Below, piece by piece: positions 1 to 64,000 of a DNA stretch of 64,000 nt (its first letter is position 1; the number at the start of each line of letters is the position of its first letter). Source of the stretch: an uncultured Clostridia bacterium (GTDB lineage: Bacteria > Bacillota > Clostridia > Christensenellales > Pumilibacteraceae); NCBI GenBank assembly GCA_948440265.1, contig CAOJOK010000002.1:124001-188000 (forward strand). The letters are read 5' to 3'. Under the pieces are notes generated by a model. The model searched no databases and was not told the origin of the DNA. It saw only the letters and a program-made list of their open reading frames with translations. The translations under genes were made by a program, and so were the position numbers.

Positions 1-820
1 AAGGTTTGTCTTTGGCAAACGTCGCTATGTTTTCCTTGACCTGCGTCATATCCGACATTCCCGAAAGTATCATTTTCACTTGCGGCAAGCCCTGCAAAAA
101 TCTGAACGCCCACGCAGGCGTATTTTCTTTCGGGCGCAAAGTTTTCAATTTCTTTTCGTCGTCGTCCGCGAGTTTAGCCAGCTTTCCGCCGCGCAAAGGC
201 TCCATTACCCACACGGGAATATTGTGCTCGGACAATAGTTCATACTTCTCCTTGCCGTTTTGGAACGTCCAATCGAGATAGTTGATTTGAAGCTGCCCGA
301 ACTCCATATAATCGCCGTACACTTTTAAAAACCGCTTTATAACGTCCATATCGCCGTGTGCCGAAAAGCCGAGATGTTTTATTCTTCCGTTTGCTTTCTG
401 TTTCTTGAAATATTCCAGCGTGCCGTACTTCTCGTCCAGATATGCGTCGATATTCATTTCGCAGACGTTGTGAATGAGATAGAAATCAAAATAGTCGACT
501 TTGCATTTTTCAAGCTGCTTTTTGAATATCTCCTCCGACTTTCCCATATTGGACAAATCGTATCCGGGAAACTTGCTCGCAAGATAGAAACTGCCTCGGT
601 CGTATTTCGACAGCAGTTTGCCCATAACAGACTCCGACTTGCCGTCGTGATAGCCCCACGCCGTGTCGTAATAGTTGACTCCGCTTTTCATTGCATATTC
701 TATCATTTCCGCCGCCGCCTGCTCGTCAATGTCGCTGTACACGCCGTTTCGAATCGGAAGCCGCATACAGCCGAAGCCCAAGGCAGACAGTTTTATATCC
801 TGAAATTGTCTGTATATCAT
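1..820 (-). CDS. aldo/keto reductase (partial, runs off the left edge)
   Basis: Minus translation from ATG at 820: MIYRQFQDIKLSALGFGCMRLPI...DTAWGYHDGKSE...LASKFPGYDLSNMG...IKHLGFSAHGD; AKR motifs; RBS AAAGGAG upstream; no stop before window edge. Confidence 0.9.
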   Translation of the reverse strand, partial: MIYRQFQDIKLSALGFGCMRLPIRNGVYSDIDEQAAAEMIEYAMKSGVNYYDTAWGYHDGKSESVMGKLLSKYDRGSFYLASKFPGYDLSNMGKSEEIFKKQLEKCKVDYFDFYLIHNVCEMNIDAYLDEKYGTLEYFKKQKANGRIKHLGFSAHGDMDVIKRFLKVYGDYMEFGQLQINYLDWTFQNGKEKYELLSEHNIPVWVMEPLRGGKLAKLADDDEKKLKTLRPKENTPAWAFRFLQGLPQVKMILSGMSDMTQVKENIATFAKDKP

Positions 821-890
821 ATCTTCTCCTTTACGATTTATTTCGAACCTGCCGATATCACTTTGATTATATCATATTTTCGTTGATAAA

Positions 891-1640
891 TCAAATATCT
901 TTTCCTATTTGCGATTCGTCCACGTTCGGATTGACATATCGGTCTTTCTTTCGCTTTTTGCCGTAAACTATCGCTTTACTCGGGCAACGGTGATAGCACC
1001 CCAAACACGCCACGCATTTATCGTGAAATACTATTTTGCCGTTTGTAAACTCGATATTGTCGGACGGACAGACCGAAACGCACTTTCCGCACTGCGTGCA
1101 ATCGTCGGTCACGGAAAAGCCCCTGCCTATCAAATGCCAGTTGGATTTGTTTTTCAAATACTTTTCTTCTCTCGTTTTGCGCTCTTTGGGGACGGCGCTC
1201 TCACCCCGCTTGATTTTTTGTATAATATCGTCAATGCGCTTATCCGCCTTTTTCAAAGCGGCGTTCAAATAAAACTTCGGCACGGTAAAAGTAAGCGTGA
1301 AATTTTCCGGCATTTTCATTTTATATACGCCCTTAACGCTCAAGCCGCATTTCGTCGCATAACGGTATAATAAATAATCGGCGCCGCAAGCCATACCGCC
1401 GTAATTTTGAATTACGGTAAGCGTCTTGCTTTTGTCAAGCCGCGGCAGCAAGTCATAAACGTGCGCAGGCATACCGTAGGAATATATCGGCGTCACCAAA
1501 AACAATTCGTCGAATTCGCTTCCGTCCCCGTCGTATTTGGGGATATAGCGTATTTCTCCGCCGACCTGTTCGCGCAGTCTTTGCGCCATATACAAGCTGT
1601 TGCCCGTAGAACTGAAATACAATATACCGTTCATAAACAC
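891..1640 (-). CDS. EFR1-type flavodoxin + 4Fe-4S ferredoxin fusion
   Basis: N-term YFSSTGNSLYMAQ flavodoxin-like, C-term two CxxCxxCxxxCP clusters (CTQCGKCVSVCP, CVACLGCYHRCP). Confidence 0.85.
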   Translation of the reverse strand: MFMNGILYFSSTGNSLYMAQRLREQVGGEIRYIPKYDGDGSEFDELFLVTPIYSYGMPAHVYDLLPRLDKSKTLTVIQNYGGMACGADYLLYRYATKCGLSVKGVYKMKMPENFTLTFTVPKFYLNAALKKADKRIDDIIQKIKRGESAVPKERKTREEKYLKNKSNWHLIGRGFSVTDDCTQCGKCVSVCPSDNIEFTNGKIVFHDKCVACLGCYHRCPSKAIVYGKKRKKDRYVNPNVDESQIGKDI

Positions 1641-1667
1641 ATTCTCCCGAAAATTATAAAAACAATC

Positions 1668-2612
1668 TCACAGCAAAAACGCCAAAAGCGGCAATGTGAC
1701 TATCGAAGAAATCGTTCCCAAAAGGACCATATTCGCCGCGATATCCTGCCCTTCTCCGAGTATTTCCGCATAGTTCTGCACTACCGCCGCGACGGGACAG
1801 GCGCACATTATATACATACAGTACATAAGTTCGCGGTCGACGCGCAATAACATCAAAAGCCCCAGCGCGCACAACGGAAACACAATCTGATTGACCGCGA
1901 CGGCAAGATATTGCAGCGGATTTGTAAACAGGCTTTTGAATTTCATAGTGGCAAGCCGCATACCCATAACAAGCATACAGAGCGGCGTAGTCATTTTGCC
2001 GAGTATGTTTATCATATTGCCTATCTGTTCGAGAACCATTCCGTTTTCCGCGCCTATCTTGAACCCCGTCAAAAAGAACGGCAGAGATACGGCTATCGAT
2101 ATGGTCGCCGGATTTATCAAAATCTTCTTTATACTGATATACTTTTTATCCTTTGTAATGATTGCCGAAATCAACGTCCAGCCGAGTACGTTCATAGAAA
2201 GAAAGTACATCATAGAATATGCCGCCACGTTCGGCGAATCGGGAAATATCGCTTCCAAAAGCGGCACGCCCAAAAAGGAGCAGTTCGACAAAGTTGTCGC
2301 CACGGCGGTTATTCTGTATTTCACGTCATCGAACTTCTTGCGGAAAATAAGACAAAACACACCGATGAATACCAATTGAATGACGGTGATTACGGCAAAA
2401 AATATTAACAGATTTATGCCGAGCTCGACGGTGAAATTTGCCTTATTGAAAGAATACAGCGTCAGCACAGGCTGGCAAACGTACATCAAAAGCTTGGAAA
2501 AAGCCGATATACTGTCGTCCTTAACGGCTTTTACTTTTATAAGAATAAAGCCGGGCACGGCATACGCCAGCATTACCGCAACCATTGTCAGTGTAGTTAT
2601 AAATTCGTGCAT
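1668..2612 (-). CDS. AEC (auxin efflux carrier) family transporter
   Basis: 314 aa hydrophobic protein with AEC-like sequence (FLGVPLLEAIF, TTPLCMLVMGMRLA). Confidence 0.85.
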   Translation of the reverse strand: MHEFITTLTMVAVMLAYAVPGFILIKVKAVKDDSISAFSKLLMYVCQPVLTLYSFNKANFTVELGINLLIFFAVITVIQLVFIGVFCLIFRKKFDDVKYRITAVATTLSNCSFLGVPLLEAIFPDSPNVAAYSMMYFLSMNVLGWTLISAIITKDKKYISIKKILINPATISIAVSLPFFLTGFKIGAENGMVLEQIGNMINILGKMTTPLCMLVMGMRLATMKFKSLFTNPLQYLAVAVNQIVFPLCALGLLMLLRVDRELMYCMYIMCACPVAAVVQNYAEILGEGQDIAANMVLLGTISSIVTLPLLAFLL

Positions 2613-2638
2613 ACCGAGTTATTATAAGCGTTTTTAAA

Positions 2639-2833
2639 TTAAAGAGACTGCAGCACCAATGCTTTTTTCGGGCAGAAATTCGAACACTTTCCGCACTTTA
2701 TGCATTTGCCGTGGTCTATCACGGGAGCATCGAAATCATTCTGCGAAAGCGCCCCGACGGGACAAACTTTCACGGCAGGACAAGCGTGGTTTTGCGGACA
2801 TCTTTCTTCGACTATCAAAAGTTTCTTTTCCAT
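2639..2833 (-). CDS. small 4Fe-4S binding protein
   Basis: 64 aa with CIKCGKCSNFCP and N-terminal Cys set. Confidence 0.8.
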   Translation of the reverse strand: MEKKLLIVEERCPQNHACPAVKVCPVGALSQNDFDAPVIDHGKCIKCGKCSNFCPKKALVLQSL

Positions 2834-3023
2834 AATATCTCCGAATCGAATATAGTTATACTAATTTAAAGTAACCTTCCGTAAACGCGTCATATCGCCG
2901 CTTCTGAAGAATACCGAAATACATTATACTATAAAGCGCATTTCTTTTCAAGCATATACGCCATTAAAAAATAAACCGCCGCGTCAAGCGCCAAAAAAAA
3001 CTACAACACATTTTTAACCGACA

Positions 3024-3053
3024 AAGCCCGAAACAGTAGGTCGTTTCGGGCTT
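3024..3053 (-). terminator. hairpin, likely terminator of the 3081-3563 gene
   Basis: 11-bp perfect stem AAGCCCGAAAC/GTTTCGGGCTT; weak T tract. Confidence 0.5.
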
Positions 3054-3080
3054 GTCTGAAAATCGGTTTTAAAATAAATG

Positions 3081-3563
3081 CTATTTCGATTGTTTGTATA
3101 TTCTCTTTTGTTCGTCGTGATGAGCGTTGTATACTTCTTTAATAAAATCAAAAAGTTCCAGACACTGTTCTTTTTGCTCGTACCCGTTGATTTTGTTCGG
3201 CAAGGTATACATATGGTGAAAATCCATTTCCAAATAATCGGCGCGTATGTCTATATAATGTCCGCCGAACAGTCCCTTTGACGCCCAAATCCAATTTTTA
3301 TTTTTCTTTTCGAATACAAGATTTTCTTTTTCGAAAACAATAAAGCTATCCAGATATTCGCCTGTTTTTCTGTCGATTTGCAATAGCCGCACCATATCGG
3401 GGTTTGCAATCATAATATAGTCGACGTTGGAAGTGATTATGGTTGTCGTAATACCGTTGCTCTCGCTTTCCGGTTTGAATTGACAAATCGCAAACTTCTC
3501 GCCTTCGCAAATTTCATTGTTCTCTTTCAATTCGTCAATGGTTTTGCTGTAATCTATTTTCAT
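3081..3563 (-). CDS. hypothetical protein (160 aa)
   Basis: Good ORF with ATG and upstream GGAG-type RBS; family not recognised. Confidence 0.65.
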   Translation of the reverse strand: MKIDYSKTIDELKENNEICEGEKFAICQFKPESESNGITTTIITSNVDYIMIANPDMVRLLQIDRKTGEYLDSFIVFEKENLVFEKKNKNWIWASKGLFGGHYIDIRADYLEMDFHHMYTLPNKINGYEQKEQCLELFDFIKEVYNAHHDEQKRIYKQSK

Positions 3564-3854
3564 AATATCTCCTTTATATCCGAATGGACTTTATTTATTA
3601 TTGCTTTCATCAGGCAATTTTCTTTATAGCCCCTTCCTGCATTTTTATTAAGTATAACATATAACACAATATAAATCAACTATATAAAAAGATGCGGCAA
3701 AGGTGCATTTCGCATTTGAGTTTATCGGATTATTCTATATCTCTCAATAAGAATGTTTCACGGCAGGTTTAGGCTTCAAGTTTTAACGCCATTGGTGGAA
3801 TAGTGAAAACTAATCGAATCTAGCACATATTTATTGCATATTTAAATAATTGTC

Positions 3855-3883
3855 TTGATTTATAATTTATCTTGGTTTATAAT
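3855..3883 (+). promoter_or_regulatory. sigma-A-like promoter of the GHKL/STAS gene
   Basis: TTGATT (3855-3860), 17-nt spacer, TATAAT (3878-3883). Confidence 0.55.
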
Positions 3884-3914
3884 AAAAATATTGAACTAAC
3901 TGCGGAGTAATTGT

Positions 3915-5114
3915 ATGAACATACAAATAAACAAATTTACAAAAAACACATTCCAATTCTTTTTGAAAACAGTGGATGGATGGCTATCGAAAGACAAGAA
4001 TGATAGACACATTAACATAGAATTTAAAGATGAAACGCCTTTCCCAGAAAATATTCTTCCTATTGCAGGAATAATTGATTGGTTAAAGTGTAACGGATTT
4101 ATTGTTAATGTTCGTTTTTATAAGGATTCAAAATTACATCATTGTGGTTTAAATTTGCCATATACCGTTGAAAAAAATTCCTATGAACTGCTATCGCCGA
4201 TGTTTAAAGCGTGGAAATATAGTAGCCCAGAAGAAGTATATAAAATTGTCTCTAGTCTAGTTGATAATCTTAATAAAACTATAATATGCGCAAAGGGAGT
4301 TGTTGAGGCTTTTGAGTGGACTATAAATGAGATTATGGATAACGTTATTCAACATTCACAGTCTCAATTTGGATATATTATGTGTACAGCAACAAATAAT
4401 TCACATATTTCAGTGGCAATATATGACAATGGCATCGGTATTTTACAATCTTTTAGGGGTAGCAAGTATAGGTTAAGAACGGCATTTGATGCTATTCAAA
4501 CCGCAATTAGAGAAAACACTACTCGTGACCCTAAAATAGGACAAGGAAACGGAATGTGGGGTATGACTAAAATTGTAAATAATAATCGAGGCTCACTTAA
4601 CCATAATTTCAAGCGGAGCTCGTATAACCATAAATCAAAACAATGATATGGAGAAACAACTTCTAGAAACTTATAAAATTGGTAATTTAAGAAATCCATA
4701 TTTTGTCGGCACATTGGTAGATTTTCAATTTTTATGCAACAATGAAATTGCTCTTTCGGATATATTTGGCGAGAATTACGCATACACTAATCTTACTTTG
4801 GAAAACCTTGAAGATGAGAAAAACCGAATACATATTTTAATTTCTGATTTTAGCCTAGGTTGTGCAACACGCATTGCTGGAGCAAATGCGAGAACAATAG
4901 TACAAAATTATATGACGCAATCCGACTATAAACAAGTTGTTGTATTGGATTTTAAAGATGTAGGAATTATTGCCTCGTCTTTTGCAGATGAATTTATAGG
5001 AAAACTTATACAGTAGGATTTATACAGTTTAATAATTTAATACGTATTGTAAATGTAAGTCGTGATAATATGGCTATAATAAATCGTTCTGTTATGCAAA
5101 GAATGATAGAATAA
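3915..5114 (+). pseudogene. GHKL ATPase + C-terminal STAS-like (DUF4325) protein, frameshifted twice
   Basis: ORF 3915-4646 has HATPase motifs (NEIMDNVIQHSQ, YDNGIGI, GQGNGMWGM). After about 4590 the reading continues in the next frame as LTIISSGARITINQNN-MEKQLLET...VVLDFKDVGIIASSFADEFIGKLI. After about 5008 it returns to the first frame as VGFIQFNNLIRIVNVSRDNMAIINRSVMQRMIE* ending at 5114. Confidence 0.8.
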
Positions 5115-5144
5115 TATTGTAAATCAAGAAAACTAAAGCCACTT

Positions 5145-6326
5145 TCATTTTCTGCCTTTGGCGCGATTATGTTCTATGCAAAGCATTTGACAGTTTTCGA
5201 CGGTGGTTTTGCCGCCGTCAATCCACGGAGTTATATGGTCGGCGTCCATTTTGCATAATTCGTAGTGCGTTCTTTCTCTATGCTCGGCAACGCAAAAAGG
5301 ACAAATACCGCCTTGCTTTTCGTATACAGTAGCTTTTTGCCAATCCTCAAATTGTCGCAAATTCAAGTGATTTAGTTTTCTGTCGAACACATATTCATAT
5401 ATGCCCGATTTGTTTACTACCTCGTCATCGGCATATAGCGCGGCTACTTTGTCTTGCAATTCTTTTAGATTATAATTATTTTCGTGATAAGCGTTATACA
5501 AAATGCCCCATTCCACCTTGTCCATACCTTTGCGCCAAACGGGGAATAGAGTTTTGACCCACTCTATAACGCTTTTGAAATACTCCCACAAATACAAAGC
5601 GTTTTCTAGGTCTTTGTTTTCCGCCATATATTTTTCAAGCAGTTTAGTATCGGATAGGTTGTTTATGTACCATCGCAAGACTTTTTCAAGTCCGCCTTGT
5701 CTGTTCCAATTATTATTCGACGGCAAAGACATTAAAGGGTGCGGCTTTGTAGCCAATGCCTGCGCGACATTATTGTTGCTTTTGGAAAAATATCGCTTTG
5801 CGTCGGTTATCCAACTGCCGCTGTATTGCGCGTTGCGAATTTCTTGCTCGCTCAATTTTTCGCCCGCGATATTGATAGTTTCAAACCACCGCAAGCGGTC
5901 GGTGTCCGCGCCGTCGCATACATAGACGAGTAGTGGATAGTTCAATATGCGTTCTTTCTCGTGAGGTAACAACTGACTGAATGTGCGAGCGTGCGGATTT
6001 CCGAATAAGTTCGACATAGAGTAACCTTTTGCCGGATTATCCAAACGAACAAATTCACAAATGGAAATAGTACGCTGTTGCCCGTCTAAAATCTCGAAAG
6101 TCCCGTCGTCGTTTTTTACCCAATACATAATCCCGAGCGGAAAATTATGCGAAACAGTATCTATCACGGCGTTGCGCTTTTTATCGTCGTACACATAGTT
6201 GCGCTGATATTTCGGGCGTATGTTTAACTTACCACCATAACCGTAAATGCCTTCTTCCTTGTCAGAATTATCGACATAATCTTGCACTATGTCGCTTACG
6301 CTGATTTTCAAAGGTTCAATTTTCAT
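5145..6326 (-). CDS. DUF262 (ParB-like) + HNH endonuclease protein
   Basis: N-term DUF262 with FEILDGQQRTISI; C-term Zn-HNH CPFC...DADHITPWIDGGKTTVENCQMLCIEHNRAKG. Confidence 0.85.
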   Translation of the reverse strand: MKIEPLKISVSDIVQDYVDNSDKEEGIYGYGGKLNIRPKYQRNYVYDDKKRNAVIDTVSHNFPLGIMYWVKNDDGTFEILDGQQRTISICEFVRLDNPAKGYSMSNLFGNPHARTFSQLLPHEKERILNYPLLVYVCDGADTDRLRWFETINIAGEKLSEQEIRNAQYSGSWITDAKRYFSKSNNNVAQALATKPHPLMSLPSNNNWNRQGGLEKVLRWYINNLSDTKLLEKYMAENKDLENALYLWEYFKSVIEWVKTLFPVWRKGMDKVEWGILYNAYHENNYNLKELQDKVAALYADDEVVNKSGIYEYVFDRKLNHLNLRQFEDWQKATVYEKQGGICPFCVAEHRERTHYELCKMDADHITPWIDGGKTTVENCQMLCIEHNRAKGRK

Positions 6327-7398
6327 TGTGAACTCCTTCGACTTTTTTGTTTTTGATTATGTATCTGAAATAGATTGCTTTACTGTCTATCATTGATAAA
6401 TATTTCCCCGCTTTTTTGGTTTCTTCATTGTGTAATATACTGTAACGCCCTATACCGTCAATTATTTCAAACTGTTCGGGATTGTATTTATCCATAAAGG
6501 TTATAGGTACGCCCATATATCCGTCGTAATCATAAGGAATTTCGGCGGTTTTATTTACATTGATTGCATCATAGTTATCGTATTTCGGATATTCTTCGGG
6601 CGTGTATTTTTTATATAGCTGTAAATCCTCGTGCCTTTGCGGATAGTCTAAATTAGTGTACCAACGTATGCCTTTAACGCGAATAAACTTTTTCCCATTT
6701 TTGTCTATTCTGCAATTTGTCGCATTAAGTGGGTAACTATACGGCACTTGAAATTCTCTGTCGCCGCTATGTATGCTTACACCAAGCCACATTCTATTTT
6801 GCATTAAGAGAGGAAATATCTCTTTATATGTAAGAGCATTTTGATTGCCTATAATTATAAACTTTTTCTCGTGCTTTATGAGTTGCGCCACATATTCGCG
6901 GAATAAAGAAAACGGCGGATTTGTAATAACTATATCCGCTTGTTTTAATAATTCGATACATTCGTCGGAGCGAAAATCGCCGTTGCCATCAAGCACGGAA
7001 AACGTGTTTTCTTTGTTTTTAAGTAAGTAATCAATATCGCGCACATCGGTAACGCCGTCGCCGTTATAATCGCCCACTTCGCATATTTCTATTTTGTATG
7101 CTTTTCGGTTCTTATTCGGAACAGTTATTCCTTTATCCAAAAACGACATTTGCGTATAGGCAATAGGAGAATTATCGTAACTTGTGCAAATAAGTTTTTT
7201 AAGTTTTAAATCGTTAAAACGCGTTGCAAAGTAATAGAAAAAGTTGCTCTCGTAAGGATCATCGCAATTACAAAGAATAGTTTTGCCGATAAAGTAATCG
7301 GTATAATGACACATCTCGTTTTCAATGTCGCTTAATTGAGTATAGAACTCGTCGTTTTTTGCACCGCCAGCTTTTCTCAAACTCGCGTTTTTCGCCAT
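6316..7398 (-). CDS. EcoRI-type adenine-specific DNA methyltransferase
   Basis: MAKNASLRKAGGAKNDEFYTQLSDIENEM...; catalytic NPPF in ADIVITNPPFSLFREYVAQL; overlaps the downstream DUF262-HNH gene by 11 nt. The ORF track start at 7479 is a TTG; ATG at 7398 is preferred. Confidence 0.85.
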   Translation of the reverse strand: MAKNASLRKAGGAKNDEFYTQLSDIENEMCHYTDYFIGKTILCNCDDPYESNFFYYFATRFNDLKLKKLICTSYDNSPIAYTQMSFLDKGITVPNKNRKAYKIEICEVGDYNGDGVTDVRDIDYLLKNKENTFSVLDGNGDFRSDECIELLKQADIVITNPPFSLFREYVAQLIKHEKKFIIIGNQNALTYKEIFPLLMQNRMWLGVSIHSGDREFQVPYSYPLNATNCRIDKNGKKFIRVKGIRWYTNLDYPQRHEDLQLYKKYTPEEYPKYDNYDAINVNKTAEIPYDYDGYMGVPITFMDKYNPEQFEIIDGIGRYSILHNEETKKAGKYLSMIDSKAIYFRYIIKNKKVEGVHNEN

Positions 7399-7414
7399 AC
7401 CGTAACTCCGTAAA

Positions 7415-7446
7415 ATAAAAAAGTGCGCCAGCCGAAGCCAACGCAC
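7415..7446 (-). terminator. intrinsic-terminator-like hairpin in the leader of the EcoRI-type MTase (possible attenuator)
   Basis: Minus strand GTGCGTTGGC-TTCG-GCTGGCGCAC (10-bp stem with G-U pairs, UUCG loop; 7423-7446) followed by TTTTTTATTTTA; ends about 20 nt before the MTase ATG. Confidence 0.7.
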
Positions 7447-7470
7447 GAAAAACGCAAACTCCGAACTGTC

Positions 7471-7622
7471 GCCAAACAATTTTCATACGGAAGGGTTAAT
7501 AATCAACCTTATCGCATAAAAGAATTTGCATTTTTACCGAATACAAATTGCGAAAAGATTGATTTATGATTAAATAAAAAATAACCCTTTACTCCTTAAT
7601 AAGGGGATGAAAATTGTTTGGC
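7471..7622. repeat. 16-bp perfect inverted repeat flanking a 120-bp AT-rich intergenic segment
   Basis: GCCAAACAATTTTCAT at 7471-7486 and ATGAAAATTGTTTGGC at 7607-7622. Confidence 0.85.
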
Positions 7623-7801
7623 ATAATCAGTATATCATAAGAACAAAGAAAAATCAATCAAAAGACGAGCATTATAGCACCAAATTGAGATATTATAATT
7701 TTTACTCTACAAGAACACAATATATCCCATACGTACTCGCCATATTTTGCCCGTATACTTATTTCTACATTGCCAACTTTTTCTTTTATTTCATAAAAGA
7801 A

Positions 7802-7830
7802 AAACCTAAAACGTGGTTCGTTTTAGGTTT
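7802..7830 (-). terminator. Rho-independent terminator downstream of tRNA-Val
   Basis: 12-bp stem AAACCTAAAACG/CGTTTTAGGTTT, 5-nt loop, then TTTTCTTTT on the minus strand. Confidence 0.85.
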
Positions 7831-7835
7831 GGAGC

Positions 7836-7910
7836 TGGTGGGCAATAAGGGATTCGAACCCCTGACTTCTTCCATGTGAAGGAAGCACTCTCCCGCTGAG
7901 TTAATTGCCC
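7836..7910 (-). tRNA. tRNA-Val (anticodon CAC), CCA encoded
   Basis: GGGCAAT TA ACTC AGCGGGA GAGT G CTTCC TTCACAT GGAAG AAGTC AGGGG TTCGAAC CCCTT ATTGCCC A CCA; full cloverleaf. Confidence 0.95.
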
Positions 7911-8041
7911 ACGGACTTAATTATTATATAGTGAATGAGAAAAAAATGCAAGCGAATTGCCGTATGTTTGGAAAAACCCGCGATTTTTTTGCGGCAATAC
8001 AATTCGCCCGATATTTCGACACGGCTGTAAACCGTTTCGAC

Positions 8042-8070
8042 TTGACATATTTTTCCCGTCGTTATATAAT
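8042..8070 (+). promoter_or_regulatory. consensus sigma-A promoter for the tldD-type operon
   Basis: TTGACA (8042-8047), N17, TATAAT (8065-8070); RBS AAAAGGAGGA at 8081-8090. Confidence 0.9.
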
Positions 8071-8099
8071 AGAAAGAATTAAAAGGAGGATTTCCGAGT

Positions 8100-9434
8100 A
8101 TGAAATTCAAAGACGGTTTTTATGCCGACGTGCGGCACGAAGTGCGCTATGCGTCCAACGTGCGCTATATGGGCAATGACCTTACCGAGTGCAAAGACAC
8201 TGTTATAGACAAAGCGTTTATACGCGTTTACGACGGAAAAATGTGGTACTACTGCTCCACCGACAACCCCGAAAATATACAGTCGGAGCTGGACAAGCTT
8301 TATGACTGCGCGACGCAGAATCCCGATATTTTGAACGACCCTATAATCAAAAAATTCGAAGTGAACCGCGACAAACTTTTAAAATACGAGAAAAACAACG
8401 TGGCAGACGTGCCGCTGGACAAAAAGCGCGACTTTATCGAAAAACGCAAAAAGTTCATCGAGGACGACGAGTATCTCAAACTTGCGGCGGCAGTATACTC
8501 CGACCGCAGAAGCGTCTATGAATTTCGTTCCTCGCTCGGTGCGGACATAACCTACGATACACAGCACGTTACGGCGGCAATACAGGTTTCGCTCGCATTC
8601 GGCAAAGAGACTTTCGACAACCACTTGATTAAATCCGCCGACAGTTTCGAGAATTTGAAAATAACGAAAGCCGAGCTGGAAGAATTTTTGCACGAATCGG
8701 ACAAATTCCTTTTGACGGCGCGTTCCGTGGAACCGGGCAGCTATCCCGTCGTGCTTGCTCCGTCCGTTGCCGGCGTGTTTGCGCACGAATCTTTCGGGCA
8801 CAAATCGGAAGCCGACTTTATGCTCGGCGACGAAACTATGAAGAAAGAATGGGCTATCGGCAAAAAAGTCGCGGCGGACATTCTCTCCATTTACGACACG
8901 GGCGACATATACGGTACGGGCTATACCCCCTATGACGACGAAGGCACGAAGACCAAAAAGACCTATCTCATTAAAGACGGTATTCTCACTGGGCGCCTGC
9001 ACAGCGCGAAAACGGCGGCAAGCATAGACGAAGAACTCACGGGCAACGCCCGAGCAATCAACTGCGACTATGAGCCTATCGTCCGAATGACGACCACTCT
9101 CATAGAAGGCAAGGGCAACGATTCGTTTAAAGACCTTGTAAAGCAAATACGTTACGGCTACTTCATCAAAACGTGCAAGCACGGTTCGGGACTGTCCAGA
9201 TTTACAATCGCGCCCAACGTCGCATACCGCATAGAGAACGGCAGAATTACTTGCCCCGTCAAGATTGCCGTCATAAGCGGCGACGTATTCGAAACGCTGG
9301 GAAAAATCGACGGCGTTTCCAAAGCGGAAGATATGCAGATAGACGGCGGAAACTGCGGCAAAATGGAACAGTTCCCGCTTAAAGTCGGAATGGGCGGCGC
9401 ATATATAAGCGTCAGCGAAATGGACGTGCAATAA
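8100..9434 (+). CDS. tldD: TldD/PmbA family metallopeptidase
   Basis: 444 aa with the zinc motif HESFGHKSE in PSVAGVFAHESFGHKSEADFM. Confidence 0.9.
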   Translation: MKFKDGFYADVRHEVRYASNVRYMGNDLTECKDTVIDKAFIRVYDGKMWYYCSTDNPENIQSELDKLYDCATQNPDILNDPIIKKFEVNRDKLLKYEKNNVADVPLDKKRDFIEKRKKFIEDDEYLKLAAAVYSDRRSVYEFRSSLGADITYDTQHVTAAIQVSLAFGKETFDNHLIKSADSFENLKITKAELEEFLHESDKFLLTARSVEPGSYPVVLAPSVAGVFAHESFGHKSEADFMLGDETMKKEWAIGKKVAADILSIYDTGDIYGTGYTPYDDEGTKTKKTYLIKDGILTGRLHSAKTAASIDEELTGNARAINCDYEPIVRMTTTLIEGKGNDSFKDLVKQIRYGYFIKTCKHGSGLSRFTIAPNVAYRIENGRITCPVKIAVISGDVFETLGKIDGVSKAEDMQIDGGNCGKMEQFPLKVGMGGAYISVSEMDVQ

Positions 9435-9446
9435 GGAGACAGAAAA

Positions 9447-10661
9447 ATGGAAACCGAAAAGATTATAACAAAAAGAGAGAGCCACAGCGTCAATATAAGC
9501 GCGGGAAAGCCCGATTCTCTGCGCAAGGTAGTCACTTCGTTTACCACGTTGAGAGCCTATGACGGACAGCACATAGGCGTTGCGGGACAAATCGGCAAAA
9601 CCGACGAAAACGAACTTTATAACAAGGCGGCGGAAGCCTTGAACCGCGGCGTTCCCTACCCCTGTTCTTTGGCGACGGACAAAAAAGAAGTCGACGACGT
9701 AAAAAAGATTTTCCCGTCGAACGAGATAGTCAAAGTTTCGTCTTCCCTACTTGCGCGCATAGAGCAAGCCGCGCCGCGCTTTACGGCGTCGGGAAAAATA
9801 GAGCTGGAATTTACCGAAAAAGAATATACCAACTCCAAGGCTTCGCATTTGAAATATAAGGGTAACAATCTCGAAGTATCTATCGCATTCAAGGACAAGA
9901 ATTCCGCAAACATCCACGACTTCTATTACGGTCACGGCGGCTTTGTTTACGACGAAGACGCAATCGTGTCCGACTGTAAAATGCTCGCCGACGCATTCTT
10001 AAAAGAAGTCGCCGCCCCCGAAAAGAAGATACCCATTGCGCTGGACCGCGGCGCGGTTTTTTCGAGAACGATAGGAGACCTTGTTCCCGAGGCGTGCTGT
10101 AACGGCGCAGGCAAATTCGCAAACAAAATAGGCAAGAAACTTTTTGCGGATACTTTCAGTCTTGTCGTGGACAGAAAGCGCGCGGACGAAAAGTCGAACG
10201 CTCCGTTTTTCGATACCGAAGGCACAATCGACAACGGATATAAACTTATAGACGGCGGTATATTCCGCGGTCTGCTCTCCAATAAACGCAGTGCAAGCCT
10301 TTTCAACCTGCCGCTCTCCGCAAGCGCGGCAAGCGATTCTTTCGACTCCGTCCCCTCTTACGGAACGGAAGGTCTGCACATCGTCGACACGGCAGACAAA
10401 GTGACCGACATTGCCGACAGCTTCATTTATGTGGCAATCACGTCGGGCGGCGACATCGCACCCGACGGCACGGTCGGTATGCCCTGCCAGCTCTGCTATC
10501 TGGTGGAAAACGGTAAAATAGTCGGCAGACTGCCTCACGTCAAACTGACGGCAAACCTGTTCGACCTGTACGGAAGCGCGTATATGGGAACTGCAAAAAA
10601 CAACCTTTACAAAGGCAATTGCGGTTCGCTCGACGTATTCGACTATCACATAAAAAAATAG
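9447..10661 (+). CDS. TldD/PmbA family partner protein (no HExxxH)
   Basis: 404 aa, TldD/PmbA-like C-terminal features (ITSGGDIAPDGTVGMPCQLCYLVENGKIVG); directly follows tldD. Confidence 0.8.
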   Translation: METEKIITKRESHSVNISAGKPDSLRKVVTSFTTLRAYDGQHIGVAGQIGKTDENELYNKAAEALNRGVPYPCSLATDKKEVDDVKKIFPSNEIVKVSSSLLARIEQAAPRFTASGKIELEFTEKEYTNSKASHLKYKGNNLEVSIAFKDKNSANIHDFYYGHGGFVYDEDAIVSDCKMLADAFLKEVAAPEKKIPIALDRGAVFSRTIGDLVPEACCNGAGKFANKIGKKLFADTFSLVVDRKRADEKSNAPFFDTEGTIDNGYKLIDGGIFRGLLSNKRSASLFNLPLSASAASDSFDSVPSYGTEGLHIVDTADKVTDIADSFIYVAITSGGDIAPDGTVGMPCQLCYLVENGKIVGRLPHVKLTANLFDLYGSAYMGTAKNNLYKGNCGSLDVFDYHIKK

Positions 10662-10674
10662 CTGTAAACAAAAG

Positions 10675-10712
10675 CGGTCTTGCAGACGATGAAATGCAAG
10701 ACCGTTTTTTTT
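10675..10712 (+). terminator. Rho-independent terminator of the tldD operon
   Basis: 10-bp stem CGGTCTTGCA/TGCAAGACCG followed by TTTTTTTTG. Confidence 0.9.
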
Positions 10713-10714
10713 GT

Positions 10715-11074
10715 TTAATTCTCCGAACAGAACTCCGTCAGATATTTGACCGTTTCGTCATAGCGCGCTTTCAACTCGTCGAAAAGCGGCGGTATGGCGT
10801 CGAAATCGTTTGCGCGGTAGCGCTCTACGATTTTAGCGGAAAGGTCGTATACTTTCAGAAAGTCGAAGTTGCCGCTCAAGCCTTTAAGCGTGTGCGCGGC
10901 ACGGAAAACATTTTCCCAATCCTTCTTTTCCATAGCTTCCGTCAATTGAACGAAAGTTCCGTCGGCAAGAAATTTCTTAACGAATTTGCCGAGCATTGCT
11001 TCACTGCCGCCGAAACGCTGCAACACGTTCGTGGGGTCTACACCTATTTTTTCATAAAACTCGCGTAACGTCAC
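10715..11074 (-). CDS. Hpt domain phosphotransfer protein
   Basis: 119 aa with RAAHTLKGLSGNF Hpt motif. Confidence 0.9.
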   Translation of the reverse strand: MTLREFYEKIGVDPTNVLQRFGGSEAMLGKFVKKFLADGTFVQLTEAMEKKDWENVFRAAHTLKGLSGNFDFLKVYDLSAKIVERYRANDFDAIPPLFDELKARYDETVKYLTEFCSEN

Positions 11075-11089
11075 AATACGATTCTCCTT

Positions 11090-13936
11090 TTATCTTTTTT
11101 TGCCTATATTCTTTTCTGCTTTTTCCACCAGAATTTCCAACTTCCCGAGAGCGCGGCAGCTGCCTACGCGAACCTTCGCGCCCGTCTTCTTCAACGCGGC
11201 TTCCGTTGTCTTGATAACGTCATCGAACCGCTCTTCTCCGACGTTTTTCATTACAAGCAGGAATTCGTTTTCCTTTCTTCTGACAAGAGCGTCTATTCCC
11301 CTGACGCAGGAATAGATTGTATCCGCGGCTTCGCTTATGCGCTGCTCGGAATTTTCCTTATCGACGTCCAACCGAATGGCGGCGACATTGTAAAAGTCCG
11401 TCCGATTTTTCAACTGTTCTTCATAGTAGTTGTTATTGTATGCATTCGCGGAAACGTCCATATACTGTTTGCCGCCGCGCCTGTCTATCATAGCTATTAT
11501 TTCGGGCGTATCGCAAACCCCCGAAAGCACTTCGGTATTAAGCGGCTCTACAACTTCCAAGACATAAGGCTTGCCGCCGCACTCGACGTACAAGGCCGTG
11601 GACTGGTAAATATCTCCGCCGCGGAAAGCCATATCGCAAACGCGCCCTTTCGTCATAAGCGCGCGCTCTGTGACGCTGTCTCTGCCCGCTCCGAAAAACT
11701 CGCAGTTCTCGTCCGTCTTGCCCAGCTCTCCGTTTTTATCCGCCGCAAACTTTGTCATAGCCGTCGCGTCGAACACGTGAACGCAATTATGCACCTTGCG
11801 CGTCTCGCGCAGAAAAGCAGTCAATTCTTTCATCGAAAGAAAACTCAATGCCGCATTCTCGCTCTTATTCGGTTCGTCGATAACCGTCACCGTCGGGAAT
11901 TCTTCCGTCACCGTCGCGTCGTAATAACGCACGCCCTGCTTGCCGCCGCGCTTGGCTTCGTACATAGCCCTGTCGGCATTGTTATACAGCGACTCGTAAT
12001 CTCTTGCACCGTCCGTCGTCTGCGCCGCGCCGATACTCACCGACAAGGGCAGATTTCTGAACGGTTCTATCAAACTGTCGAATATACGCTTTATCGTGGC
12101 GTCCTGCGTCTTATGACATTCGAAAAACGCTATAAACTCGTCTCCGCCCACGCGTGCGATTATATCATCCTTACGCAAGGCGGCGCGGAGCTTATCCGAA
12201 ATATGCCGCAAAACGTCGTTTCCGAAATTGTGTCCGTATGTATCGTTTATCGTCTTGAAGTAATCGAGGTCGAGATATAACATAACATAATCCCGCTTCG
12301 GATTTTCTATCAATCGCCGCGTTATGAGCTCTTTCGCCGTAGCGTTATTGTATAACAGCGTCAACGGGTCGTGCGTCGCCTTATGCCGCAATTCGTTGAT
12401 AACAGCTTTCTCGCTGCTTATATCGATTATCTTTCCTATAAAGCCCGTGCGCACCAGCGGCTCGCCCGAAAACAACGCTCTGCCCGACACCCGAGTCCAA
12501 CGCTGTTCGCCGCCGAGCGGCATAGGCATTTCCATATTGAAAGTATAATTCTCCGGAGTCGTCTTGCGGATTATATCGGCAAACGCTTTCAATGTCTTTT
12601 CGGAGAATGTCTTTTTGACTTTTTCGTCGTCGAGCGGATTCATCGTGATTTCGTCCAGCCCGAGCTTTCTTTCGCCGAAATCGGAAATCATAAGCATAGG
12701 CGGCTCGCTGACGTATTCGAACTGTATTTCGTGCGACAGTTCGGCAAAGAATCTCGTCTTTATTCTTTCGGTTTCCAGCAAAGTCAACGTTCTTGCCGAA
12801 GTCGAAAGTTCGTCCTTTTGCAGCATTTCGTCGGTAACTTTGCGCATATCGCCGAAAGCTATTTTACCGGGAGAGCTCACCTGCAATTCCGCGACGAGTT
12901 TATCTTTGACGTCGTTTATGCACTCCAACAGAAGCGGATTGAACTGTCCGCACTCTCCGTTCATAATCATTTCCAACGCTTTTTCGTGCTTGAACGGCGG
13001 CTTGTAAACACGCGTGCTTGTGAGTGCGTCATACACGTCGGCAAGCGAAACCACTTGGGCGGATATGGGTATTTCTTCCCCTTTGAGTTTGTCGGGATAT
13101 CCGTTTCCGTCATAGCGTTCGTGGTGATGACGGCAAATCTCGTGTGCGTACTTGACGAGTTTTTCGTCCTTTATAAAGTCGAGGTCATTGAGCATAGACG
13201 CGCCTATCTCGGAATGCGTCTTCATAATCTCGTATTCTTCGGGCGTGAACTTGCCCGGCTTATTCAAAATATGGTCGGGTATGCCGATTTTACCTATATC
13301 GTGCAGGGCGGACGCCGTGCTTATCAAAGAAATATCGGACGGGGTTAGATTGTATTTGTCCGTCTTCGATACCAGACTTTTCAAAAGCAGTTCGGAAATA
13401 GTCCTTATGTGCAATACGTGCATACCGCTTTCTCCGTTTCGGAATTCCACGATATGACTGAGTATCGTTATCATAAGGTTGCTCATTTTTTCCCGTTCGA
13501 AAATCTGGTCGGTAACCATTCCGACCAACTTCTTGTGCTTTCCGGACAGCATAAGCGTATTCATAACGCGCCTGCGCACTATCCACACGTCGAACGGACG
13601 GTTGATGAAGTCGGTAACGCCGAATTCGTATGCCCTTTCTATACAGGACGAAGCCGTTTCCGAAGATATCATTATGACGGGAATATCTTTTATCCAGCCG
13701 TTGCGGTTCATAACGGCAAGCACTTCGAACCCGTCCATTTTGGGCATAACTATATCCAGCAGTACCAAATCCAAACCGCTTCCTTCCTGCTGCATTATGG
13801 CAACGGCTTGCGTTCCGTCTTCCGCTTCCAGAATCGTAAAATCACTGCCCAGCATATCGGCAAGCAGAGAGCGGTTGATTTCCGAATCGTCGACGATTAG
13901 AATGGTCTGTTTTCTCTTTTTGTCGTTTTTTTTCAT
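11090..13936 (-). CDS. response regulator with REC, HD-GYP, GGDEF and a degenerate C-terminal GGDEF-like domain
   Basis: REC (ILIVDDSEINRS...LLDIVMPKMDG); HD-GYP (ALHDIGKIGIPD...HHHERYDGNGYPD); GGDEF (ARVGGDEFIAFF); C-term fold with RRKENEFLLV. Confidence 0.9.
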   Translation of the reverse strand: MKKNDKKRKQTILIVDDSEINRSLLADMLGSDFTILEAEDGTQAVAIMQQEGSGLDLVLLDIVMPKMDGFEVLAVMNRNGWIKDIPVIMISSETASSCIERAYEFGVTDFINRPFDVWIVRRRVMNTLMLSGKHKKLVGMVTDQIFEREKMSNLMITILSHIVEFRNGESGMHVLHIRTISELLLKSLVSKTDKYNLTPSDISLISTASALHDIGKIGIPDHILNKPGKFTPEEYEIMKTHSEIGASMLNDLDFIKDEKLVKYAHEICRHHHERYDGNGYPDKLKGEEIPISAQVVSLADVYDALTSTRVYKPPFKHEKALEMIMNGECGQFNPLLLECINDVKDKLVAELQVSSPGKIAFGDMRKVTDEMLQKDELSTSARTLTLLETERIKTRFFAELSHEIQFEYVSEPPMLMISDFGERKLGLDEITMNPLDDEKVKKTFSEKTLKAFADIIRKTTPENYTFNMEMPMPLGGEQRWTRVSGRALFSGEPLVRTGFIGKIIDISSEKAVINELRHKATHDPLTLLYNNATAKELITRRLIENPKRDYVMLYLDLDYFKTINDTYGHNFGNDVLRHISDKLRAALRKDDIIARVGGDEFIAFFECHKTQDATIKRIFDSLIEPFRNLPLSVSIGAAQTTDGARDYESLYNNADRAMYEAKRGGKQGVRYYDATVTEEFPTVTVIDEPNKSENAALSFLSMKELTAFLRETRKVHNCVHVFDATAMTKFAADKNGELGKTDENCEFFGAGRDSVTERALMTKGRVCDMAFRGGDIYQSTALYVECGGKPYVLEVVEPLNTEVLSGVCDTPEIIAMIDRRGGKQYMDVSANAYNNNYYEEQLKNRTDFYNVAAIRLDVDKENSEQRISEAADTIYSCVRGIDALVRRKENEFLLVMKNVGEERFDDVIKTTEAALKKTGAKVRVGSCRALGKLEILVEKAEKNIGKKR

Positions 13937-13951
13937 AAAAGTCCTTTCGGT

Positions 13952-16654
13952 TTACTTGTTGTCTTTTTTCACGATAAACTTCGCAAGTTTGGCTTTGACG
14001 ACGTCGATATCTATAGGCTTGGAAACGTGCGCGTTCATACCGCAGGCAAGACAATGCTTTATGTCTTCGTCGAACGCGTCGGCGGTCATAGCGATTATGG
14101 GAATATCTTTATCGGCACGGTCGAGCTTTCTTATTTCTTCCGACGCTTCATAACCCGTCATTACCGGCATTCTGATATCCATCAAGATAGCGTCGTATTC
14201 TCCGATTTCGGACTTTGCAAACATATCGACGCAAACACGTCCGTTTTCGGCGCGCTCCACTTTAAAGCCGTCCGCGGTCAACAGAGTATCCGCGATTTCC
14301 CAGTTCAAATCGTTGTCTTCCGCAAGCAGAATCTTTGCTCCCTTGATTTCGGCAATAACGGCGTTCTTATCCTTTTCTTCGCCGCCGATGAACTTTTTAA
14401 GTCCGTAATACAGCGTGGACTTGAACAGCGGTTTGCTTATAAAGCCGCTTATGCCCGCTTCTCTTGCGTCTTTCTCTATCTCTCCCCAATCGTATGCGGA
14501 TATAAGCAGAATGGGAATATTCTCTTTTAGCACGGATTGCAGTCTGCGCGCGGTTTCTATGCCGTCGATACCCGGCAGTTTCCAGTCCATAAGAACTATA
14601 TTGTAACCACACCCCTTTTTATGCCTGTCTGACACCATATCGACGGCTTCTTCGCCCGTCTGCGTCCATTCCGCGTCGATTCCGATTTCTTTCAGCGTAG
14701 CCGCGGTGGTTTCGCAAAGCTGCGTATCGTCGTCGACCAAAAGCATCTTCCATTCGGGCAGAATCATATCTTCTTCCAGCTCATTCGCCGTTTCGAGGTC
14801 TACGGTTATGTGGAATTCCGTTCCTTTGCCGAGCTCGCTTTGGAGTTCTATCGTTCCCTTCATTGCGTCGACGATATATTTCGTAATTGCCATACCGAGA
14901 CCGGAGCCTTCCGTCTTATGCACGCGCATACTGTCTTCGCGGGAGAAGGACTCGAAAATCTTTTGCTGGAATTCGGGGGTCATACCGATACCGGTGTCTT
15001 TTACTCTGATGTGCACTCTCACAAACCGCTCGTCCGTCGGCGAAGGCTCTTGACTCAAAGACAGTGCGATATCGCCTCCGTTGGGCGTAAATTTGATAGC
15101 GTTGGACAAAAGATTCAAAAGCACCTGATTCAAGCGCACGCTGTCGCAATAAACTTTTTCGGAAATTACGTTTTCGACGTTTATGGAGAACTTCTGTTCC
15201 TTTGTCTTGACCTGCGGCTGAACTATCGTGGCGATGCTGTCCAAAATTTCCCGCAGAGAAATCTGCTCCATATTCAAAGTCATTTTTCCGCTCTCGATTT
15301 TGGACATATCCAAAACGTCATTTATAAGACCGAGCAGATGCTTGCTGGAAAGCGTTATTTTTTTCAAACAATTCTTAACCTGTTCCGTATCGTTTATATT
15401 GCTTGTGGCAATCACCGTCATTCCGACAATGGCGTTCATAGGCGTCCTTATGTCGTGGCTCATACTCGACAGGAACTCGCTCTTTGCTTTATTTGCTTCT
15501 TCCGCCTGTATGCGCGCCTCTTTAAGCTGATTGGCTTTCAGCCTACTGTATATCATATACATAACAAACAGAGCAACCAAGAGCACCGCAATAGACACGG
15601 ACACGCCGACGGACATCAAGCTCCAGCTTCCGCTCAAATCGAGCACCAGAGAACCGAGCTTGTCGGAATCCATAATCGTCACAAGATACCACTCCGAATA
15701 AGCAAGACGGCAGCAGTGTATACGGGTGTACGTCCCGTCCTCGACGTCTATAATGTCGGAGAAATGTTTCCCCGCAGCCATTGCCGCATTGAGTTCTCTT
15801 ATTATTCTGTCACCGTCTTTTTTATCCACGCTCAAATTACGCAACGAATCGAAATAATTATTGCTTCCGCCGGAATTGCCTCCCACATCGAATCCGCTTT
15901 CTATAACGTACGTTCCGTTATTTCTTATGATATGAGAATAAACCGAACTATCGTCTTCGTCATCCAAATTCTCGTCCAATTTCAGCATATCGGCTATGTA
16001 CGCAACGGGAAGTGCGGCAACGAGCGCCGCGCATTTTTTTCCGTTATCCAACTTGTAATCTATGGGATATGTGCTTCCTTCGCTGTGCTGACCTTCCACA
16101 CCCTTGCCGACAACCGCCATTAAAATAACGGGATTTCCCTCTGCGTCTTTGCCCACGCATATTTTGTTTTCGCTTCCCGTTCTGCTTCCGTTCGGACCTA
16201 TGCCGAGCACGGAGTTTTTAAAAGGCTCGGGGTCGTCGATTGTAAGACTGCTGCCAGAAAGTATTTGAAAATTGCCGTCTTCGTCGTAAAAAGCAAGGTA
16301 TTCGAAATCTCTGGCAAGCGCCTGCTCTTTCAATATGTCGTTTGCTCTTTCGTTGACGCTTCCGTCGTCGTTTTTAGGCGGCACGCTGCGCGCAAGTCCG
16401 CAAACCTGCTCCAAACGGATACCCATAGCCGTCTCGAAGCGCTTTGCTTCGTGGTCGCCCATACTGTTCATATACAGTTCGCCGATGACGTTTATGGTTT
16501 CGGTACTGCGCGAAGACATATGTACGCCCATATATACAAAGAGACAGGTGCACACCGCAATCACCGCTACGACGGCTACAATCAACAGACGCTCGAAAAG
16601 CGAAAAACTTCGCTTTTCTTTCTTCTTGTCGTTACTTTTATCCGTAGAGTTCAT
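13952..16654 (-). CDS. hybrid sensor histidine kinase with extracellular sensor region, HisKA/HATPase and two receiver domains
   Basis: SMSHDIRTPMNAIVGM H-box, N/G boxes (NLLSNAIKFTP, VKDTGIGM, GSGLGMAI), two REC domains (LLVDDDT...LMDWKLPGIDG; LLAEDND...LMDIRMPVMTG). Confidence 0.92.
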   Translation of the reverse strand: MNSTDKSNDKKKEKRSFSLFERLLIVAVVAVIAVCTCLFVYMGVHMSSRSTETINVIGELYMNSMGDHEAKRFETAMGIRLEQVCGLARSVPPKNDDGSVNERANDILKEQALARDFEYLAFYDEDGNFQILSGSSLTIDDPEPFKNSVLGIGPNGSRTGSENKICVGKDAEGNPVILMAVVGKGVEGQHSEGSTYPIDYKLDNGKKCAALVAALPVAYIADMLKLDENLDDEDDSSVYSHIIRNNGTYVIESGFDVGGNSGGSNNYFDSLRNLSVDKKDGDRIIRELNAAMAAGKHFSDIIDVEDGTYTRIHCCRLAYSEWYLVTIMDSDKLGSLVLDLSGSWSLMSVGVSVSIAVLLVALFVMYMIYSRLKANQLKEARIQAEEANKAKSEFLSSMSHDIRTPMNAIVGMTVIATSNINDTEQVKNCLKKITLSSKHLLGLINDVLDMSKIESGKMTLNMEQISLREILDSIATIVQPQVKTKEQKFSINVENVISEKVYCDSVRLNQVLLNLLSNAIKFTPNGGDIALSLSQEPSPTDERFVRVHIRVKDTGIGMTPEFQQKIFESFSREDSMRVHKTEGSGLGMAITKYIVDAMKGTIELQSELGKGTEFHITVDLETANELEEDMILPEWKMLLVDDDTQLCETTAATLKEIGIDAEWTQTGEEAVDMVSDRHKKGCGYNIVLMDWKLPGIDGIETARRLQSVLKENIPILLISAYDWGEIEKDAREAGISGFISKPLFKSTLYYGLKKFIGGEEKDKNAVIAEIKGAKILLAEDNDLNWEIADTLLTADGFKVERAENGRVCVDMFAKSEIGEYDAILMDIRMPVMTGYEASEEIRKLDRADKDIPIIAMTADAFDEDIKHCLACGMNAHVSKPIDIDVVKAKLAKFIVKKDNK

Positions 16655-16756
16655 AATAAATCGCTCCTGATTTTTTTGCGAGATTTCCCAACATCCCATT
16701 ATACGGTTTCATTATATCATTTGCCGACATTAAAGTCAATATTTAAAAGGCGGGTT

Positions 16757-18226
16757 TTACGTTTTAACGACGTATTTGCTCTTTAAAAAGGATATTTTTT
16801 CGGCAAGTTTGCCGCTCGGCATTGTTTTCAGCCTATACGACCAATTTTTGCCGCTCACCACTCCCGGCGTATTTATTCTTGCCGAGCTGTTTTCGTCGAG
16901 ATAATCGCAAAGCGGAATCACGACGTATTTTGCACGCGAATCCAAAAGCGCGCGTATCATTGCGTGCGATATTTTTTCAAACGGTCTTTTGTTTAACCGT
17001 CTGCGGCACAGACGTCTTTGTTTTGCCGTCAGGCTCTCGTACCAGCCTCTTGACGTATCGTTATCGTGCGTGCCCGTATACGCAACGCATTCGGCATTGA
17101 AATTCTCGGGCAGATGCTCGCTGTCGCTCTCGTCGCACAGTCCGAACTGCAAGACCTTCATATTTTTGAAACCCGTATCTTTTATGAGTTTTCGCACCCC
17201 GTCCGTCACAAAACCGAGGTCTTCGGCTATAAATTCCAAGTCGGGAAAACGACTTACGGCAGCGTCAAACAGCTCTCTGCCGCAGCCTTCAAGCCACTGT
17301 CCCTGTCTTGCGTCGCGCCGAGAAGCAGTCACGGCGTAAAAGCTCTCGAAGCCGCGGAAATGGTCCAATCTGACTACGTCGTAAAGCTTTGACGCTCTCT
17401 TGAAACGGTCCAGCCACCAGCCGTATCCGCTCTCTTTCAATGCGGCAAAATCATATACGGGATTGCCCCAAAGCTGACCGTCTTCATTGAAATCGTCGGG
17501 CGGACAGCCCGCAACGACGGTCGGCTTTTTGTTTTCATCCAGCATAAACAGCTCGCTGTGGCTCCACACGTCCGCGCTGTCATAGGAAACGTATATGGGT
17601 ATATCGCCTATGATTTTTATGCCGCGGGCGTGCGCATAGTCAACGAGTTCCCGCCACTGACGGAAAAACAGATACTGCGTAAAATATACGAATTCTATGC
17701 TTTCGGCATTACTCTTTTCGAACTCGCTCAAAGCCTTTTCGTCCCGCAGGCGGTACTTCGTTTCGAAATCCGTCCAGCTTTTTTTGCCGTGGCTCTCTTT
17801 CAACGCGACGAAAAGAGCATAGTCGCGGAGCCAATAGCTTTGGCTTTTTACAAAGTCTTGGTATTGCTCGTCTTTTTCGAAACGGCAAAAGGCTTTTTTC
17901 AAAAGCTCTTTTCTTCCGCTTTCGTCTCGCATTACCCTTTCGGAATTGCCGTGCTTTTCGTAAAAAGCCGCCGTTTCCGACGAAATCAGCAATCCGTCTT
18001 TTTCGAGCAAATCGAAATCTATATAGCAGACATCACAGGCGAACGCCGACTCCGACGCATACGGAGAGCCGCCGTAGTCCGCCGTCTGCAACGGCAGAAT
18101 CTGCCAAAAGTCCTGACCCGACTCTGCCAAAAAATCTATAAATTTTTTTGCGCTTTCCCCGACCGTTCCTATTCCGCCTTTTCCGGGAACGGAAAACAGC
18201 GGCAGCAGTATTCCGCACTTCTCCAC
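16757..18226 (-). CDS. malQ: 4-alpha-glucanotransferase
   Basis: 489 aa GH77 motifs (SPYASESAFA, IIGDIPIYVSYDSADVWSH, RLDHFRGFESFYAV, EDLGFVTDGV, TGTHDNDT). Confidence 0.95.
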   Translation of the reverse strand: MEKCGILLPLFSVPGKGGIGTVGESAKKFIDFLAESGQDFWQILPLQTADYGGSPYASESAFACDVCYIDFDLLEKDGLLISSETAAFYEKHGNSERVMRDESGRKELLKKAFCRFEKDEQYQDFVKSQSYWLRDYALFVALKESHGKKSWTDFETKYRLRDEKALSEFEKSNAESIEFVYFTQYLFFRQWRELVDYAHARGIKIIGDIPIYVSYDSADVWSHSELFMLDENKKPTVVAGCPPDDFNEDGQLWGNPVYDFAALKESGYGWWLDRFKRASKLYDVVRLDHFRGFESFYAVTASRRDARQGQWLEGCGRELFDAAVSRFPDLEFIAEDLGFVTDGVRKLIKDTGFKNMKVLQFGLCDESDSEHLPENFNAECVAYTGTHDNDTSRGWYESLTAKQRRLCRRRLNKRPFEKISHAMIRALLDSRAKYVVIPLCDYLDENSSARINTPGVVSGKNWSYRLKTMPSGKLAEKISFLKSKYVVKT

Positions 18227-18236
18227 CTTGCTCTCC

Positions 18237-20561
18237 TTAAATCTCCCAGATATCCCTGCAGTATCCCGACACCGTATAGTCGGAAGAAAATCTTCCTGCG
18301 CTTGCGGTGTTCAAAAAGCTCTTTATGAGAAAACCTACCGTTCCGTATTCGGAATTGAGTTTAAGCTTGGTTTTCAAATACGGCTGAAAATCTTTAAACA
18401 GGAAGTAGTTGTCCGCTCTGTGCCAGCTTGCCCCGACAAGCAGAGAATCATACAGCTCTTTAAACATACCGCTGCCGCCGTCGGAAAAAGTTCCGTCTAT
18501 GAGAGTGTCGACCGCCGCTCTCAAAACGGGGTCACTTTCATATATCGCTTTCGGGTCATAACTGTCTTTAACGGCGGCAAGCTCGTCGGCTTTGGCTCCG
18601 AAAAGATATTCGTTTTCTTCGCCCGCGCTTTCGGCTATCTCTATATTCGCGCCGTCGTATGTTCCCAAAGTGACCGCGCCGTTTAACATAAGCTTCATAT
18701 TGCCCGTCCCCGACGCCTCCGTGCCTGCCGCGGAAATCTGTTCGGAAACGTCCGCCGCCGCCACTATTTTCTCCGCATACGATACGTTATAATCGCCGAC
18801 AAACACGACTTTCATTTTATCCGAAACGCTTTGGTCGGCATTTATCTTTTCGGCAATTTCGTTTATATATTTGATTATCGCTTTGGCGCGCGTATAGGCA
18901 GGCGCGGCTTTGGCGCCGAAAATAAACGCCGTCGGCTTGAAATCTTCGATACTCCCGTCCTTTATGCCATTGTAAATCGCGACAATGGAAAACGCGTTCA
19001 ACAGCTGTCTTTTGTATTCGTGCAGGCGTTTTATCTGCACGTCGAACATAAACTCGTTTGGAATTTCTATTCCCTCTTTTTGTTTTATATATGCAGACAG
19101 TTGTCTTTTATTGGATTTTTTTATCTGATAGAATTCTCTCATCGTATTCGCCCATCCGAGAAACTCTTTCAGCTTTTCCAGCTCTTTCAAATCGGTTATC
19201 CACTTGTCACCTATCAAATTCGTGATAAAATCCGCAAGACTCGGATTGGCAAGCAGCAGCCACCGGCGCTGCGTAATACCGTTGGTTTCGTTGAAAAACT
19301 TTTCGGGATACAGCTCGTACCAATCTTTCAACGTATCCGCTTTTATGATTTCTGTGTGTATCTTCGCCACGCCGTTCACCGCCTTGCCGCAATAGCAGGC
19401 AAGGTTTGCCATACGGACAAAGCCGTCCGCTATTATAAGACGGTTCTTTTCGTCCGCGCCCGTTTCTTTCAGCTCGGACTTCAACCGCTCGTTGATTTTT
19501 TCCAGCACGACATACACCTGCGGAATAAGCCCCTTGACGAGCTTTGTTTCCCACTTTTCCAGAGCTTCGCTCATAACGGTATGATTGGTGTAAGCAAAGA
19601 CTTTTTTCGCGACGTCAAAGGCGTCGTCGAAAGAAAACCCTTCCTTAATCAGCAGTCTTATAAATTCGGGAATGGCAAGCGTCGGGTGCGTATCGTTCAG
19701 TTGCACGACGGCGAACCGCTCGGCTTTAGACAAATCGCGGTTCTCGCTTTTTGCCCTTTCAATCAAGTCCTGCATAGACGCGCTCGTAAAGAAATACTGC
19801 TGAATAAGCCGCAGCTTTCTCCCCTTTAACGTACTGTCGTTGGGATACAGCACCGCGCTTATTTTTTCCGCGCGCTGTCTGTCGGCATAAGCCGCGGAGT
19901 ATTTACCGCAGTCGAATTTCTCGAAGTCGAACTCGCAAATCGGTTCGCTCTGCCAAAGCCGCAGAGTATTTACCGTTTCTCCGCCATAGCCTATTATGGG
20001 CATATCGTACGGCACGGCTTTGACCGCAAAATTTTTATACTCCACCACTCTTCTGTCGCGCTCGGAGCGAACCGACCACGGGTCGCCCCATTTCAGCCAG
20101 TCGTCGGCATATTCCTTTTGAAATCCGTTCTCGAACTTCTGTTTGAAAAGTCCGTAACGATAGCGTATTCCGTAGCCGTCGAGATTTTTCCCGAGCGTTG
20201 CCGCCGAATCCAAAAAACACGCCGCCAATCTTCCGAGACCGCCGTTTCCGAGCGCCGCGTCGCCTATTTCCTCGAAAACGCTTTCGCTTATCCCGTGAGA
20301 TTTCAAAAGTTCGAAAACTTTTTCGTCTATGCCGAGATTTTTCAAATTGGCATAAATCGCCCGTCCCATAAGAAATTCGGCGGACATATAATACGCCGTC
20401 TTTTGTTCCTTTCGCTTCTGCTTGCAGGAAACATAAGTTTCGTTCACCTTTCTCATAACAGCCGACGAAACCGCGTTATACAGTTCTTTTGCGTCCAATT
20501 CTTCCATCGGTCTGTCATAAGTTCGGGCTATCTCTTTCAATATGCTTTTTTTGATACTCAT
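18237..20561 (-). CDS. glgP: glycogen/starch/alpha-glucan phosphorylase
   Basis: GT35 motifs (GNGGLGRLAACFLDS, EASGTGNMKLMLNGAVTLGTYDGANIEI); start reassigned to MSIKKSILKEI. Confidence 0.95.
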   Translation of the reverse strand: MSIKKSILKEIARTYDRPMEELDAKELYNAVSSAVMRKVNETYVSCKQKRKEQKTAYYMSAEFLMGRAIYANLKNLGIDEKVFELLKSHGISESVFEEIGDAALGNGGLGRLAACFLDSAATLGKNLDGYGIRYRYGLFKQKFENGFQKEYADDWLKWGDPWSVRSERDRRVVEYKNFAVKAVPYDMPIIGYGGETVNTLRLWQSEPICEFDFEKFDCGKYSAAYADRQRAEKISAVLYPNDSTLKGRKLRLIQQYFFTSASMQDLIERAKSENRDLSKAERFAVVQLNDTHPTLAIPEFIRLLIKEGFSFDDAFDVAKKVFAYTNHTVMSEALEKWETKLVKGLIPQVYVVLEKINERLKSELKETGADEKNRLIIADGFVRMANLACYCGKAVNGVAKIHTEIIKADTLKDWYELYPEKFFNETNGITQRRWLLLANPSLADFITNLIGDKWITDLKELEKLKEFLGWANTMREFYQIKKSNKRQLSAYIKQKEGIEIPNEFMFDVQIKRLHEYKRQLLNAFSIVAIYNGIKDGSIEDFKPTAFIFGAKAAPAYTRAKAIIKYINEIAEKINADQSVSDKMKVVFVGDYNVSYAEKIVAAADVSEQISAAGTEASGTGNMKLMLNGAVTLGTYDGANIEIAESAGEENEYLFGAKADELAAVKDSYDPKAIYESDPVLRAAVDTLIDGTFSDGGSGMFKELYDSLLVGASWHRADNYFLFKDFQPYLKTKLKLNSEYGTVGFLIKSFLNTASAGRFSSDYTVSGYCRDIWEI

Positions 20562-20678
20562 AACAAAATCGCTTCTCCTTCTGCGGAAATTATAACACCT
20601 CCTCGGCTTTTTTGCAACTAAATAAAACCGAGAAGGCGTCTGTCTTGTCATTGTTTTTCGACGGAAATACGACTGTTT

Positions 20679-22682
20679 TTAAGCAAACTGCGCGTTATAC
20701 AGTTTTTTATAGAAGCCGTCTTCTATTTGCATAAGTTCTTCGTGATTTCCCTGTTCCACTATGTCGCCGTCGCGCATAACGAGAATTTTATCGGCGTCCT
20801 TGATTGTGGACAGGCGGTGCGCGATTATAAACGACGTGCGCCCTTCCATAAGGTGCGCCATAGCCTTCTGAATGAGCAGTTCCGTGCGCGTATCCACGGA
20901 AGAAGTCGCTTCGTCCAATATCAGCACCTTCGGGTCGGCAAGCACAGCTCTGGCTATCGTCAAAAGCTGTTTCTGACCCTGCGAGATATTGTCCGCGTCT
21001 TCGTTTATCACGAAGTCATAGCCGCCTTCCAGCGTGCGTATAAAGTGGTCGGCACAGGCAATCTTTGCCGCGCGCACCACTTCTTCGTCGGTGGCGTCCA
21101 ACTTTCCGTAACGTATGTTTTCTCTAATCGACGCGCTGTACAGCCAGGTATCCTGCAAAACCATACCGAATTCCTTTCTCATTCCGTCGCGGCTGTACTC
21201 CGCCACATTCTTGCCGTCGAGATAAATCGCGCCGCCGTTTAAGTCGTAAAACCGCATCAGCAGTTTGACCATAGTGGTTTTGCCCGCGCCCGTAGGTCCG
21301 ACGATAGCCACTTTACTGCCGGCTTCTATCTTCGACGAAAAGTCGTTGATTATGATTTTGTCTTCGCTGTAACCGAACCTGACGTTTTCGAACTCCACCA
21401 CGCCGCGGCAGTTTTCGGGTTCGCCCTCTCCCGTTTCCTTTTCGTCTTCCGCGTTCAAAAAGCCGAACACGCGTTCCGCACTCGCAACGGTAAGCTGCAG
21501 CGTATTCATAATATTGCCGAACTGCGCGACGGGCTGATTGAACTGCCGCATATACTGGATAAACGACTGGATATTGCCGACGCCGAGTCCGCCGTTTGCG
21601 ACGAGAACGCCGCCGACCACGCAGGTAACGACATAGCCGATATTGCCTATAAGCTGCATACACGGCTGCATAAGTCCCGAAAGAAACTGCGATTTTTTCG
21701 CCGCCTGCGCCAAATCCGTGTTTAGCTTATCGAAGTCCGCCTTGCTGTTTTGCTGACCGTTATAGAGCTGAATCACCTGGTGCGCGCCGTACATTTCTTC
21801 GATGTGCGCATTGGCTTCGCCGAGCTTTTTCTGCTGATTGACAAAGTGCTTCTGCGACAGTTTGACCACGGTCATAACAAGCAGGAAGGAAAGCGGCATA
21901 ATTACAAGCGCAATCAAAGTCAGTATCCAGCTTATCGAGAACATCATAATCATCACGCCGATAATCGTCGTAATCGCCGTCACAAGCTGTGCAAGGCTTT
22001 GGTTCAGCGACGTGGAAATATTGTCGACGTCATTGGTAAGATAGCTCAAAACTTCGCCGCTCTTGACGTTATCGAAATATTTAAACGGCAGTTTGTTTAT
22101 TTTCAAATCTATGTCTCTGCGCAGTCGATACGAAATTTTCTGCGCCACGCCCGCAAGCAAGAAGCTCTGTCCGTAGCTCAAAACACCGGAAACGGCAATC
22201 AATATAGTCGCCGCAAGCAGCAGTCTTATGACGGCGTCTATATCCATACCAGGCGCTTTATACAGCCGCATATTAAGCACGGCGTCGCGGTATTTCTGCG
22301 GCACGTTCTCCGCAAAATTTGCGCTGTCTTGATTGGCAAAGTCCATCAGGTCTTGAAGCGTCACGTCCTGTACGTTCTTTCCGCTCTGCGCCGCTATGCC
22401 GCCTGCCAGGCTCTCCATTGTCATACCGTTTTCCAGCGACTTCTCCACGCCTGCATAAACTTGCTTTTGAATAAGTCCCGTAATGAGCGTATCCGTCGCA
22501 TTACCCGTGATTTTGGGTATGTTTATCGTAAGCACCACGGCGGCAATCGCCAATAAAAAAGATATGATAATCGGCGCAATCGACGCGCGCATATAACGTA
22601 TAAGCTGTCCGAGAGTGCGTTTGAAATTGACGGGCTTTGCTCCCGGCATCGCCCTTTGTCCGTGCATAGGCATATTAGGCAT
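20679..22682 (-). CDS. ABC exporter, fused permease/ATPase (subunit 2)
   Basis: Walker A GPTGAGKTT, signature ISQGQKQ, Walker B VLILDEATSSVD, N-terminal TM domain. Confidence 0.93.
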   Translation of the reverse strand: MPNMPMHGQRAMPGAKPVNFKRTLGQLIRYMRASIAPIIISFLLAIAAVVLTINIPKITGNATDTLITGLIQKQVYAGVEKSLENGMTMESLAGGIAAQSGKNVQDVTLQDLMDFANQDSANFAENVPQKYRDAVLNMRLYKAPGMDIDAVIRLLLAATILIAVSGVLSYGQSFLLAGVAQKISYRLRRDIDLKINKLPFKYFDNVKSGEVLSYLTNDVDNISTSLNQSLAQLVTAITTIIGVMIMMFSISWILTLIALVIMPLSFLLVMTVVKLSQKHFVNQQKKLGEANAHIEEMYGAHQVIQLYNGQQNSKADFDKLNTDLAQAAKKSQFLSGLMQPCMQLIGNIGYVVTCVVGGVLVANGGLGVGNIQSFIQYMRQFNQPVAQFGNIMNTLQLTVASAERVFGFLNAEDEKETGEGEPENCRGVVEFENVRFGYSEDKIIINDFSSKIEAGSKVAIVGPTGAGKTTMVKLLMRFYDLNGGAIYLDGKNVAEYSRDGMRKEFGMVLQDTWLYSASIRENIRYGKLDATDEEVVRAAKIACADHFIRTLEGGYDFVINEDADNISQGQKQLLTIARAVLADPKVLILDEATSSVDTRTELLIQKAMAHLMEGRTSFIIAHRLSTIKDADKILVMRDGDIVEQGNHEELMQIEDGFYKKLYNAQFA

Positions 22683-24405
22683 TTTGCAACTCCTCCTTCG
22701 ACAGCTGGGAATGAGCTATCTCGTTATAGACCGAACAGTTTTTCATAAGTTCGGAGTGCGTTCCCTTTCCGACCAGCCTGCCCTCGTCCAGCACGAGTAT
22801 CTGGTCTGCGTTCATTATAGAACCGACGCGCTGTGCGACGATTATGATATTTTTGTCGGACAGCTTCTCTTTCAGAGCGGCGCGCAAAGCGGCGTCCGTC
22901 TTAAAGTCCAACGCCGAGAAGCTGTCGTCGAAAACATATACGGGGGCTTTTTTATACAGAGCGCGCGCTATGGCAAGGCGCTGTTTCTGTCCGCCGGACA
23001 CGTTGCCGCCGCCCTGCGCGATTTCGCTTTCGTATTTATTTTCCTTTGTTTCTATAAATTCCGTCGCCTGCGCAATCTCCGCCGCCGCCGTCATATCTTC
23101 GGAATTTCCGTCGATATCGTTATACTTGATATTGCTCTCTATCGTGCCCTTCAAAAGCACGTTTTTCTGCGGCACGAAAGACACGTTGTCGCGCAGACTG
23201 TCTACCGTATATTCGCGCACGTCCCTACCGTCCAGCTTGACGCTGCCCTCGCTGACGTCATACAGTCTCGGTATCAGTTTTATAAGCGTGGACTTTCCCG
23301 AACCCGTTGCGCCGATAATCGCCGTAGTCTGACCGGGCGACGACGTGAAGCTGATATCTTTAAGCACCGCGTCTTCGCTGTCGCCGTAACGGAACGTCAC
23401 GTTTTCGAATACAAGTTCTCCTTTCAAATCGCCTGCTTCGACGGCATTCTCTCTGTCCACAATGCTGATTTTTGCTTTCAATACTTCGTTTATACGCTTT
23501 ATGGAAACCACCGCTCTCGGCATAAGCACGAACACCATAGTCACCATCATAAACGCCATTATGATTTGCACCGCATACTGAATAAACGCCATCATAGACG
23601 TCACCATAGCGATATTCGTCGCCTGATAGGACGCTATCCAAATGACGGCAATGGACACGCCGTTCATTACCACCATAACAATCGGCATAAACATACCCAT
23701 AACGCGGTTTACGAAAAGCTGAGTCTTTTTAAGGTCGGTATTGACTTCGTCGAATCTGTTTTCTTCGAACTGCTGCGTGCCGAAAGCCCGCACCACTTCT
23801 TTGCCCGAAAGCGACTCTCTGGCAACCGAATTGAGCTTATCGATAATTTTCTGCAGCCTTGTAAACTTCGGCTGAACTATGAGCATAAGCACGCCGAGCG
23901 AGCAGATTATGACGCCCACCGCCGCCACTATGACCCATACCAAAACGCCCATACCTTCGCTGTTTGCAATGGCTTTTATAATTCCGCCCACCGCCAATAT
24001 AGGCGCATACATAACGATACGCACAAACATAATAGTGAACATCTGCACCTGCGTCACGTCGTTCGTGGAACGGGTTATCAAAGACGATACCTGAAATTTA
24101 TCGAACTCCGACGCCGAAAAATCGGATACTTTCGCAAACATCATCTCACGCAGTTTCTTGCTTGTTCCCGAGCCGACTACGGACGCAATATAGCCGACGA
24201 GCACGGAACACACCGTCACCAATGCGGCATACCCGAGCATAATTCCGCCTATTTTCAAAATCTCCGCCGTGCCTGCGCCGCCGACGACCTGTTCCATCAT
24301 CTGCGCCATATACTCCGGCATTGCAAGGTCGGCAAATGCCTGTACGAACAATAAGACAAAGCATAAGATTAAATGCGGTATATACTTTTTGTAGACTTTA
24401 AACAT
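22675..24405 (-). CDS. ABC exporter, fused permease/ATPase (subunit 1)
   Basis: Walker A GATGSGKST, signature VSGGQKQ, Walker B VYVFDDSFSALD; overlaps subunit 2 by 8 nt. Confidence 0.93.
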   Translation of the reverse strand: MFKVYKKYIPHLILCFVLLFVQAFADLAMPEYMAQMMEQVVGGAGTAEILKIGGIMLGYAALVTVCSVLVGYIASVVGSGTSKKLREMMFAKVSDFSASEFDKFQVSSLITRSTNDVTQVQMFTIMFVRIVMYAPILAVGGIIKAIANSEGMGVLVWVIVAAVGVIICSLGVLMLIVQPKFTRLQKIIDKLNSVARESLSGKEVVRAFGTQQFEENRFDEVNTDLKKTQLFVNRVMGMFMPIVMVVMNGVSIAVIWIASYQATNIAMVTSMMAFIQYAVQIIMAFMMVTMVFVLMPRAVVSIKRINEVLKAKISIVDRENAVEAGDLKGELVFENVTFRYGDSEDAVLKDISFTSSPGQTTAIIGATGSGKSTLIKLIPRLYDVSEGSVKLDGRDVREYTVDSLRDNVSFVPQKNVLLKGTIESNIKYNDIDGNSEDMTAAAEIAQATEFIETKENKYESEIAQGGGNVSGGQKQRLAIARALYKKAPVYVFDDSFSALDFKTDAALRAALKEKLSDKNIIIVAQRVGSIMNADQILVLDEGRLVGKGTHSELMKNCSVYNEIAHSQLSKEELQNA

Positions 24406-24471
24406 CTGTGTTAAGGTCTCCTTTTTATATACTTTATTTTCTCTTTTATTCCCTCTTGCTATACAAAATAA

Positions 24472-24500
24472 ATTATATGCCTATCCGAAAAAACTGTCAA
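24472..24500 (-). promoter_or_regulatory. consensus sigma-A promoter for the ABC exporter operon
   Basis: Minus strand TTGACA-N17-TATAAT. Confidence 0.9.
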
Positions 24501-24558
24501 CCTATGTAAAACTATTATCTTGTGAAATTTCTGTGAAATAAATTTCTCACGGTTTCCC

Positions 24559-24587
24559 TTTACAAAATATCGGCTTTTTGCTATACT
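24559..24587 (+). promoter_or_regulatory. sigma-A-like promoter for the 24607 gene
   Basis: TTTACA-N17-TATACT. Confidence 0.7.
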
Positions 24588-24606
24588 TTACGGTAGAGGA
24601 TTTTCA

Positions 24607-25236
24607 ATGGCTTTAAAGCGTAAAGACAAACAGCCGCACGGCACATACGTATCGCAAAAAGACGAAGCGATTTTAAAAAAAGCGCAGAAAACGCGCTTGA
24701 TTTTTATGTATCTGTCCACGCTCACGCTGGCTCTGCTTTTATTCGTTCCGCAGGAGTGGGCGGAGTTTGCCAAAAATATTCTGTGGCTGCAGACTTCATA
24801 CGTCGTTTTGATTTTCGCACTCATAATCACTTCGGTCGCGACGTCGTACTTTGCGTCCCGCGGCTGCAACGTAGCAAAGCCGATAAACGAAAAGCGCCGC
24901 CCGAAAAAGGGCTTCGAAAACCGCACTTTCGCATCCGTCGAACTCTTTTCCGCATTGCACTTTATTCACGCCGCCGCACAGCTGGCACTGCTTATATACG
25001 GAGTTATAAGTTACGGCTTCAACGTATGGGACGTGCTCGCGGCTCTCCTGGGTTGTTGCGGAGCGGCTTTCGCCTTTATGTTCCGCCTTGTGACTTTCAG
25101 AACTCTCAAAGAGGATTTGCTGTATGTTCCGCCTATAAAAACGGAATTGCCGCAGAAAGCAGACGAGCAGTCTGAAAAAGAGCAGGAAGCTTCCGAGCCG
25201 TCGCAAGACTCGGCAGAAAACGAAAAGACGGAATAA
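24607..25236 (+). CDS. hypothetical membrane protein (209 aa) with acidic tail
   Basis: Four hydrophobic segments and C-terminal E/Q/S-rich tail; promoter and terminator bracket it. Confidence 0.75.
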   Translation: MALKRKDKQPHGTYVSQKDEAILKKAQKTRLIFMYLSTLTLALLLFVPQEWAEFAKNILWLQTSYVVLIFALIITSVATSYFASRGCNVAKPINEKRRPKKGFENRTFASVELFSALHFIHAAAQLALLIYGVISYGFNVWDVLAALLGCCGAAFAFMFRLVTFRTLKEDLLYVPPIKTELPQKADEQSEKEQEASEPSQDSAENEKTE

Positions 25237-25270
25237 ATCATTGCGGCAATACCATTTCGAAAAAACGCAA

Positions 25271-25304
25271 AAAGCGGAGATTATCAAAAATCTCCGCTTT
25301 TTTA
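25271..25304. terminator. bidirectional terminator between convergent genes
   Basis: 12-bp stem AAAGCGGAGATT/AATCTCCGCTTT with T tract. Confidence 0.85.
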
Positions 25305-25321
25305 TACCGCCGAATTTTCCG

Positions 25322-26101
25322 CTAAACAACCAACTCATTGCCGACATATATATAAGAAACATTCGAACACCGCTCGGCTATTTTCGAAAAATTCTTCAGC
25401 CCCGTACAATGGCACGTGTATACTTTTCCTTCGAACCGAGCTATTCTTTCGCATAGCCCGTCGATATAGTCGTCGTCAACCGTTTTCCCCATCGTGTGAA
25501 ATCCGCCTATATATATGTCGATAGTTTCATTCGTACCGTTCAGGATATTTACGAAACCCTTGTGACTGCACCCTGCAAAGAGCACGTTTTTGTCGGACTT
25601 AATCAACAGGTTCTGTTCGTGCTCGAACTTATCGATTTGTTTATTTTTATCGAGCAGTGTTTTATTGCACGGCGATATAAGCGTATCTCCGACAGCCTGA
25701 AAAATGCGAAGTTCGTCGTCGATGTCATAATTACCGTCAAGCAAAACTATTTGATTTCGATTCATCAAGCTCTTTTTGATTCCCACTGAAAATGCCAAAA
25801 ACAACACTTTGCAATAATGCTTTTCAAAAGCGGAACGCTGGATATATATTTTTGCCGAATTATTGACCGCCAAAAACGCACTCAATCCTCCGCCGTGGTC
25901 AAAATGCCCGTGCGAAATAACGACGGTATCCACTTTCGACAAATCGATACCTTTCATCTCGGCATTCCGCAAAAAAGTCCTGTTCGGTCCCAAATCGAAA
26001 AGAATTTTATGATTATCCGTTTCTATATAAAAAGACAGTCCGTGTACGGCTTTATATCTGCTGTTTTGCGTGTTGTTGTCCACTAAAGACACTATTTTCA
26101 T
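25322..26101 (-). CDS. MBL-fold metallo-hydrolase
   Basis: SHGHFDHGGG metal motif, FAGCSHKGFVNIL, GGFHTMGK. Confidence 0.9.
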   Translation of the reverse strand: MKIVSLVDNNTQNSRYKAVHGLSFYIETDNHKILFDLGPNRTFLRNAEMKGIDLSKVDTVVISHGHFDHGGGLSAFLAVNNSAKIYIQRSAFEKHYCKVLFLAFSVGIKKSLMNRNQIVLLDGNYDIDDELRIFQAVGDTLISPCNKTLLDKNKQIDKFEHEQNLLIKSDKNVLFAGCSHKGFVNILNGTNETIDIYIGGFHTMGKTVDDDYIDGLCERIARFEGKVYTCHCTGLKNFSKIAERCSNVSYIYVGNELVV

Positions 26102-26119
26102 AATACTTTTCCCGTGATA

Positions 26120-26371
26120 TTATAATCTGTCTTTAATATGCGCCGTTATAATCGTATAGCTGTACGAGTTTATAGTTATCGTCATATTATTTACTTCGCA
26201 GTACCAATTCTTTCCTTTCTTGTATATATTGCAGTCCTTATCCGATATTTGATTTTTCAAATATTCCACCACGTTGTCCGTATCTGTTTTCAAATTTCTT
26301 TTAATTCTTTCTATACCCATTTCCGTAGTATGAACTTTGTCTATATTTGAAAGCAAGACTTCTTTATCCAT
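26120..26371 (-). CDS. DUF3781-like small protein
   Basis: MDKEVLLSNIDKVHTTEMGIERIKRNL...NWYCEVNNMTITINSYSYTIITAH. Confidence 0.7.
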   Translation of the reverse strand: MDKEVLLSNIDKVHTTEMGIERIKRNLKTDTDNVVEYLKNQISDKDCNIYKKGKNWYCEVNNMTITINSYSYTIITAHIKDRL

Positions 26372-26397
26372 AGCTCCGCTCCCTTTCGGTCGGCAAT

Positions 26398-26952
26398 TCA
26401 TCTGCCGAAATCGCAGTCGGGTTCGTGGTCGTCCACTATGCCGACAGCCTGCAAATAGGAATATATAATCGTCGAGCCGACAAATTTCATTCCGCGTTTC
26501 CGCAAATCTTTGGATATGGTATCGGAAAGCGGCGTGGTGGCTCTAATAATTCCGTCTCTGTTTACAATTTGTTTTCCGTCTGTAAAATGCCAGATGTATT
26601 TTGAAAACGAACCGTATTCGGACTGAATATTCATAAATATTTCGGCATTTTTTACAGCCGCTTTTATTTTCCGTCGGTTGCGAATTATATTCTTATTTTG
26701 AGCAAGCTCGTCCTGCTTTTGCTGCGTATACTCCGCTACTTTTTTATAGTCGAAGCCGTCGAACGCCGCTTTAAACGCTTCGCGCTTATTGAGCACGCAC
26801 TCCCAGGATAGCCCCGCCTGAAAACCTTCCAGCACAAGCATTTCAAAAAGGTATCCGTCGTCATAACTCGGTTTACCCCATTCGTTGTCGTGATATTCTA
26901 TGTATAAAGGGTTTTTCGGATTTGCCCACCGACATCTTTTAGGTTCGCTCAT
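26398..26952 (-). CDS. tag: DNA-3-methyladenine glycosylase I
   Basis: RCRWANPKNPLYIEYHDNEWGKPSYDD...FEMLVLEGFQAGLSWE; C-term HEPDCDF. Confidence 0.93.
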   Translation of the reverse strand: MSEPKRCRWANPKNPLYIEYHDNEWGKPSYDDGYLFEMLVLEGFQAGLSWECVLNKREAFKAAFDGFDYKKVAEYTQQKQDELAQNKNIIRNRRKIKAAVKNAEIFMNIQSEYGSFSKYIWHFTDGKQIVNRDGIIRATTPLSDTISKDLRKRGMKFVGSTIIYSYLQAVGIVDDHEPDCDFGR

Positions 26953-27028
26953 AAGATACTCCTCGAATAATAAATCTCCGTCATTCTCGCACATTATACT
27001 ATAAATAACGCAAAAAGTAAAATAAATA

Positions 27029-27060
27029 AGCTCACCGCCCTGCAAGCAAGTCGGTGAGCT
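27029..27060 (-). terminator. terminator hairpin downstream of the ferritin-like gene
   Basis: AGCTCACCG...CGGTGAGCT 9-bp stem followed by TTATTTATTTT on the minus strand. Confidence 0.7.
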
Positions 27061-27081
27061 ATTGTTGTTTTTGCGGTATTC

Positions 27082-28353
27082 TTAATTTCCCTTCGGACGG
27101 CGTCCCACTTCGGTATTATCCACCATTCTGTTTCGCAGTTCTTTGACGGGGTGCGATTCTTCTTCGAAACGATAGTCTTCGCCTGCTTCCAAAATATACT
27201 TGTCTATGACGTTGTGACTGGCGACATATGCAGGAGACTTATTGACCGTTTCATTGTATTTGAAAAACTCGCAGTTGTCGGGCAATTCTCTGACTGGCAC
27301 GATTTCTTCCAGCAATGCGGAATTGTTGACTGTCTTGCCGAGAATCTGACGTATATAAGTCTTGTTCGGCTCGGCGTTCTTGTTGAATGCAATGAGTTCG
27401 GGAAACTCGCCGCCGTTCAAAAGCTGTCCGGCGTCTTTTTTCTCATACTTGTTCAAAAGCCGTGCAATCTCGTGCAAATGCGATATTTCCTGCGTCAAGT
27501 GCGATTCCCAAATGCCGCGGATATATTCGTCGGTTTCGTCTTGCATAAGAGAATAATAAAGATAACATTCGGCATATTCGTGCAAAAGCGCGCACTCCAA
27601 CCAAGTGGCTGAAACGTCCATAAGCGATTCGTACTGCGTGACGTGCTGTTCTTCTATCATACCGATTTCCATAAACAAACGTCTTCCGAGGTCGCTGCCC
27701 GAATAGAATGTGGCTATATTCATATAATAGTTCATCGTCTGCTGTTCCGCCGCCGTTATAATCGCCGTCTGCAATTTCGTCAGTGGGTCCGCGCTCTTAT
27801 TGTCTATGCCGCGGCGCACGTCGTCAAACGGATAGCGGTGTTCGGAAATGGTGGGGCGTCCGGGCATTATCTCCGTATAACCGCCCACAAGTTTTTCGCC
27901 GAGCACACCCTGCTCCATTTCCAAAAGGTCGCTGAAACGGTACAGGTGGTCGAAGTCTTCCAAAAGCGCAAAGTCCAGCGATTTTTTGACGTACGGGTCC
28001 TTTTCGCGGCGCGCCATAAGCGCGGTCAAATCGACGGCGAGCTGTTCATAGCCTATCGTGTGCTCCAAAATCGTTTCGTCGATTGGCTTCAAACAGCTGA
28101 TTTTCTTTTGCTGCTGCTGTTCGCTTCTGCGGATAAGCGCAATTTCACGCCTTAAATCGTTGTTCGTGCAGTGTCTTGCAAAATTATGATAGAACCAGTT
28201 CTGCTCGAACTCCGTGCCGTTCATAAGTATGACGCGCACTTTCGTGTAGGGGTCGGCTTCCATCTTATTGTACTGCTTCGGGTACAGCTTTTTCCAATCT
28301 TCGAACCATTTATCCGATTTCACGGGCTTGACGTCAAGCGGATTAAAACTCAT
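27082..28353 (-). CDS. predicted ferritin-like / four-helix protein of unknown function
   Basis: MSFNPLDVKPVKSDKWFEDWKKLYPKQYNKMEADPYTK...; repeated helical E/H motifs (EHTIGYEQL, EDFDHLYR, EEQHVTQYESL, EYAECYLYY). ORF-track N-terminal extension judged spurious. Confidence 0.6.
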   Translation of the reverse strand: MSFNPLDVKPVKSDKWFEDWKKLYPKQYNKMEADPYTKVRVILMNGTEFEQNWFYHNFARHCTNNDLRREIALIRRSEQQQQKKISCLKPIDETILEHTIGYEQLAVDLTALMARREKDPYVKKSLDFALLEDFDHLYRFSDLLEMEQGVLGEKLVGGYTEIMPGRPTISEHRYPFDDVRRGIDNKSADPLTKLQTAIITAAEQQTMNYYMNIATFYSGSDLGRRLFMEIGMIEEQHVTQYESLMDVSATWLECALLHEYAECYLYYSLMQDETDEYIRGIWESHLTQEISHLHEIARLLNKYEKKDAGQLLNGGEFPELIAFNKNAEPNKTYIRQILGKTVNNSALLEEIVPVRELPDNCEFFKYNETVNKSPAYVASHNVIDKYILEAGEDYRFEEESHPVKELRNRMVDNTEVGRRPKGN

Positions 28354-28415
28354 TTTAAATATCACTCCTTGTTTATTCGTTACCCGAATTATCCCCCTTT
28401 CTCCAAGGTTTATAC

Positions 28416-28446
28416 AAAAAAGGGACTGTCCGCAATAGAACAGTCC
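28416..28446 (-). terminator. Rho-independent terminator of the mod-res operon
   Basis: GGACTGT/ACAGTCC stem followed by CTTTTTTG on the minus strand, just after the res stop. Confidence 0.8.
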
Positions 28447-28481
28447 GCTCCAAAAAATCATAATTCGCTTTTTTTGCAATT

Positions 28482-31040
28482 TCAGTCCAGAAGCGATTGC
28501 ATATCCCTTTCGAATTCCGCCGCGCGGTTTTCTTCGTTGAAAAAGTGGAAGCCTTCTATTTCGCAGCCGCCGTCGGACACGACGGCTTTTTCCTTTATCT
28601 GCAGTAAAAAGTCTTCTTTCCACTTGTCCGTTTCCAAAAGCTGTTCTCCTTTCGGCTCGATAAAAACCATCTTTTTTCTCTCGCCCTTTTTCAAAAACAA
28701 TATAAAATCGGGTTCGAACCGCTCGCCGCCGTCAAACGAATACAAAACGCACTGACGCTCGTTTCTGATTAAATAAACGTCGTCGTATTTTTGCTTCAAG
28801 CTCTCGATACGGCGCGCAAAGTACGCGACGAACGCCTTTTCCTCCGACGTTCCGTAATTGTCTTCGAAAACATACCAATCTTTATCCGACAAGTCCATAC
28901 GAAATGCGCTGTCTACGGAATGGTCTTTCTGCGAAACGCCCCTGCCGCCGAGAACGGGGATACAGCTTATGGTCTTATCGGTTATGACGTCGCCGATTTT
29001 ATGCGGTTCGAATAAAAGCGCTCCGTCATACCTGCTTCTCTCTGCGGCGAGTATGCCTGCAAGCTCTTTCATTGCGCTCACGCAGGCGTCATACAGTATA
29101 GGGACGCTCGGCTTTTGCAAGGCCGTTACGCGTATAAGCAAATCGCCTATATACTCCGAACTTTTAATGAACTCGCTTGTCGATTTCAAACTCGGAAAAC
29201 ACATTTTCAAACTGTCGAACGCCAAGACGGGAAACTGCCTGACTGCCTTGTGCACAGTGGAATAGTTTATTTCGGCAATATCGTTTACCTTGTAGGCAAA
29301 AGCACACGCCGAGACGCCTTTTTCCGCCGCCGCTCCGTCGAACAGTATATCCTCGCCGCCGCGCCCCGTAACGCAGTCATAGTCGAAAGGTCGGGTTTTG
29401 AACGACTGCAAAATCTCCGAAAAGCTCTTTTCGCCTTTCTTGACTTTTTTATTTAAATATATATTTTCCGTAAGATACACATTGCTTTTTTTAAACGACT
29501 CTTTCAGGCGGTTTTCCAAATCGATACGGTCGTCGGCGTCCAAACCTATCTCTCTCAACGCGATGTGCAATTCGTTTATATATCTCGGCTCGTTTTGGCA
29601 GTGATAGTACAGCGTTTCGCATACCCGCAGAGGGTTGCCGGCATCATTGTCGTATTTGCGCCTGTCCCGCAAGCCCGTCCCCGCTATCTCGAACGGACAG
29701 TATCGGGCGCCCCTGCCGATAAGCTGTGCTTCGGCAATCGTGCCTGCCCCCGGCTTGCCGTCGTGCGCGTCTCTCGTTTCGTAAAGCCGCACGATATCGA
29801 ACAGATTGCGAACGTCCCAGCCTTCGTTCAGCTTGTCCACCGCAAAGACCGCTCTGAACGGATTGTCGGCGTCTTCGAGTGAATTCAACAGGCGCTGATT
29901 CTTTTCCACGTCGCCGTCGTCGCCGGCAGTGATACAGCGCTCTCTCGAAAAGCCGTCTTTGATTTCCGCGGCAAGCGTTTCGAAACTCGGGTCGCTCTTT
30001 TCAAAGTATTCGCGCACCTGTTTCATAATCGGTATCTGCATTTGCGTATTGTCGAACACCGATTTTATTTTATCTCCGTTCAATGCGGCTATACCCGAAA
30101 TAAAATCTTCGCGGTTTTTAATGTTATCCTTTATAAGTCTGGATTTCAGCATAACGACGGGTTTTATGTTCAACCTGTTGTCGTTGAAAACTTTAAGCCT
30201 GTACTCGCTTAAAAGCACCGCCTGCAACGCCCTGTCGAATATAACGCTGTCGCTCCGCAGAGTCTTGATTTCTTTGGAATACCCGTCTTCTCGGAATTTT
30301 AAAAGCGCATAATCGAACACTATCTTTTCTTCGTACTTTGCCTTTATTTCCGCATTGCTCAAATCGCAAGTCGCGGTAAATTCCAAAAGTACGTTTTCGG
30401 GATTTGCCGAAAATATGTTCTCCACTGTGGATTCCCAATGGCTTGCGCTCTCCTTTTCCTGCGCCGAGTTTGCCTTTGTCCCCGCGCTCAAATGGTGAGC
30501 CTCGTCGGAAACGAGCACGATTTTACGGTCGGAAAAATCATAGACCGAAACCCCGTCTTCCCTGACCGCTTTCATATCCGAATGAAGTCCCTGCGTCGTC
30601 GTAAAGCAGATATTGATACAATCGTCGTCGGTGCTCTGAAAGTTTGCCGTTTCGTTGATTTTAATGCGTTTTCCGTCTATGATTATGTCGTCGGCAAACA
30701 GATATTTCGTCGACGTTTTTGCCAAAAAATTATCTTTCGTCTTGGCTACGATATTGCTTGAATTCACGAAAAACAGAAAATTTCTGTATCCCTGCTTGTA
30801 AAGATACAGTATTAGTCCTGCCATTATCAGCGTCTTGCCGCTTCCCGTCGCCATATGAAACAGCGTACGAAAATTCCCTTTCGCCCGTTCGAAACAGGTC
30901 ACGAAATTTCTGAACGCCTTATCCTGATACGGACGAAGCTCGAACTTTTTGTTCAGGTTCTCGCTTATGCATTGCGGCAGGTCGGCATATACGCCCACTT
31001 CTTTCCAAGCCTCTATTCTGTCACACAGCTTTGCCGCCAC
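28482..31040 (-). CDS. type III restriction enzyme Res subunit (SF2 helicase + PD-(D/E)xK)
   Basis: Walker A MATGSGKT, SDEAHHL motif II, C-terminal EPDFILFLKKGERKKMVFIEPKG. Confidence 0.9.
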   Translation of the reverse strand: MAAKLCDRIEAWKEVGVYADLPQCISENLNKKFELRPYQDKAFRNFVTCFERAKGNFRTLFHMATGSGKTLIMAGLILYLYKQGYRNFLFFVNSSNIVAKTKDNFLAKTSTKYLFADDIIIDGKRIKINETANFQSTDDDCINICFTTTQGLHSDMKAVREDGVSVYDFSDRKIVLVSDEAHHLSAGTKANSAQEKESASHWESTVENIFSANPENVLLEFTATCDLSNAEIKAKYEEKIVFDYALLKFREDGYSKEIKTLRSDSVIFDRALQAVLLSEYRLKVFNDNRLNIKPVVMLKSRLIKDNIKNREDFISGIAALNGDKIKSVFDNTQMQIPIMKQVREYFEKSDPSFETLAAEIKDGFSRERCITAGDDGDVEKNQRLLNSLEDADNPFRAVFAVDKLNEGWDVRNLFDIVRLYETRDAHDGKPGAGTIAEAQLIGRGARYCPFEIAGTGLRDRRKYDNDAGNPLRVCETLYYHCQNEPRYINELHIALREIGLDADDRIDLENRLKESFKKSNVYLTENIYLNKKVKKGEKSFSEILQSFKTRPFDYDCVTGRGGEDILFDGAAAEKGVSACAFAYKVNDIAEINYSTVHKAVRQFPVLAFDSLKMCFPSLKSTSEFIKSSEYIGDLLIRVTALQKPSVPILYDACVSAMKELAGILAAERSRYDGALLFEPHKIGDVITDKTISCIPVLGGRGVSQKDHSVDSAFRMDLSDKDWYVFEDNYGTSEEKAFVAYFARRIESLKQKYDDVYLIRNERQCVLYSFDGGERFEPDFILFLKKGERKKMVFIEPKGEQLLETDKWKEDFLLQIKEKAVVSDGGCEIEGFHFFNEENRAAEFERDMQSLLD

Positions 31041-32914
31041 TATTTGTTCTCCCCGTCGTAAAAGCCGCGCGTGAATTTTTTTGCTCTCTCGTTCACGGCA
31101 AAAGTTTCGTCGTCCATATCGCTGTAATTCACATAGAGCATATTTTTGTCAAGCAGGGCTAAAAGCAGTTTTTTTCTGTCCGCCTTTTTAAGTGCGGCAA
31201 AATCTTTCGCGTCGGGGTTTATATCTGCAGGGTTCACCGTGCTTGCGATAAATCCGCTACCGAGAATTTCTTCGAGCAGTGCCGAAAGTTCTTCTCCCGA
31301 CTTTGCGGTCCGGATTTTTTCCGCATATTTCTGATTGAGCTTGGCAAGCTCGCAGGAAACAAACTCTCCGCCTCCCGAAAAACCGCACTCCGCCGAAACG
31401 CCCGACTTATCCCCTGCAATAACTTCGTTTAAGCGGGCTATGCTCTTTTCATAGTGCTCGTCCAACTGCTCCAACCCGATAAAGCGGCGATTGGTCTTTA
31501 ACGCCACCGCGCCCGTCGTGCCCGTTCCGAAATATGCGTCCAGCACATAATCGCCCTCGTCGGTAAACGCGCGAATGATTCTCTTGACAAGCGCTTCGGG
31601 CTTTTTTCCGTTTTTGAGCTGTACGCTCGATTCTTTATTTATATTTATAGTGCTTATGTCCGTCCAGATGTCGCCGACGGGTTCTTCGACATAGTCGCTC
31701 AAAAATAAAACCGTGTTGACTTTTTTGCCGTCGAAAAACACGACCGACTGTTTGCCGTCGCCGTCCGTTATCCTGCAAAACTTCCCCACGGGCAGTTCTT
31801 CCTTTATCTGCGAATCGCGTGTCACGGGATATATCATTTCCCGAGCGTGCCCGATTTTATCGAAATCCTTGCCCACTTTTTCCACTTTCCAACAAGAGCA
31901 GTCGTCGTCGATATTGACTATCCGCTTGTTGTAATATTTTGCGTAATCGCTCAAGTTGTCCTTCGGCTTGGTTTCGGGATTCATTCGGACATTGCTTCTG
32001 TCGCGCGCGTAAATCAGAATAAACTCTTTGAGCTTCGGGAACTTATTCTGCACGTTCCCCATTTTAAAGCCCTTCAACTCGCTCATTTTAACGCAAATCG
32101 TATTGACGTGATTGTCTCGCCCGAAAATCTCGTCCGCCAAAACTTTGAGATACGCCATTTCGTTGTCGTCGCATTGCAGACAAATCACGCCGTCCTTTCT
32201 CAAAAGCAGCCGCGCAACTTGCAGTCTGTTTTTCATCATAGTCAGCCAGGACGAATGTTTGAAGCGGTCGTTGTAAGGCACTTCGTCGCTGTTTGTATTG
32301 TACAAGATGTCCCAATACATACATTTAATCGAATTTCCGAACCGCGGCAAAAGCGAGTGCATAGCCAGCAGATTATTGCCCTTTACGACAAGATTGTCGC
32401 CTGCTTTGAATTCCGCACAGTCTTCTGCGCCCTTTGCTCCGTGCCGCACCGCACAGTCTAAAACTTTTCTTTCAAACAGTCGGTCAATCTCTCCGCGGCT
32501 CAAAATCTCGTTGTAAAACACTTCTTCTCGCCTGTCGTTTTCCGCCGTGCTGTCAAACTCCAAAACACAGTCCTTGTACGGGAAAGACAGAACGACGTCG
32601 TCCTTGACCGACAAAAACTCGTCGCTCGAATTCGTCAGTCCTATCTTGTTTTTATACCGCGTATAAGAGTCCGGCAAAAAACTGCGATTGTTTACAAACC
32701 ACCCGAACGCCGTTTTATCGAAAACCAAAACGCCGTCGACTTCGGTGAAAAATCTTTCCCTGCACGACTTATTTGTCAAAAGTAGTTTTATGAGCTTCGC
32801 ATCTGCCGACATTGCGTCGGCATAGACTGCGGTTTTTATAAGCTCGCCGTCTTTGGTAAAATATTTCTTCTCGCTCTTTAAAAGCCCGTATAATTCTTCG
32901 TAAACTTTGTCCAC
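31040..32914 (-). CDS. type III R-M methyltransferase Mod subunit (beta-class)
   Basis: YNDRFKHSSWLTMMKNRLQVARLLLRKDGVICLQCDDNEMAYLKVLADEIFGRDN; SAM motif DAYFGTGTTGAVAL; motif IV reads DILY instead of DPPY; ends overlapping the res start. Confidence 0.9.
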   Translation of the reverse strand: MDKVYEELYGLLKSEKKYFTKDGELIKTAVYADAMSADAKLIKLLLTNKSCRERFFTEVDGVLVFDKTAFGWFVNNRSFLPDSYTRYKNKIGLTNSSDEFLSVKDDVVLSFPYKDCVLEFDSTAENDRREEVFYNEILSRGEIDRLFERKVLDCAVRHGAKGAEDCAEFKAGDNLVVKGNNLLAMHSLLPRFGNSIKCMYWDILYNTNSDEVPYNDRFKHSSWLTMMKNRLQVARLLLRKDGVICLQCDDNEMAYLKVLADEIFGRDNHVNTICVKMSELKGFKMGNVQNKFPKLKEFILIYARDRSNVRMNPETKPKDNLSDYAKYYNKRIVNIDDDCSCWKVEKVGKDFDKIGHAREMIYPVTRDSQIKEELPVGKFCRITDGDGKQSVVFFDGKKVNTVLFLSDYVEEPVGDIWTDISTININKESSVQLKNGKKPEALVKRIIRAFTDEGDYVLDAYFGTGTTGAVALKTNRRFIGLEQLDEHYEKSIARLNEVIAGDKSGVSAECGFSGGGEFVSCELAKLNQKYAEKIRTAKSGEELSALLEEILGSGFIASTVNPADINPDAKDFAALKKADRKKLLLALLDKNMLYVNYSDMDDETFAVNERAKKFTRGFYDGENK

Positions 32915-33013
32915 TGTCCGCTCCTTTCGCTTCCATCACATTATACCAATTTATCGCAAAAAAATCAACTTAAATTACATTCAATACCCTGCAACGGGTC
33001 AAAGCGCACGAAA

Positions 33014-33043
33014 AAAGCCGCTTCTCTTTCGAAAAACGGCTTT
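33014..33043 (-). terminator. rpoC terminator
   Basis: Minus strand AAAGCCG...CGGCTTT stem then TTTTCG. Confidence 0.8.
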
Positions 33044-33056
33044 AACCTGTTTTTTG

Positions 33057-36620
<3,564 letters not shown>

Positions 36621-36623
36621 AAA

Positions 36624-39600
36624 TCAGTCCTCCTCCTTTTTGCTCTTCTTTCCCTTCTTGACCGGCAGTTCGTCGTCGAGCAAGTCGTCGTCGGTAATTG
36701 TTCTGTCGGCAAACGGGTCGTCCAGCTCCAAGCTCGTATCGCCGAACAGCTGTTCGTCGATATCTTCGTCGTCGAGAGTGTCGTCTTCGACCGAGAAATC
36801 TTCGCCGTCTCCGAGGTCGAGTTCGTCGTCGAAGTTGATAACGCCGTCTTCGAAATGCTTCTTGCGCGGTTCCTGTTCGTCCGCCTGCGTATATCCGAAT
36901 GCGTCGTCCTCGATAAGGTCCTTAATCGAAATCTCGTTTCTGTCCTCGTTAAGCACTTTTACGTCGAGCGCAAGCGCCTGCAATTCTTTGATAAGCACTT
37001 TGAACGATTCGGGAACGCCGGGTTCCGACGTATTCAGTCCCTTGACGATTGATTCGTAGGTCTTGACGCGGCCCACAATATCGTCGGACTTGACCGTCAT
37101 AATCTCCTGCAAGACGTTCGCCGCGCCGTATGCGTACAGCGCCCAAACTTCCATTTCGCCGAAACGCTGTCCTCCGAACTGCGCCTTGCCGCCGAGCGGC
37201 TGCTGTGTTACCAGCGAGTACGGACCCGTGGAGCGCGCGTGTATCTTGTCGTCGACAAGGTGAATGAGCTTAATCATATACATATAGCCGACCGTGGCGC
37301 GGTTCTCGAACGGTTCGCCCGTTCTGCCGTCGTACATAAGAATTTTACCGTCGACTTTGCCGTCCGTCGTAAAGCCGTTCTCGTCGAGCAACATTCTTAT
37401 GTCGCTCTCCAGCGCGCCGTCGAATATCGGCGTTGCGACTTTCCAGCCGAGCGCTTTCGCAACCAGTCCCAAGTGTACTTCCAAGACCTGACCGATGTTC
37501 ATACGCGAAGGAACGCCGAGCGGATTGAGCACGATTTGAAGCGGCGTACCGTCTGCCATAAACGGCATATCTTCTTCGGGAAGTATGCGGCTGACGACGC
37601 CCTTGTTTCCGTGACGTCCCGCCATTTTGTCGCCGACGGAAATTTTACGTTTCTGTGCAATATATACGCGGACCAGCTTGTTTACGCCGGGGCTCATTTC
37701 GTCCTTATTGGCTCTCGTGAACACCTTGACGTCCACAACGATACCGCCTTCGCCGTGCGGCACGCGAAGCGACGTATCTCTGACTTCTCTTGCCTTTTCG
37801 CCGAATATCGCTCTCAACAGGCGTTCTTCGGGAGTAAGCTCGGTTTCGCCCTTCGGGGTGACTTTACCGACGAGTATGTCGCCGCTGCCGACTTCCGCGC
37901 CGATACGGACGATACCGTCTTCGTCGAGATTTTTAAGCGCGTCTTCGCCGACGTTGGGTATGTCGCGCGTTATTTCTTCTTCGCCGAGCTTGGTGTCGCG
38001 GGCGTCGATTTCGTGTTCTTCGATATGAATGGAAGTGAATACGTCGTCCTTGACAATCTTCTCGCTAATCAAAATAGCGTCCTCGTAGTTATAGCCTTCC
38101 CAGCTCATAAAGCCGATGAGAATGTTTCTTCCCAGAGCCAACTCGGCATTTTCCGTCGAGTGACCGTCGGCAAGGGTCTGTCCCTGCTCCACTCTTTCGC
38201 CCTTTTCCACAATGGGCTTCTGATTGATACAGGTGCCTTGGTTGGAGCCTATAAACTTTTTCAACGTGTAGGTCGCTTTCGAGCCGCCGTCTTCGTCCAC
38301 GATAATCGTGTCCGCGTCGACGTAAGCCACTTTGCCGCCCTTTCTCGCAATGACCATAACGCCGGAGTCATAAGCAATCTTGTGCTCTATGCCCGTGCCT
38401 ACGATAGGCGCTTCGGGCTTCAGAAGCGGAACTGCCTGGCGTTGCATATTGGAGCCCATAAGGGCGCGGTTCGTATCGTCGTTTTCCAAGAACGGAATAA
38501 GCGCTGTTGCGACGGAAACCATCTGTCTCGGGGAAACGTCGACGTAATCGATGTCGTCGCGGTTTCTCTCTCCGATGTCGTCGCGGTAACGCGCCAAAAC
38601 ACGTTCGTTCACAAACCAGCCGTTTTCGTCGAGCGGCTCGTTTGCCTGCGCGACCACGTATCTGTCTTCCTCGTCGGCAGGCAGATAATCGACCGTGTCC
38701 GTAACCTTGTGATTTTCTTTATCCACTCTGCGGTAAGGCGCTTCAATAAAGCCGTAACGGTTTATTCTCGCGTAAGCCGACAAAGAGCTTATAAGACCGA
38801 TATTCTGACCTTCGGGCGTTTCTATCGGGCATATTCTCGAATAGTGGGAATAGTGAACGTCACGCACTTCGAAAGACGCGCGCTCTCTGTTCAAGCCGCC
38901 GGGTCCGAGTGCGGAAAGTTTTCTCTTGTGCGTCAACTCGGCAATCGGGTTGCTCTCGTCCATAAACTGCGACAACTGCGAAGACCCGAAGAACTCTTTT
39001 ATCGAGCTGGATACGGGGCGGATGTTTATAAGCGTCTGCGGAGTCAGGTCGGCATCCGACTGAATCTGCATTCTTTCGCGGATTACGCGCTCCAATCTCG
39101 CTATACCGATTCTGAACTGGTTCTGCAAAAGCTCGCCCACACTGCGCACCCTGCGGTTGCCGAGGTGGTCGATATTGTCGCAGAAGCCTATGCCATAACG
39201 CAAACCGATGATATAGTTGATTGTGGCAATAACGTCGTCCACCAAAAGGTGCTTGACCACAAGTTTGTCTACATTGCTTGCAATGAGCGATTTGAGTTTT
39301 TCCGTATCGCCGCCCGCTTCGTCGATAAGTTCTTTAAGCGCGAAATAGTACACCTTTTCGCTGACTCCCAAATCTTCGGGGTCGCAATCGATATAATCGC
39401 GCAAATCGACGTGGTGATTGCCTATGACGGTGTGGCTGCCCGTTTCCGTAGCGTAAAGCTCGGGGTTGACCGCAACGGTGACTTCGTTGATTCCGGAATT
39501 CTGAATACGGATAGCCGTCTTTTCGTCGATGACGTCGCCTTTTTTGACGTATAACACGCCGTCCGCGTCCACGACGTCCTGCGCGGCAGTCATACCTGCG

Positions 39601-40487
39601 ATACGCGCCGAAAGCGACAGCTTCTTGTTGTATTTATAGCGGCCGACTTTGGACAGGTCGTATTTTCTTCTGTCGTAGAAAAGGTTTTCCACATAGCCGC
39701 GGATACTGTCGAGGTTGGGTATTTCTCCGGGACGGAGTTTGCGGTTGAGTTCGATAAGACCTTCGTCTTCGTTCTTTGCCGTATCCTTCTCGCAGGTACT
39801 CAACATAAGCTTTTCATTGTGGAATATGGCGGCTATTTCTTCGTCGCTGCCGAAATGCGCTCCTTCGGTTACCGCGGACAACGAACGCATAAGCACCGAA
39901 GCCGGCACCTTTCTCGTTCTGTCGACGTGCACCCAAAGCGTACCTGCGGAATCTTCCTGAAATTCCAGCCAGGCGCCGCGCGACGGAATGTTCGTAGCTC
40001 CGTAATACGCCTTACCCGTCTTTACGTCCTTGACGAAATCGAAGTAAACGCCGGGGGAACGGACAAGCTGGGAAACGATGACGCGCTCCGCGCCGTTTAT
40101 TATAAACGAACCGTTCGGAGTCATAAGCGGGAAATCTCCCATAAACACTTCCTGCTCTATCGCTTGTCCCGTTTCCTTGTAGACAAGGCGAACGTTGACT
40201 TTCAGCGGCGCGGCATACGTCGCGTCTCTGTCCTTACATTCCTTCTCGGTGTATTTGGGATTGTTTTCCAGAGTGTGATTTAAAAAATACAGCTCGATTT
40301 TGCCCGAAAAGTCGGTAATCGGGGAAAAGTCCTCAAACACCTCCGCAATGCCGTGCTGCAGGAAATCCTCATAGGAAGACTTCTGCACTTCAATAAGGTA
40401 CGGCATATCGATGACTTCGCTCACCTGCGCGAACGAACGACGCTCGGTCTTTCCGTACTTTACCTTTTTGATGGTTCTTGCCGCCAT
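36624..40487 (-). CDS. rpoB: RNA polymerase beta subunit
   Basis: [39 protein letters not shown]; start at [19 protein letters not shown]. Confidence 0.99.
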
Positions 40488-40966
40488 TATTTTCTCCTTT
40501 AATCGCGAAAATATTTTTTTAAGTTTTTTCTTCAAAACCGTTGCTTTTTTTCAAGCTGCGGTATATACTAATACCGTAAGCAATTCATAAAAAGCAGGGT
40601 GCGCGTTAAAAGCGTATAACACGCACGTTATATTTTATCACGAGTGCTTGTTTTTTGTCAAGCATTTTTTCATAAATTTTCCCAACAAAATTTTTCCCGA
40701 ATCTTTTCGTTATAAAAACGCCGAAATTCAAATGCGGCGCGAGAACGCAATCCGAAAAAATATGCTTGATTGCAATTGCTTGCACTTCTCCGATACAAAA
40801 GCAATACTCCAAAGGACAGACAGCACCGAAGCGCGAAATCTTTTCCGATACCGCGAACAATGTACGCAATACCTTTACCAACAGCAAGAAGCGACACAAA
40901 CTCGTCAATGCGCTTTCGCGTAGCGGACAAAAAGAATAAATGCGCCGAGGTGCCGTAAATGATGTT

Positions 40967-41032
40967 AACCCTGCAAAAGTCTTGCAGGGTTCTCTTTATG
41001 CAAAAAGAGCGGCTCTTTTTTTGATGCCGCTC
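40967..41032. other. cluster of perfect hairpins in the rpoB / GNAT intergenic region
   Basis: AACCCTGCAA/TTGCAGGGTT (40967-40991) and GAGCGGC/GCCGCTC (41007-41032, followed by TTTTT on the minus strand); AAAAAGAG/CTCTTTTT (41002-41020) is mutually exclusive with the second. Confidence 0.7.
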
Positions 41033-41171
41033 ACATACGGATTTTGCCACATAAAAATAAGTATAGCGCACTATACCTTGCAAGCAGGGCAAGTGCGGTT
41101 ATTTATTTTACTTTTAAGACTATTTATTATATACTATCTGAAAGATAAACAGTAATTTGCGGAGAAAACCT

Positions 41172-41636
41172 ATGCTTGAATTAGTAAAACCATCTTACGA
41201 GCAACTCGCTTTTAGGCAAGCGTTGCTGGCAGACGAAAAAACAATGTCATACAATGCCAAATGGGGTGGAACGATAGACTTTACACCGGACCGCTGGGAG
41301 AGTTGGTATAGGGATTGGATTTCTTGCGCGGAAGGGCGCTTTTATAGATACTTGTATTCACCACGTGACAATGCCTTTGTAGGTGAAATCGCATATCATT
41401 TTGATGAAGAATATCGGTGTTATATTTGCAATGTTATTGTTCATAGTCACTACAGAGGAAATGGATTTGGCAAGATAGGATTGCTTCTTTTACTTGAAGA
41501 AGCAAAAAAGGCGGGCATTTCCGTGGTCTACGACAACATAGCAGCAGACAATACTGCAATTCGCTTATTTAAGCAGTGCGGCTTTACGGAAAAATGGAGA
41601 AATAAAGATATTATTATGTTAGAAAGAATTCTATAA
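41172..41636 (+). CDS. GNAT family N-acetyltransferase
   Basis: VIVHSHYRGNGFGKIGLLLLLEEAK...NTAIRLFKQCGF. Confidence 0.9.
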   Translation: MLELVKPSYEQLAFRQALLADEKTMSYNAKWGGTIDFTPDRWESWYRDWISCAEGRFYRYLYSPRDNAFVGEIAYHFDEEYRCYICNVIVHSHYRGNGFGKIGLLLLLEEAKKAGISVVYDNIAADNTAIRLFKQCGFTEKWRNKDIIMLERIL

Positions 41637-41658
41637 ATTACAATTTATCAAACAATTA

Positions 41659-41690
41659 AAAGAGCGAAGAATTGTCTTCGCTCTTTGTTT
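41659..41690. terminator. bidirectional terminator between GNAT and rplQ
   Basis: AAAGAGCGAAGA/TCTTCGCTCTTT stem, T-rich flank. Confidence 0.85.
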
Positions 41691-41713
41691 TATTGCAATT
41701 AAAATTTTTGTTT

Positions 41714-42229
41714 TTACACAAGCTCGATGAGAGCCGTTTCCGCGCCGTCGCCTCTGCGGAAGCCCATTTTCAAGACGCGGGTATAACCGCCCTTGCGGTT
41801 GACGTCTTTTGCACGCTGGTCATACTTCGGCGCAAGCTCGTTGAATATTTTTTCCACGAGCGGATGCTTGATATTCTTCGTGCGGGCATAGAACGCTTCG
41901 TCGGTTTCGCCCTCTTTCTTCGTCTCGGGAATATCGTACGTGAGAGCCATAATTCTGCGGCGAGCGGCAAGTTTGTCTTTGCCGTCGTTTACGACTTCGA
42001 CTTTGATTTCCTGACCCTTTTTGTTTTTACGGGTCTCTACTTTCTTCACGGTGTCGAGATAGTCGTTTATCGCTATCGTTATAATCTTCTCCGCGTATTT
42101 CTGCACTTCTTTTGCGCGCGCGTAAGTCGTCTCTATTCTGCCATTCCACAGCAAGTCGGACGCCTGCTGACGAATAAGCGCCATTCTCTGGTCGGTGGGC
42201 TTACCGAGTTTTCTCTGTATAGCTGCCAT
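41714..42229 (-). CDS. rplQ: 50S ribosomal protein L17
   Basis: MAAIQRKLGKPTDQRMALIRQQASDLLWNGRIETTYARAKEV. Confidence 0.97.
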   Translation of the reverse strand: MAAIQRKLGKPTDQRMALIRQQASDLLWNGRIETTYARAKEVQKYAEKIITIAINDYLDTVKKVETRKNKKGQEIKVEVVNDGKDKLAARRRIMALTYDIPETKKEGETDEAFYARTKNIKHPLVEKIFNELAPKYDQRAKDVNRKGGYTRVLKMGFRRGDGAETALIELV

Positions 42230-42240
42230 TGTCTTTCTCC

Positions 42241-43200
42241 TTATTCTTCATTACTTTTGAGGTCGAGTCCATAGCTGTGGAGCTTTCCGATGACCTCGTC
42301 CAGCGACTTCCTGCCGAGGTTTCTGACCTTCAACATATCGTCTTCGCTGCGCTTCGTCAAATCTTCGACGGTGTGAATTCCCGCGCGTTTGAGACAGTTG
42401 TAGGAACGTACGGACAAATCCATATCCTCGATGTTCATTTCCAGAACCTTCTGCTGTTTGTCTTCTTCGCGCGAAACGAGTATGTCCATACCCGAAATTA
42501 CGTCGGAAAGATTTACAAACAGACGAATGTGGTCCTCGATTGCTTTCGCCGCCAAACTCAAAACGTCTTTTGCCGTGAGACTGCCGTCCGTCTTTACGTC
42601 CAGTGTGAGCTTATCGTAGTCGATACTCTGACCGACGCGGGTGCTCTCCACCGAATAGCTCGCGCTCTTGACGGGAGTAAAGATTGCGTCGATGGGTATA
42701 TAGCCTATCGGCTTGGTCGAATCTTTAAGATTTTCCGCCACTACATAGCCCCTGCCGAGACCGACCGTAAGTTCGATATCCAGCTTCGCGCCCTCGTCCA
42801 TCGTGCAGATGTAAAGGTCGGGATTAAGGATTTCGATTTCGGGGTCGATTTCGATATCGTGCGCCGTAACCACGCCGGGCGTGCTGCGCTCTATACGAAG
42901 CGTCTTTTTCAACGTCTTGTCGGAATAATTCGCTTTGAGGTTCAATCCTTTGAGATTCAGAATTATATCCGCAACGTCCTCTTTGACGCCCTTGACAGTG
43001 CTGAACTCGTGGTTTACTCCGTCGATGCGGATACCGACGACTGCCGCACCCGGAAGTGCAGACATAAGTACTCTCCGCAATGCATTGCCTAATGTTATGC
43101 CGTATCCCCTTTCCAAAGGCTCCACAACGAACCTTCCCTGGCGCAAATCCGCGCTTTCTTCAAGGGTGATTCTGGGCTTTTCGATTTCCATCATATTCAA
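42241..43200 (-). CDS. rpoA: RNA polymerase alpha subunit
   Basis: GYGITLGNALRRVLMSALPGAAV; alpha-CTD present. Confidence 0.99.
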   Translation of the reverse strand: MNMMEIEKPRITLEESADLRQGRFVVEPLERGYGITLGNALRRVLMSALPGAAVVGIRIDGVNHEFSTVKGVKEDVADIILNLKGLNLKANYSDKTLKKTLRIERSTPGVVTAHDIEIDPEIEILNPDLYICTMDEGAKLDIELTVGLGRGYVVAENLKDSTKPIGYIPIDAIFTPVKSASYSVESTRVGQSIDYDKLTLDVKTDGSLTAKDVLSLAAKAIEDHIRLFVNLSDVISGMDILVSREEDKQQKVLEMNIEDMDLSVRSYNCLKRAGIHTVEDLTKRSEDDMLKVRNLGRKSLDEVIGKLHSYGLDLKSNEE

Positions 43201-43278
43201 TTTGATATCTCCTTAAATTAGGTCTGCTTACCTTTGTTGCCGCTAACCGAAAGTTTTGCTTTACGTTATCCGAAAGTA

Positions 43279-43899
43279 TTACTTCGAGTACAGCTCTATG
43301 ATAAGCTGCTCGTTTATGTTCAGGTCGATGTCTTCGCGCTTCGGGTTGTCGATTATCTTACCCTTAAACGTTTCCGTATCGAACTCTACCCATTTGGGCA
43401 TAACAACTTTTGCGCCGCGAAGTTCTTTGAACAAAGCGTTGTCCGCCTTGCTCTCCTTGACGGCTATCTCGTCGCCGAGCTTAACCTGATAGCTGGGGAT
43501 ATCCACGGTTTTGCCGTTTACGGTTATGTGTCCGTGGTTTACTATCTGACGCGATTGAGCGCGCGAGGAGCCGATTCCCATACGGTATACCACGTTGTCA
43601 AGACGTTTTTCGAGCAAAGCGAGCATATTTTCGCCCGTAACGCCCTTCTGGCGTTCGGCTTCTTCATAGTAAGCTCTGAATTGCTTTTCGAGTACTCCGT
43701 AAGCTCTGCGCACTTTCTGCTTCTCGCGAAGCTGTATGCTGTATTCGCTCGCCTTCTTTCTTCCCAAGCCGTGAGGTCCGGGAGGAACGGGGCGTCTGTC
43801 CATTGCACATTTCTTGGTCGTGCATCTTTCGCCTTTCAAAAACAGTTTCTGTCCCTCGCGTCTGCACTGTCTGCAATCCGCACACGTATATTTTGCCAT
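43279..43899 (-). CDS. rpsD: 30S ribosomal protein S4 (Cys-containing N-terminus)
   Basis: MAKYTCADCRQCRREGQKLFLKGERCTTKKCAMDRRPVPPG. Confidence 0.98.
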   Translation of the reverse strand: MAKYTCADCRQCRREGQKLFLKGERCTTKKCAMDRRPVPPGPHGLGRKKASEYSIQLREKQKVRRAYGVLEKQFRAYYEEAERQKGVTGENMLALLEKRLDNVVYRMGIGSSRAQSRQIVNHGHITVNGKTVDIPSYQVKLGDEIAVKESKADNALFKELRGAKVVMPKWVEFDTETFKGKIIDNPKREDIDLNINEQLIIELYSK

Positions 43900-43914
43900 T
43901 TCTCAAAACTCTCC

Positions 43915-44304
43915 TTATACTCTTCTACGCTTGGGCGGACGGCAACCGTTATGCGGTATCGGGGATACGTCGGTTATCGACGTCACCGTCAGTCCCACTA
44001 CGTCCAACGCTCTTATAGCCGACTCGCGTCCGCTGCCGGGACCCTTTACAAACACTGCAACGCTTCTGAGTCCGTGGTCTTTCGCAATCGCCGCCGCTTT
44101 TTCACACGCCTGCTGTGCCGCAAACGGAGTGCTCTTTCTGCTGCCGCGGAAACCCAACGCACCTGCCGAGCAAGCGCAAATCGCATTGCCCTGTTCGTCG
44201 GTTATCGTAATGAGGGTGTTATTGAAAGACGCCTGAATGTGAACCTGACCCTTGTCTATGTTCTTGGTTATCTTCTTTTTAGTAGCTGTTTTCTTAACTG
44301 CCAT
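43915..44304 (-). CDS. rpsK: 30S ribosomal protein S11
   Basis: [21 protein letters not shown]...CRPPKRRRV. Confidence 0.98.
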
Positions 44305-44320
44305 TACCGTTCACCTCTCC

Positions 44321-44692
44321 TTACTTCTTCTTCGCACGACCGACGGTGCGCTTCGGACCTTTTCTCGTGCGTGCGTTCTGTTTCGTGCTCTGTCCGCGAA
44401 CGGGCAGTCCCTTGCGGTGACGCACGCCGCGATAGCAACCTATTTCCATAAGACGCTTAATATTAAGCGCGACCTCGCGGTGCAAATCGCCCTCGACGCG
44501 CACGTTCTTTTCCACATAGGCGCGAAGGTCGTTCACCTGCTGTTCGGTCAAGTCTTTAACTCTGATATCGGGGTCGATACCGGTAGCTTTCAAAATCGTA
44601 TTTGCCATAGGTCTGCCGATACCGTAGATGTAGGTCAAGCCTATCTCCACGCGTTTTTCTCTCGGCAAATCAATACCAGCTATTCTTGCCAC
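44321..44692 (-). CDS. rpsM: 30S ribosomal protein S13
   Basis: [26 protein letters not shown]. Confidence 0.98.
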
Positions 44693-44946
44693 TTTGAATT
44701 TCTCCTAATAAATATTTTTATAATGTAATGATTATATATAAACGCCCTTGCTTTCGAAGCTATGGAATGCTGACCCCGAAAAAAGAACGATGTCTTCCTT
44801 TTGCCTGCAATACGCGAGCAGTTTATCGAAACCGCCGTTTTTCGCAGACCGCAATAATCGCAGAGCCGAAGTCAAATCGCATACGGACGACGTTCGGATT
44901 TTTCCGAAAACCGTTTCCGCCGCCATTAAGACCCTGCTCTTAAAAA

Positions 44947-45063
44947 TCAGCCTTGACGCTGTTTATGATTGGCATACTTGGAGCATATGACCATTATCTT
45001 ACCGTGTCTTTTGATAACCTTGCATTTGTCGCACATAGGCTTTACGGACGTACGTACTTTCAT
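44947..45063 (-). CDS. rpmJ: 50S ribosomal protein L36 (not in ORF track, 38 aa)
   Basis: [38 protein letters not shown] translated from the minus strand. Confidence 0.98.
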
Positions 45064-45119
45064 TGTGTTTCTCCTTTGGGTGTTTACCCACTCTTGATTT
45101 GATTTGCTCTTGCCTGCCG

Positions 45120-45341
45120 TCAGTTTTTATGACGATAGGTTATGCGGCCTTTTGTAAGGTCGTACGGCGACATTTCGAGCTTGACCGTATCGCCGACCAA
45201 AATTTTAATATAGTGCATTCTTATCTTTCCGGAAATCGTGCAAAGCACAATATGTCCGTTAGACAGTCTGACTTTGAACATTGCGTTTCTGAGGCATTCG
45301 ACTACTACGCCTTCAACCTCGATGTTGTCTTCCTTAGACAT
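45120..45341 (-). CDS. infA: translation initiation factor IF-1
   Basis: [48 protein letters not shown]. Confidence 0.97.
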
Positions 45342-45351
45342 TAAGCACTCC

Positions 45352-45594
45352 TCATAAATTGGATTTTTTCAAACTCTGTTTGAGCTTCTCGTCGGTCAAG
45401 TTCTTTGCGTTTAAACCGCTGTCGCCGTCTATCCGCAAATGTTTCAACCGTTTCAGCTTCGGGTTATCCAGCTTCCTATACCTACCGTCAGCCGCAAGCA
45501 CGAAGTTCTCGTTCACTGCCGAGATTATCACATACCTGCGGTCTTTATCGTGACCTTTGAGGCTTACCGCCGTTTTAAACGTCAATTCGTCCAT
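45352..45594 (-). CDS. KOW-domain (L14e-like) RNA-binding protein
   Basis: [53 protein letters not shown]; conserved position between map and infA in Clostridia. Confidence 0.75.
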
Positions 45595-45608
45595 TCGGTA
45601 CTCCTCTG

Positions 45609-46355
45609 TCACAATGTGAGTATTTCCGCCCCGTCGACGCCCACGATAATCGTGTTTTCGTAGTGCGCGCTGGGCTTTAAGTCTCGCGTTCTGCAAGTCC
45701 AACCGTCTTTCGGGTCGATACTCACAAACGGCGTACCCAAATTTATCATCGGCTCTATCGCAAGACAGTTGCCCGCTTTCAAAACGGGACCGCTTCCCGC
45801 CGTTCCGTAGTTCGGTACGTCGGGCGGCTCGTGCAGCTTTCTGCCTATGCCGTGACCGACCATCTCCCGCACCACTCCGTAACCGTGACTTTCGGCGTGC
45901 TCTTGTATCGCGCTCGACACGTCTCCGAGCCTTGCGCCCTCTCTCACTCTTTCAATGCCTTTGAAGAAACATTCTCGGGTCACTTCTATGAGTTGGAGTT
46001 TTTCTTCGCTTACCTGCCCTACAGGGAAGGTCCGCGCCGCGTCTCCGTGGAAGCCGTCTATCAGCGCTCCGACGTCGACGCTTACTATCTCGCCCTCTTT
46101 CAGCACTCTCAACGACGGTATTCCGTGCACCACGACCTCGTCAATCGAGATACAGGCAGCGGCGGGATATCCGTAATAGTTTTTGAAAGAAGGTATGGCT
46201 CCGCAATCTCTGATACAGCTTTCGATTATCGAGTTGAGCTCCATCGTCGATATGCCGGGCTTGATATACTTTTCGATTTCTTTGAGCGTGTCGCCGACAA
46301 TCTTTCCGGCGACTCTCATTTTTGCCTGTTCGGCTTCCGTCTTTACGGCAATCAT
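45609..46355 (-). CDS. map: methionine aminopeptidase type I
   Basis: SFKNYYGYPAAACISIDEVVVHGIPS, VGHGIGRKLHEPPDVPNYG. Confidence 0.97.
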   Translation of the reverse strand: MIAVKTEAEQAKMRVAGKIVGDTLKEIEKYIKPGISTMELNSIIESCIRDCGAIPSFKNYYGYPAAACISIDEVVVHGIPSLRVLKEGEIVSVDVGALIDGFHGDAARTFPVGQVSEEKLQLIEVTRECFFKGIERVREGARLGDVSSAIQEHAESHGYGVVREMVGHGIGRKLHEPPDVPNYGTAGSGPVLKAGNCLAIEPMINLGTPFVSIDPKDGWTCRTRDLKPSAHYENTIIVGVDGAEILTL

Positions 46356-46969
46356 TACAGCACCTTTTTGACGGCTTCGAACACGGCTTCAATCGACTGC
46401 ATTCCGTCCACGTTCGCCAGCACGCCCTTCTTTTTGTAATAAGCGATTAGCGGTGCGGTGGATTGTTCGTATACCGTCAGCCTCGAATTGACCGTCTCGA
46501 TAGTGTCGTCCGCTCTTTGGTAGAGCTTGCCGCCGCACTTGTCGCAAACTTCGTCTTTCTTCGTGCTTATGTGATAGCTCTCTCCGCACTTGTCGCAAAC
46601 TCTGCGTCCCGTAAGCCTGTCGGCAAGAGCTTTCAAATCGACGTCGAGATTTATCACTTTATCGATTTTAGTCATTGCGTCCAAAGCCTCGGCTTGCGCT
46701 ATGTTACGGGGGAATCCGTCCAGCAGAAATCCGTTCTTGCAATCGTCTTCTTTTATCCTAAGCTCGACTATTTCGCAAGTCACTTCGTCGGGAACCAACT
46801 GCCCTTTGTCGATATAAGCCTTGGCTTTAAGACCGACGGGAGTGGCTTCCTTCAAATTTTTGCGGAATATATCGCCCGTTGAAATGTGCGGTATGTTCAG
46901 GTGTGCGGCTATTCTCACCGCCTGCGTTCCCTTGCCCGCACCGGGGGCTCCGAGTAAAACAAGCTTCAC
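46355..46969 (-). CDS. adk: adenylate kinase with Zn lid
   Basis: MKLVLLGAPGAGKGTQA, DGFPRNIAQAEAL, lid CDKCGESY...CDKCGG. Confidence 0.97.
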   Translation of the reverse strand: MKLVLLGAPGAGKGTQAVRIAAHLNIPHISTGDIFRKNLKEATPVGLKAKAYIDKGQLVPDEVTCEIVELRIKEDDCKNGFLLDGFPRNIAQAEALDAMTKIDKVINLDVDLKALADRLTGRRVCDKCGESYHISTKKDEVCDKCGGKLYQRADDTIETVNSRLTVYEQSTAPLIAYYKKKGVLANVDGMQSIEAVFEAVKKVL

Positions 46970-47071
46970 TGACTTAATCTCCTTTCACAATCGATGTTAC
47001 CGTCTTTATCATTTTTCATAAACGGCTGTTTTCGACGCTCGGCACAAAACCGACCCTACGCGCCTTACCGC

Positions 47072-48376
47072 TTACTTCAAGAAGCCTTTGTACTGTTTCA
47101 TCATCAACTGGCTTTCCAACTGTTTGTCGAATTCCAACGCCACGGACACTACTATCAAAAGTCCCGTTGCGGAGAATGCGTTGACAAGCGTTGCGGACGG
47201 CAGTACTATTGCAAACACCACCGACGGCACTATCGCGATGAACGCAAGGAAGATTGCGCCGAACAGCGTGAGTCTGTTGCTTATACGGGCAAGATACTCG
47301 CTGGTCGGACGTCCCGGTCTGATACCGGGAATGAATCCGCCGTACTGCTGTATGTTTCTCGCCACGTCTTCCGGATTGAACTGTATCTTCGCATAGAAGT
47401 ACGAGAAGAACAGAATCAGAAGTCCGGTCAGAACAAAGTATATCGGCGTGCCGCTGCCCAGCCACTTCATCCACCAAGCGTAGAACGCGCTTTGAGGTGC
47501 GAATATGGAACATATCAACTGCGGGAAAGTTATAATCGCCGTTGCGAATATAATCGGCAAGACGCCCGAAGCGTTTATCTTAATCGGTATATTCGTGCTT
47601 TGACCGCCGTACTGCTTTCTGCCCTTAATCTGTTTCGCGTACTGAATCGGAATACGTCTTTCCGCTCCGTCCACGAATACGATGAAGGCAAATACGGCAA
47701 CGACCATAACGATGAAACCGATAAGCTCCCACACCGCGACCTGGCTTTCCGCGTCAAACGCAAATATACGTTTGAATATCTCGATTATGGCAAGACCTGC
47801 GGAAGAAAGGATACCTACGAATATAAGCAGCGATATACCGTTGCCGATACCGTAATCGGTTATTCTCTCGCCCAGCCACATCGTGAACATAGAACCTGCA
47901 ATCAGAATTATCGCAACGAACGTCGACGCCAACCAAAGCGGCATATTTACGCCGTATATGGTGGTGGCGATACCGTTGGTCGACATACTGACGACTATAC
48001 CGATGGACTGCGCCACCGCAAGTATGAGCGTCAAAATTCTTGTGACCAACGCAAGCTTCTTTCTGCCCTCGTCACCCTGCTTGCTCCATTCTTCGAACTT
48101 GGGAATGGCTATCGACAGAAGCTGAACGATAATCGACGAGTTGATATACGGGGAAATACCGATAGCAAGGAACGCACCGTTGGACAGCGCGCCGCCCGTG
48201 ATTGCCGAAAGCAGGTCGAGGAAGGTGTCCCCGCCGCCCGAAGTATACCATTCGGTGGTTATGCCGGGTATCGGCAACCAACAACCGAGTCTGTATATGA
48301 GCAGAAGCCCTATCGTAATAAAGATTTTCTTTCTGATATCTTTATTCTTAAATGCGTTGACGAGCGTACGGAACAT
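47072..48376 (-). CDS. secY: preprotein translocase subunit SecY
   Basis: [39 protein letters not shown]; 10-TM protein in spc operon. Confidence 0.98.
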   Translation of the reverse strand: MFRTLVNAFKNKDIRKKIFITIGLLLIYRLGCWLPIPGITTEWYTSGGGDTFLDLLSAITGGALSNGAFLAIGISPYINSSIIVQLLSIAIPKFEEWSKQGDEGRKKLALVTRILTLILAVAQSIGIVVSMSTNGIATTIYGVNMPLWLASTFVAIILIAGSMFTMWLGERITDYGIGNGISLLIFVGILSSAGLAIIEIFKRIFAFDAESQVAVWELIGFIVMVVAVFAFIVFVDGAERRIPIQYAKQIKGRKQYGGQSTNIPIKINASGVLPIIFATAIITFPQLICSIFAPQSAFYAWWMKWLGSGTPIYFVLTGLLILFFSYFYAKIQFNPEDVARNIQQYGGFIPGIRPGRPTSEYLARISNRLTLFGAIFLAFIAIVPSVVFAIVLPSATLVNAFSATGLLIVVSVALEFDKQLESQLMMKQYKGFLK

Positions 48377-48819
48377 TATAACACCTCGGCTTTGCCGCCG
48401 ACCTTTTCCAGCTTTTCGGCTGCGGCTTTCGAGAATTTCGCGGCTTTGACAACCACTTTTTTAGTCAGCTCGCCGCCGCCCAAAACTTTAAGTCCGTAAG
48501 GCTCGATTTTGGATATGACGCCTGCTTCCTTCAACGACTCGACCGTGATGACCGCGCCGTCCTCGAAACGCTCCAAGTCGCCAAGATTAACGACGTTATA
48601 CACTTTCTTCCAGCGGTTGTCGAAGCCCACTTTCGGGAGTCTGCGCGCAAGCGGCATCTGACCGCCTTCGAAGCCGGGACGAACGCCGCCGCCGCTTCTT
48701 GCCCATTGACCCTTATGACCTTTACCGCTCGTTTTTCCGAGACCGGAACCGATACCTCTGCCCAATCTCTTTTTTGAGGTTCTCGCGCCGACGGCGGGAG
48801 ATAAATCCTGCATTTCCAT
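48376..48819 (-). CDS. rplO: 50S ribosomal protein L15
   Basis: [48 protein letters not shown]. Confidence 0.98.
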
Positions 48820-48840
48820 AAGTCGGTTTCTCCTTTTACT

Positions 48841-49059
48841 TTAAGCGATTTCTTCCACTTCGACCAAGTGCTTGACGACGAATATCATTCCGCGCATAGC
48901 GGCGTTGTCGCGCTTGACCACAGAGGAACCTATCTTTTTCAAACCCAACGCTTCAACCGTACGTTTCTGCTTTTCCAGACGTCCGATTGTGCTTTTGACG
49001 AGGGTTATTTTCAACATCTTTTCGGCTTGCTCTTTTGCCGCCGTTTTCTTTTCAGCCAT
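48841..49059 (-). CDS. rpmD: 50S ribosomal protein L30
   Basis: [32 protein letters not shown]. Confidence 0.95.
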
Positions 49060-49156
49060 TTATTATGACCTCCTGTCACACCTTAATGTAATACCTTCTG
49101 CCGTATCGATAAAGTCTGTCCGCTTATAATCGGAATATTCTCGCGGACTGCGACTT

Positions 49157-49675
49157 TCAGCCGAGGATTTCTTCTACGCTCTTGCCTCTCATCGCCGCAA
49201 TCTGCTCGGGCGAACGAAGCTGTCTCAATCCCGCCATCGTCGCTTTAACGCAGTTTATGGGGTTGCGCGAGCCGTAGCTCTTTGTCGTGATGTTGCGTAT
49301 TCCCGCAAGCTCGACCACGCTTCTCGCGCTCGAACCAGCGATAACGCCGGTACCCTCGGGAGCCGGTCTCAAAAGAACCTGGCTCTTGCCGAACACGCCG
49401 ATTATCTCGTGCGGTATAGTGGTTTCCGAAAGCGGAATCTTGACCATATCTCTGCGAGCCAACGCCTCGGCTTTCTTAATAGCTTCGGGGACTTCGGCGG
49501 CTTTTGCCATACCCATTCCCACGGAACCGTTTCCGTCGCCCACTACAACGAGCGCGGAAAAGCGCATATTGCGTCCGCCTTTAACGGTCTTACTTACTCT
49601 GTTTACGGCGACGAGCTTGCTTTTGATGCCGTCGTCAACCTTGACTTCTTCGCGTTCGCGTTCACGTCTTGCCAT
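49157..49675 (-). CDS. rpsE: 30S ribosomal protein S5
   Basis: [45 protein letters not shown]. Confidence 0.98.
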
Positions 49676-49690
49676 TTTACGATGCCCTCC

Positions 49691-50053
49691 TTAAAATTTC
49701 AGTCCGGCTTCTCTCGCGCTTTCCGCGATAGCCTTGACGCGACCCGTGTACAGATAGCCGCCTCTGTCGAAAACGACTTCCTTTATCCCGAGCTTGATTG
49801 CCTTTGCCGCAACGTCGGCTCCGACGGCTTTCGCCGCTTCCACCTTGCTCTTGCCTTTAACGTCCATACCTTTGGCAATCGTGGAAGACGAGCAAAGCGT
49901 CTTGCCTGCTTTATCGTCGATTACCTGAACGTAAATGTTCGACAGGCTTCTGTATACGGACAATCTCGGACGCGCCGCCGTGCCTCTGACGGAGTCTTTG
50001 ACACGACGATGTCTTTTGAGTCTTACTTCGTTTTTATTGACTTTGTTTATCAT
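49691..50053 (-). CDS. rplR: 50S ribosomal protein L18
   Basis: [34 protein letters not shown]. Confidence 0.97.
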
Positions 50054-50065
50054 ATCGCTTTACTC

Positions 50066-50608
50066 CTATTTACCCGCGGTCTTGCCCTCTTTCTTCACAA
50101 CAACTTCGTCGCTGTAATGCAAACCGTAATTGTGATAGGGCTCGACGGGACGTTTGGAACGAATATTCGCCGCAGTCTGGCCTACAAGCTCTTTGTTTAT
50201 GCCCGTAACCGTAACTGTATTGGCGTCCGGACAAGCCAGCGTTATTCCGTCGGGAGCGGTGAACTCCACGGGGTGGCTGAACCCGAGGTTCATAACCAGC
50301 TTACTGCCGCTTACCTGAGCCTTATAGCCGACGCCCTGTATGACAAGCGTCTTGACGAACGGAGTTTCCACGCCTTTCACCATATTGGCGATAAGCTGAC
50401 GGTAAAGTCCGTGCTTGGCTCTTACATCTTTATTATCGCAATCTCTCGTCACGGTCAGCACGGCGCCTTCCTGCTTGACATCGATATGCTTATCCGCAAT
50501 TTTCTGCGTGAGCGTCCCTTTCGGTCCTTGCACCGTTACGACGCCACCTTCGAATTTGACTTTAACGGCTGCGGGAACGTCAATGTGCATTCTGCCTATT
50601 CTCGACAT
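50066..50608 (-). CDS. rplF: 50S ribosomal protein L6
   Basis: MSRIGRMHIDVPAAVKVKFEGGVVTVQGPKGTL. Confidence 0.98.
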   Translation of the reverse strand: MSRIGRMHIDVPAAVKVKFEGGVVTVQGPKGTLTQKIADKHIDVKQEGAVLTVTRDCDNKDVRAKHGLYRQLIANMVKGVETPFVKTLVIQGVGYKAQVSGSKLVMNLGFSHPVEFTAPDGITLACPDANTVTVTGINKELVGQTAANIRSKRPVEPYHNYGLHYSDEVVVKKEGKTAGK

Positions 50609-50624
50609 ATTCTACCTCCTACCG

Positions 50625-51023
50625 TTACCATACATAGGCAAGCACTTCGCCGCCTACTTTGTTCTTTCTCGCGTCTTTATCGGTCATAATACCCTTGCTC
50701 GTCGAGATTATCGCTATTCCGAGACCGCCCAAAACTTTGGGGAGTTCTTCATAGCCCGCGTACACGCGGAGTCCCGGCTTGCTTATACGCTTCAAATTCT
50801 TGATTACGCTTTCGTACTTTGCGCCGTATTTAAGCGTTATCGACATTTCGGGATGTCCGTCGACGTCGACGACTTCCACGCCTTTGACATAGCCTTCGTT
50901 CACGAGTATGTCCACAATCGCCTTCTTCATCTTGGAGTTGGGGACATTGACCGTGTCGTGACGCGCAATGAGAGCGTTTCTTATTCTTGTCAGCAAATCC
51001 GCTATCGGGTCTGTCGTTACCAT
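50625..51023 (-). CDS. rpsH: 30S ribosomal protein S8
   Basis: [36 protein letters not shown]. Confidence 0.98.
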
Positions 51024-51038
51024 ATTGTTCGCCCTCCT

Positions 51039-51224
51039 TTACCAGCTCGACTTTTTGACGCCGGGAATCTCTCCCTTATACGCCAATTCTCGGAAACAAA
51101 TTCTGCATATTCCGTACTTTCTCAAAACCGCGTGAGGTCTGCCGCAGATATTGCAGCGGGTGTACTCGCGGGTGGAGAACTTCGCCGGCTTCTTTTGCTT
51201 GTTTACAAGTGCTTTTCTTGCCAT
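51039..51224 (-). CDS. rpsZ: 30S ribosomal protein S14 type Z
   Basis: [61 protein letters not shown]. Confidence 0.98.
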
Positions 51225-51247
51225 TTTTTATTTTCTCCTTTTCCCTG

Positions 51248-51832
51248 CTAGTTCTTGAAAGGCATTCCAAGCTTGGCAAGGAGCGTCTTTGCTTCGTCGT
51301 CGGTCTTTGCCGTCGTGACTACACAAACGTCGAATCCCCTGACTTTCTCTACCTGTTCATAGGAAATTTCGGGGAAGATTATCTGTTCTTTAATGCCGAG
51401 AGCATAGTTGCCGCGTCCGTCGAAAGATTTGCCGGAAATACCGCGGAAGTCTCTCACGCGCGGAAGCGCTATGGACACCAGTTTGTCGAAGAACTCGTAC
51501 ATTCTGTCGCCGCGGAGCGTGACTTTCACGCCTATGGGCTGTCCTTCGCGGAGCTTGAAGTTCGCAACCGACTTCTTGGCTCTTGCAACCACGGCTTTCT
51601 GACCGCATATCGCTTCCAATTCCGCCGTCGCAATCTGCATCGACTTCGAATTGTCCTTTATGTCGCCGAGGCGCATATTCAGTACGATTTTATCGAGCTT
51701 GGGAACTTCGTTGACATTCTTATAGCCCTTTTCTTTCATAAGAGCGGGCACTATCTCGGATACGTATCTCTTTTTGAGACGGTTTCTTCCGTTGTCTGCG
51801 CCGACCGCAGCTTTTTTCTCTTTATCTGCCAT
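51248..51832 (-). CDS. rplE: 50S ribosomal protein L5
   Basis: [37 protein letters not shown]. Confidence 0.97.
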
Positions 51833-51840
51833 ACGTCCTC

Positions 51841-52332
51841 CTACTTGCTCTCTTTAACCGTCTTTTTCTTTGCGGCGGGCTTTTTCTCTTTGACTTCCGT
51901 CTGTTCGACAGCCTCTTCCGTCTTTACTTCTTCGACGGTTTCTTCTTTCTTTTTAGCCGTTTTCTTTGCAGGCTTTTTCTCGGCGTCCTTACCCTTCTTC
52001 TTGTCGACTTTCATCTTCGTGTCGAGAGAAGCTCCGCACTTGATGCAAGCACGCACTTTTTTGCCGTCCGACTCTCCTGCCTTGACTCTCGTCGCCTTGT
52101 TGCAGGACGGACAGATTATCTGTACGTTGCTGACATCGATGTTGCCGGGTTCGGTGTTCTTGCCGCCGGGCTGCTGCGGTCCTCTCGGCTTGACGTGCCT
52201 CGTGACCATATTTCTGCCTTCGACTTTAACCGTTCCCTTTGCGGTATTGACCGAAAGTACCTTGCCGGTCTTTTTCTTGTCTTTACCTGCTATGATGACT
52301 ACGTTGTCGCCTGTTTTTACGTTCAAACTCAT
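51841..52332 (-). CDS. rplX: 50S ribosomal protein L24 with Lys/Glu/Ala-rich C-terminal extension
   Basis: [25 protein letters not shown]...; CPSC...CIKCG; about 60-residue [11 protein letters not shown]-type tail. Confidence 0.95.
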
Positions 52333-52346
52333 CGTTTCTGTCCTCC

Positions 52347-52715
52347 TTAAAGCACTTCCGGAGCCAAAGATATAATTTTCATATAATCTTTGTCTCGAAG
52401 TTCTCTTGCAATCGGTCCGAATATACGCGAGCCGCGCGGCTGTTTCTGGTTGTCGATAATAACCGCCGCATTGTCGTCGAAGCGGATATGCGAACCGTCG
52501 GGACGGTTAACGCCTTTATTGGTGCGGACTATGACTGCCTTTACGACGTCGCCTTTTTTAACTGCTCCACCGGGGTTAGCAGACTTTACCGACGCGACGA
52601 TGACGTCGCCGATATTGCCGCTGCGCCTGAAAGAGCCGCCCAGCACCCTTATGCACATAATCTCTTTCGCGCCGCTGTTGTCGGCTGCTTTTAAATATGT
52701 CTGGGGTTGTATCAT
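52347..52715 (-). CDS. rplN: 50S ribosomal protein L14
   Basis: [28 protein letters not shown]. Confidence 0.98.
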
Positions 52716-52791
52716 AATACTCTTTACTCCGTTTTGTTTTCGTGCCGAAGGGGTCTGCCCGTTCGGACTTTTCCGCCGCTTTCGCTACGGC

Positions 52792-53049
52792 TTACTTCGC
52801 CTTTTCTATAATTCTCGAAAGTCTCCAGCACTTATCCTTGGACAGGTGTCTGGTTTCGGTGACTTCGACGGTATCGCCGATTCCGCACTCGTTGTTCTCG
52901 TCGTGCGCTTTGAGCTTTTTCGTCTTGTTTATGGTCTTTTTGTAGAGAGGATGTTTTGCTTTGTCGCGAATGGCAACGACAATGGTTTTGTCCATTTTGT
53001 TGCTGACGACGATGCCTTCTCTGACTTTTCTGTTATTTCTTTCTTCCAT
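52792..53049 (-). CDS. rpsQ: 30S ribosomal protein S17
   Basis: [44 protein letters not shown]. Confidence 0.98.
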
Positions 53050-53059
53050 AACCTCTCCT

Positions 53060-53260
53060 TCAAGCCTTTGCTTTCAGCTCGCGCTCGCGCATTACCGTCT
53101 TAATGCGTGCGATGTCTTTCTTGCATTTATTCATTTGCATAGGGTTATTAAGCTGTCCGGTAGCGTGGGAAAAACGCAGATTGAAAAGTTCCTGTTTCAG
53201 CTCGGAAAGCTTAACTTTCAACTCGTCGTCTTTCAAAGCGTGAATTTCACTTGCTTTCAT
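53060..53260 (-). CDS. rpmC: 50S ribosomal protein L29
   Basis: [45 protein letters not shown]. Confidence 0.97.
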
Positions 53261-53709
53261 TATTCGTTAACCTCCTCTTTCTCGGAGCTTTCGACTTCCG
53301 CCTCGTCCTTTTTGACTATCTTGCAACGAACGGGAAGCTTGTGCGAGGCAAGGCGCAATGCTTCTCTTGCCACATCTTCGGCAACGCCTGCGATTTCGAA
53401 CATAACTCTGCCCGGCTTCACGACTGCCGCCCAATATTCGGGAGAGCCCTTGCCGCTGCCCATTCGGGTTTCCGCAGGTTTCTTCGTTATCGGCTTGTGC
53501 GGGAATATGTCTATCCAAACCTGTCCGCCGCGCTTGATGTATCTCGTCATTGCGATACGCGCCGCCTCTATCTGGTTGGACGTTATCCAACCGCAGTCCA
53601 AAGACGCCAAACCGTATTCGCCGTATGCGACTTTATTGCCGCTGTTAGCCTTTCCTTTCATTCTGCCGCGCTGTACTTTGCGCCGCTTTACTCTTTTAGG
53701 CATTAACAT
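53260..53709 (-). CDS. rplP: 50S ribosomal protein L16
   Basis: [34 protein letters not shown]. Confidence 0.97.
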
Positions 53710-53710
53710 A

Positions 53711-54373
53711 TTACTTCTGTCCTCCTTCCGAGGGAGCGGGTTTTGCAAGTATCTCGCCCTTATACACCCATACCTTGACGCCGATTATTCCGAACGTCGT
53801 ATGCGCTTCCGCCGTACCGTAATCGATATCGGCGCGCAATGTCTGCAGGGGTATCGAACCCTCGTGATAGTGTTCGCTTCTGGCTATTTCCGCGCCGTCG
53901 AGACGACCGGACACCATTATCTTCACGCCTTTCGCGCCGCTCTTCATAACTCTGGACATAGCCTGCTTCATCGTTCTGCGGAACGAGCTTCTCTTTTCCA
54001 GCTGTGCCGCCACGTTTTCCGCAACCAGCGTCGCGTCCATATCGGGGCGTTTAACTTCGAGCACGTTGAGGCTGACCGTCTTGCCGTTTACGAGTTTGGC
54101 AATCTCTTTTTTGAGTTTCTCGACGCCTGCGCCCTTCTGACCGATTATCATACCGGGTTTGGAAGTATGAATATCGATTATGACTTTACCCTGCGCGCGT
54201 TCCAACGCTATGCGGGAGATGCCGTATGCGTAGTAAGTCTTTTTGATATACTGACGGATTTTGTAATCTTCGTAAAGGTTGTCTGCAAAATCTTTTTTGC
54301 TTGCATACCATTGCGCGTTCCAGCCGTCTATTACGCCCACACGCAGTCCGTGCGGATTGACTTTCTGACCCAT
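53711..54373 (-). CDS. rpsC: 30S ribosomal protein S3
   Basis: [33 protein letters not shown]. Confidence 0.98.
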
Positions 54374-54771
54374 TATTTGACCTCCTTGTACGTGTCGAGT
54401 ATAGCCGTTATGTGGCTGGTTCTCTTATTGATGCGGTGTCCTCTGCCCTGGGAAACGGGGTTCATTCTCTTGAGAATGGGACCGCAGTCCGCGAATATTT
54501 CCGCAACATACAGGCTGTCTCTGGACATATCCTTGTTATGTTCCGCATTTGCCGCAGCCGACGCTATGACCTTGTAAACGGCTTCGCTTGCCGCTTTCGG
54601 CGTTGCCTTCAAAATCGCGAGAGCTTCGTTTACCGACTTGCCGCGAACGGTGTCGATGACCACTCTCACCTTTGTCGGCGATATGCGGATATATCTTGCG
54701 TGCGCCGTAGGACGCTGATTCTTTTTATTCTCTTTGCGGATTTCCGCTTTTTCTCTCATTCTTTTTGCCAT
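54373..54771 (-). CDS. rplV: 50S ribosomal protein L22
   Basis: [30 protein letters not shown]. Confidence 0.98.
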
Positions 54772-54782
54772 TGCCTTAACTC

Positions 54783-55061
54783 CTATTTGCCCTTCGCCGT
54801 TTTCTCTCCGGCGTGACCCTTAAACGTGCGGGTGGGCGCGAACTCGCCCAGCTTGTGTCCGACCATTTCTTCGGTGCAATAGACGGGAACGTGCTTACGG
54901 CCGTCGTGAACGGCAATCGTGCAACCCACGAACTCGGGGAATATCGTCGAGCTTCTCGACCAGGTCTTTATGACTTTTTTATCGGTGGTGTCCTGCTGCG
55001 CGCGCACTCTGTTTAACAGACGCTCTTCGACGTAGGGACCTTTCTTAATGCTTCTTGACAT
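54783..55061 (-). CDS. rpsS: 30S ribosomal protein S19
   Basis: [19 protein letters not shown]...[29 protein letters not shown]. Confidence 0.98.
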
Positions 55062-55073
55062 CTTGCTTCACCT

Positions 55074-55901
55074 CTAATTGATGCGCTTGACAATAAACTT
55101 GTCGCTTGCCTTATGCTTCTTTCTCGTCTTGTAACCGAGCGTCGGTTTGCCCCAAGGCGTAACCGGAGACGGTCTGCCTATCGGAGACTTGCCTTCGCCG
55201 CCGCCGTGAGGGTGGTCGCAGGGGTTCATAACCACACCGCGGACGGTGGGACGGACGCCCATATGACGCTTTCTGCCGGCTTTGCCGAGAGATACCAGCT
55301 CGTGGTCGAGATTTCCGACCTGACCTACCGTCGCTCTGCAAGCTATCGGTATCATTCTCATTTCGCCGGACGGCAACTTCAACGTCGCGTACTTTCCTTC
55401 TTTCGCCATAAGCTGCGCGCTGCTTCCCGCCGCTTTGGCAATCTGTCCGCCCTTACCCGGCTGCATTTCGATGTTGTGCACCATTGTACCGACGGGGATA
55501 TTTTCCAAAGGCAGTGCGTTGCCCGCTTTGATGTCCGCATCCGGACCGCTTATAACGGTGTCGCCCTGATTGAGTCCGACGGGAGCGAGAATATATCTCT
55601 TTTCGCCGTCCGCATACGTCAGGAGCGCTATATACGACGTGCGGTTGGGGTCGTACTCTATTTCGCTCACCTTTGCGGGGATGCCGTCTTTATTGCGCTT
55701 GAAGTCGATTATTCTGTACTTTCTGCGGTTTCCGCCGCCCTTGTGGCGAACGGTTATTCTGCCGTTATTGTTTCTTCCGCCCGATTTGCTCTGTACTTCC
55801 AGAAGCGATTTTTCCGGGGTGGTCGTCGTTATTTCGGTGAACGCGCTGACCGTCTTTTGGCGGGTACCCGGAGTTATCGGCTTATATCTCTTTATAGCCA
55901 T
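55074..55901 (-). CDS. rplB: 50S ribosomal protein L2
   Basis: [21 protein letters not shown]...[35 protein letters not shown]. Confidence 0.99.
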
Positions 55902-55936
55902 AATTTATTCTCTCCTTAACTGTTCAATCCGCGTCT

Positions 55937-56227
55937 TTAAGCCATACTCTCGAAGAACTCGATGGCTTTGCTGTCCGCGGTGAGCTGCACGTACGCCTTC
56001 TTATACGACGAAGTATAGCCCTCCGTTCTGCCTTGTCTCTTATACTTGCCGCGCACGTTTACCGTGTTGACCTTCTGCACTTTCACTTTGAAAATTTCTT
56101 CGACCGCGGCTTTGATTTGGGTCTTGTTCGCATCTTTCGCCACGACGAACGTGTACTTCTTGTTTGCGATACCCTCGTTGCCCTTTTCGGTGATTATAGG
56201 CTTTCTGATTATGTCGTATGCGTTCAT
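55937..56227 (-). CDS. rplW: 50S ribosomal protein L23
   Basis: [46 protein letters not shown]; start reassigned from the longer ORF. Confidence 0.97.
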
Positions 56228-56853
56228 TATGCCTTGCACCTCTCTGTGATTTTCTCTATTGCCGCTTTGGTCGCAACGAACTTGCTTCCCGACACAACGT
56301 CGTAAACGCTTGCAAGCTCGCTCGCCACGGTGGTCACGTTGGGAAGATTGTTTGCCGCTCTGACCACGTCGGCGTCGGTTTCGGTAAGGCACAGCACGAC
56401 GTTCTTTTCCAAGCCGAGCGCTTTGACCACCTTAACCATTTCCTTCGTCTTTGCTTCGGCAAGCTTGATTTCGTCGACGATGACAATCTGTCCGTCCGCA
56501 AGCTTTTTGGAGAGCGCCGATTTCATAGCGCCGACCTTTGCCGTCTTGTTTATTTTCTGCGAGAAGTCTCTGGGCTTCGGCGCGAATACGACGCCGCCTT
56601 TATTCCACTGCGGCGCTCTTATGGAACCCTGACGGGCTCTACCGGTGCCTTTCTGCCTCCAGGGCTTTATTCCGCCACCCCTTACTTCCGTTCTCGTCAA
56701 TGCGCTTTTCGTTCCCTGACGCGCATTGTTGAGCTGCGCCACGACCGCCTGATGAATGAGCGGCTCGTTATACTCGACTCCGAAAACGCTCTCGTCCAAT
56801 TCGAGGACGCCCGCTTTCTCGCCGGTTTGTTTCAATATATCGATAGTAGGCAT
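56227..56853 (-). CDS. rplD: 50S ribosomal protein L4
   Basis: [43 protein letters not shown]. Confidence 0.98.
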
Positions 56854-56868
56854 TTATTTCTCCTCCGC

Positions 56869-57558
56869 TCACTTCTTCTTGACCGTATCTTTAACCGTTA
56901 CGAGTCCGCCTTTGGGACCGGGGACCGCGCCGCGGATAAGGAGTACGTTTCTCTCTTTGTCTACCTTGACTATGGTAAGGTTCTGAATCGTCACGTTTTC
57001 GCGTCCGTACTGACCTGCCATCTTCAAGCCCTTGATAACCTTGCTCGGCGTCGAGTTTGCACCCGTGGAACCGCGCTCGCGGTGAACGGGGCCGGTACCG
57101 TGGCTCATCTTCAAGCGGTGGAAGTTCCAGCGCTTTATCGCTCCGGTGAAGCCTCTGCCCTTCGTCACGCCCGATACGTCCACTCTGTCTCCGTTCTCGA
57201 AGATGTCGCAGGTTATCTGCTTGCCTATTTCATAGCTTTCGGCGTTTTCCAACTTGAACTCCGCAATCACGCGCTTGGGTGCGATGCCCGCCTTTTCGAA
57301 CTCGCCGACCTGCGGCTTGTTCACTCCCTTATACGGCGTGTACTGCTTGTCCTTGTCGCCTTTCTTATACTTGACCGTTTTTCCCGCAGCGGCATCCTCG
57401 TAAGCGAGCTGCACCGAGCTGTAACCGTTACGCTCCTGCGTTCTTATACCGAACACGGTCACGGGACCTGCCTCCACCACGGTTACGGGAATCATCAGTC
57501 CTGTTTCGTCGAATATTTGAGTCATGCCGACCTTGCGGCCCAAAATAGCTTTTTTCAC
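56869..57558 (-). CDS. rplC: 50S ribosomal protein L3
   Basis: MKKAILGRKVGMTQIFDETGLMIPVTVVEAGP. Confidence 0.98.
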   Translation of the reverse strand: MKKAILGRKVGMTQIFDETGLMIPVTVVEAGPVTVFGIRTQERNGYSSVQLAYEDAAAGKTVKYKKGDKDKQYTPYKGVNKPQVGEFEKAGIAPKRVIAEFKLENAESYEIGKQITCDIFENGDRVDVSGVTKGRGFTGAIKRWNFHRLKMSHGTGPVHRERGSTGANSTPSKVIKGLKMAGQYGRENVTIQNLTIVKVDKERNVLLIRGAVPGPKGGLVTVKDTVKKK

Positions 57559-57580
57559 GTTACTTTACCTCCGCAAGTCC

Positions 57581-57889
57581 TTAAAGCTTTATCTGAATGT
57601 CCACACCCGCCGGCAAATCGAGCTTCATAAGCGAATCGACCGTCTTTGCCGAAGGATTGTAGATGTCGATGAGTCTCTTATGTGTGAGAATCTCGAACTG
57701 CTCTCTCGAATCCTTATACTTATGCACCGCACGCAGTATGGTCACCACTTCCCTGTCCGTCGGAAGGGGAATGGGTCCGCTGACCTTGGTGCCCGTTCTC
57801 TTTGCCGTTTCCACTATACGCGCAGCCGACTGGTCAATCACGTTGTGGTCGTAAGCTTTGAGTTTGATACGAATCTTCTGTCCTGCCAT
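57581..57889 (-). CDS. rpsJ: 30S ribosomal protein S10
   Basis: [44 protein letters not shown]. Confidence 0.99.
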
Positions 57890-58181
57890 TTACTTTACCT
57901 CCATAGCATTTCACCGCTACCACCGTCTTTCGCGTGTCAAAACAAGGGGCGAAATTTTCGGACTTTCGGTTTTCGGCACAGAGGGTCGAACCTCAAAGTC
58001 CAGACACGCATATAATAATAAAAGGCGTTTCGCGGGCGCAGCGGGTCAAGCCGCCGCTATCGGTCCGACGAAGTTCTCCGCAACCCGCTAAAATTAAGTG
58101 CGGCAATCTCCGTTTTCATACCGTATAAGCCCCGCCGTGTCTCAAAAGGGGCGCAAAAAAAGCGCATACTTTGAGCATAGC
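57890..58181 (-). promoter_or_regulatory. structured 5' leader of the S10 operon
   Basis: About 290-nt untranslated leader with perfect long-range helices: 57932-57938/58003-58009 (GCGTGTC/GACACGC), 57960-57966/57995-58001 (GGACTTT/AAAGTCC), 57981-57984/57991-57994 (GAGG/CCTC), 58040-58046/58083-58089 (AGCGGGT/ACCCGCT), 58129-58133/58148-58152 (GCCCC/GGGGC). Confidence 0.7.
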
Positions 58182-58187
58182 TTTGGT

Positions 58188-58216
58188 ATTATACCGCCTG
58201 TAACAATTTTTGTCAA
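58188..58216 (-). promoter_or_regulatory. consensus sigma-A promoter of the S10 operon
   Basis: Minus strand TTGACA-N17-TATAAT. Confidence 0.92.
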
Positions 58217-58303
58217 GCGTTTTTCTCTCTTTTATAGAAAAATTTTGTCCTTTTTGTGCGGCATTATACTTGTTTCGTCGAAACGGTTCTACATAAAAAC
58301 ATT

Positions 58304-58335
58304 GCGCTCCGCCTTGATTCGATAAAGCGGAGCGC
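58304..58335 (-). terminator. spo0A terminator
   Basis: GCGCTCCGC/GCGGAGCGC stem; GTTTTTATG follows on the minus strand. Confidence 0.75.
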
Positions 58336-58351
58336 CGTTATTATATATCCG

Positions 58352-59107
58352 TCAAAGCGCTTCCAAAAGCATCTTGTCGGCGACGAGAGCTATGAACTCG
58401 CCGTTGGTAGGTTTTTCGTTATGGTTGTATACCCTGACGCCGAACAGAGAGTTGATGTTTTCAATCTTTCCGCGGTTCCACGCCACTTCGATTGCGTGGC
58501 GTATGGCTCTTTCCACCTTGCTGGGAGAAGTATCGAACCGCTCGGCGACTTCGGGATACAGTCTTTTGGTAATACTGTTTATTATGTCGGGGTTGTCTAT
58601 CGCCATTTTTATGGCTTCGCGCAGAAACTGATAGCCCTTGATGTGCGCGGGAATCCCGACGGTAATGAATATGTTGGTAATCTTTTCGTCGAGAGACTTG
58701 TTCGCCGTGCGCGTGCTCTGCGCTTTCACCTGCGGTCTTTCGACTATAGGCGCCGAAGCAAGGTCTTTGAGACGGGCGGCAAGCGCGTCGGTCGAGCAGG
58801 GCTTTATCATATAATAGTCGGCTCCGAGCATAGCGGCTTTCGAGATGAACGTATCCTGCGAGAGCGCGCTCAAAACCAGCGTATGTACTTTTTGTCTGTC
58901 AATCTTTTCCAGCACCGAAAAACCGTCCATCTTCGGCATAACGAGGTCCAGCACCACTATGTCGGGCGACAGCGAATTTATCATCTGCACCGCCGTCTCT
59001 CCGTCCGTCGCCTTGCCGATAATATCGAAGCCGCGGTCCGTCAGCGCCGTCTCCGTTTCGGCAAGAAAGTCTTCGTTATCGTCTACCAACAAAATTCGAT
59101 TTTTCAT
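58352..59107 (-). CDS. spo0A: sporulation master regulator Spo0A
   Basis: REC (RILLVDDNEDF, VLDLVMPKMDG) plus Spo0A C-domain HIKGYQFLREAI...SPSKVERAIRHAIEVAWNRGK. Confidence 0.96.
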   Translation of the reverse strand: MKNRILLVDDNEDFLAETETALTDRGFDIIGKATDGETAVQMINSLSPDIVVLDLVMPKMDGFSVLEKIDRQKVHTLVLSALSQDTFISKAAMLGADYYMIKPCSTDALAARLKDLASAPIVERPQVKAQSTRTANKSLDEKITNIFITVGIPAHIKGYQFLREAIKMAIDNPDIINSITKRLYPEVAERFDTSPSKVERAIRHAIEVAWNRGKIENINSLFGVRVYNHNEKPTNGEFIALVADKMLLEAL

Positions 59108-59143
59108 TATGCGTTTTCCTCTTTTATTTTTATTACATATAAA

Positions 59144-59172
59144 ATTATACACGCCTCCGCAAGAAAAGACAA
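59144..59172 (-). promoter_or_regulatory. spo0A promoter (sigma-A-like)
   Basis: Minus strand TTGTCT-N17-TATAAT. Confidence 0.7.
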
Positions 59173-59243
59173 ATATCTATTACGCAGGTTTTTGACGAAT
59201 AAAAACGGGAAAACGAGATTATTGTCGAAACGGTTTTTGTATA

Positions 59244-59272
59244 AAAACGACGGCGCATAAAGCGCCGCCGTC
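59244..59272 (-). terminator. terminator downstream of the EFR1-type gene
   Basis: GACGGCG/CGCCGTC stem followed by GTTTTTATAC on the minus strand. Confidence 0.7.
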
Positions 59273-59350
59273 TATGGACTTTTTGTTTGTAATTTTTCCG
59301 CGGTTTGCTTTTCCGCCCCGCCGCGTCGAGCTTCCGATACCCCGCTTCGA

Positions 59351-60271
59351 TTATTCGCCGCAGGCTTCGTCGACGCCGTCGATTTCTATGCTTTCGACGC
59401 GTCCCGCTTTTTTCAATCGTTCTTCTATATTATTAAAGTAACGGTCATAAGCCTTTTTGCAATAGTTGTCGTGCTTGGTCGGCTGTTCCGGCTCCGACGG
59501 CAAAGCAAACGAATATTCGCCGTTCACTTTCCATTTTTCGAAAAGCCCTATCTTTATCGCGTTTTTGGGACACTCGAAAGCGCACCGCATACACATAAGG
59601 CATTTCTTGCCGAAAGCGAACTTACCGTCCTTGACGGCAATGTTCCCTACGGGACAGTTTTTTACGCACTTATTGCAGTGCACGCACACGTCGTCGTATA
59701 CCTTATAATACTTGCCGTTGAACCTTCCGCCCCACTGCTGTATCCGAAGCACACCCGTCAGTATACCGCCGAAAGCCACCTTTTTCAGCTTTCTCTGTTC
59801 GCCTTCCAGCAGTTCTTCGCAATCGAGCGGAATTATGCTCTGCGCCGCCTGCCACATCTTATGCGCCATTGTTTCGCTGTGACGGAAAATGATGTTATAC
59901 GGCATACAGTAGTGATATTCGTTCGTGACTTCGAAATTTTTCTTTTTGAGCAGTTTTGTCAGTTTGACGGACGAAGCGTCGTTTAACCGCACGGGCTCTC
60001 CCGACGTCTTTATTATAAAAGCTCTCATCGGCCGCTCGCTCTTTTTAAGAGCCTTTGCAAAGTCCAGCACTATTTTAGGCGCATTGAACGCCCAAATCGG
60101 ATAGGCGAACCCGACAAGGTCGCAGTTGCCGAAATCCTGTCCCGAAGAACTTTTTTCCATATCGCAGGCTTCTGCCTGCTCGCCGCGCTCCGTCAGCACG
60201 CGGACGTATTCGTTCACAATCTTTTTGGTATTTCCCGTTCCCGAGAAATAGCATATAACCGTTTTCATCAC
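59351..60271 (-). CDS. EFR1-type flavodoxin/4Fe-4S ferredoxin protein
   Basis: TVICYFSGTGNTKKIV; CVHCNKCVKNCP, CLMCMRCAFECP. Confidence 0.88.
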   Translation of the reverse strand: MMKTVICYFSGTGNTKKIVNEYVRVLTERGEQAEACDMEKSSSGQDFGNCDLVGFAYPIWAFNAPKIVLDFAKALKKSERPMRAFIIKTSGEPVRLNDASSVKLTKLLKKKNFEVTNEYHYCMPYNIIFRHSETMAHKMWQAAQSIIPLDCEELLEGEQRKLKKVAFGGILTGVLRIQQWGGRFNGKYYKVYDDVCVHCNKCVKNCPVGNIAVKDGKFAFGKKCLMCMRCAFECPKNAIKIGLFEKWKVNGEYSFALPSEPEQPTKHDNYCKKAYDRYFNNIEERLKKAGRVESIEIDGVDEACGE

Positions 60272-61818
60272 TCGTTGCCTCTTTTGTCCGCCACCACTTT
60301 GAAATCGGAGTCGAGACGGTATGTGCAGTTCTCGTCCTTATCGTGCGAGTCATACCAAATCTGCGCCCATATTCTGTCCTTTTTTACCAGACGGTCGAAA
60401 TCCCATACATATTCTTTATATACGGGATTATACCAATGTCCCGCGCGCAAAACGGTGTAAGCGTTTGCCTCGAATACTTCGCCGTCCTGCGTCTGCCACT
60501 TCATCGCCTTATACATATCGCCCGTTTCGAAATCGTCCGACAGCAGTTTTCCGCCGTGCGCCGCCGCCACCGATTCGAGGTCGGCTTGCGTTATTTCGTC
60601 GTCGCTCTTGAAAAAATCGAAACCGTAATCTATTTCGGTCGGCGTCCTTCTCAATTCTTCGTAATCGATATCTTCGCCGTCCGCCCTGTTTTCCACCAGC
60701 AAATCGAACTCGCTCCACTTTTTCGGCAAGCTCTCGTACTTATCCCGTCCGCCGAAATACGCCGTCAGTCTGTCCTCGTCGCCGTGCTTTGCCCAATAGG
60801 CAGGCGAGTTGTAGTTCTTGAACAGACGTTTAATCGCCGCCGAACGGATAATCGACTTCGGCACGATTTTTCCCAAAGCGTAAATCGGGTGCAGCTTTGC
60901 GATATGCCGCCAATAATCGGAAGCGCTTTGCGAAAGATAGCCGAACATATCGTTCAGAACTTCGCCGTCGGAAAACCACAGTCCGTGAAAGTTTCTGGTG
61001 GCGTTATAGTACGGGTCGAAAAAGTCCTTTGCCGAACCGCCTATAATCTTAAAGCCGTCGTTCAGCGTATCGTATCCCGTCAGGCGGTTTACCGCGCCGC
61101 CGCCGAGATTGAAACACTTCTTCCAAAACTTATCGCCCAAATCGCACTCCGAATCTTTCTGCAGAATGTTTCTGATGAGCACACCGCTGTCGTGCGCCGT
61201 CGCCCATTCGAGCGGAGCATTGAAACAGGTGTGAAACATAAGCCCGTCGCTCATATTGTCGGAAAGCATATTGTCGTGAAGCATAGCCGTCTGGCGTATG
61301 ACCGCCCACTTTTGGATTTTCGACTCCAGCACGGTGAACTCGCCGCGCAGTTTGGTCACGGCATACACGTCGAACGGACTGACAAGCAGAGGGTCTCCCA
61401 CTCTGCCCCAGGGGTGGCGGTGATTGCGGTTGCCGTACAGCGCCATAGTGGAAATGTGTATGAGCTTCGGCTGATTCTCCGTTATCCTTTCGATAGCTTC
61501 GACTATTCTCGCCGCTCCCGTTTCGTTTGCCGCAACCGCCGCACGGGGATTGAAGTCGGACGTCGGCGGAATGACCGCGCCCATATTCACGACATAGTCC
61601 GCGCCGCGGACAAGTTTTTCGCAAACTTCGGGGTCGGCGCTCGACCCGATAATAACTTCTATTCTGTCCTTAAGCGGCTTGATTGTTTTTAAAAGTTTCT
61701 TTATTCTCTTTTTACTGCGCGACAGCAGTTTGATTTTTTCCACGCCGTCCAAAGAGCAGAGCTGTTTCATAACCTCCTGCCCCATATTGCCCGTGGAACC
61801 CGTAATTGCCAATTTCAT
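60268..61818 (-). CDS. NAD(P)-dependent epimerase/SDR-like protein (516 aa)
   Basis: MKLAITGSTGNMGQEVMKQL Rossmann motif; ADYVVNMGAVIPP; ISTMALYGNR...YAVTKLRGE. Confidence 0.8.
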   Translation of the reverse strand: MKLAITGSTGNMGQEVMKQLCSLDGVEKIKLLSRSKKRIKKLLKTIKPLKDRIEVIIGSSADPEVCEKLVRGADYVVNMGAVIPPTSDFNPRAAVAANETGAARIVEAIERITENQPKLIHISTMALYGNRNHRHPWGRVGDPLLVSPFDVYAVTKLRGEFTVLESKIQKWAVIRQTAMLHDNMLSDNMSDGLMFHTCFNAPLEWATAHDSGVLIRNILQKDSECDLGDKFWKKCFNLGGGAVNRLTGYDTLNDGFKIIGGSAKDFFDPYYNATRNFHGLWFSDGEVLNDMFGYLSQSASDYWRHIAKLHPIYALGKIVPKSIIRSAAIKRLFKNYNSPAYWAKHGDEDRLTAYFGGRDKYESLPKKWSEFDLLVENRADGEDIDYEELRRTPTEIDYGFDFFKSDDEITQADLESVAAAHGGKLLSDDFETGDMYKAMKWQTQDGEVFEANAYTVLRAGHWYNPVYKEYVWDFDRLVKKDRIWAQIWYDSHDKDENCTYRLDSDFKVVADKRGNE

Positions 61819-61904
61819 TTTTTGATTTCCTTTTGTGCGTCCTTATATTTATATCACGGATAATATTACTATAATCCGCCGCCGTTTGTCAAATTCGCAA
61901 AGGC

Positions 61905-64000
61905 TTATTTTTTCTCGTAAGCGGCGGCTTTTATTTTTTCTACCTGTCCGCGGCTGTCGTGATACCACTTGCTCGACCAAACCCTGTAAATTTTCCAGCC
62001 GCGCGCTTCGAGATAGCGCGCCCTGTGCACGTCGCGTTCACGCGCAATCGGCAGGCGGCGGTACAAATTGCCGTCGCATTCCACTCCGAGCAGATAGTTG
62101 CCGTCGTCGTCTTTGACGGCAATATCAATCTTATATCTCCCCATACCGACGTTTCTTTCGAGTTTGAGTCCGCTCTGTTTAAGCGCTTCGTACACCGCGT
62201 CGGCAAACTCGCTTTTCGTTTCTTCCGTCCTTTCGCCCGCGCTGGAAAACGACGCCAGCACGGCATTCGCCGCTTCGGTATTTCCGCGCGATACGGCATA
62301 GGCATATTCGAGATATTTTTTGAAAATACGCGGTCCTTCGTTTTTCAAATCGTCCACTTTCAGCTCGTCGGCTTCTATCGAAGTTATTATGTGTATCTTT
62401 CGCTTTGCTCTCGATACGGCGACGTTCAAACGGTTTTCTCCGCCCGTCTGATTCAGCCAGCCGAAGTTTCGCACCACTTTGCCCGACGACGATTTGGCAT
62501 ACGCCAGCGAGAATATTATGACGTCCCTTTCGTCGCCCTGCACGTTTTCTATGTTTTTGACAAACAGTCCGACGTCCTCTCCGTTTTCCGCTCTGTTTTC
62601 TTCTCTGTGCAGTTTTGCCGCAAACTCGGGGTTTTCGGCGCACTCGCTGTCCAGCATATCCCTAATCAAATCGCGCTGACTGCTGTTAAAAGTTATGACG
62701 CCGATGGTAAGCCCCGTGTCCCTGTCGAGATATTCTTTCAAAAGATTTACAACGGCTCGGGCTTCCGCCGCATTGCGCCTGTCTTCCCACAAGCCGTTTT
62801 CCACTTTATGCACCGATATGGGCGGCTCCGTCGGCAAAGACGTGTTCGGGGAAATATTAAGTCTCCCCTTATAGAACGCATAGTTGGAAAAAGCTATTAG
62901 TTCTTCATAACGCGAACGGTAATGATAATCGAGCATAATCTCGGGGAAGCGGAAGCGCGCAAGGTCGAGCAGGCTTTCTTCTTCGAGAGCCGCGTCCGAT
63001 TCTTCCTCGTCCATTTCCTCCACGTCCATTCTGCCGTCGCCGAGCGAAGAAGGGCGCAGTTGTTTGTGGTCGCCGGCAATGACCACCTTTTTGCCGCGCG
63101 CAATCGCAGGCACGCCGCGTTCGATATAGATTTGCGACGCTTCGTCGAATATGACCATACCGAACAAATCGTTTTCCAGCGGCAGTATTTCCGACACCGC
63201 TTCCGGCGTCATCAGCCAGATTTTCAGACCCTTGAAAAGCTCGAACCCGAATTTTTTGACAAACTTCGGTATGGACTGTCTGCGCTTGCTTTCCATAACG
63301 CGCATAATCTCGCCGCGGCGCTTGCTGTTTAATACGTTATCCACAAAGCAGTCGGCAAGCGCGGCTTTAAACCGAGACTTGCTTTCTTCCTTTTTGACGT
63401 TGAACAGATTGCCGATATCGCGGACGGTTATGTCGAAGGTTTCCGTCGCACCGGCAACGTCCCTGTTTTCGCTTTCGAACTGCGTTATATAATAGTATGC
63501 GATATAGTCTTTGAGCTCTTGATTGATTTGGCTCAACTCTTTGCCGCTTGCTTTCAAAACGTTATACATACAGCCGAAATACAGTTTCTGCTCCTTGGAC
63601 AGCTGACCTGTCGCCGTCGCAAGTTCGCGGTGCTTTTCGTACTGCTTGAAACCGTTATACAGAATCGTCGGGTCGGCAAAAAACGTCTTTTCTATTTTGC
63701 CGCTTTTGTCCGTGAAATAGTTTTTCAAAACGGCTTTCAAAGCCTTGCGGTACTTGCCCTTTCCGAACAGCCGTCCGAAAAAGTTTTTCGCGCGGTATCG
63801 CACGAATTCGTCCACCACTTCGTCTATCTCTTTCAGAATCGCGTTGACTTCCATTCCCGACAGACCGTTCTTGACCTGAAACAGCCACGGGAAACGGTCG
63901 TTCAATTCGTAATATTCCCGACAGGTCTGCAATAAATAGCCGTCTGCGAAATAGTCGCGACATTCCTTTATCGTTTCGTAACCGAGCGCCGACAGTTCCA
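61905..64000 (-). CDS. SF1 helicase with C-terminal Vsr/MTES_1575-like nuclease domain (partial, 5' end beyond window)
   Basis: MVIFDEASQIYIERGVPAIARGKKVVIAGDHKQLRPS; SLAYAKSSSGKVVRNFGWLNQTGGENRLNVAVSRAKRKIHIITS; C-term YKIDIAVKDDDGNYLLGVECDGNLYRRLPIARERDVHRARYLEARGWKIYRVWSSKWYHD. Frame stays open to position 64000. Confidence 0.88.
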   Translation of the reverse strand, partial: ELSALGYETIKECRDYFADGYLLQTCREYYELNDRFPWLFQVKNGLSGMEVNAILKEIDEVVDEFVRYRAKNFFGRLFGKGKYRKALKAVLKNYFTDKSGKIEKTFFADPTILYNGFKQYEKHRELATATGQLSKEQKLYFGCMYNVLKASGKELSQINQELKDYIAYYYITQFESENRDVAGATETFDITVRDIGNLFNVKKEESKSRFKAALADCFVDNVLNSKRRGEIMRVMESKRRQSIPKFVKKFGFELFKGLKIWLMTPEAVSEILPLENDLFGMVIFDEASQIYIERGVPAIARGKKVVIAGDHKQLRPSSLGDGRMDVEEMDEEESDAALEEESLLDLARFRFPEIMLDYHYRSRYEELIAFSNYAFYKGRLNISPNTSLPTEPPISVHKVENGLWEDRRNAAEARAVVNLLKEYLDRDTGLTIGVITFNSSQRDLIRDMLDSECAENPEFAAKLHREENRAENGEDVGLFVKNIENVQGDERDVIIFSLAYAKSSSGKVVRNFGWLNQTGGENRLNVAVSRAKRKIHIITSIEADELKVDDLKNEGPRIFKKYLEYAYAVSRGNTEAANAVLASFSSAGERTEETKSEFADAVYEALKQSGLKLERNVGMGRYKIDIAVKDDDGNYLLGVECDGNLYRRLPIARERDVHRARYLEARGWKIYRVWSSKWYHDSRGQVEKIKAAAYEKK

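Follow-up and report, generated by a model that had tools for sequence, protein, structure and literature searches.

An EcoRI-family methyltransferase paired with a DUF262-HNH nuclease: a probable mobile restriction-modification module with an exchangeable methyltransferase segment

The window (the whole stretch of 64,000 nucleotides that was analysed, from an uncultured Clostridia bacterium) carries on its reverse strand two overlapping genes, encoding an EcoRI-family DNA methyltransferase (MTase) and a DUF262-HNH protein, referred to below as the nuclease. The features of the locus are as follows.

6316..7398, reverse strand: EcoRI-family adenine-N6 DNA MTase (PF13651), 360 aa, first gene of the operon
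6910..6921, reverse strand: NPPF, catalytic motif IV of the MTase, residues 160-163, intact in the sequence
6646..6795, reverse strand: MTase residues 202-251, RMWLGVSIHSGDREF...GIRWYTNLD, probable target-recognition segment, swappable, falling into discrete classes
6316..6326, reverse strand: overlap of both coding regions, 11 nt, read from the sequence
5145..6326, reverse strand: DUF262 domain (ParB/Srx-like, GmrSD_N), helical middle and C-terminal Zn-HNH nuclease, 393 aa, second gene of the operon
6072..6086, reverse strand: DGQQR nucleotide motif of the DUF262 domain, residues 81-85, intact in the sequence
5166..5303, reverse strand: Zn-HNH nuclease core, residues 342-387, intact (C342xxC345, D363 H364, N378, C383, N387)
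7836..7910, reverse strand: tRNA-Val(CAC), adjoining the low-GC stretch (ARAGORN)

The MTase reading frame extends from an ATG at 7398 to a stop codon at 6316-6318 and that of the nuclease from an ATG at 6326 to its end at 5145, with an AGGAG for the nuclease gene just upstream of its ATG, inside the 3′ end of the MTase gene. The initial annotation described two intact genes overlapping by 11 nt and took them for one operon; the ORF coordinates, domain matches and motifs bear out the anatomy, and the overlap, the AGGAG within the first gene and a pairing conserved across phyla support the operon. Given the order MTase then nuclease and the tight overlap, protection would be translated first. 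About 25 nt before the start of the MTase gene, in the same orientation, is a terminator-like hairpin followed by a T run (7423-7446, reverse strand), which may act as an attenuator or simply stop transcription coming from the tRNA side.

The module is carried by a low-GC stretch at ~3.0-8.0 kb, with a GC content of about 0.31-0.41 against 0.45-0.52 in the flanks; no attachment repeats were found at the tRNA-Val. In G629, a genome of the same genus, the island genes are absent beside tldD and a pair 39-41% identical to that of the window lies on another contig, the pattern that repeated horizontal gain would produce. Convergent with the module are tandem genes encoding a GHKL-type ATPase and a DUF4325 (STAS-like) protein (3915-5016, forward strand), both of which show partial matches to the PADLOC DrmA model and possibly form a separate regulatory or defence pair. 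The genome of the window also encodes a second, unrelated DUF262 protein of 505 aa (L002, G000:C9:8376-8861).

The MTase matches PF13651 over 345/345 model positions (E 1.2e-146, profile search) and is ~45% identical to a copy of M.EcoRI on an E. coli plasmid. Its AF2 model (pLDDT 87) retrieved generic methyltransferases only in a structure search, and a sequence search of the PDB with the MTase found no solved M.EcoRI-family structure. Across 150 distinct MTase-nuclease pairs, N160, P162 and F163 of the NPPF motif are invariant (150/150) and P161 is present in 149/150. The nuclease matches PF03235 (GmrSD_N; E 5.4e-20) and, at its C-terminus, PF01844 HNH (E 6e-6), with no match to DUF1524 in the family scan. 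Foldseek with its AF2 model (mean pLDDT 90.7) gave BrxU, a type IV enzyme of the GmrSD family, as the sole PDB match at E < 0.001; weaker matches were to CTP-bound ParB and SspE and, for the C-terminus, to the Geobacter HNH nicking enzyme (Gme HNH). The catalytic residues are again near-invariant in the 150 pairs: 149 carry the full DGQQR and one has Q83L, and C342, C345, H364, N378 and C383 are each found in 149, D363 in 145 and N387 in 143. In SspE, the arginine of DGQQR couples sensing of the mark to GTP hydrolysis and nicking, and is essential for both of the latter (PMC13251355). By homology, the HNH domain of the nuclease described here is therefore likely to be gated by NTP, and use of NTP by this protein is predicted from the near-invariant DGQQR.

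The initial annotation suggested that an EcoRI-type MTase may here have a DUF262-HNH protein as its nuclease, and proposed conserved co-occurrence across genomes as a check; such co-occurrence was found, and it supports the partnership. Full-length nuclease relatives (530 bits or more; the next scores are 293, from a broken copy, and 96) were present in 7 of the 399 genomes of the phylum sample, and a full-length MTase in the same seven, adjacent to the nuclease. Among the 31 nearest relatives of the window genome, six carry the nuclease, with the MTase adjacent in 6/6. When 84,980 species were scanned with one genome per species and the best 80 MTase relatives were taken, a DUF262-HNH gene lay downstream on the same strand in 77, and one of the three exceptions stops at a contig border; these 80 MTases span Bacillota, Bacteroidota, Pseudomonadota, Patescibacteria, Spirochaetota and others. 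In all, the species genomes contain at least 580 MTase loci. On viral contigs, the MTase stands beside 78 of 80 nuclease loci, the other two being cut by the contig end just upstream, and annotated phage records with a full-length nuclease are paired in 4/4 cases. The species and viral samples were ranked by similarity to the window, and their proportions are therefore not valid for the whole family. The genes of the distinct pairs share strand and order and overlap or lie at most 30 nt apart in 133/150, a 4-nt overlap being the commonest arrangement (n=51), and the distances of MTases and nucleases are correlated (r 0.50, permutation maximum 0.14, 150 pairs). No recurrent accessory gene was found between MTase and nuclease, the inserts consisting of tandem MTases, a REP-type transposase and unrelated genes, and no fusion of the two proteins, which would have spoken for a complex, was found among the loci examined. 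Tandem diverged EcoRI-type MTases occur at L090:4728-7035, L101:388-2553 and L158:1803-4011, followed by one DUF262-HNH gene in the last two. The module has been found on plasmids, phages and islands in several phyla.

The linkage runs in one direction: the nuclease is essentially never seen without the MTase, and the MTase can stand alone. On the viral contigs, 53 of 80 MTase loci have the nuclease beside them, three have an EcoRI-like nuclease and 24 have neither; a few of these 24 end near a contig border and the rest lie among phage genes (ligase, helicase, further MTases), as expected of phage self-protection. No third kind of nuclease was seen beside the solitary MTases of the viral loci. 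A 702-aa protein of a Lachnospiraceae phage (L018:609-2717) joins an EcoRI-type m6A MTase to a C5-cytosine MTase and has no adjacent nuclease gene. Larger deletions, of which there are few cases, affect the nuclease gene and leave the neighbouring MTase intact (L226, L271, L291 and L069, with a remnant in L239), and no larger deletion in the MTase beside an intact nuclease was seen among the loci compared. A general asymmetry in the decay of the two reading frames was considered and rejected, as single frameshifts and stops are about equally frequent in each and the asymmetry is limited to larger deletions. In one 166-kb viral contig (L180:2800-3630), an in-frame stop interrupts the MTase next to an intact nuclease, representing either a pseudogene or a recoded stop. 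That the nuclease needs the MTase, and not vice versa, points to restriction-modification rather than to a type IV system, and favours an MTase that either protects the DNA or supplies marks needed by the nuclease.

The initial annotation stated that EcoRI-type MTases normally pair with PD-(D/E)xK enzymes. This is reversed among the relatives sampled, where DUF262-HNH is the common partner and EcoRI a rare one; in the plasmid collection, EcoRI is matched by 19 records and the nuclease (at least 80% of its length) by 43. In the unrooted MTase tree, the EcoRI-paired MTases form two lineages nested among the DUF262-paired ones, and in a representative of one of these lineages (L278) the EcoRI gene lies downstream of the MTase, in the slot of the DUF262-HNH gene. 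From this unrooted tree, we infer that EcoRI took the place of the DUF262-HNH protein. The EcoRI system and the module described here share a PF13651 MTase and are often found on small mobile plasmids, but EcoRI is a PD-(D/E)xK enzyme devoid of an NTP domain whereas the neighbour here is a DUF262-HNH protein, and the genes run from nuclease to MTase in E. coli and Klebsiella and from MTase to nuclease here. The systems also differ in that the EcoRI-paired MTases retain one recognition class; the segment of the window MTase is 44% identical to that class and belongs to a different one. On the 265-kb contig of the window, GAATTC shows no marked depletion, with 71 occurrences observed against 90.5 expected (rank 38 of 64). 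Sequences strongly depleted on the same contig (G000 C2) are ATTAAT, CTTAAG, CTCGAG, CTCAAG/CTTGAG, CTATAG and CTCTTC/GAAGAG, with ratios of 0.12-0.25 under a maximal-order Markov model; CTTAAG, CTCGAG and CTCAAG/CTTGAG all conform to CTYRAG.

The segment in question corresponds to residues 182-231 of M.EcoRI and 202-251 of the window MTase, and follows NPPF, as does the target-recognition part of MTases of this motif order. From its position and its behaviour in EcoRI-paired MTases, it is the probable target-recognition part. The main EcoRI-paired lineage is 82-94% identical to M.EcoRI in the segment and 60-81% outside it. The same segment class occurs in the separate EcoRI lineage (60% inside the segment, 52% outside), compared with averages of 38% inside and 52% outside for DUF262-paired MTases. 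Three of the segment classes in the 150 DUF262 pairs have 48, 37 and 21 members, the 48 being those of the window's class, and the EcoRI class is found in six. Similarity in the segment is almost unrelated to similarity elsewhere in the MTase (r 0.16) and, once the latter is controlled for, unrelated to similarity of the nuclease (partial r 0.01, permutation sd 0.04).

Individual loci show how the segment varies next to a nearly constant nuclease. L023 and L055, which come from different studies, encode nucleases that are 98% identical, with six conservative differences in 360, and MTases that are 95-100% identical over residues 40-120, with values of only 20-25% and, in a second comparison, 29% for the segment; in L034 and L074, the nucleases are 94% identical and the segments 28%, one belonging to the class of the window and the other to the EcoRI class. 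Among 29 disjoint pairs of nucleases at least 80% identical, the MTase segments differ (<50% identity) in 12 and are the same (60% or more) in 17, with no intermediate cases, and the MTases of swapped and unswapped pairs differ chiefly in the segment. The members of the 12 swapped pairs all keep NPPF and HNH, and all but one keep DGQQR. No nuclease column clearly tracks the segment class in the 150 pairs. A search for contacts between MTase and nuclease by distance correlations and APC-corrected mutual information was unconvincing, at an effective sequence number of ~38; the top pairs avoid the segment and cluster in MTase residues 20-60 and 260-300, and are too weak for a claim about an interface. 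The exchange of segment classes independently of phylogeny beside an unchanged nuclease, as read from these alignments, is new here.

Considering the gene anatomy, the near-invariant motifs, the one-directional linkage and the mobility observed across these loci, we consider it likely that they represent a mobile two-gene restriction-modification module with the DUF262-HNH protein as restriction nuclease and the MTase as protection; catalysis and restriction of phages are predicted on the basis of sequence. The EcoRI-family MTase would protect the cell by methylating an adenine within a short DNA sequence, the ParB-like domain of the nuclease would bind and probably hydrolyse NTP, thereby gating the HNH domain, and the latter would nick or cut DNA that lacks the mark. 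Of the self/non-self restriction driven by NTP put forward in the initial annotation, restriction fits the pairing, and the NTP part would follow from DGQQR. It is quite possible, if somewhat short of probable, that the nuclease does not read the target alone and obtains it either through a complex with the MTase, following type I/ISP logic, or from the marks that the MTase makes, because the recognition segment has been exchanged repeatedly while the nuclease stayed practically the same. Where the segment determines the target of the MTase, an independently reading type II nuclease left unchanged through such swaps would damage its own cell; the simplest account of the swaps is therefore that the MTase aims the nuclease in a complex or that the nuclease reads the mark and not the sequence. 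The identification of the segment as the recognition part is the weakest step of this argument for shared specificity. With rather more doubt, it can be proposed that a stand-alone MTase alone sets the target of the nuclease through ~50 residues and that DUF262-HNH, as the ancestral partner or the most frequent one, was replaced by EcoRI on two occasions.

These readings have to be weighed against a classical type II system, in which the DUF262-HNH nuclease would itself recognise the sequence of the MTase and cut it when unmethylated, as EcoRI does. The MTase belongs to the family of M.EcoRI, PADLOC assigns both proteins to type II and the one-way dependence fits, but nucleases 94-98% identical are found beside MTases with segments only 28-29% identical, and no column of the nuclease clearly follows the segment class, so that this explanation appears unlikely on balance. 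A licensing mechanism resembling that of SspE, with DUF262 sensing the m6A made by the MTase and the NTPase licensing HNH against unmarked DNA, would draw on the shared domain logic and the role of the DGQQR arginine in SspE (PMC13251355); a nuclease useless without its MTase would match the linkage, and independence from any particular site would fit the exchange of segments. However, SspE is ~560-770 aa long in solved chains and reads phosphorothioate in sequence context, only the domains being shared, and we regard this mechanism as decidedly unlikely.

Two further explanations can be nearly dismissed. A type IV activity, in which the nuclease would attack modified DNA and the MTase be incidental, is suggested by characterised DUF262 proteins such as GmrSD and BrxU, which are modification-dependent (PMC12707154), but is highly improbable because a nuclease attacking m6A in that motif would kill its own cell beside an intact m6A MTase, practically the only place where it is found. 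The effector sensing the modification made by its own MTase, which the initial annotation offered as an alternative, is likewise disfavoured, the nuclease never having been found without the MTase. That the two genes are mere neighbours in a defence island, with no joint function, could be argued from the low-GC stretch at a tRNA gene and the presence of other accessory genes, but is next to incredible in view of 150 distinct loci across phyla paired on the same strand and in the same order, mostly overlapping, and of a distance correlation far above its permutation maximum (r 0.50 versus 0.14).

Regarding the literature, a pair in Prevotella intermedia comprises M.Pin25611FORF1345P (REBASE name), which shares 51% identity with M.EcoRI, and behind it a nuclease gene of 1104 bp, Pin25611FORF1345P; the predicted GAATTC was unmethylated and the pair was for that reason called inactive (PMC5608340), which counts against the restriction-modification reading. 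It resembles the module of the window in order and size and, judged on these features rather than from the paper, its nuclease would be a DUF262-HNH protein; a different recognition segment could explain the absence of GAATTC methylation. In the part consulted of a survey of the GmrSD family, type I genes are described in the neighbourhood and an EcoRI-type MTase is not reported (PMC4619093). A text search covering mostly open-access papers turned up no account of an EcoRI-type MTase combined with a DUF262 nuclease. The PADLOC models REase_II PDLC03418 (376 bits) and MTase_II PDLC03297 match the window nuclease and MTase over their full length, and all 61 nuclease relatives match REase_II, which is an assignment at the level of a database. 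The system is thus of a known kind and annotated by a pipeline, and its nuclease class and exchange behaviour appear to be undescribed. Among the relatives sampled, the usual nuclease of the MTase family of the best-known restriction enzyme is a ParB-fold NTPase joined to HNH, a class known so far from modification-dependent enzymes. If the nuclease borrows the target of the MTase, such modules would be natural reprogrammable restriction systems and would help to explain how DUF262 effectors are aimed.

Compared with established systems, the module resembles type II restriction-modification in that MTase and nuclease are encoded by separate but linked genes, the nuclease not found without the MTase and the MTase able to occur alone, and follows type I/ISP logic in the exchange of a segment beside a constant nuclease, if it is indeed the segment that recognises the target. 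With GmrSD and BrxU (DUF262 and DUF1524), of which BrxU is the best fold match, it shares a DGQQR-bearing DUF262 domain at the N-terminus and a His-Me finger nuclease at the C-terminus; it differs from them in its zinc HNH (PF01844) in place of DUF1524, in its length of 393 aa versus ~580 aa and in the genetic tie of the nuclease to an MTase, and probably spares modified DNA instead of attacking it. No sspBCD or dnd-like phosphorothioation genes were found among the nearest neighbour genes scanned against families. SspE likewise combines DUF262 with a C-terminal HNH as the effector of a modification system (PMC13251355), whereas the protein described here is much shorter and is coupled to base methylation by one MTase rather than to phosphorothioation by SspABCD.
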